Source: a bacterium (GTDB lineage Bacteria; Patescibacteriota; Minisyncoccia; Phycocordibacterales; Phycocordibacteraceae). From it: 36,411 bases of DNA. Where the stretch lies: positions 1-36,411 of the forward strand of contig JAHFMR010000007.1 of assembly GCA_023267755.1 (NCBI GenBank). The letters are read 5' to 3'. The notes below the pieces were generated by a model. That model saw only the letters and a list, made by a program, of their open reading frames with translations. It was not told the DNA's origin and made no database searches. Positions 1 through 36,411 of the stretch are shown here, piece by piece. Position 1 is the first letter of the stretch, and every line of letters starts with the position of its first letter. Position numbers and translations under genes: made by a program.

Positions 1-2
1 TG

Positions 3-116
3 CAGACCACGGGAGACTTCGTCTATCCACAAGCGAGAGAAGAAGGGAACTCCTTCGTGGCGAAGGAGACGGGGGAGATTGTGGTGACGGAGGGGATGGT
101 GGTGTTTTTCCGATAG
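3..116 (+). CDS. 3' end of an unidentified CDS (partial, ...TGDFVYPQAREEGNSFVAKETGEIVVTEGMVVFFR*)
   Basis: Open frame from the window edge to TAG at 114-116, followed by rpmE on the same strand; no family recognised. Confidence 0.35.
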   Translation, partial: QTTGDFVYPQAREEGNSFVAKETGEIVVTEGMVVFFR

Positions 117-164
117 ATACGGCGGATACTGGCGTGTTTGGGAGGCTCGTGATATTCTCCAGGG

Positions 165-416
165 ATGAAAAAGGATATCCATCCGGACACGTACCGCCAG
201 GTACTTTTTGAAGATATCGCCTCGGGCGCGCGTTTTCTTATTGGTTCCACTATCCACACTACCGAGACCGGGAAGTGGGAAGATGGTAAGGAGTACCCGA
301 AGCTCGTCGTGGAAATCTCTTCTAAGTCGCATCCGTTCTATACCGGTGAGGAGCGTACGCTCGATAAGGCTGGTCGCGTGGAACGTTTCAAGCAGCGCGC
401 CGCTAAAAAGCAATAA
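165..416 (+). CDS. rpmE: 50S ribosomal protein L31 type B (no CxxC zinc motif)
   Basis: [30 protein letters not shown]...SKSHPFYTG matches bL31 type B. Confidence 0.93.
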
Positions 417-423
417 ACGCTTC

Positions 424-576
424 GCAGCGTGCCTGATTTTGGGTACACGATTTTCCTGCTAGAAAATCGCACCACAGGAGTACTTCTTGTTTTCTAATTC
501 GCTCCGCTTATAAGAAAACAAAGTCGCTCAGTCCTCGCGCCGTCGCGCTGCGGAGCCCCAAAATCAGGCACGCTGC
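424..576. repeat. Intergenic nested palindromic element (20-nt perfect outer arms)
   Basis: GCAGCGTGCCTGATTTTGGG (424-443) is the exact reverse complement of 557-576; inner IR GCTCCGC (501-507)/GCGGAGC (550-556); further small hairpins inside. Confidence 0.85.
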
Positions 577-589
577 TTCGCTTTTCGCG

Positions 590-595
590 TATACT
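590..595 (+). promoter_or_regulatory. Putative -10 box (TATACT) of prfA
   Basis: TATACT 12 nt upstream of ATG 608. Confidence 0.5.
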
Positions 596-607
596 AAAGA
601 TAAGCAT

Positions 608-1546
608 ATGATCGACTACTCGCCCGAATATAAGAAGAACTTCGCGACGGCGTATCTCGCCGAGGAATACGAGCGTCTCGAGAAGGAGGCGATAGACGCG
701 CGCGCCTCTGCCGGAGCAGACGAAGATCTCATACAGATGGCAGAAGAGGATGAGGCGCGCGTCCGCGCGCGCCAGGAGGCTATCCTCACCGAGATAGAAC
801 AGATCCTCGCGAAGGAGAAGGAGGAAGTCGCCCATCCGACCTCGGTCGTGATGGAGCTGCGTGCGGGTGCGGGTGGCGATGAGGCCACCATCTTTGCAAA
901 CGACCTGAAGGAGATGTATCAGAAGTACGCCGAACGGCGCGGCTGGAAGACGCGTGTTATCGACGACCTCACGTTCGAAATCGTCGGTGCCGATGCCTAC
1001 AGCGCCCTGCGCTATGAGACGGGTGTGCACCGGGTACAGCGCGTCCCGCTGACCGAGAAGTCGGGCCGCATCCACACCTCCACCGCGTCGGTCGCGGTGC
1101 TCCCGATTCGCGCTAAGTCGAAGATAGAGATTAATCCGACCGATATCGAGATGGAGTTCTCGCGCAGCGGCGGGGCAGGCGGCCAAAATGTGAACAAGGT
1201 CGAGACGGCCGTGCGGCTCATCCATAAGCCCACCGGTATCGACGTGCGCTCCTCCTCCGAGCGCAGTCAGCTCGCCAACCGCGAAAAGGCGATGCAGATC
1301 CTCACCGCCAAGCTCGATTTTCTGCACGAGGAGGAAGAGGCCAAGAAGCACGCGGCTGTCCGTAAGGAGCAGATAGGCACTGCCGACCGCTCAGAGAAGA
1401 TCCGCACCTATAACTACCTTCAGGACCGTATTACCGACCACCGGCTGAAGGAATCCTGGCATAACCTGCCGAAGATGATGCTCGGTGATATCGACGATAT
1501 TGTGCAGGCGCTCCAGGCGGCGGGGAGCGCTCCGGCGCTTGCGTAA
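608..1546 (+). CDS. prfA: Peptide chain release factor 1
   Basis: GGQ motif ([20 protein letters not shown]); RF1-type [18 protein letters not shown] (PxT position); 312 aa, short N-terminus. Confidence 0.95.
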
Positions 1547-1576
1547 CAGGAGCTTTTCAGGTAGATTAGCTGAATA

Positions 1577-2275
1577 ATGACTACAGGAAGCGATACGTCC
1601 GCCTTCAAGCGCCTCTTCGACACGGGGGCGCATTTCGCGCAGGTAAAGAGCCGTCGTCACCCCTCGATGCAGCCGTTTCTGGTTGGAACTAAGGGGCGTC
1701 AGGAGATTATCGACCTCGTGAAGACGACCGAGCAAGTCGAGGCGGCGAAGGCAGTGATGGCGGCGCTCGCGAAGGAAGGGAAGACAATCCTCTTTGTTGG
1801 CGGGAAGGTGGAAATAGCGGCCATCGTCAAGAAGGCAGCTGAAGAGATTGGTGCCCCATTTGTCGCTGCGCGTTGGCTCGGCGGTACGATCTCAAACTGG
1901 AGCGAGATTAAGAAGCGCGTCGATCGTCTCGCTGAGATCCAGGAGCTGTCAGCTACTGGTGCACTCGCCAAGCAGCACACCAAGCTCGAGCTCGTGAAGA
2001 TTGGCCGCGAGAAGACGCGTCTCGAGACGCGTCTCGATGGCATCACCACGCTCACCAAGAAGCCGGACGTGCTTCTCGTCGTCGATACCAAGCATGAGAA
2101 GCATGCGGTCAAGGAGGCAAACGACGCGGGTATCCCGATTATTGCCATTATGAGCTCCGACTGTGACTTGAAGGAAGCGGCGTATCCTATCGTCGCCAAC
2201 GACACCTCGCGTGAGACGGTGAAGCTGATTCTCGCGGACCTCACCGAGGCCTTCGCGAAGGGACAGGCGGCTTAG
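1577..2275 (+). CDS. rpsB: 30S ribosomal protein S2
   Basis: GAHFAQVKSRRHPSMQPF..., RWLGGTISNWSEI, PDVLLVVDTKHEKHAVKEAND. Confidence 0.96.
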   Translation: MTTGSDTSAFKRLFDTGAHFAQVKSRRHPSMQPFLVGTKGRQEIIDLVKTTEQVEAAKAVMAALAKEGKTILFVGGKVEIAAIVKKAAEEIGAPFVAARWLGGTISNWSEIKKRVDRLAEIQELSATGALAKQHTKLELVKIGREKTRLETRLDGITTLTKKPDVLLVVDTKHEKHAVKEANDAGIPIIAIMSSDCDLKEAAYPIVANDTSRETVKLILADLTEAFAKGQAA

Positions 2276-2277
2276 CC

Positions 2278-2366
2278 GAAGAGAGCAGGAATACTTTTTC
2301 TTGCTCCTTCGGGCCTCGTCAGAACGAGTCAGCCAGTCGCAGAGAAAAAGTATTCCTGCTCTCTTC
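2278..2366. repeat. Intergenic long palindromic element between rpsB and tsf
   Basis: GAAGAGAGCAGGAATACTTTTTCT (2278-2301) perfectly inverted at 2343-2366; 41-nt centre with CTCG...CGAG hairpin. Confidence 0.9.
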
Positions 2367-2395
2367 TAAGTGTGTGATATTATTTTAAATACCTT

Positions 2396-2977
2396 ATGGA
2401 AATTACGACTGAAATAATTAAAGAGTTGCGTGAGAAGACCGGTGTCTCGGTTATGCAGTGCAAGAAGGCGCTCGAGGAGGCGGGCGGCGACCTCGCCAAG
2501 GCAGAGGTCATCCTCCGCAAGCGTTCGGCAGAAGCCGCAGAAAAGAAGGAGTCGCGCGAGCTCGGCGCGGGGACGATTGGCAGCTATATCCACGAGAATA
2601 TGGTCGGCGCGATGGTGCTCCTCTCGAGCGAGACTGACTTCGTCGCCAAGAATCCAGAGTTCGGCGAGCTCGCACGCGCTGTCGCGATGCAGGTCGCCGC
2701 GACCGACCCTAAGTACGTGAGTGCCGATGAGATCCCTACTGAGACAAAGCAGGCAGCAATTGAGGTGTTCGAAAAGGAAGTCGCCGATAAGCCCTCCGAT
2801 ATGCAAGCGAAGATTCTTGATGGGAAGCTGATGAGCTATTTCCGCGATCAAGTGTTGCTCGATCAGGCCTTCATCAAGGATGAGACTAAGACCGTGCGTG
2901 GGCTTCTAAACGAGGCGACACAGAAGTTCGGTGAGCGTATCGAGATAACCCGCTTCGCGCGTCTCTCTGTCCGCTAA
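2396..2977 (+). CDS. tsf: Translation elongation factor Ts (short form)
   Basis: EIIKELREKTGVSVMQCKKALEEAGGDLAKAEVILRKRS; 193 aa. Confidence 0.95.
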   Translation: MEITTEIIKELREKTGVSVMQCKKALEEAGGDLAKAEVILRKRSAEAAEKKESRELGAGTIGSYIHENMVGAMVLLSSETDFVAKNPEFGELARAVAMQVAATDPKYVSADEIPTETKQAAIEVFEKEVADKPSDMQAKILDGKLMSYFRDQVLLDQAFIKDETKTVRGLLNEATQKFGERIEITRFARLSVR

Positions 2978-2982
2978 CTGCC

Positions 2983-3387
2983 GTGGCGTATCTCGTCTTC
3001 TTGTTTATTGCACTCGCGCTCCTCGCGGGCTTCTTTATGCTCACGAGCTATGAGGCGCGGCGCGGCGCACGCGTCTACGCGCCACAGCGCGCAGCGCTCG
3101 ACGAGCATATCGATCGTATCGAGTTTGTTCTCGAGCACGTCGACCTCGTCGCCTTCGCGAAGGATGAAGCCCGTCGCTTTATCGGGTGGGTGAGTCACAG
3201 TGTCGCACACCTCTCGCTCCAGGCGGTGCGCTCGGTGGAGCGATTCCTCACACGCGCTGTCCGCTATCTGCGGAATAGACACGCCTCCGATACCGCTCCG
3301 GGGGAAAATGTGAGAGAGTTTGTAAAGACCCTTTCCGACTTCAAGGAGCAGTTGAAGGAGACAACGCCCGAGGTGCCGGAAATATAA
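2983..3387 (+). CDS. Hypothetical membrane-anchored protein (GTG start)
   Basis: N-terminal hydrophobic helix MAYLVFLFIALALLAGFFML; directly after tsf. Confidence 0.65.
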   Translation: MAYLVFLFIALALLAGFFMLTSYEARRGARVYAPQRAALDEHIDRIEFVLEHVDLVAFAKDEARRFIGWVSHSVAHLSLQAVRSVERFLTRAVRYLRNRHASDTAPGENVREFVKTLSDFKEQLKETTPEVPEI

Positions 3388-3392
3388 GTATT

Positions 3393-3468
3393 GCCGAGAT
3401 AGCTCAGTTGGTAGAGCAACTCACTTGTAATGAGTAGGTCGTCGGTTCAAATCCGACTCTCGGCTCCA
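3393..3468 (+). tRNA. tRNA-Thr (anticodon TGT), CCA encoded
   Basis: Acceptor GCCGAGA/TCTCGGC; anticodon arm ACTCA-CTTGTAA-TGAGT; T-loop GTTCAAATC; 3' TCCA. Confidence 0.96.
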
Positions 3469-3502
3469 AAATCAGTAAAGCGATGCCTGGAATTTGCCAT
3501 GC

Positions 3503-3508
3503 TATACT
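3503..3508 (+). promoter_or_regulatory. Putative -10 box of the toxin-antitoxin pair, 6 nt before the ATG
   Basis: GCTATACTAGCATTATG. Confidence 0.5.
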
Positions 3509-3514
3509 AGCATT

Positions 3515-3730
3515 ATGACCACTGCGACCCTCAAAAGAAACATCACCCGCATGGCGCGCGAAAGCGTCCAGGAAGCCGTGCGTGCTGAAATGATGCATTT
3601 GCGTGCCTCTGCACTTCCCTTGGTGTCTGCAAGCGAACAGCGCGAGATTGTTAGGAAATATAAGAAGCCCACACATGAAGCGGCTCGTTCTGTGCGCGCC
3701 TCTTTTTTAAGTAATGGACTGGACGTTTGA
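3515..3730 (+). CDS. Putative antitoxin of a type II TA pair
   Basis: Small ORF overlapping the downstream RelE-like toxin start (3714); start placed at the ATG after a -10 box. Confidence 0.6.
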   Translation: MTTATLKRNITRMARESVQEAVRAEMMHLRASALPLVSASEQREIVRKYKKPTHEAARSVRASFLSNGLDV

Positions 3731-3989
3731 TTTCTCGCGTCAAGCCGACAAATTTCTCACACAACAGCACATCACCGACGACGTTATCATTGATGCCGTC
3801 GGACGCGCACTCCGCAAACTTGACGGCGAAATAATCGCCATTGATCTTAAACACCTCCATGATCCTTGGAAAGGATTTTATAGAGTACGTATACAGAAAG
3901 TGAGAATCATCTTCTCGTTTGATGCGTATGAACGTCGAGTTAATGTTGCTGTTATTGATTTCAGGGATAGAGTCTATCGTAAGGTTTGA
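3714..3989 (+). CDS. RelE/ParE-superfamily toxin
   Basis: MDWTFDFSRQADKFLTQQ...LKHLHDPWKGFYRVRIQKVRIIFSFD...VNVAVIDFRDRVYRKV is typical RelE/ParE. Confidence 0.82.
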   Translation: MDWTFDFSRQADKFLTQQHITDDVIIDAVGRALRKLDGEIIAIDLKHLHDPWKGFYRVRIQKVRIIFSFDAYERRVNVAVIDFRDRVYRKV

Positions 3990-4124
3990 TAAGGGGAGTT
4001 CGAACGAAGTCGTAAAAGCACTCCAGAATCAGCAAGGTTTCGCCTTGCGGGGTCTTACAAATCCTTCTAAAATGGAGGTCTAGAAGAGGATTTTCGACTT
4101 AGTTACAAAAACAATTTAAAAATT

Positions 4125-4277
4125 ATGAATCAAAATAAATGCGAATGCGGCCATCTAGATGTGAATCACCGAGGTGAGTTCAACCTTATCGCACAAAATG
4201 ATAACCCCGAATTTGTTAAAGATAAAGGATTTTGCCAACTCTGTGATTGTAAACTTTTTGAGCAACAGACGCCCTGA
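4125..4277 (+). CDS. 50-aa Cys-rich small protein (putative zinc ribbon)
   Basis: MNQNKCECGHLDVNHRGEFNLIAQNDNPEFVKDKGFCQLCDCKLFEQQTP; CxCxH...CxxCxC; below the ORF-track length cutoff. Confidence 0.55.
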   Translation: MNQNKCECGHLDVNHRGEFNLIAQNDNPEFVKDKGFCQLCDCKLFEQQTP

Positions 4278-4312
4278 GTGAGGGCTACGGGTGCTAGAAT
4301 GGGATAGTAATT

Positions 4313-4654
4313 ATGGATCAAGCTTTACTAATGTCGATGCCACTATTCGCTTCTCTTACCACAGCGAGTGCTGCTGGTTTCATTGTTATCACGTATGAAG
4401 ATCTTGCCACACAACAAGGGTGGCCGGTAGGGCGACTTTTTCGAGACGATATCTTCAGGTTGATTTTTGGCGGCTTTTCAGTAATCGGTTCGGTTGGATT
4501 TACCATCATTAATTTTTCGTTTTTGTGGGGCGTAGGAATTTTGATGCTTGGTTTTGTCTGCGCATTCATCCTTAGTTTCCTCTTAAAAAGTTTTGTGCAA
4601 TGGATGGCAATCGTTCTGATTATTATTTCTTGGCTACTCCAATTTTTTATTTAG
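4313..4654 (+). CDS. Hypothetical integral membrane protein
   Basis: Several hydrophobic segments. Confidence 0.6.
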   Translation: MDQALLMSMPLFASLTTASAAGFIVITYEDLATQQGWPVGRLFRDDIFRLIFGGFSVIGSVGFTIINFSFLWGVGILMLGFVCAFILSFLLKSFVQWMAIVLIIISWLLQFFI

Positions 4655-4730
4655 CCGGAGATATTACAGAGCAATATCAAGAATTATTGTACTAATCCAC
4701 TGAGGAAAGATTTCTGTATACTTAACCCTA

Positions 4731-5315
4731 ATGACTATAAATCCTAAAATTCTTATACCAATAGTCTTTGGCGCCCTAGTTCTTGGCGCAATTTTTATGT
4801 TCCTTGCAAAACAAGAGAATCCCAAGATGATTCAAGGAGCCACATCAAACGGAAACTATGTAGATACCCCAAGCATTGGAGCGAGTCCGGACTATGGAAA
4901 AGATTTCAAGTCGTACACAAGCCCTCTCGGTTTTTCATTTAAATATCCGCCGTATATGCGAATTATTGAAGATCCGAATATACCTACTGTGTACGTGGCA
5001 ACTAATGTGGGCGAGGACGAACCGTTTGTTGCAATTGTGATAAGTGCTGCAGAAAACAATCTTTCCCTAACGCCTGAGCAATGGTTGCTCAGTAAGAATT
5101 CCGGGTATAACCGGTCGACGAAGCGGGATGGCAATTATTACAAGACTCATGTCGATGGACAGGAGGCAGTGTATACGGATGGCGATATGTGGACGGTGGT
5201 AAACACTCCGGACAACAAGACACGCGTCAGTATCACATTCACTGCTGAAGGTAGTTCAGATATTCCTTTTACCGAAATGGGTATTGTCATGGAGTCATTT
5301 ACCTTCACACAATGA
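4731..5315 (+). CDS. Hypothetical membrane-anchored extracytoplasmic protein
   Basis: N-terminal TM (ILIPIVFGALVLGAIFMFLA); YTSPLGFSFKYPPYMRI segment; -10 TATACT 8 nt upstream of ATG. Confidence 0.65.
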   Translation: MTINPKILIPIVFGALVLGAIFMFLAKQENPKMIQGATSNGNYVDTPSIGASPDYGKDFKSYTSPLGFSFKYPPYMRIIEDPNIPTVYVATNVGEDEPFVAIVISAAENNLSLTPEQWLLSKNSGYNRSTKRDGNYYKTHVDGQEAVYTDGDMWTVVNTPDNKTRVSITFTAEGSSDIPFTEMGIVMESFTFTQ

Positions 5316-5341
5316 AGCAGTATGGCCGGATAGATAAAAAA

Positions 5342-5366
5342 GAAGACCCGGGAGTTCCAGGTCTTC
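5342..5366 (-). terminator. Hairpin downstream of the 5368-5751 ORF
   Basis: GAAGACC...GGTCTTC inverted repeat next to the stop. Confidence 0.5.
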
Positions 5367-5367
5367 G

Positions 5368-5751
5368 TCAGGCTGCCTTTCGTTCAGCCTTTCGCTTTTC
5401 TGCGTCCTCGCGCGCCCATTCGCGGCGCATTTCCGCTTCGCGGTCTTCGAGTTCGCCAGGACATAATGGGTAGTGGTGTTTTTCTACCTCGAGCCTTCTC
5501 CGCTTTTTCTGTCCAGGGATACACTTCCCCGGATGACAGACATACACGTGCGCTTCGTACCAATCGCCTGGCGATATGGGCTCTTTGCACCAAGAACAGT
5601 CGTGATATTGCCACGCCATCCGGTCATAGCTACGAAGGAATCGCCTGTATTCTCGATACGTCAGGTCATTCACCGCATGGGGGACGCCCCAGTCTGATAC
5701 GTCAATCTGAAGTGGGGTTGCCACTTCATGCAGAACAAGATTGTCTGGCAT
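5368..5751 (-). CDS. Hypothetical protein with possible zinc-binding Cys/His cluster
   Basis: CSWCKEPI...HVYVCHPGKC...HHYPLCPGELEDREAEMRREWAREDAEKRKAERKAA. Confidence 0.65.
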   Translation of the reverse strand: MPDNLVLHEVATPLQIDVSDWGVPHAVNDLTYREYRRFLRSYDRMAWQYHDCSWCKEPISPGDWYEAHVYVCHPGKCIPGQKKRRRLEVEKHHYPLCPGELEDREAEMRREWAREDAEKRKAERKAA

Positions 5752-5825
5752 AATCGTGGCTCCTCAGGAAAGAACAAGACCGCACGATACCACACCTTCC
5801 AGTCAGTAGCGAGGCGGCTCCAAAG

Positions 5826-6491
5826 TTAGCGAGTGCTGGTGGTCGTGGCGAGTGCCCCCTTGGGGAATTGTTTCTCGAGGTCTTCAAGCGAGGTGAAGCC
5901 GTGTGACTGCTTGCCGTTTATGACGAAGGCAGGCAGGGCGCCGCGCACTTTGTTAATCGTGATGAAGGTCTGCAGGGCGCCGAGGTCGAGATTGTAGTCA
6001 AAGGAGTAGACGCGCAGGCTTGGGTAGGTATTGCGCAGATACGAGAGCGCGTAGCCGGCCTTGTCGCAGGCGCTGCAGTCGCCCGCATTGCTGTAGAAGT
6101 AGAGAACCGTGACCGGCTTGGTGCCGCAGGCCACCGCGAGCCGCTTCGTGATTAAATAGTCGCGGATCTCGAGCAGAGAGTACTGCTGCTTGAGACGGAT
6201 TACTTGTGCGTTGTCGGTACCGAGCTGGTTCTCGGTGTAGGAGAGACGATTGCCGAGGTCGGCGAGACTGCTCACCAGTGTGGTCGATGAAGCGATGCTG
6301 TCGCAGGGCGCGCTCTCGAGCAGAGAGAACTGCGTGTCGAGCGAGAGAGTGTCGATAGAGAGTTGGTCTTCTATCGCCGAGAGTTCGGTGAGGCGCGCAT
6401 TGTTCAGATAATTAACAGCGTAGGCGACCGTGCCGGTAATAGCGGCAGCGATGATAAGAGAGATAATCGAATTGCGGATAAAAAGCGGCAT
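5826..6491 (-). CDS. Membrane-anchored thioredoxin-fold protein
   Basis: N-terminal TM; VTVLYFYSNAGDCSACDKAGYALSYL (CxxC) ... ALPAFVINGKQSHGF. Confidence 0.72.
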   Translation of the reverse strand: MPLFIRNSIISLIIAAAITGTVAYAVNYLNNARLTELSAIEDQLSIDTLSLDTQFSLLESAPCDSIASSTTLVSSLADLGNRLSYTENQLGTDNAQVIRLKQQYSLLEIRDYLITKRLAVACGTKPVTVLYFYSNAGDCSACDKAGYALSYLRNTYPSLRVYSFDYNLDLGALQTFITINKVRGALPAFVINGKQSHGFTSLEDLEKQFPKGALATTTSTR

Positions 6492-6497
6492 AGAGTA

Positions 6498-7733
6498 CTA
6501 GCGCCAGGTCGTGTTGGTGGCGAGCGCGACATCAGAGACCGAACGCACGAGCCAGAGCGGCGCGATGATGCCGTAAAGCGCCAGGTAGACGACAACGTTG
6601 AAGGCGAGCTTTCCTGGCGTCTTTGAGAGATGTTTGCCGGCATACATCCACGCGAGTGTTGCGAGCAGAAGCGTGGCGCTCAAGAAGGCCATCATCGTGA
6701 GTGGGAGATAGAACCAGGTAATCGGGTGCCAGGAAAAGGTATAGGAAAGGGGGACTGTCTGCACCAGCGAGAGTGTATGGAGACTGCTCTGAGTAAACTG
6801 GAAGGCGGCGAGCCCAAAGACGAAGATGCCGCTCGCTATTGAGATAAGTCCGAGTGGGAGGATAAGCAGACCGAGAGCCGCGTTTTGGCGATTACCGAGG
6901 AGGTCGCGGTAGTCGAAGAGCACATTACGCAGGAAACCGGTCGTCCAGCGGACGCGTTGCGTGACAAGCTTCGCGAGCGTGGGAGGGCCCTTGGTGTAGA
7001 CGCGCGAGCGGAGTGCGTTGCCGATCTTAAGCCCTGCGCGCTGCATCCGCATCGCCATTTCCATATCTTCGGCGAGGTGTGCGTGCTTGAAGAGACCGAG
7101 CTGTTCGAACACTTCGCGACGATAGAAGGAGAACGGCCCCGGAGTCACATAGAGGCTGTTGATAGAGGCGAAGACGTGGCGGAAGATGATGCCGAGCACA
7201 TATTCGGCATACTGCATACGCTGTAGGAGCGTTTTTGGCTGGTAGATAGACATCGATGCGGTCATCGCCATCGTGTCGGGCGTAAATGCTGCGACGAGCT
7301 CGTGCAGAGCATCGGGGGCGACGTAGGAGTCAGCATCGAGGAAGCCGATTAACTCCGCGTCTTTGGCGTACTCGATGCCGACATTCATCGCGGTAAACTT
7401 GCCGCCGTTTTCCTTATGGAGCGCAGTTATCTGCGGGTGCTCGGCGTAGCGGTCGATAATCGCTCCGGTGTTGTCGATCGATCCGTCGTTCACGAGGATG
7501 AGGGAGAGCTTGTTGGCAGGGTAGTCGAGCGCGAGAAGCGACTTGACCGTCCCCTCGACGGTAGATCCTTCGTCCCAGCAGGGGACGACGATAGCGACCT
7601 TGGGAACTGTCGTGAGCGGGCGTGCAGCACGACGGCTCTCGCGAGCAGGCTTGCCGAGGTACGTCACGAGCAAGAATGACTCGAAATAGAGCGTCAGGAA
7701 GAGAAAAGGATACACCAGCACCTCAAGATTCAT
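6498..7733 (-). CDS. Processive family 2 glycosyltransferase (membrane)
   Basis: VAIVVPCWDEGSTVEGTVKSLLALDYP..LVNDGSIDNT; FLDADSYV; QRVRW; C-terminal TM segments. Confidence 0.88.
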   Translation of the reverse strand: MNLEVLVYPFLFLTLYFESFLLVTYLGKPARESRRAARPLTTVPKVAIVVPCWDEGSTVEGTVKSLLALDYPANKLSLILVNDGSIDNTGAIIDRYAEHPQITALHKENGGKFTAMNVGIEYAKDAELIGFLDADSYVAPDALHELVAAFTPDTMAMTASMSIYQPKTLLQRMQYAEYVLGIIFRHVFASINSLYVTPGPFSFYRREVFEQLGLFKHAHLAEDMEMAMRMQRAGLKIGNALRSRVYTKGPPTLAKLVTQRVRWTTGFLRNVLFDYRDLLGNRQNAALGLLILPLGLISIASGIFVFGLAAFQFTQSSLHTLSLVQTVPLSYTFSWHPITWFYLPLTMMAFLSATLLLATLAWMYAGKHLSKTPGKLAFNVVVYLALYGIIAPLWLVRSVSDVALATNTTWR

Positions 7734-7778
7734 AATGGCGTGATTGTAGCACAGTCCGGAGTATATGTTATTCGTGCG

Positions 7779-8933
7779 CTAGCGTACGGCCGCGCTGAGT
7801 ATCGTGGTAGTCGTTTCCTCGAGCTTTTTATGGAGAGTATCCACTTCTGCATTGGTGAGTGTGCGTTCAATAGAACGATAGGTGATGCGATACGCATAGC
7901 TCATCTTGTCGGACCCGAACTTTTCGTCATTCTCGTATTTATCAAGAAGAGTGACCTCTTCTACCAGATCGCCGCCCACTTCGCGTACCAAATCGAAGTA
8001 ATCATTCGGGACGAAATCTTTTCCTACAATAAACGAGATATCACGCACGATGGGAGGATATTTGCTTACGTCGTGGTAAGGCTGCCCGAGCACAAGTTGC
8101 TTCATCACACGCGAGTCATTGCTCCAAAGGAGACGGATATCCGGCAGCGCCATCGATGCGATAGCTATTCGTTCAAGTCCGAAGCCGAATGCCCAGCCAT
8201 GGTATCCCTCGACACCCATCTTCTTGAGAACACTCTTCTTCGGCATGCCGCCGCCAAGGAGCTCAAGCCACTCACCTTTGGCGGGACCTTCTGCAGCCGT
8301 ACCCTTCACGTTCAACTCAAGCTCAAGCGACGGGTCGGTGTAGGGGAACGTGTCGAGATTAAATCGGAAGACGACCTGTTCGCCAAAAATACTCTTTGCG
8401 ATTGCTGAAAGCGCTTCCTGCAGGTCTTCTACCTCCACCTTTTCTTTATCTGGGGCGAGATACCAGCCGCCGAGTTGATGGAACACATTCATGTGTCGGC
8501 TGTCTATCTCGTCCTTGCGGTACACCTTTCCGTAGCAGAGCGCACCCATGTGTTCACCGCGCGCGATGCGTTCTTTGATTTCTGGGTGCTGCAAATAGTA
8601 GTACCAGAAGACGGTATCGTGCGTGCGTAAGATATTCTCCCCATCTGCATAATACGTATCCGAGCGGCTGCGTGCCGGATGGTCAGCGGGGAAGTCGAAG
8701 AGGTCGAAGGAAATATCCGCAGGTACGATTTCAGGTATCTCGATAACATCGAAATCCTTGAAAAGAGGAAGCGCCTTGACGCGCGCGACGATCTCCTCGA
8801 GCGGGTTTCCTCTCGTGCGGGAGAGGTCGGGCATAGCGAGATAGCGTTGTTCGCGCAACGCCTCGAAGTCGGAGCGCGTCGCGAGCTCCTCGCGCAGTCG
8901 CATCTCATCATCTCTCGAAATCTTAATCTCCAT
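7779..8933 (-). CDS. Phenylalanyl-tRNA synthetase, single-chain (mitochondrial-type): PheS catalytic core plus C-terminal FDX-ACB domain
   Basis: GWAFGFGLERIAIASMALPDIRLLWSNDSRVMKQ followed by YPPIVRDISFIVGKDFVPNDYFDLVREVGGDLVEEVTLLDKYEN...YRITYRSIERTLTNAEVDTLHKKL. Confidence 0.9.
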   Translation of the reverse strand: MEIKISRDDEMRLREELATRSDFEALREQRYLAMPDLSRTRGNPLEEIVARVKALPLFKDFDVIEIPEIVPADISFDLFDFPADHPARSRSDTYYADGENILRTHDTVFWYYYLQHPEIKERIARGEHMGALCYGKVYRKDEIDSRHMNVFHQLGGWYLAPDKEKVEVEDLQEALSAIAKSIFGEQVVFRFNLDTFPYTDPSLELELNVKGTAAEGPAKGEWLELLGGGMPKKSVLKKMGVEGYHGWAFGFGLERIAIASMALPDIRLLWSNDSRVMKQLVLGQPYHDVSKYPPIVRDISFIVGKDFVPNDYFDLVREVGGDLVEEVTLLDKYENDEKFGSDKMSYAYRITYRSIERTLTNAEVDTLHKKLEETTTTILSAAVR

Positions 8934-8957
8934 AGTCATCGCACTATACCAAAAATT

Positions 8958-8986
8958 TAGCATAAAAAAAGAGCGAATTTATGCTA
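8958..8986. promoter_or_regulatory. Divergent promoter region pheS/gyrB with inverted repeat
   Basis: TAGCATAAA (8958-8966)/TTTATGCTA (8978-8986); -10 TATAGT on minus (8948-8943), -10 TATACT on plus (8985-8990). Confidence 0.5.
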
Positions 8987-9016
8987 TACTGAAATCACCG
9001 GGATCCGGCTATTTTT

Positions 9017-11074
9017 ATGGCTAAAACTACCGACAGGGAACCTAAAAAGAAGGCGTATGACGCTTCGTCTATTACCGTCCTCGAGGGGCTCGAGCCGGTG
9101 CGTAAACGCCCAGGTATGTACATCGGGACCACGGGTCCCGAGGGACTCCATCATCTCGTGTGGGAAATCTTCGACAATGCTCGCGACGAGGCGATGGCAA
9201 GCCGCTGCGACGATATCGAGGTCGCGCTTCTCCCCGATGGCTACGTGCGCGTCGCCGACAACGGCAACGGCATTCCGGTAGGCATCCACCCCAAGACCAA
9301 GGTCTCCGCACTTGAGACGATTATGACGGTGCTCCACGCGGGCGGTAAGTTCGACAACGAGGCATACAAGGTCTCAGGCGGTCTCCACGGCGTGGGTGCC
9401 TCGGTAGTGAACGCACTCTCTGATCACACTAAGGTGGTGGTGCACCAAGACGGTGGGATGCATATGCAGGAGTACAAAATAGGCAAGCCGCTTGCCAAGG
9501 TGAAGAAGGTTGGAACCAGCTCGGAGCACGGCACTATCGTGTTCTTCAAGCCGGACATCACTATCTTTAAAGAAGGGATTATTTTCGATTTGGAAAAGAT
9601 AGAGACGCGCCTGCGCCAGCAGGCCTACTTGGTGAAGGGCGTGCGGGTGTCAGTCGTCGATGCACGCAGCGAGAAGAAGGCATTTGAGACCGAGACAATC
9701 TTCCTCCGCGAACAGAAGCTCGATGTGCCGAGCACGACCTTCTACTTCGAGGGTGGATTGAAGTCGCTGGTCGCTTTCTATAATCGCCACCAGACACCGG
9801 TGCATAAGAATATTTTCTACGTCGACAAGGAGCAGGATAAGGTGTCGGTGGAGGTCTCGCTGCAATACGTAGACGACATAACCGCGCGCATCACCGCCTT
9901 TGCAAACAATATCTATAACAGCGAGGGGGGCACGCACATCACCGGCTTCAAGACAGCGCTCACTCGCGCACTCAATACCTACGGCCGCACCGCGAACATA
10001 TTGAAGGAGAAGGACGAGAACTTCACGGGCGACGACGTGCTCGAAGGCATCACCGCGGTCGTCTCGGTAAAGCTCCCTGAGATCCAGTTTGAGGGTCAGA
10101 CCAAGAGTAAGCTCGGCTCGATGGAGGCACAGGGCGCGGTCTCGGCTGTCTTCGGCGAGGCGCTGAACTCATTCCTCGAAGAGAATCCAGACGACGCGCG
10201 CGCGATTATCAACAAAGTCCTCCTCGCACTAAAGGCGCGTAAGGCCGCTAAGGCCGCCAAGGACTCGGTGCTGCGCAAGGGCGCTCTCGAGGGGATGACG
10301 CTCCCGGGTAAGCTCGCAGACTGTCAGACAAAGAGTGCTGAAGAGGGTGAGCTCTTTATCGTCGAGGGAGACTCGGCCGGCGGTTCTTCTAAACAGGGTC
10401 GTGATCGTCGCACACAAGCGATTCTCCCACTGCGCGGCAAGATCTTGAATGTGGAGCGTGCACGCATCGACCGTATGCTCGCGTCGGTGGAGATCCGCGC
10501 GCTCGTGGTCGCGATGGGTACCGCTATCGGTGATGTCTTTGACCTCTCCAAGCTCCGCTATCATAAGATCATCATCGCCACCGACGCCGACGTCGACGGC
10601 GCGCACATCCGTACGCTTCTCCTCACGCTCCTCTATCGTCACTTCCGGCCGATTATCGAGGGCGGTTTCGTCTATATCGCCCAGCCGCCGCTTTACAAGA
10701 TTACAAAAGGGAAGGCGATCGCATATGCGTATTCAGATAAAGAGAAAGAGGGTGTCCTCAAGGAGCTCGGCGTCGCTCCTGAAGAGGTGTCCGAGAACCC
10801 GCTTGAGGGTGGCGAGGAGACTCCTGAGGAAGAGGTGGTCGCTATTAAGAAATCAACCAAAGTAAATATCCAGCGCTACAAGGGCTTGGGCGAGATGAAC
10901 CCGAGCGAGCTCTGGGAGACGACGATGGACCCCGCGCGCCGCGTCCTCAAGCAGGTGCAGGTCGACGATGCTGAAGCAGCCGACCGCATCTTCGACATCT
11001 TGATGGGTACCGACGTTGCTTCTCGCAAGTCCTTCATCCAGTCGAACGCAAAGCTCGCGAATTTGGATGTGTAA
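9017..11074 (+). CDS. gyrB: DNA gyrase subunit B
   Basis: VLEGLEPVRKRPGMYIGTTGPEGLHHLVWEIFDNA; GGLHGVGASVVNALS; EGDSAGGSSKQGRDRRTQAILPLRGKILNVE; QRYKGLGEMNPSELWETTMDP. Confidence 0.96.
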   Translation: MAKTTDREPKKKAYDASSITVLEGLEPVRKRPGMYIGTTGPEGLHHLVWEIFDNARDEAMASRCDDIEVALLPDGYVRVADNGNGIPVGIHPKTKVSALETIMTVLHAGGKFDNEAYKVSGGLHGVGASVVNALSDHTKVVVHQDGGMHMQEYKIGKPLAKVKKVGTSSEHGTIVFFKPDITIFKEGIIFDLEKIETRLRQQAYLVKGVRVSVVDARSEKKAFETETIFLREQKLDVPSTTFYFEGGLKSLVAFYNRHQTPVHKNIFYVDKEQDKVSVEVSLQYVDDITARITAFANNIYNSEGGTHITGFKTALTRALNTYGRTANILKEKDENFTGDDVLEGITAVVSVKLPEIQFEGQTKSKLGSMEAQGAVSAVFGEALNSFLEENPDDARAIINKVLLALKARKAAKAAKDSVLRKGALEGMTLPGKLADCQTKSAEEGELFIVEGDSAGGSSKQGRDRRTQAILPLRGKILNVERARIDRMLASVEIRALVVAMGTAIGDVFDLSKLRYHKIIIATDADVDGAHIRTLLLTLLYRHFRPIIEGGFVYIAQPPLYKITKGKAIAYAYSDKEKEGVLKELGVAPEEVSENPLEGGEETPEEEVVAIKKSTKVNIQRYKGLGEMNPSELWETTMDPARRVLKQVQVDDAEAADRIFDILMGTDVASRKSFIQSNAKLANLDV

Positions 11075-11135
11075 ATGTGTAGGACGTCGTACGTCCCACA
11101 TCTGATGTCGGGACGTACGACGTCCCGACATTTTT
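11073..11135 (+). terminator. Paired-palindrome hairpin after gyrB
   Basis: GGACGTCGTACGTCCC (11082-11097) inverted at 11110-11125; final hairpin GTCGGGACGT-ACG-ACGTCCCGAC followed by ATTTTTA. Confidence 0.8.
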
Positions 11136-11898
11136 ACGAACCGAGGATGGTGAGCTGCGCAGAAGCGCTGTTGTTGTCAGGATTGGTCTCCGTGACGGCG
11201 TGGTCGAAGTTTGCAGTGATAGAGATTGTCTGCAAGCCGCGATTCGCCTGGTCGAAGCCGAGGGTGTAGTCGATGCTGTCGCCTGGGTTAAGTGCTTGCT
11301 GGGGCGGCGACTGGAAGATGTAGGCCGTCTGTGTAGGGATAGAAGCGCTGAAGCGCCACGCGCCCGAGGCGTTGCCGCCGACGTTTTTAATAGTGAAGCT
11401 GACCGCAGGGCGGCTGCCGGTAGGGACGGTCGATGAGGCGATGAATGAATCAGCCGAGCTCGTCGCGAGATAGCCCACACCCTTGATAACCACGATGAAG
11501 TCGGGGAGGCCCGAGAGGGGAGTGCTGACTGCGGCGGTACCGTTTATCGGATACGTGGAGGTCTTCTTCTCGCCAGGAGTCGGAGCGGACACAACCGGCT
11601 TAACTGGTGCCGGAGTAGCAACAGTCGATGTCGCTACGGTCGAGGTCGCGGTGTTGGTTGAAGAAATTGTGGAAGACGCCGTGGGTGTCGGCACGACCGA
11701 GAGGGTAGCGGTGGAGCGATTGAAGACGGAGCCGAGATAGACAGCCGCAGCACCAGCGCCGTTTACCACGGTGGGGACATAGCGCGTCGAGTAGACCGCG
11801 AGCCACATACCGAGGCCGACAAGTGCGACAAAACCGACCACTGCGAGACCGGTGGCGGCCGCAGAGCGGGGCGAAGAGGCTTGGGTAAAGATATTCAT
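11134..11898 (-). CDS. Membrane-anchored surface protein with CARDB-like domain
   Basis: N-terminal TM, Ser/Thr/Pro/Ala linker, PAVSFTIKNVGGNASGAWRFSASIPT...LQTISITANFDHAVTETNPDNNSASAQLTI. Confidence 0.75.
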   Translation of the reverse strand: MNIFTQASSPRSAAATGLAVVGFVALVGLGMWLAVYSTRYVPTVVNGAGAAAVYLGSVFNRSTATLSVVPTPTASSTISSTNTATSTVATSTVATPAPVKPVVSAPTPGEKKTSTYPINGTAAVSTPLSGLPDFIVVIKGVGYLATSSADSFIASSTVPTGSRPAVSFTIKNVGGNASGAWRFSASIPTQTAYIFQSPPQQALNPGDSIDYTLGFDQANRGLQTISITANFDHAVTETNPDNNSASAQLTILGS

Positions 11899-11990
11899 AG
11901 GTACTCTATACATACCACAATGCAGTTTTAATGTCAAGCACTCGGGGCTTGACATATGGGGCACAATGGTGTATTGATATGTAAGACGAT

Positions 11991-12659
11991 ATGGAGAAAT
12001 TTATTCGAGTCACCGCACGGCTTATCAAGGCCGTCAAGCGGGCCTACGAACAGAAGTGGAGCTTCTGTGGCGTTTTCGCGCTGGTATTCCTCGGAGGTGT
12101 TGGCTGTCTCGGGTATCTCGGGCTCCTGCCGCAGGCGGTCGCGATTAGCGCGCCAAGCGTCTCGCTGAGTTCAAACGCTGTCGCGGCAGTGGCGGAGGTT
12201 CCTGTCGTCACGCCTGAGTTGCCGACGAGGATATCGATCCCAGCGATCGGCGTGGACGCGGCTATCGCGAACCCGACGACAACCAATATCGCTGCGCTCG
12301 ACAATCTCTTGCTCAAGGGCGCGGTGCGGTACCCCACCTCGGCCTCTCTTGGTGAGACGGGAAATGTTGTCCTCTTCGGCCACTCGAGCTATCTGCCGGT
12401 TGTGTTGAATCAGGCGTACAAAGCCTTCAACAATATCCAGAAGCTCGCTGCAGGAGACGTGATTACGGTGTACTCGTCTGGTACGGCGTATACCTATCGC
12501 GTGAAGAGCGTCGCTCACGAGAGCACGAACACGGCTGGCATCCCACTCTCGGTGACGGGTCGCGTGCTCACGCTCACGACCTGCGACTCGTTCGGCGCCA
12601 AGACGGATCGGTTCGTTGTTACCGCAGACTTTGTTGAGAGTCACTCGCTCCCGTTATAA
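11991..12659 (+). CDS. Sortase family protein
   Basis: N-terminal TM; RISIPAIGVDAAI; NVVLFGHSS (His); VLTLTTCDSF (Cys); KTDRFVVTADF (Arg). Confidence 0.9.
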   Translation: MEKFIRVTARLIKAVKRAYEQKWSFCGVFALVFLGGVGCLGYLGLLPQAVAISAPSVSLSSNAVAAVAEVPVVTPELPTRISIPAIGVDAAIANPTTTNIAALDNLLLKGAVRYPTSASLGETGNVVLFGHSSYLPVVLNQAYKAFNNIQKLAAGDVITVYSSGTAYTYRVKSVAHESTNTAGIPLSVTGRVLTLTTCDSFGAKTDRFVVTADFVESHSLPL

Positions 12660-12747
12660 CGGGATCGGATGACCCTCTGTAAAGGGGGAGGAAATTAGTT
12701 CTTTACATTCCGATCAACTACGCCGCGACGCGGCAGAAGGAGGCATC

Positions 12748-13659
12748 ATGAAGAAGTTCAGAGTAACACTCCTGTATGTCGCACGGGTGCTTGCCTTAGC
12801 GACGTTTTGGATGCTCGTGTTTGGTGGACTGATGTTGTCCACGCTGGCACGTGCCGAAGATGGCTTCAGGTGGCAGCACTTCGGTGTCGCCCCCTACGCA
12901 TCGTCGCGAGACGAAGCGATGAAAACGCGCGAAAGCGCGTTCCAGAAGCTCGGCCTCCCCAAACCGGTTGTCGCCCTCTTCATCGAGGCGACAAAGAAGC
13001 CGGGAGAGAAGGTCCGACTCGTGAACGGTGACAGGCTGACAGCGATGCTCTCGAAAGGAGGTGTCGTCCACAAGAATGTCACCGTCGCCTTCGACAAGCC
13101 GCCGGTGAGCGGCAAGATGGAATACGCGGCACCAGCCGAGAAGTGGCAGGTCAGCTGGCAAGGCAAGGTCTATACGGTCTTCCTGCCGGAAATCTGCGGA
13201 AACTGGAGCAGTATCGACCCCTCTCTCGAGGCCTGCGTCACGGTGGAATACACAGTGAAGCCAGGTGACGAAGTCCGCTTCGTTGTTCTCTCGCAGAAAC
13301 GTCTTCCGGCTTCGGCCTGTTGGCAGCTCTGTGATGGAACAACCGATTGCGCAGCACCTCCGTCGCCCTGCGACACGTGTGACTGGGTTGGTCCGAAGTC
13401 GGTCATTCCGACCGGGTTCGAACCGCTCCACACGGGACGCTACACCGCGAAGTCGGCGAAGCAGTCGCTTCGTCTCCCACGGGAGGCAATGAGCGAATAC
13501 GTCGCCATCTGTGTTGCGCGTGGGGGACTGGGCGAATCCGATTCTTGGATTGTCCAACCCTCGGCGTGGGTTGATCGGTCGGTGGTGCAGGTGCCCTATG
13601 GCGGTCAGCAATGGCCGGTGTGGGGCCAAGTCGATTGGTCGAAGTGGCGTAAGCCGTAA
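12748..13659 (+). CDS. Hypothetical exported protein
   Basis: Signal peptide MKKFRVTLLYVARVLALATFWMLVFGGLMLSTLARAED; strong RBS GAAGGAGG before ATG. Confidence 0.72.
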   Translation: MKKFRVTLLYVARVLALATFWMLVFGGLMLSTLARAEDGFRWQHFGVAPYASSRDEAMKTRESAFQKLGLPKPVVALFIEATKKPGEKVRLVNGDRLTAMLSKGGVVHKNVTVAFDKPPVSGKMEYAAPAEKWQVSWQGKVYTVFLPEICGNWSSIDPSLEACVTVEYTVKPGDEVRFVVLSQKRLPASACWQLCDGTTDCAAPPSPCDTCDWVGPKSVIPTGFEPLHTGRYTAKSAKQSLRLPREAMSEYVAICVARGGLGESDSWIVQPSAWVDRSVVQVPYGGQQWPVWGQVDWSKWRKP

Positions 13660-13676
13660 CGACCAAACAACCTTTG

Positions 13677-13715
13677 CGGAGTTCTGGTGATGCTTTATGT
13701 CGCATCAGAACTCCG
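13677..13715 (+). terminator. Hairpin after the 12748-13659 gene
   Basis: CGGAGTTCTG(GT)GATGC/GCATCAGAACTCCG stem-loop; no long T-run. Confidence 0.45.
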
Positions 13716-13726
13716 TCTCATAGAAA

Positions 13727-15148
13727 ATGAACGAAACAAAACTCAATTCTCATACACAAGCTCATCCGATTATTGTCGGACTCTTTACCATTGCCGTGAC
13801 AGTTGTCTCCGGCTTCTCCATCGCAATTTTGATGGGGGTGACCACGCCTGCGCAGGTATTCGCGCAAGTAGCTCCTGAATGTTGCACGTTGCCGCCACCT
13901 CCTCCGCCACCGCCTCCACCGCCACCCCCTCCTCCTCCGCCGGTGGTGCCGATCATTATTTCTGGTTGCACGGATGCTGCGGCGACGAATTATAATTCAG
14001 GTGCCACTGTGGACGATGGGTCGTGCATCTACCCCGCTCCTGCTGCTGTCGTAGTTCCGATAGTTCCAGTTGTCCCAGTGCTTGGTTGTATGGACCCGAC
14101 TGCGACCAATTACAACCCGGCTGCGACCAGCCAGGCGGGCGTGGTCTGCACCTATCCGCCTGGCACCGTCTTCGGCTGTATGGACCCTACCGCGACCAAC
14201 TATAATCCGGCTGCAACCAGCCAGACTGGCATCGTCTGCACGTATCCGTCAGGAGGCGGTGGTTCGGGCGGTGGCGGTGGCGGTGGCGGAGGCGGTGGAG
14301 GAGGTGGCGGGGGCGGCGGGGGCGGTGCCGCGCCTGCACCGACCATCCTGCTCACCTCGCTCCTGCACGCTGGTATCCAGCCGCTCGCCTATCTTTATCT
14401 CTCACAGATCCCACAGACGGGTCTCGTCTTGAGCCCGCTCGGTATGGCTGTCTATTGGATTGGACTTATCGGCTTTGCGCTCCTCGCGGCCTATTTCATC
14501 CTCTTCAGCGTCGCTCCTGTTGTAAACGAGCAGACGCGCAGCTTCGCTGCGCATATCTCGCAGTTGATTAATGAGCAGGAGAGTATTGCTCCTCCCGCCC
14601 CGCCAATCGCGCACACTGTCGTGGAGACGCCAATGCCAGAGAGCCCTCGAGGAGATGTTCGCAGCTACTCGCCGTATCACGGATTCAAGTCCTTCGCGAC
14701 GAACGGCGCACTCTCTATCGACGATATTGTGAAGGGCCTCACGCGTGGGCCGGTGGTGACGAAGACAGAGCCTATTTTTGAGAATGTCGAGTCTATCATC
14801 TCGACTCCCGAGGCAGCGACGCCAGCATCGACCAAGGGTTTTATCGCGGCGCTTATTGAGGGCGATCGCGAAGCAGTCTTCGCCGGTCTACGTCAGCAGG
14901 TGCGCGGCGGCGGCTCGCCGGAGCATCTTATTTCAGAGGCGGTTTGTCTCCTTGACGACGCCTATCGCGCTCGTGTCGACGGCACTCCCTGTGACGACTC
15001 AGTCGCGCGTCTCGCTGCGCGTCTCACCACACCAACTCTCGAGAAGGTCGTCACGGCGCTCGCGACCGCGGTGGACTCGAGCTACTCAACCGATATAACG
15101 GGCGCCAAGCTCGCGCTTATGCGCGCGCTTACGGTGCTCGGCGCGTAA
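13727..15148 (+). CDS. Surface protein: poly-Pro, three GCxDxxATNYN repeats, poly-Gly, IPQTG-TM segment, C-terminal domain
   Basis: Direct translation; N-terminal signal anchor; P-run; GCTDAAATNYNSGA / GCMDPTATNYNPAATSQ x2; G-run; LSQIPQTGLVLSPLGMAVYWIGLIGFALLAAYFILF. Confidence 0.85.
   Translation: MNETKLNSHTQAHPIIVGLFTIAVTVVSGFSIAILMGVTTPAQVFAQVAPECCTLPPPPPPPPPPPPPPPPPVVPIIISGCTDAAATNYNSGATVDDGSCIYPAPAAVVVPIVPVVPVLGCMDPTATNYNPAATSQAGVVCTYPPGTVFGCMDPTATNYNPAATSQTGIVCTYPSGGGGSGGGGGGGGGGGGGGGGGGGGAAPAPTILLTSLLHAGIQPLAYLYLSQIPQTGLVLSPLGMAVYWIGLIGFALLAAYFILFSVAPVVNEQTRSFAAHISQLINEQESIAPPAPPIAHTVVETPMPESPRGDVRSYSPYHGFKSFATNGALSIDDIVKGLTRGPVVTKTEPIFENVESIISTPEAATPASTKGFIAALIEGDREAVFAGLRQQVRGGGSPEHLISEAVCLLDDAYRARVDGTPCDDSVARLAARLTTPTLEKVVTALATAVDSSYSTDITGAKLALMRALTVLGA
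13964..14250 (+). repeat. Three tandem-type peptide repeats GC(T/M)D(A/P)(A/T)ATNYN...
   Basis: Repeats 2 and 3 nearly identical (GCMDPTATNYNPAATSQ[A/T]G[V/I]VCTYP). Confidence 0.85.
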
Positions 15149-16385
15149 TCTCGTCGCTTGCGCGAGCGATAAAATCAACAAGGGGCAGCGCATCAAGCTT
15201 TCCCGCGTCACGGCTCTCGACCGAGACAGTGTGAGCCTCAACCTCTTGGTCGCCGACGACGAGCAGGTAGGGAGTTTTTTCAACCTTTGCTTCACGAATC
15301 TTCTTACCGAGCGATTCGTTTGCGTCATCGAGCTCAGCGCGGATACCAGCAGCTCGGAGCATTGCGAGTACCTCGCGACCATAGTCAGCGTGCTTCTCTG
15401 ATACCGGCAGGACGCGCGCTTGCACCGGTGCGAGCCAGAGAGGGAAGGCACCAGCATATTTCTCGATGAGGAAGGCCATAATGCGTTCGATAGCACCGAT
15501 AGAGGAGCGATGGACGACGAATGCGCGATGCGCCTGGCCGTCTTCGCCAACGTAGGTGAGGTCGAACCGATCGGGCATACAGAAGTCATACTGGACGGTG
15601 AAGGCAGTGTCCTCCTTGCCGTTTACGTTCTTCATTTGGATATCTATCTTGGGGCCATAGAAGGCGGCCTCATCCTTAGCCTCCACGAACTTGCTTCCGC
15701 GCTGCACAAGGAGCTTGCGCAAGAGGTCTTCGCTCTTCTCCCACGCAGCGTCATTTGTATAATATTTTTCAGTGTTCGCGCGATCGCCGAGTGAGAGACG
15801 GTAGTGATAGTCGGTGTCGAGCGCTAGTCCGAAGACACTCGTGACGTATTCGATAAGGTCGAGAGCGCCAGCGACCTCGGCGACCGCCTGTTCTTCTGAA
15901 GCACAGATAATGTGTGCGTCAGAGAGGCAGAAGGTGCGCACGCGCTGGAGACCCATCAGCTCGCCCGACTGTTCGTAGCGGTAGAGCTTTGCGAGCTCGG
16001 CGATGCGCATCGGCAGTTCGCGATAGGAGACCGGCTTACGCAAGTAGAGCTCGAAGTGGTGCGGGCAAGTCATCGGGCGGAGCATAAACTGCTCGTCGTC
16101 AATCTCGATGGGTGCGTACATCGAGTCCTTGTAGTGCGGATAGTGACCGCTCTTCTTATACAGATCGAGCTTGGCGATATCGGGCGTGTAGACGTGGAGG
16201 TAGCCGCGACGGACTTCCTCGTCGACGATGAAGCGCTCGAGCTCGCGGCGGATTATTGAGCCCTTGGGGGTGAAGAGTGGGAGACCTTTGCCGACAGAGT
16301 CGGAGAAGGCGAATAAATCAAGCTCTCGGCCGAGCTTCTTATGATCGCGCTCTTTATCTGCATCCATATCTGCCGAATATACCAT
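15129..16385 (-). CDS. thrS: Threonyl-tRNA synthetase, catalytic plus anticodon domain only
   Basis: GLPLFTPKGSIIRRELERF; LRPMTCPHHFELY; YRYEQSGELMGLQRVRTFCLSDAHIIC; C-terminal QARVLPVSEKHADYGREVLAMLRAAGIRAELDDANESLGKKIREAK; no TGS or editing domain. Confidence 0.93.
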   Translation of the reverse strand: MVYSADMDADKERDHKKLGRELDLFAFSDSVGKGLPLFTPKGSIIRRELERFIVDEEVRRGYLHVYTPDIAKLDLYKKSGHYPHYKDSMYAPIEIDDEQFMLRPMTCPHHFELYLRKPVSYRELPMRIAELAKLYRYEQSGELMGLQRVRTFCLSDAHIICASEEQAVAEVAGALDLIEYVTSVFGLALDTDYHYRLSLGDRANTEKYYTNDAAWEKSEDLLRKLLVQRGSKFVEAKDEAAFYGPKIDIQMKNVNGKEDTAFTVQYDFCMPDRFDLTYVGEDGQAHRAFVVHRSSIGAIERIMAFLIEKYAGAFPLWLAPVQARVLPVSEKHADYGREVLAMLRAAGIRAELDDANESLGKKIREAKVEKTPYLLVVGDQEVEAHTVSVESRDAGKLDALPLVDFIARASDEITRRAP

Positions 16386-16396
16386 ACGCCGATGGT

Positions 16397-19300
16397 TTAT
16401 ATAGGTTTCAAGTCGTCGATGGCGATAGAGGGCTCGCCGTTGCGGATAGTCACCTTTCCCTTCACCAGAAGACACGCCCCAGGTGCGATAATCGCGGCGT
16501 GCTCCTTGAAGAGTCGCGGGAAGATGACCGCCTCGAGCGAATCGCTTTTGTCCTCAAGCTTTAAGAATGACATCTTTTCGCCGCTCTTGGTGAGCATCGA
16601 GCGGATCTCGCTGATGAGGACCGGAAGAATAATCAGCTGGCCGGATATCGGCTCAGCCTTAATCTTTGCGAGCGAGAGATTAGATTTGGCGGTGTAGCTC
16701 GCGTGTGCGTCGAGCGGGTGGCCGCTCACGTAGATACCGAGCAATTCCTTCTCCCACGCGAGCTTGTCGAGGAGTGTTGTCGGCTCTGCGGGGGCGAGGA
16801 CGAGCAAAGGTGCTGAGTGGAAGGAATTGCCGAAGAGCGAGTCCTGCGGCGCGACGGCGGTAGACTCGCGGTGATAGGCGAGGAGCGTTTCAATATTGAT
16901 AAGGAGCGTGCCGCGGCCGTCGGCGCCACTGGTTAAGGAGTCGAGCGCACCGCACTTGATGAGCGATTCGAGTGACTTACGATTCAGGTTCTTTGAATTG
17001 ATGCGAGAGAGGAAGTCAGAGAGGGAGGTAAAGGAGCCGTGTGCCCCTCTCTCGGCGATAATCGCTTCACTGATGCCATCGCCGAAGTTCTTAATTGAAG
17101 AGAGACCGAAGCGGATAGCGTTCGGCAGCGGATGAGAAGTGTCCTCGAATGAAGCGGCGTCTTCGCCTGCTGGCGAATCGCCTCCTCTCGCGCCGTCGCG
17201 CTGCGAGACTTCATTCTCGGGCACATTCTCATTCACTGCTGTGTGTATAGTTGTGAAATCTGCACCGCTCTCATTCACATCGGGCGGGAGGACGGGGACC
17301 TGCATTCGTGTCGCTTCGGCGACGAAGATGGCGATGGCCTCGGTGTCGCCTGAGTCGGCGGTAAGAAGAGCGGCAAGGTATTCGACCGGATAGTTTGCTT
17401 TCATATACGCGGTCTGATACGCGACTTTCCCATAACTCGCAGCGTGCGCCTTGTTGAAGCCGTATGCGGCAAAGGGTTCTATCAAGTGCCAGAGTTTCTC
17501 CGCCTTCTCCTTAGAGAGCTTCCCGTACTCGACGAAGCCCTTCAAGAGCTTCTCCTTCTCGGCCTGCATCACCGCGGGGATCTTCTTTCCCATCGCTTTG
17601 CGAAGCTTGTCAGCCTCGAGCCAGGAGTAGCCGCCGAGTGTGATAGCGGTGAGGAGCACATCGTCTTGGTAGACGAGGAGACCGTAGGAGAAGTCGAGAT
17701 AGTCCTTCATACGTGGATCGAGGAAGTTGATGAATCGCGGATTATGCTTGCGCTCGACGTATTGTGGGATTGTCTCCATTGGTCCCGGGCGATAGAGCGC
17801 GACCATCGCATTGATATCGTGAATTGTTGAGGGCTTCAGCTCCTTAAGCCAGCGCGTCATCCCCGAGCCGTTTAGCTGGAAGACACCTTCAGTCTCGCCC
17901 TTCGCGAGCATCTGGAATGTCGGCTCATCATCGATGGGAATGTTTTCGATATCGACCGCGATACCGCGAGTCGCCTGCACGCGCGCGACGACGTCGGCGA
18001 GTATCGCGAGGTTCTTGATCCCGAGGAAATCAAACTTGGTGAGCCCAATGCCGTCTTCGCCGACCGAGTACATATCATACTGAGTGATAAGTTTCCCGGT
18101 GCCCTTTGGGTCGGGCTGGACCGGCGTCCACTGGATCATCGGTGTGGGCGATATCACCACGCCCGCCGCGTGCACACCAACGTGCCGCACACACCCCTCG
18201 ATGCGCCGGGCGAGATCTATCACCTCGCGCGACTCATCGTCTTCGTCGTAGAGCGCCTTCAGGTCGGGCTCCAGCTCGAGCGCCTTTTCTATCGTCATCG
18301 GGAATCCTTGCGAGCCCATCGGGATTAGCTTCGCGATGCGATCGCCGGTGGTGTAGGAGTGGCCGAGTGCGCGCGCGACGTCGCGCACCGCCGCCCGCGC
18401 CATCATCGTGCCGAAAGTGCCTATTTGTGCCACGTGATCCTCGCCATATTTGCGCTTGGCATACGCGATCATATCGTCGCGTCGATCGTCGGCCATATCC
18501 ATATCGATATCGGGCGCCTTGGGACGCTCCGGGTTGAGGAAGCGCTCGAAGGGGAGCTTGTAGAAGAGTGGGTTCACGTTGGTGATGCCGACAAGATAGG
18601 CAACGAGGCTGCCGGCGGCCGAGCCGCGCGTGGTGGTGACGATGCCGGCGCTCTTGGCGAAGGCGAGGAGATCTCCGACTATTAGGTAGTACACCGCGAA
18701 GCCTTTAGAGATGATGATGTTGAGCTCATATTCGACACGGTCAGTAACCTCTTTGGTCTCTTCGAGTCCGCGCGTTTTGATACCCTCATAGGCTTTGGCG
18801 CGCAGCTCCTCCTCGTGAGAAGTGAATCCTTCTGAGACGGGGACAGCAGGGAAGGTCCACGACCCCATCTCAAAGGAAATAGTGCAACGGTCGGCGATAA
18901 GCCGGGTGTTGTCGACAGCCTCGGGAGTGTCCTTAAATAGGTTGAGCACTTGTTTCTCGCTTAAGAAAGAGAAATCTTCTTGCTCATTGCGCCCCCGGCC
19001 ACCCTGGCCTATCCGGCGGAGGATCTCGGTCGCTTCGCGGTCGTCAGGATTGAGATAATAGACATCGTGTTGTGCGACCAGAGGCGTGCCGCTCTCTCGA
19101 GCGAGTGCGACAATCTGCCGCATCGACTCCTCGTGTCCCTCGATGCCCGGATGGTGGGTAATCTCGAGGAAGACATTCTCGGCACCAAAGATATCTCGGT
19201 ATTCAGCGAGCGCAGCCGCCGCGCCACTCGGGTCGCCTGCGCGCAGATATTGAGCGATGTCGCCGGAGAAGGAGGGGATGAGAGCGATGAGTCCACGAGA

Positions 19301-19687
19301 GTGGTCGCGCAGGAGCTCTTTGTCCATACGCGGGCGCTCGTAGAATCCTTCCGTCCACGACTTAGTAACGAGCGCGAGAAGATTGGTGTACCCCTCGCTG
19401 TTTTCTACTAAGAGGACGAGGCGAGAGCGCTTGGTGTCGACATTTGGGTCGCGATCGTGGCGCGAGCGCGGAGCGAGGTAGGCATCCACCCCGAGAATCG
19501 GTTTGATGCCCGCTTTGGTCGCCGCCTTGTAGAACTCGATAGCGCCGTGCATATTCCCGCCGTCGGTGAGTGCGAGTGCGTCCATCCCCTCCTTCTTGGC
19601 CTTCTCGACCAATTCATCAATCTTGGGCAGTGCCTGCAAGAAGCTGTAGTGCGAGTGTGTGTGGAGGTGGACGAAACGCGAAGCCAT
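16397..19687 (-). CDS. dnaE: DNA polymerase III subunit alpha
   Basis: PHP HLHTHSHYSFLQALPKIDELVEKAKKEGMDALALTD; PDIDMDMADDRRDD; YGEDHVAQIGTFGTM; GLTKFDFLGIKNL; C-terminal OB-like domain. Confidence 0.97.
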   Translation of the reverse strand: MASRFVHLHTHSHYSFLQALPKIDELVEKAKKEGMDALALTDGGNMHGAIEFYKAATKAGIKPILGVDAYLAPRSRHDRDPNVDTKRSRLVLLVENSEGYTNLLALVTKSWTEGFYERPRMDKELLRDHSRGLIALIPSFSGDIAQYLRAGDPSGAAAALAEYRDIFGAENVFLEITHHPGIEGHEESMRQIVALARESGTPLVAQHDVYYLNPDDREATEILRRIGQGGRGRNEQEDFSFLSEKQVLNLFKDTPEAVDNTRLIADRCTISFEMGSWTFPAVPVSEGFTSHEEELRAKAYEGIKTRGLEETKEVTDRVEYELNIIISKGFAVYYLIVGDLLAFAKSAGIVTTTRGSAAGSLVAYLVGITNVNPLFYKLPFERFLNPERPKAPDIDMDMADDRRDDMIAYAKRKYGEDHVAQIGTFGTMMARAAVRDVARALGHSYTTGDRIAKLIPMGSQGFPMTIEKALELEPDLKALYDEDDESREVIDLARRIEGCVRHVGVHAAGVVISPTPMIQWTPVQPDPKGTGKLITQYDMYSVGEDGIGLTKFDFLGIKNLAILADVVARVQATRGIAVDIENIPIDDEPTFQMLAKGETEGVFQLNGSGMTRWLKELKPSTIHDINAMVALYRPGPMETIPQYVERKHNPRFINFLDPRMKDYLDFSYGLLVYQDDVLLTAITLGGYSWLEADKLRKAMGKKIPAVMQAEKEKLLKGFVEYGKLSKEKAEKLWHLIEPFAAYGFNKAHAASYGKVAYQTAYMKANYPVEYLAALLTADSGDTEAIAIFVAEATRMQVPVLPPDVNESGADFTTIHTAVNENVPENEVSQRDGARGGDSPAGEDAASFEDTSHPLPNAIRFGLSSIKNFGDGISEAIIAERGAHGSFTSLSDFLSRINSKNLNRKSLESLIKCGALDSLTSGADGRGTLLINIETLLAYHRESTAVAPQDSLFGNSFHSAPLLVLAPAEPTTLLDKLAWEKELLGIYVSGHPLDAHASYTAKSNLSLAKIKAEPISGQLIILPVLISEIRSMLTKSGEKMSFLKLEDKSDSLEAVIFPRLFKEHAAIIAPGACLLVKGKVTIRNGEPSIAIDDLKPI
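17141..17220. repeat. Palindrome-rich in-frame insert inside dnaE
   Basis: GAATGAAG (17147-17154)/CTTCATTC (17209-17216) around CTCGCGCCGTCGCGCTGCG (17187-17205), a 19-nt core identical to 534-552 in the element upstream of prfA. Confidence 0.7.
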
Positions 19688-19694
19688 AGGCATC

Positions 19695-19704
19695 AGTATA
19701 TACT
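19695..19704. promoter_or_regulatory. Palindromic bidirectional -10 (AGTATATACT) between dnaE and rnhB
   Basis: TATACT on both strands; start codons 7 nt (dnaE ATG 19687) and 6 nt (rnhB ATG 19711) away. Confidence 0.6.
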
Positions 19705-19710
19705 TTCCGT

Positions 19711-20358
19711 ATGCGATATGTGATTGGCGTCGATGAAGCAGGGCGGGGCCCCTTAGCGGGGCCGGTGGCTGTCGGGGTGGTAGCGGTGCCAGAAGGGTTC
19801 GACGTCGCAGAGGAGTTCCCGGGCGTGCGCGACTCGAAGAAGCTGTCGGAAAAGAAGCGGGAGGCGCTGTACGCGATGCTCGAAGCGCGCGCGGCGCAGG
19901 GCGATGTGCGCTTCTCAGTGGAGCTTGAGAGCGCCGAAGCGATTGATAGGGAAGGTATCGCGGTGGTGATACACCGCGCGCTCGCGCGCGGCGTCGAAAG
20001 GACTGTCTCTGAATGTACGAGGGGCACCCTCGTTAGTATGGGGGATACGAGGGTGCCCCTCGTATCCAATGATGACTTCTACATTCTGCTCGATGGCGCG
20101 CTCCGCGCGCCGCCAGAATACTCCCAAGAAACTATCATCCACGGCGATGATCTCGTCCCGCTCATCTCGCTTGCCTCCATCGCCGCCAAAGTCGAGCGCG
20201 ACCGTTTGATGGTCGCGCTCGCACAGATGCATCCCGAATACGGTTTCGAGACTCATAAGGGGTACGGCACCCGCACACACTACGAAGCACTCAAGAAGTA
20301 CGGTCTCTCGGCTGTCCACCGCCGGTCTTTCATACACCTTGCGCCGGAAGGGGAATAG
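19711..20358 (+). CDS. rnhB: Ribonuclease HII (with internal palindrome-encoded insert)
   Basis: YVIGVDEAGRGPLAGPVAV; DSKKLSEKKREALY; LLDGAL; KGYGTRTHYEALKKYG. Confidence 0.95.
   Translation: MRYVIGVDEAGRGPLAGPVAVGVVAVPEGFDVAEEFPGVRDSKKLSEKKREALYAMLEARAAQGDVRFSVELESAEAIDREGIAVVIHRALARGVERTVSECTRGTLVSMGDTRVPLVSNDDFYILLDGALRAPPEYSQETIIHGDDLVPLISLASIAAKVERDRLMVALAQMHPEYGFETHKGYGTRTHYEALKKYGLSAVHRRSFIHLAPEGE
20016..20064. repeat. REPIN-like paired palindrome inside rnhB
   Basis: TACGAGGGGCACCCTCGT (20016-20033) perfectly inverted at 20047-20064; each arm is itself a hairpin (ACGAGGG-GCA-CCCTCGT). Confidence 0.93.
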
Positions 20359-20424
20359 TGGTATATTAGTCGCTTGTGCCAAGCATTTTGCACGGGGCAC
20401 AAAAGATCTTTTCGGGAGAAGCAC

Positions 20425-20781
20425 ATGGAAATAAAAAAAGCGTTGAGGAAAAAGACGAACCTGAACACGGGAAAGCTTAAACAGCACCCGGACGTTGTCC
20501 GGAAGCACGGAAAAGCGCTCGCGGAAACAGGATTCGAGTGTTGCGCCGTCTGCCCAGGGTGTCCTGGAAAAACGGAGTTCGTTCCCATCCCCGGTAACGA
20601 GCAGGGGATGATGCATATGATGAAATGCTCGCGGGCTGGTCCGGTCGGCAAACTCATTACCGCCGAACAGGCCGAGCGATGCGATGGCAGTGAGCCGTTT
20701 GTGCATCCTCCGTCGCGTCATCACGGGCACCACCACCCTCACCACCATCACAACGAGCGTGTGCTGATGATGGCCGCGTGA
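20425..20781 (+). CDS. Hypothetical protein with Cys cluster and His-rich tail
   Basis: ECCAVCPGCPGK ... RHHGHHHPHHHHNE; own terminator. Confidence 0.65.
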   Translation: MEIKKALRKKTNLNTGKLKQHPDVVRKHGKALAETGFECCAVCPGCPGKTEFVPIPGNEQGMMHMMKCSRAGPVGKLITAEQAERCDGSEPFVHPPSRHHGHHHPHHHHNERVLMMAA

Positions 20782-20802
20782 AGCACCTTAAGCACCAAGC
20801 AG

Positions 20803-20840
20803 ACGCCAGCCCCACGAAGGCTGGCGTTTTGATTTTTTAT
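20803..20840 (+). terminator. Rho-independent terminator
   Basis: ACGCCAGCC-CCACGAA-GGCTGGCGT followed by TTTGATTTTTT. Confidence 0.88.
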
Positions 20841-20864
20841 ACGGCACGTGGTAGGGTGGGGAAC

Positions 20865-21221
20865 ATGTCAGTCAGAATGCGTCACACCAAGGGGCACACC
20901 GCGAATCGTCGGTCACACCACGCCCTTAAGGATATGAATATCATTAAGGAAAAGGAAAGCGGTAATCTCCGTCTCCCTCATCGCGTCGATGAAGCGACCG
21001 GGATGTATCGCGGCAAGCAGATCTTCACCCCGCGGGTGAAGGCGGTAAAGGGAGAGAAGGTGAAGGGCGCTTCTACTGCTCCGGCAGCCACTCCTGCACA
21101 TGACCACACTCATGAGCACGCCAACGCAGAGACCAAGAGCTCTAAGGGATTCTTCGGTAAGGTCGCAGCAGGCGGCAGGCCGAAGGCGCGCAGCGGGATG
21201 GGCGGCGTCGCGGGCTCCTAA
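20865..21221 (+). CDS. rpmF: 50S ribosomal protein L32, Cys-free, with C-terminal extension
   Basis: MSVRMRHTKGHTANRRSHHALK...LRLPHRVDEATGMYRGKQIF, then about 65-residue tail containing HDHTHEH. Confidence 0.82.
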   Translation: MSVRMRHTKGHTANRRSHHALKDMNIIKEKESGNLRLPHRVDEATGMYRGKQIFTPRVKAVKGEKVKGASTAPAATPAHDHTHEHANAETKSSKGFFGKVAAGGRPKARSGMGGVAGS

Positions 21222-21303
21222 TTTTTAAAAAGAATCCACACCAGTACGCCTCTTCGGAAGAAGGGGCGTAATTGTTTGCTATACTACGGACACAGATCTT
21301 TTT

Positions 21304-22203
21304 ATGGCGAACCGACACCTAGCGCGCTCCGTTGTTCTTCAGACTCTATTTGAGTGGGACACCACGCACGTGTCTGACAAAGAGGCAGAGACTATCCTCG
21401 CGCGCAACGTCGCCGAGTTTGGTGGGGATGATGTCGATCAGCCCTTTATGGAGGGACTCCTCAAGGGCGTCCTCGCTAAGAAAGAAGACATCGACCTCGT
21501 GATAGAGAAGGCGGCGCCCGAGTGGCCGCTCGAGCGCATCGCGCCGGTCGACCGCAATATCCTCCGCCTCGGCCTCTTCGAGCTCCTCTTCGCCGATCGC
21601 TCACAGGTGCCGGCCAAGGTCGCTATTAATGAAGCTATCGAGCTCGCCAAGACCTTTGGCGGTGATTCCTCAGGCCGCTTTGTAAATGGCGTCCTCGGCG
21701 CCGTCTACAAGGAGCTCGGCGAGCCGGGTAAGGAGGAGCAAGGGAGTAAGAAACTGAAGCGGGAGGAGCTCCCGCTTGAGAAGATGGGCGGTGCTATCGT
21801 CTACGCCAAGCACGACGGGCAGTACTACCTCGCGCTCGTGCACGACGTCTTCGGTCGGTGGACGCTCTCCAAGGGGCACATCCAGGACGATACTTCGCCC
21901 GAGGAAGGTGTCGCGCGGGTGATTAAGGAGGAACTCGGCCTCACCGCCACGATAGAAGGACAGGTCGGCGAGAATGAATACGTGGCCTCGCACCCGGAAA
22001 AGGGGAAGGTCAGGAAGCACGTGTGGTTCTTCATCGCCACCAGCGACTTCGAGCCGCTCATGCTTAAGAAGAGCGGCGGGCTCGACGATGCTAAGTGGTT
22101 CCGGCTCCAGGACATCATTGACCTTAATTTCTATGATGATATGCTCCCTATCGTCACTGCGGCCGTCCAAAAACTCCTCGACAGTGCGAGCACTCATGCC
22201 TGA
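21304..22203 (+). CDS. nusB: NusB-Nudix fusion protein
   Basis: NusB: RHLARSVVLQTLFEWD...IAPVDRNILRLGLFELLF...VAINEAIELAKTFGGDSSGRFVNGVLGAV; Nudix: GGAIVYAKHDGQYYLALVHDVFGRWTLSKGHIQDDTSPEEGVARVIKEELGL. Confidence 0.9.
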   Translation: MANRHLARSVVLQTLFEWDTTHVSDKEAETILARNVAEFGGDDVDQPFMEGLLKGVLAKKEDIDLVIEKAAPEWPLERIAPVDRNILRLGLFELLFADRSQVPAKVAINEAIELAKTFGGDSSGRFVNGVLGAVYKELGEPGKEEQGSKKLKREELPLEKMGGAIVYAKHDGQYYLALVHDVFGRWTLSKGHIQDDTSPEEGVARVIKEELGLTATIEGQVGENEYVASHPEKGKVRKHVWFFIATSDFEPLMLKKSGGLDDAKWFRLQDIIDLNFYDDMLPIVTAAVQKLLDSASTHA

Positions 22204-22885
22204 TTTTTCCACCTTTGCTTCCAAACTTACTCTCTCTTTCAATACACTCGACCTCCTGGTCGAGGCGCTTACTCATCGCTCCTATCTGAACGAGCATCGC
22301 GAGTACGCGGGGAGCCACAACGAGCGACTCGAGTTCCTCGGCGACGCGGTCCTCGAGCTCGCGGTGACTGACTTTCTCTATAAAAAATTCCCCGCCAAGC
22401 CGGAGGGTGAGCTCACCAGCTACCGCGCTGCGCTTGTAAACACCGTCTCGCTCGCCGAGAGCTCGCAGGCGCTCGGGGTCAATGAATATCTCCTCCTCTC
22501 CAAGGGCGAGGCCAAGGACACCGGTCGCGCGCGCGAGGTAATCCTCGCGGATGCGTTCGAGGCTATTATCGGAGCTATTTATCTCGATCAGGGATACGCG
22601 GCTGCCGAAGCGTTTATCGCGAAGAGTCTCTACGGCAAGATCGATAGTGTTATCGAGAAGCGTTCTTATCAGGACGCCAAGAGTCGCTTTCAAGAAGCTG
22701 CCCAAGAGAAGCGCGGCACCACTCCCTCCTATGAGACGCTTTCTGAAGTCGGCCCCGATCACGCAAAGGTGTTTACCGTGGGCGTCTTTATCGGCGATAA
22801 GGAAATCTCCCGTGGAGAAGGGCAGTCTAAGCAGGAGGCCGAGCAGTCAGCGGCGCAAACAGGGCTTGATAAGATGAGGTGGTAG
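22196..22885 (+). CDS. rnc: Ribonuclease III
   Basis: ALTHRSYLNEHR...HNERLEFLGDAVLELAVTDFLY; ILADAFEAIIGAIYLDQG; dsRBD at C-terminus; start overlaps nusB stop by 8 nt. Confidence 0.96.
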   Translation: MPDFSTFASKLTLSFNTLDLLVEALTHRSYLNEHREYAGSHNERLEFLGDAVLELAVTDFLYKKFPAKPEGELTSYRAALVNTVSLAESSQALGVNEYLLLSKGEAKDTGRAREVILADAFEAIIGAIYLDQGYAAAEAFIAKSLYGKIDSVIEKRSYQDAKSRFQEAAQEKRGTTPSYETLSEVGPDHAKVFTVGVFIGDKEISRGEGQSKQEAEQSAAQTGLDKMRW

Positions 22886-22898
22886 CGCCTTTACGCGC

Positions 22899-22904
22899 TA
22901 TACT
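22899..22904 (+). promoter_or_regulatory. Putative -10 box (TATACT) 7 nt before the smc ATG
   Basis: GCGCTATACTTTAAGAAATG. Confidence 0.5.
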
Positions 22905-22911
22905 TTAAGAA

Positions 22912-25113
22912 ATGCTGAAGCGACTGGAGATCGTCGGGTTTAAATCATTTGCCAAGAAGACCATCTTGGATTTTTCTAATTCGACCACGGCAGTGGTGGG
23001 ACCAAACGGCTCGGGTAAGAGTAATGTCGCCGAAGCATTCCGCTTCGCGCTTGGCGAACAATCGATGAAGAGTATGCGCGGCAAGCGCGCCGAAGATCTC
23101 ATCTTCAACGGCTCGCACACGGCCCCGCGCGCCAATCGTGCCGCAGTGGTTATCGTCTTCGACAATAGCCGTCGTCAGTTCAAGATTGACTTCGACGAAG
23201 TCGCGATTGAGCGCGTGGTGCACCGCGACGGGACGAGCGAATACTCGATAAACGGCTCCCACGTCCGTTTGCGCGATATCAACGAGCTCCTCGCTGGTGC
23301 GAATATCGGCGAGACGGGACACCACATTATCTCCCAGGGAGAGGCCGACCGGATCCTGCTCGCCTCGGCGCGTGAACGCCGTGCGATGCTCGAGGACGCC
23401 CTCGGGCTCAAGCTGTACGAGTTTAAGAAGCAGGAGGCCGAGCGTAAGCTCGAGAAGACCGAGGATAATATCGGACAGATTAATTCGCTCCGACGCGAGC
23501 TCGCACCGCACCTGCGCTTCCTCGAGGGACAGGTTAAGAAGCTGGAGCGCGCTGACGCGCTCAAGAGCGATCTCACTGGCCTCGCCCAGACCTACTTCGC
23601 GATAGAAGACCTCTACCTCGCTCAAGAAAAGAAGAAGGCGGTCGCTGATAAGCGCGACGCTGCAGAGCGGCTTGCGGTGGTGAGTGCCGAGCTCGATAGA
23701 ATTGCCGATCCTAAGCTCGCCGATCGCGAGACGATAGAGCGCACCGAGGCACTGCGTAAGGCGGAGAAGGAGGTGTCCGAGCTCTCAGCTGCACGTGCGA
23801 CGCTCTCGCGTGAGACGGGACGTGTGGAGGGAGCCTTAAGTGAGGTGAAGCGTCGCGCGACCGCTATCGCGCGCGAGCCCTACGCCAAGGTCCCGCGTGA
23901 AGAGCTCGAGGCGCTCCACCAAGAGGTAGAGAAGCAGGTCGATCAAGCGGGTACGACAACCGAGAGTATGCGCGCCGCGCTTGGCGCGATACGTTCGGCG
24001 ATTAAGTTCTTCTTCACCCGCTACGGCGCGCTCCGAAGCGACGTCTTCACTGAGGAGGAGGAGTCAGCACTCTCACTCGAGAAGGAGAGTGTCGCGCTCG
24101 CCGAGCGCTACGCTACCACTGCTGCCGCGCTTGAGAAGGCCGAGTCCGCCCGCGCCCGCGCCCGCGAGGCGATGGTCGCGCTTGAAGAGACTGGTCGCGA
24201 GATCCGCCGCCGCATTCTCGACGCTGCCCAGCTGAAGGCGCACGAAGAGGGCGAGATAGCGCGCGCCGAGGCGCGCGACTATGAGCTCACCCTGCTGGCC
24301 GAGACGCTCGACCGCGACAAGACAGAGGTGCTCGCGCTCGTGGGCTCTGCCGCGCTCTCGTATGCGCCGCTTACCGAGTTGCCCCCCGAGGAACGTCGCA
24401 TACAAGAGGGTCGCCATCACACGCTCGAGCGCACCAAGATCCGCCTCGAGGAAGCGGGCGGCACCGGCGAAGAGACACGACAAGAGCATAAGGAGGTCTC
24501 CGAGCGCGAAGCGTTCCTCGCACGCGAACTCGACGATCTCGCCAAGTCGGCAGCAGGACTGCGCGCCCTTATCAACGATCTCGACACTGAGCTCGCGAAG
24601 CACTTCTCCGACGGGCTTGCCAAGGTGAACGCCTCGTTCGGCGAATACTTCGGGCTGATGTTCGGCGGCGGCGGCGCGCGACTGGCGCTCGAGGAGCCTG
24701 AAGTCGAGACAGACGATCTCGAAGAATCCTTTGATGAGGGACCGCGAGAGAAGGAGCGCGCGGGTATCGAGATTGTCGTCAATCTACCCAAGAAGAAAGT
24801 GCGCTCACTGATGCAGCTCTCCGGCGGCGAGCGCGCGCTCACCTCTATCGCACTCATCTTCGCGATGAGCCAGGTGAATCCGCCGCCGTTCCTTATTCTC
24901 GACGAGACCGACGCGGCGCTCGATGAGGCCAACAGCCGCCGCTATGGCGATATGATCGAGAATCTCGCGCAGAAGTCGCAGCTTATCGTGATTACTCACA
25001 ACCGCGAGACGATGAGCCGCACCAGCATCCTCTATGGCGTCACGATGGGCTCCGACGGCGTCTCCAAACTCCTTTCCGTCAAATTCGACGAAGCCGTCGC
25101 CGTGGCGAAATAA
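22912..25113 (+). CDS. smc: SMC-family ATPase, short form apparently without a hinge domain
   Basis: LEIVGFKSFAKKTILDF...VVGPNGSGKSNVAEAFRFALGEQS; LSGGERALTSIALIFAM; FLILDETDAALDEANSRRY; LYGVTMGSDGVSKLLSVKF; 733 aa. Confidence 0.9.
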   Translation: MLKRLEIVGFKSFAKKTILDFSNSTTAVVGPNGSGKSNVAEAFRFALGEQSMKSMRGKRAEDLIFNGSHTAPRANRAAVVIVFDNSRRQFKIDFDEVAIERVVHRDGTSEYSINGSHVRLRDINELLAGANIGETGHHIISQGEADRILLASARERRAMLEDALGLKLYEFKKQEAERKLEKTEDNIGQINSLRRELAPHLRFLEGQVKKLERADALKSDLTGLAQTYFAIEDLYLAQEKKKAVADKRDAAERLAVVSAELDRIADPKLADRETIERTEALRKAEKEVSELSAARATLSRETGRVEGALSEVKRRATAIAREPYAKVPREELEALHQEVEKQVDQAGTTTESMRAALGAIRSAIKFFFTRYGALRSDVFTEEEESALSLEKESVALAERYATTAAALEKAESARARAREAMVALEETGREIRRRILDAAQLKAHEEGEIARAEARDYELTLLAETLDRDKTEVLALVGSAALSYAPLTELPPEERRIQEGRHHTLERTKIRLEEAGGTGEETRQEHKEVSEREAFLARELDDLAKSAAGLRALINDLDTELAKHFSDGLAKVNASFGEYFGLMFGGGGARLALEEPEVETDDLEESFDEGPREKERAGIEIVVNLPKKKVRSLMQLSGGERALTSIALIFAMSQVNPPPFLILDETDAALDEANSRRYGDMIENLAQKSQLIVITHNRETMSRTSILYGVTMGSDGVSKLLSVKFDEAVAVAK

Positions 25114-25148
25114 AGGAGTATAATCACAGAGCAACTAATCACTTAACT

Positions 25149-25616
25149 ATGTCTATAGAAAATATTTCAGGGAAGGATCGCATTCAGGATCCAGAGGAAG
25201 CGCACGAAAAGGCCAATATGCTCGCTTCTTACTTTGAGGACAGTGAAAAACCGACAGCCGAAGATTATGACGAAGCTCTGCGTCAATTAGAAATATTGGA
25301 GAAGGCTGTGAATGAAGAATCAGTTCCAGATGCAGCGGACAAAGCACTTCGGACATTTTTCGCTGGAGCCGGTGTCGTCGTTAATAAAGTACCGAGATTG
25401 TTGGTGGCGGCCGCGCTACACGTCCTTCCGTATCCGAAGTCTCTTAAAGACAGAACAAGAGAAGTTTTGGGTGGTGGAGTTATCGAGCAACTAAAAAATA
25501 CAAAAGGAGAATATAAAGACGCGAGAGTTCTTCTCCGAACCGCTCGTGAAGAATTGGAGCAGTGGAAAGCGGAAGCAGAAGGGCTCGCTAAGAAACAATT
25601 AGGGCAGAAGCCCTAG
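25149..25616 (+). CDS. Hypothetical protein
   Basis: Intact ORF with TATAAT-like box upstream; convergent with rnr, stop codons overlapping in CTAG. Confidence 0.6.
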   Translation: MSIENISGKDRIQDPEEAHEKANMLASYFEDSEKPTAEDYDEALRQLEILEKAVNEESVPDAADKALRTFFAGAGVVVNKVPRLLVAAALHVLPYPKSLKDRTREVLGGGVIEQLKNTKGEYKDARVLLRTAREELEQWKAEAEGLAKKQLGQKP

Positions 25617-27586
25617 TTTAGCGGCACAAAATCCAATTCTTTTTCTGCCACACGAGCGGCGGTGAGGCGGACGCGGATGGGGTCGCCGAGTTGGTAGGCC
25701 TTGTGGGTGCGCTTACCGAGGAGACGGTAGTGTTTCTCGTCGTATTCAAAATAGTCGCCTGCCCCGAGTCCGTTCGAGGGGTTGCCGATAGTGCGGACGT
25801 TAATCATCCCATCGGCGTGAGTCGTCTGCTCCTCGACATAGAGGCCGCGCTCGGTGACGCCCGAGATGACTGCATCAAACTCTTCACCGACCTTATCGAC
25901 GAGGAACTCTACCTGCTTCATCTTGATAGAGTCGCGCTCGGCGTCGGCGGCACCGACCTCGCGCTCGGAGGCGTGGACTGCGAGCCGGTCGAACTCCTGC
26001 ATCTCCTGCGGGGTAATCGGATCGCCGCCCGCGTGTGCCTTGACCAAGCGATGGATGACCAAGTCAGGATAGCGGCGTATCGGCGAGGTGAAGTGGGTGT
26101 AGAACTCAAAGGCGAGACCAAAGTGGCCGATATTGCGCGTGGTGTAGACCGCTTTGCTCATCGAGCGGAGCGCCGCAGTCTTGACCAAATATTCTTCGGG
26201 CTTACCCTTCACCGCTTCAAGTAATTTATTTAATTCTGCACCGGTCACCTTACCCGCGCCGGAGGTCTGGAGATGGTAGCCCATAACGCGAAGCAAGTTT
26301 GCGAGATTCTCGATGCGGTCGGTGTCGGGCTCGTCGTGAACGCGATAGAGCGAGGAGAAGTGCGGGCCGCCATTGCTGGTGAGCTTGGCGAGATTCTTGG
26401 CCACCGCTTCGTTGGCGAGGAGCATAAAGTCCTCGATCATCAGGTTCGTGTCCTTACGCTCTTTGAGGCGAATAGCGACCGGTTTGCCCTCGGCGTCGAG
26501 CTCCACCTTGACCTCGGCGGTGTCAAACTCGATAGCGCCCTTAGCCTGACGGCGCGCGCGGATCTTTTTTGAAAGCTTGAGAAGTGTAGAAAGTTCTTCG
26601 TGCAAGTCGCCCGCACCCTCATCGAGCACCTCTTGGGCATTTTCATAGGTAAAGCGCTTGTCAGAGTGGATGACCGTCTCGCCGAACCATTCACTGATGA
26701 TGTTCGCCTCGCTGTCGAGCGTGAAGACGGCAGAGACCGCAAGACGGTCCTGATCGGGATTTAGTGAACAAAGATCGGTGGAGAGGATATGCGGGAGCAT
26801 CGGTATCGTGCGGTCGACCAGGTAGACGCTCGTGGCGCGCTCACGCGCCTCCTTGTCGAGCTCGTTGCCCGGACGGACGAAGAACGAGACGTCGGCGATA
26901 TGGACGCCCACCTCGATATTCCCATCAGGAAGTTTCTGCACTGAAAGCGCGTCGTCGAAGTCCTTGGCGTCGAAGGGGTCGATAGTGCAAGTTGGCGCAC
27001 TGCGGAAGTCCTTACGCTTCGGATTCTTGGCTTCTGCTGCGAGTATCTCCCGACCATTTTTCTCGAGTGCTTCAGCCTCGGCGACAACGCCAGGAGGGAA
27101 GTCGCTTGAGAACCCTTGGCCGAGCGCGAGTGCGCGCATCTCCACGTCGTGGACGCCAACGGGACCGATGACCTCCTCGACTTCGCCGAGCGGGTACTCC
27201 TTGTCGGCATCCCAGCTCACAAGACGCACTACCACTTTATAGCCAAGCGGCGCCTCACCGCGGTCGAGGATAACGAGCGGCACATACATCTTTTTATAAT
27301 CCGGCCGGAGGAAGGTGAGCCCCGCCTCCTCGATAAGCGTGCCGACGAAGGTCTCTCGCGCGCGCGCGACGATCTCGACCACTCGGCCCGCCGCTCTTGG
27401 CGGCATCATCCCTCGCGGGTCGGTGTATGTGCCGGCCAGCTCCACCTTGACGATATCTCCCGCGAGCGCGTGGTTGGCCCACTCCGCCGGGATAATCAAG
27501 TCCTCATCACGGCCCTCGATAGGGAAAAAGCCGATGCCCTTGCGTGTCATCGTTATAGGCCCTTCGAACATCTCTAGAGACGACAT
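25613..27586 (-). CDS. rnr: Ribonuclease R (RNB family exoribonuclease)
   Basis: GIGFFPIEGRDEDLIIP; CTIDPFDAKDFDDALSV; HIADVSFFVRPGNELDKEARERATSVYLVDRTIPMLPHILSTDLCSLNPDQDRLAVS; HFTSPIRRYPDLVIHRL; S1-like C-terminus. Confidence 0.95.
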   Translation of the reverse strand: MSSLEMFEGPITMTRKGIGFFPIEGRDEDLIIPAEWANHALAGDIVKVELAGTYTDPRGMMPPRAAGRVVEIVARARETFVGTLIEEAGLTFLRPDYKKMYVPLVILDRGEAPLGYKVVVRLVSWDADKEYPLGEVEEVIGPVGVHDVEMRALALGQGFSSDFPPGVVAEAEALEKNGREILAAEAKNPKRKDFRSAPTCTIDPFDAKDFDDALSVQKLPDGNIEVGVHIADVSFFVRPGNELDKEARERATSVYLVDRTIPMLPHILSTDLCSLNPDQDRLAVSAVFTLDSEANIISEWFGETVIHSDKRFTYENAQEVLDEGAGDLHEELSTLLKLSKKIRARRQAKGAIEFDTAEVKVELDAEGKPVAIRLKERKDTNLMIEDFMLLANEAVAKNLAKLTSNGGPHFSSLYRVHDEPDTDRIENLANLLRVMGYHLQTSGAGKVTGAELNKLLEAVKGKPEEYLVKTAALRSMSKAVYTTRNIGHFGLAFEFYTHFTSPIRRYPDLVIHRLVKAHAGGDPITPQEMQEFDRLAVHASEREVGAADAERDSIKMKQVEFLVDKVGEEFDAVISGVTERGLYVEEQTTHADGMINVRTIGNPSNGLGAGDYFEYDEKHYRLLGKRTHKAYQLGDPIRVRLTAARVAEKELDFVPLN

Positions 27587-27628
27587 TTCCCTCACTGTAG
27601 CAGGACTGTCCGGTAGATGCTATAGTCC

Positions 27629-27705
27629 CAACACCGCTTCACCTCCCTGAGCGGTGTTGCACTTGCGGCTCGTGGGATCCCTCTTTTCTCACGAGCCGCT
27701 TTTTT
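27629..27705 (+). ncRNA. Candidate small RNA: two hairpins plus terminator, between rnr and rpsP
   Basis: TATAGT -10 (27621-27626); hairpin CAACACCGCT/AGCGGTGTTG (27629-27659); hairpin GCGGCTCGTG/CACGAGCCGC (27665-27699) then T6. Confidence 0.5.
27665..27705 (+). terminator. Rho-independent terminator
   Basis: 10-bp GC-rich stem followed by TTTTTTATT. Confidence 0.8.
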
Positions 27706-27750
27706 ATTGGTTTGCGATTTTATAACGAGTCTGGTATTGTCCCTTTACAT

Positions 27751-28266
27751 ATGTTGATGATTCGATTCCAGCGCGTCGGCCGGACTAATGATCCGGCGTT
27801 TCGCATTGTCGTCCTCGAGAAGGAGCGCGCCGCCAAGGCGGGCAACGTCGTCGAACTCCTCGGTACCTACAACCCGAAGAGCAAAGCGCTCACGCTGAAC
27901 GAGGAGCAGGTCAAGTACTGGATCAGCAAGGGCGCCCAGCCGACCGATTCGATGCATAACCTCTTGGTGAACAAGGGAGTGATAGAGGGGAAGAAGGTGA
28001 ATGTGCTCCCGAAGAAGACGCCGCAGAAGAATGAGGCGAAGATTGCCGAGGAAGCAGCAGCCGCTGCAGCCGTTGTCGCAGCAAAGGCCGCTGCCGAAGC
28101 AGCCGCTAAGGAAGAAGCAGCTGCAGCCGCCGTTGTCGAGGCTCCGACCGAGGCCGAGGTAGCCGCCGAGGCAGAACCAGCTCCGGCAGAAGAGACGCCG
28201 GTCGTCGTTGATGTTGTCGCCGAGACACCTGCAGCAGAAGTGCCGGAAGAAGCTCCGGCCGCTTAA
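27751..28266 (+). CDS. rpsP: 30S ribosomal protein S16 with Ala/Glu-rich C-terminal extension
   Basis: MIRFQRVGRTNDPAFRIVVLEKERAAKAGNVVELLGTYNPKSK...; low-complexity tail of roughly 80 aa. Confidence 0.94.
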   Translation: MLMIRFQRVGRTNDPAFRIVVLEKERAAKAGNVVELLGTYNPKSKALTLNEEQVKYWISKGAQPTDSMHNLLVNKGVIEGKKVNVLPKKTPQKNEAKIAEEAAAAAAVVAAKAAAEAAAKEEAAAAAVVEAPTEAEVAAEAEPAPAEETPVVVDVVAETPAAEVPEEAPAA

Positions 28267-28303
28267 ATCAACCCGCCCGTAGGCGGCGTAACATATCCCT
28301 ACT

Positions 28304-28606
28304 ATGGAACCAGACCAAGCATTTCTCGAATACGCGGTGAAGGCGCTCGTCGATCACCCCGAGGCAGTCGAGACGACCCGCACCATCGATCAGATGGGTG
28401 TCCTCCTCACGCTCACTGTCCACCCCGAGGATATGGGAAAGATTATCGGTAAGAGCGGCAAGACCGCCGAGGCGCTGCGCATCCTCCTGCGCGTTGTGGG
28501 GATGAAGGGGAATGCTCGTGTGAATCTCAAGATTAACGAGCCGGTGGGCGGGACACGCTCTCCCGAGATGAAGTCAGTCGACCAAGTTGTCGACTCGCTC
28601 GAGTGA
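28304..28606 (+). CDS. khpA: KH-domain RNA-binding protein
   Basis: EYAVKALVDHPEAVE...VHPEDMGKIIGKSGKTAEALRILLRVVGMK; rpsP-khpA-trmD context. Confidence 0.9.
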   Translation: MEPDQAFLEYAVKALVDHPEAVETTRTIDQMGVLLTLTVHPEDMGKIIGKSGKTAEALRILLRVVGMKGNARVNLKINEPVGGTRSPEMKSVDQVVDSLE

Positions 28607-29307
28607 TGAAATTCCATCTCATCACCCTCTTTCCTGAAGCCTGTGATGCCTATTTAAGTGCATCGATACTCGGACGCGCGCGTAAGGAGAAGAAGATTGT
28701 CGTGAAGTATCAGACCCCGCGCGATTACGTCGACAATAAGTGGGGCAAGGTAGACGAGCGCCCCTATGGCGGCGGCCCGGGGATGGTGATGACCGCGCTC
28801 CCGGTGGTGCGCGCGGTCGAGAGGTCTCTCAAGTCTCGTAAAATCCCGAGGGGCACCCTCGTGAACCTCGTGAAGCACGAGGGTGCCCCTCGGGACCGAA
28901 AGCCGGTGATTATCTGGTTCTCGCCAGCAGGGAAGCAGTTCACCAATAAGGACGCCGATGCGCTCGCCAAGTATAGCGATGTGGTGCTCGTCTGCGGCCG
29001 CTACGAAGGGATAGATGAACGCGCCAAGAAGATGCTAAAGACGCTCGCGCCGATAAAGGAGTACGCCGTGGGTGAGGCGGTCTATACCGGTGGGGAAGTG
29101 CCCGCTCTCGCGATAGTAGACGCAGTCACACGTCGCCTCCCGGGCGTCCTCGGCAAGGACGCCTCAGTCGAGGAGCGCCGTATCGCCAGCAGCGCGGTCT
29201 ACACCCGCCCCGAGACTATTTCATATAAAAAGAAGAATTATAAAGTACCCAAGGTCCTTCAGACCGGTCATCATGCGGAGATTGACAAGTGGAGGGGAAA
29301 GAGCTAA
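28606..29307 (+). CDS. trmD: tRNA (guanine-N1)-methyltransferase (with internal palindrome-encoded insert)
   Basis: FHLITLFPEACDAYL; VDERPYGGGPGMVM; VVLVCGRYEGIDERAKKML; YAVGEAVYTGGEVPALAIVDAVTRRLPGVLG; HHAEIDKWR; start overlaps khpA stop. Confidence 0.95.
   Translation: MKFHLITLFPEACDAYLSASILGRARKEKKIVVKYQTPRDYVDNKWGKVDERPYGGGPGMVMTALPVVRAVERSLKSRKIPRGTLVNLVKHEGAPRDRKPVIIWFSPAGKQFTNKDADALAKYSDVVLVCGRYEGIDERAKKMLKTLAPIKEYAVGEAVYTGGEVPALAIVDAVTRRLPGVLGKDASVEERRIASSAVYTRPETISYKKKNYKVPKVLQTGHHAEIDKWRGKS
28845..28894. repeat. REPIN-like paired palindrome inside trmD
   Basis: CCCGAGGGGCACCCTCGTG (28845-28863) perfectly inverted at 28876-28894; shares CGAGGGGCACCCTCGT/ACGAGGGTGCCCCTCG arms with the rnhB element. 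Confidence 0.93.
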
Positions 29308-29371
29308 ACCTCACACAGAAGTAGCTACAAAATACTTTTCCCAATCCACTTCAGACACGAAAGGAATAGCC

Positions 29372-29725
29372 ATGGCAACAGATGGACCCAATCCACCTCC
29401 CTGCAATCCCTGGATTTTCAAGTTCGGCAAGGGCGTCTGCGTTCTTGACGGGAGCTCCAACGCGGTAGAACGTTGGGTCCGGTCGGTAGCCAAGAGAGCA
29501 CATGCTCGCGTCGACTGGCACTACAGCGGCGGGCGCGCAAACGTGCTGCATCTGGGCTTCTCCATGAGCCGTCAACGCGTTCTGAACGCGATTTACGAGC
29601 TTGAAGGTGAACTCAATGGCCGCATTTTGAGTGTTGACGGACCAGTCCTTTATCGAAAGGGTGACCGAGTGCCGAAAGGCACTATCGCTATCGATCCCGA
29701 CATCGGCGTGATTATCCAGAAATAA
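29372..29725 (+). CDS. Hypothetical protein
   Basis: ATG preceded by AAAGGA RBS-like site; downstream terminator. Confidence 0.62.
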   Translation: MATDGPNPPPCNPWIFKFGKGVCVLDGSSNAVERWVRSVAKRAHARVDWHYSGGRANVLHLGFSMSRQRVLNAIYELEGELNGRILSVDGPVLYRKGDRVPKGTIAIDPDIGVIIQK

Positions 29726-29737
29726 CCGGACCTCTTA

Positions 29738-29770
29738 GCCGCCCCAGAACATCGGGGCGGCTTTGTTTTG
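29738..29770 (+). terminator. Rho-independent terminator
   Basis: GCCGCCCC-AGAACATC-GGGGCGGC-TTTGTTTTG. Confidence 0.88.
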
Positions 29771-29783
29771 TCTCGGTATGTCG

Positions 29784-29824
29784 TTAGTAAAAAATAAAAA
29801 GGCCCTGCGGTACTGCAGGGCCTC
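29784..29824 (-). terminator. Rho-independent terminator of the 29847-30047 gene
   Basis: Minus strand AGGCCCTGCAGTACCGCAGGGCCT then TTTTATTTTTT. Confidence 0.85.
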
Positions 29825-29846
29825 TGAGGCGAGACGCTCGGACTGG

Positions 29847-30047
29847 CTAGGCCAGCAACGCGTCGGTGGTGGCGGTGGCGTATGCCTGGAGCATCTCCGG
29901 AGGCAAGACGCGCATCCGCGATTCCTGCATCAGGCCCCGGAGGAGCCGGAAGAGGGAAGCGCGATCTCCGAGCTTGGCGGCGGCTTGTACGGCCTCGTTT
30001 TGCTTCAGGTCGGCGATAACCATTGCTACGGCAGATGGAATGTTCAT
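29847..30047 (-). CDS. Small hypothetical protein (66 aa)
   Basis: GAGGAG RBS-like site upstream and terminator downstream on the same strand. Confidence 0.6.
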   Translation of the reverse strand: MNIPSAVAMVIADLKQNEAVQAAAKLGDRASLFRLLRGLMQESRMRVLPPEMLQAYATATTDALLA

Positions 30048-30323
30048 TTAAGTCTCCTCAGTTAAGAACTGTTTAATTATACACCATATCAAATATTTTG
30101 CAAGTCCCTATTTCTGCTTATCCCCACGTGGTTTTGAGGGGGTTGCACAGAGAGAGGCGGGGTGGTAGCTTGGGGAGACAAGATACGAGTGAGTCACGGA
30201 GGGCGGGGACAGTAAAGATTCATACGGGAACTGAAAGAAACGCGATAGCGAGAGCGGATTTATTTCCGTGCGTTCGCATTTATATATGTCAGTGTGCGAT
30301 TAATCACCTCAACTCGACCTCAC

Positions 30324-33300
30324 ATGCGTAAGAACATCGTCCAGAAGACTTTCGGTGCGTTCCGGGCCCCTTCGGTTCCGTTTCCGGATCTCGTCGGCCA
30401 CCAGCGCGGCTCCTTCGACTGGCTCCTTAAGGACGGCCTCACCGAGCTCTTCAAGGAGTTCTCTCCTATTACGGATTATTCGGGGAAGAAGTTCGAGCTC
30501 CGCTTCGAGGGCTTCGAGATTGGCGAGCCTAAGTACGATGAAGTCTTTGCGCGCGAGAATATGCGCACCTACGAAGCGCCGGTTAAGGCGACCGTGAAGC
30601 TCATTAATAAAACCTTCGGCTCGGAGAAGAGTCAGGAAATCTTCCTCACCGATATGCCGATTATGACGCCGCACGGCTCATTCATCGTCTCGGGCGTGGA
30701 GCGTGCTATCGTCCCGCAGCTCGCACGCAGCTTCGGTGCGTTCTTCGTCTCCGAGCTCCTGCGCGGTAAGCCGTACTTCGGTGCCAAGATTATTCCGCTC
30801 CGCGGTGTGTGGATCGAGATCGACTCCGAAGCAGACGGTGCCGTCTTCGTGAAGATAGACAGGAAGCGTAAGTTCCCTATCACCCAGCTCCTCACCGTTT
30901 TCGGCGGAGGTCTCGGCGAGGCAGTCACCAAGCACTTTACTAAGGATCCGCTCGCACTCGCCGCGATTAAGGCGACGCTCGAGCACGACGAGGCCAAGTC
31001 AATAGAAGAGGCCTATATCGAGATCCACCGCCGTATGCGCGACGGCGATCTCGCCACACCCGAGAACGCCAAGAACTTTGTCCAATCGCTCTTCTCAGTG
31101 GAGCGTTATGACATCGGCAAGGTCGGCCGCCACCGCCTGAACGCACGCTTCGGCCTCCCGACTACCGAGAAGGCGCTCGAGAAGCGCGTCCTCGGCCTCG
31201 CCGACTTTGTGCACATTGTTTCAGAAATAACTAAGTTGAACGCCGACCCCTCGGCGCGCCCAGATGATATCGATCACCTCGGGTTCCGTCGCGTGCGCTT
31301 CGTAGGCGAGCTGCTCCAGGCGCGTATGCGTGTGGGTATGAGCCGTATGAAGCGCAATATTCAGGATCGTATGAGCACTATCGAGAGCGAGACCACGCTG
31401 CCGATGGCGCTTGTGAATCCGCGCCCATTTCACGCATCGGTGCACGAATTCTTCACCGCCAACCAGCTCTCGCAGTTTATGGATCAGCAGAATATCCTCT
31501 CGGAGCTCGAGAATATGCGCACCTTCTCGGCACTCGGTCCCGGCGGACTCACTCGCGAGCGCGCTGGCTTCGAAGTGCGCGATGTGCACCCGAGCCACTA
31601 CGGACGCCTCTGCCCGATACATACGCCAGAAGGTCAGAACATCGGCCTTATCCTCCATATGGCTACCCACGCCCGCACCAACGACTTCGGCGTCATCGAG
31701 ACTCCCTATGTGAAGGTGAAGAACGGTAAGGTGACTGAAGATATCATTTACCTCAACGCGCTCGACGAAGAGCTCGAGACAATTGCGCACGGCGCCACCA
31801 AGCTCGACGATGACGGTCGCATCACGACTGATCATGTCGAGGCGCGCTACAAGGGCGACCCGATTATCGTCTCGCGCGAGGCAGTCACGCTTATGGACGC
31901 ATCGACCTATCAGATGTTCTCCGTGGCCACGTGTATGATCCCGTTCGTCGATCACGACGACGCGAACCGTGCCTTGATGGGTAGCAATATGCAGAAGCAG
32001 GCGACCCCGGTCCTCATCCCCGAGGCCCCGCTTGTCGCTACCGGCATCGAGACGCACGCAGCACGCAGCACCGGCCGTCTCGTTCTTGCTGCAGAAGCGG
32101 GCGAGGTGACGCACGTTGATGCGCGCAAGATTATTGTTGAAAATAAGGAAGGGAAGAAGAAGGAGTATCACCTCCAGGGCCTCACCCAGACCAATCAGAA
32201 CTCGGCCTTTATGCAGCGCCCGTCAGTGGTGCTCGGCGACAAGGTCAAGAAGGGCGATGTTCTCGGAGACAACTCCTCTACCGCAGACGGTCAGCTCGCG
32301 CTCGGTCAGAACGTGCGTGTTGCGTTTATGAGCTGGAACGGCGCCAACTACGAAGACGCCATCATCATCAGCGAGCGTCTCGTCGAGGAAGCCAAGTTTA
32401 CTACCGTACATATTGAGGACTTTGATTGTGTCGTGCGCGACACCAAGCTCGGTCCCGAAACCACCACACACGATATCCCGAACGTCGGCGAGATGCGCCT
32501 CAAGAATCTCGACGAAGAGGGCGTCATCCGCATTGGTGCTGAAGTGCGCCCGGGTGATATCCTCGTCGGCAAGGTGACGCCTAAGGGCGAGACTCAGCTC
32601 ACGCCAGAAGAGCGTCTCCTCCGCTCCATCTTCGGCGACAAGGCTAAGGACGTGAAGGATACCAGTCTCCGTATGGAGGGTGGCAAGCGCGGTCGCGTTA
32701 TCGGCGTGCGCGTCTTCTCTCGCGAGAAGGGCGACCAGCTCGAGACGGGCATCATCAAGAAGATCGTGGTGACTGTTGCGCAGGTGCGTAACGTGTCGGT
32801 GGGCGACAAGCTCGCTGGCCGTCACGGCAACAAGGGCGTTATCAGCCGCGTGCTTCCGGTCGAGGATATGCCGTACGACAAGGACGGCAATCCGATTGAT
32901 CTCATCCTCACCCCGCTCGGCGTCCCGAGCCGTATGAACCTCGGACAGATTCTCGAGATGCACCTGGGCTTGGCAGCCAACTCGCTCGGCTATCAGGCCG
33001 TGGTGCCACCCTTTGCTGGCGCGACACCCGACGAGATTCGCGACGAGCTCGAGCACGCCGGCTTCTCACGCTCAGGCAAGATGAAGCTCTACGACGGCCG
33101 CTCAGGCGAGCAGTTCGCCCAAGAAATTGCCGTGGGCTATATGTACGTGCTTAAGCTACATCACATGGTGGAGGACAAGATCCATATGCGTTCCATCGGT
33201 CCGTACTCGCTCATCACTCAGCAGCCGCTCGGCGGCAAGGCGCAGAACGGCGGCCAGCGCTTCGGCGAAATGGAAGTGTGGGCGCTGCTCGGCTACGGCG

Positions 33301-33500
33301 CTGCCTATATGCTCCGCGAGATGCTCACGATTAAGTCAGACGATATCCAGGGCCGCTCCGCTGCCTTCGACGCTATTGTGAAGGGCGAGCCTATCAGCCA
33401 CACCGGCACCCCAGCCTCCTTCGCGGTGCTTACCAATCAGATTCGCGGGCTCGCGCTCGATGTCGATCCGCTGAATCTGCCGCCAGAACCGGACGCGTAA
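30324..33500 (+). CDS. rpoB: DNA-directed RNA polymerase subunit beta
   Basis: FPDLVGHQRGSFDWLL; GLTRERAGFEVRDVHPSHYGRLCPIHTPEGQNIGLI; KLAGRHGNKGVISRVLPVEDMPY; GGKAQNGGQRFGEMEVWALLGYGAAYML. Confidence 0.98.
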   Translation: MRKNIVQKTFGAFRAPSVPFPDLVGHQRGSFDWLLKDGLTELFKEFSPITDYSGKKFELRFEGFEIGEPKYDEVFARENMRTYEAPVKATVKLINKTFGSEKSQEIFLTDMPIMTPHGSFIVSGVERAIVPQLARSFGAFFVSELLRGKPYFGAKIIPLRGVWIEIDSEADGAVFVKIDRKRKFPITQLLTVFGGGLGEAVTKHFTKDPLALAAIKATLEHDEAKSIEEAYIEIHRRMRDGDLATPENAKNFVQSLFSVERYDIGKVGRHRLNARFGLPTTEKALEKRVLGLADFVHIVSEITKLNADPSARPDDIDHLGFRRVRFVGELLQARMRVGMSRMKRNIQDRMSTIESETTLPMALVNPRPFHASVHEFFTANQLSQFMDQQNILSELENMRTFSALGPGGLTRERAGFEVRDVHPSHYGRLCPIHTPEGQNIGLILHMATHARTNDFGVIETPYVKVKNGKVTEDIIYLNALDEELETIAHGATKLDDDGRITTDHVEARYKGDPIIVSREAVTLMDASTYQMFSVATCMIPFVDHDDANRALMGSNMQKQATPVLIPEAPLVATGIETHAARSTGRLVLAAEAGEVTHVDARKIIVENKEGKKKEYHLQGLTQTNQNSAFMQRPSVVLGDKVKKGDVLGDNSSTADGQLALGQNVRVAFMSWNGANYEDAIIISERLVEEAKFTTVHIEDFDCVVRDTKLGPETTTHDIPNVGEMRLKNLDEEGVIRIGAEVRPGDILVGKVTPKGETQLTPEERLLRSIFGDKAKDVKDTSLRMEGGKRGRVIGVRVFSREKGDQLETGIIKKIVVTVAQVRNVSVGDKLAGRHGNKGVISRVLPVEDMPYDKDGNPIDLILTPLGVPSRMNLGQILEMHLGLAANSLGYQAVVPPFAGATPDEIRDELEHAGFSRSGKMKLYDGRSGEQFAQEIAVGYMYVLKLHHMVEDKIHMRSIGPYSLITQQPLGGKAQNGGQRFGEMEVWALLGYGAAYMLREMLTIKSDDIQGRSAAFDAIVKGEPISHTGTPASFAVLTNQIRGLALDVDPLNLPPEPDA

Positions 33501-33525
33501 TTTTATTAACCAGAACTTTTCCTCT

Positions 33526-36411
<2,886 letters not shown>

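Follow-up and report, generated by a model that had tools for sequence, protein, structure and literature searches.

How does an uncultivated bacterium with a tiny genome charge its tRNA-Phe when the only candidate for this task is one short protein chain? Phenylalanyl-tRNA synthetase (PheRS) is reported to be heterotetrameric throughout the prokaryotes, the single chain being peculiar to organelles (PMC3275996), and in the literature covered here the single-chain form is confined to organelles and related compartments of algae (PMC3275996, PMC4394434, PMC4494062). A description of a bacterial single-chain PheRS was not found in the open-access literature. The window analyzed here, i.e., the whole stretch of 36,411 nucleotides of contig JAHFMR010000007.1, contains an ORF that was read in a first-pass annotation as a PheS core fused to a C-terminal FDX-ACB domain, in the layout of mitochondrial FARS2. 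We propose, with a probability of about 0.88, that this ORF encodes the only PheRS of the cell, a single chain that works like FARS2, was acquired horizontally, and displaced pheST at its slot.

Domain architecture and the search for a second PheRS

The features of the ORF are as follows:
7779-8933, minus strand: single-chain PheRS ORF, 384 aa from the ATG at 8933
8097-8819, minus strand: class II PheRS catalytic core, tRNA-synt_2d (Pfam PF01409, E 1.4e-49), residues 49-289
7782-8066, minus strand: FDX-ACB anticodon-binding domain, B8 (Pfam PF03147, E 2.2e-21), residues 300-394
8475-8531, minus strand: motif 2, GKVYRKDEIDSRHMNVFHQ, near-invariant in alignments of 12 and 28 proteins
8160-8198, minus strand: motif 3, GWAFGFGLERIAI, in which Ala258 aligns with Ala294 of E. 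coli PheS

Both domains lie in one open frame, and the ORF contains no further Pfam domain. The first reading of a 384-aa ORF with these two domains was borne out by Pfam, and the peptides quoted for it are present; the strand, which that reading had left unstated, is minus. An in-frame ATG further upstream, at 8963, would result in 394 aa; 8933 is the likelier start, because most aligned relatives begin at the second (384-aa) position. The same two-domain frame is kept in 28 proteins of different genomes with a mean column identity of 72%, and in their alignment motifs 2 and 3 of class II are near-invariant. Judged from sequence, such a single frame with two domains is far beyond chance.

The closest solved relative of the ORF is human FARS2 (E 1.9e-58), with both domains aligned, whereas in the same search of solved structures the alignment of bacterial PheS was confined to the core and that of PheT to the end. 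The AlphaFold model of the protein (pLDDT 90.4, pTM 0.87) gave the same picture. The top Foldseek match was again human FARS2 over the full length (E 4e-35, TM 0.76, 32% identity), and bacterial PheS matched essentially in the core. The spacing of motif 2, YR-x-D-x-ID-xxH, is common to the ORF, FARS2, and SrmL, the "PheS-related mystery ligase" (NF051887). In an alignment of the FDX-ACB domains, D341, Y343, and S355 correspond to the D-x-Y and the S of E. coli PheT. From the contacts reported for Asp729, Tyr731, Ser742, and Arg780 of Thermus thermophilus (PMC9976931), these three residues are predicted, probably, to hold G34.

The genome comprises 583,495 bases on 21 contigs and is rated 98.7% complete. 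Of these bases 580,967 (99.6%) are readable, and nearly all of the 2,528 N are in one masked contig of 2.5 kb (C20). Unfiltered searches of the readable bases with profiles for single-chain PheRS, PheS, SrmL, and PheT found only the window ORF, and a protein search of the genome also located PheRS at one place only. The bacterial pheT profile matched, in the whole genome, only the ORF's own FDX-ACB domain and, on a different contig, one stand-alone tRNA_bind protein:
L003:1471-1812 (G000 C19), plus strand: stand-alone tRNA_bind (EMAP-like) protein, 113 aa

A search of the genome for the B3_4 domain gave no match, while all control genomes were positive. Thus, a pheT with B3/B4 and B5, as required for a heterotetrameric PheRS, is absent from the readable genome. 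The earlier statement that the window lacks pheT was correct, and the whole-genome search suggested at that time extends it, because no pheS/pheT pair was found in the readable 580,967 of 583,495 bases. One tRNA-Phe(GAA) gene and one tRNA-Tyr gene are present.

Relationship to FARS2, SrmL, and PheS

Trees of the core domain united the CPR single chains in one group (97/91) and the CPR PheS in another, which stands beside other bacterial PheS (100/99). Single chains, SrmL, and FARS2 were separated from all PheS (99/94), and this split reached 100/100 once the FDX-ACB domain was added. The FDX-ACB domains of the single-chain lineage have a mean identity of 41.7% to human FARS2 and of 29.8% to PheT. 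As judged from these trees, the ORF is part of a single-chain lineage that spans the CPR and has a common ancestry with FARS2 and SrmL, which agrees with the proposed FARS2-type layout. Among the possible branching orders of FARS2, SrmL, and the CPR clade, none was firmly preferred by the trees (AU p 0.39 and 0.51; third arrangement 54/16), in which human FARS2, copied from tool alignments, is the only eukaryotic sequence. A eukaryotic contaminant, which the first reading had named as an outcome of a phylogeny that would refute it, was ruled out by the conserved bacterial synteny and by the named relatives, which are CPR or unplaced bacterial MAGs.

The label "mitochondrial-type" holds for layout and grouping, but not for family membership. 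The ORF scores 215 bits with NCBIfam TIGR00469 (pheS_mito; cut-off 258), similar to its relatives with 210-233 bits. Because it is below the cut-off, it was not filed under TIGR00469 but as a FARS2-like sister lineage. The mitochondrial enzyme (FARS2, PheRS-M) shares with it the single chain of PheS-like core and C-terminal FDX-ACB, the absence of B1-B7 and of an editing domain, the identity of 32% across the fold, and the spacing of motif 2. In contrast to the mitochondrial enzyme, the window enzyme is bacterial, is the sole PheRS, and has an FDX-ACB domain that is on average 42% identical.

The single-chain PheRS is widespread. In a census of 385 sampled genomes of the class, with counts that are approximate since masking touches some genomes, it was found in 111 genomes from more than 30 families. 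B3_4 was detected in 252 genomes, together with the single chain in only 3, and 25 genomes had neither. Outside the class, the single chain also occurs in other genomes of the phylum. Among the carriers that have a name are Kaiser-, Nomura-, Zambryski-, Colwell-, Yanofsky-, Taylor-, Adler-, Doudna-, Vogel-, and Liptonbacteria. Of the three genomes with both, G141 has pheS and pheT on a different contig from the single chain. The other two encode solo B3/4 proteins of 229-244 aa that are not PheT and might be candidate trans-editing factors:
L250:1243-1977 (G314), plus strand: solo B3/4-domain protein in a single-chain genome
L253:1483-2172 (G329), minus strand: solo B3/4-domain protein in a single-chain genome

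Among the genomes with neither, an archaeal-type PheS was not found above the cut-off. One of the apparently PheRS-less genomes, G364, owes this appearance to masking (N make up 72 kb of its 562 kb, and gyrB is also missing), and for this reason no conclusion was drawn from such genomes. A weak PheS-profile match in G364 is LysRS, as judged by the adjoining sequence. A viral source of the single chain was also considered and rejected, since viral contigs contain no relative; the phage and plasmid matches that were inspected or annotated are PheS, PheT ends, or SrmL. The SrmL-type genes are the following:
L037:4865-6091, plus strand: SrmL-type single-chain protein, second copy in G025
L028:533-1741, plus strand: SrmL-type protein, the only PheRS-like protein found in G071
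L240:6010-7122, plus strand, and L241:5830-6948, plus strand: SrmL genes that are annotated as hypothetical proteins, located on plasmids of Azotobacter and Glutamicibacter

SrmL resembles the window protein in being a single chain of core and FDX-ACB-like end on the same side of the tree. Could the ORF be such a paralog with another job, the true pheST having been missed via incomplete assembly or masking? SrmL-type proteins do sit beside other enzymes, as in G025 with both kinds and on the two plasmids, and one contig of the genome is masked. However, the ORF scores only 203 bits with the SrmL profile (cut-off 300), which is passed by other proteins with 360-524 bits, its core is only 29% identical to SrmL, and it is placed outside the SrmL clade. 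In addition, B3_4 is absent from 108 of the 111 single-chain genomes, and the gene occupies the slot that holds pheST in relatives, with pheST fossils retained in two single-chain genomes (see below). This explanation is therefore very improbable.

Concerning the deeper origin, it is a tentative possibility that the single-chain PheRS goes back to an ancient lineage of bacterial enzymes, maintained and exchanged chiefly within CPR. Mitochondria would then have received their PheRS from this lineage instead of trimming a heterotetramer, and in CPR the locus beside gyrB would be a swap site of full, editing-less, and single-chain enzymes. The opposite direction, that CPR took up a mitochondrial-type PheRS gene from eukaryotes which then spread among them, would also be compatible with the proposed function; FARS2 is indeed, in sequence as in structure, the closest relative known, and no branching order of the three single-chain groups is firmly preferred. 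It is unlikely, however, in view of a bacterial clade that is deep (identity down to about 45%) and present beyond one class, of single chains located beside gyrB across the phylum, and of the kinship to SrmL on bacterial plasmids.

The slot beside gyrB

The neighbourhood of the ORF comprises:
9017-11074, plus strand: gyrB, which adjoins the PheRS slot on the right and is conserved there (Pfam; synteny)
6498-7733, minus strand: GT2 glycosyltransferase, the left-hand neighbour within the genus (Pfam and synteny)
5826-6491, minus strand: thioredoxin-like protein, second left-hand neighbour (CSACDKAG-type stretch identified by eye; synteny; no Pfam match)
11134-12659: hypothetical protein (minus strand) and sortase-like gene (plus strand), right flank past gyrB (synteny; sortase label by eye)

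In the genus, the alleles share one slot, which has the order GT2(-), then either pheS-pheT(+) or the single chain(-), then gyrB(+). Full pheST is found at this slot in 27 of 28 genomes and a short pheST in 8 of 11; the remaining 4 end at a contig edge. At the pheST loci pheS, pheT, and gyrB are all on the plus strand, with GT2(-) at the left wherever the stretch extends so far. Of 16 single-chain genomes of the genus, 14 have the order GT2(-), PheRS(-), gyrB(+), and in other families and classes, too, gyrB adjoins the single chain at most loci. Among relatives (L287-L306), the GT2 protein is about 51%-70% identical to the window copy and does not track gyrB; in G022, for example, GT2 is 52% and gyrB 92% identical to those of the window.

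Two genomes contain remnants of the former occupant. In G040 the single chain is followed, just ahead of gyrB, by a 58-aa relic of a pheT tail. This relic has 76% identity to the end of PheT from G022, compared to 38% to the single chain of G040 itself. In G047, where the single chain is encoded elsewhere, the stretch between GT2 and gyrB contains a decayed pheS that is interrupted by stops and shifts (best E in this stretch 7e-9). Because of these pheST fossils at the slot, pheST preceded the single chain in the lineages of G040 and G047. For 53 species of the genus, the gyrB tree requires 10 changes of the single-chain state, at least 8 of which are forced by well-supported branches, and a single clade of all single-chain genomes was rejected (p-AU 5e-6). 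A one-clade test of the single-chain genes themselves was not used, since some named loci may be unlabelled members of the genus. The nearest gyrB relatives of the window, G022 and G058, have full pheST. From this we infer that the window lineage, which has no fossil of its own, also moved from pheST to the single chain. Therefore, the earlier view that PheT was lost is right in that B3/B4 is absent, but the event was not a simple deletion, as the single chain displaced pheST at its own locus, and did so repeatedly in the genus.

The linkage of the single chain to gyrB throughout the phylum would also be in line with an ancestral single-chain enzyme of CPR, with pheST re-entering the slot repeatedly, which is compatible with the proposed function as well. 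As the fossils of G040 and G047 put pheST first in those two lineages, this scenario is quite improbable. A deletion in place, which fused the resident pheS to the 3' end of pheT, would explain why the locus is the same and why the product consists of exactly the two retained domains. But the CPR PheS nest among the other PheS of bacteria, at a distance from the single-chain clade, the FDX-ACB domain is nearer to FARS2 than to PheT, the orientation of the gene is opposite to that of pheST, and in G040 a PheT tail that is like PheT and not like the local single chain coexists with the latter. Such a fusion is thus extremely improbable.

The favored explanation is displacement. A single-chain gene would arrive by horizontal transfer and replace the resident pheS-pheT between GT2 and gyrB, probably by recombination within the conserved flanks. 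The exchange may extend into the neighbouring GT2 gene. The slot has a third occupant, the short pheST, which encodes a PheS of about 245 aa and a PheT of about 380-420 aa; the latter contains B5, CLM, and FDX-ACB but lacks B3/B4. This form was found in another family and, within the window's genus, in 11 species, for example at these loci:
L038:2287-3462, minus strand: short PheT
L043:1836-3014, minus strand: short PheT
L046:2006-3148, minus strand: short PheT
L052:2956-4218, plus strand: short PheT

By its predicted domains, the short pheST is a two-subunit PheRS stripped of the editing domain. It seems to be mobile too, because it needs 7 changes on the gyrB tree and yet its pheS forms one clade (100/100).

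tRNA-Phe, editing, and the consequences of the replacement

The tRNA-Phe of genomes with different enzymes is identical in 74 of 74 nucleotides. It is shared by single-chain genomes (G003, G020, G023, G028, G033, G047, and G050), by genomes with full pheST (G019, G030, and G058), and by genomes with short pheT (G013 and G016). A change of the tRNA along with the enzyme is therefore not needed, because identical copies serve all three enzyme types. The tRNA-Phe carries G1-C72, A73, and GAA, which mark tRNA-Phe for mitochondrial PheRS (PMC9976931). A broad tRNA specificity has been reported for FARS2 (PMC4394434), and the identity of tRNA-Phe across enzyme types would fit a similarly broad specificity here.

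In the proposed mechanism the class II core would activate phenylalanine and charge tRNA-Phe, and the fused FDX-ACB domain would read the anticodon, probably swinging as in FARS2. Lacking B3/B4, the enzyme would not perform the usual hydrolysis of Tyr-tRNA-Phe, which would be expected to persist, and accuracy would rest on the synthetic site. We infer catalytic activity, a monomeric state, missing Tyr editing, and the mechanism of recombination; the picture of a monomer that charges tRNA-Phe without editing Tyr-tRNA-Phe is derived from the domain content. Compared to the bacterial (alpha-beta)2 enzyme, the expected reaction, the tRNA-Phe, and the gyrB-side slot in CPR relatives are the same, whereas PheT, B3/B4 editing, and the B5-B7 scaffold are missing, and the core lies outside all PheS.

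Editing seems to be reduced elsewhere in this genome. The ThrRS in the window (15129-16475, minus strand, 448 aa) is devoid of the N-terminal TGS/editing part; it has only the core and the anticodon domain in Pfam, and its match to the thrS profile begins at position 161 of 565. LeuRS contains its editing domain, and ValRS matches the full profile through the editing region. The LeuRS (L339:1541-4402, plus strand; G000 C4) also has an apparent NUDIX domain at residues 383-503 (Pfam E 3.7e-9). Among the synthetases checked, the genome shows two, PheRS and ThrRS, that are predicted to be without editing. Mycoplasma may lack two of these editing activities, and a case with three or more is not known (review, PMC7373986). 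The editing-deficient PheRS of Mycoplasma is likewise found in a small genome (PMC7373986). However, pheS and pheT are both retained in Mycoplasma, where the editing site is degenerate (PMC7373986, PMC4014445), while here the whole beta subunit is gone.

With a bacterial clade whose only PheRS is a single chain, the question of where mitochondrial PheRS came from becomes directly testable. The pheST fossils represent a clear case of the displacement of an essential enzyme in place. For genome annotation it follows that single-chain genomes look as though they were without pheT. And, finally, close relatives that have the same tRNA-Phe and a beta subunit that is full, shortened, or absent represent a natural experiment on proofreading.
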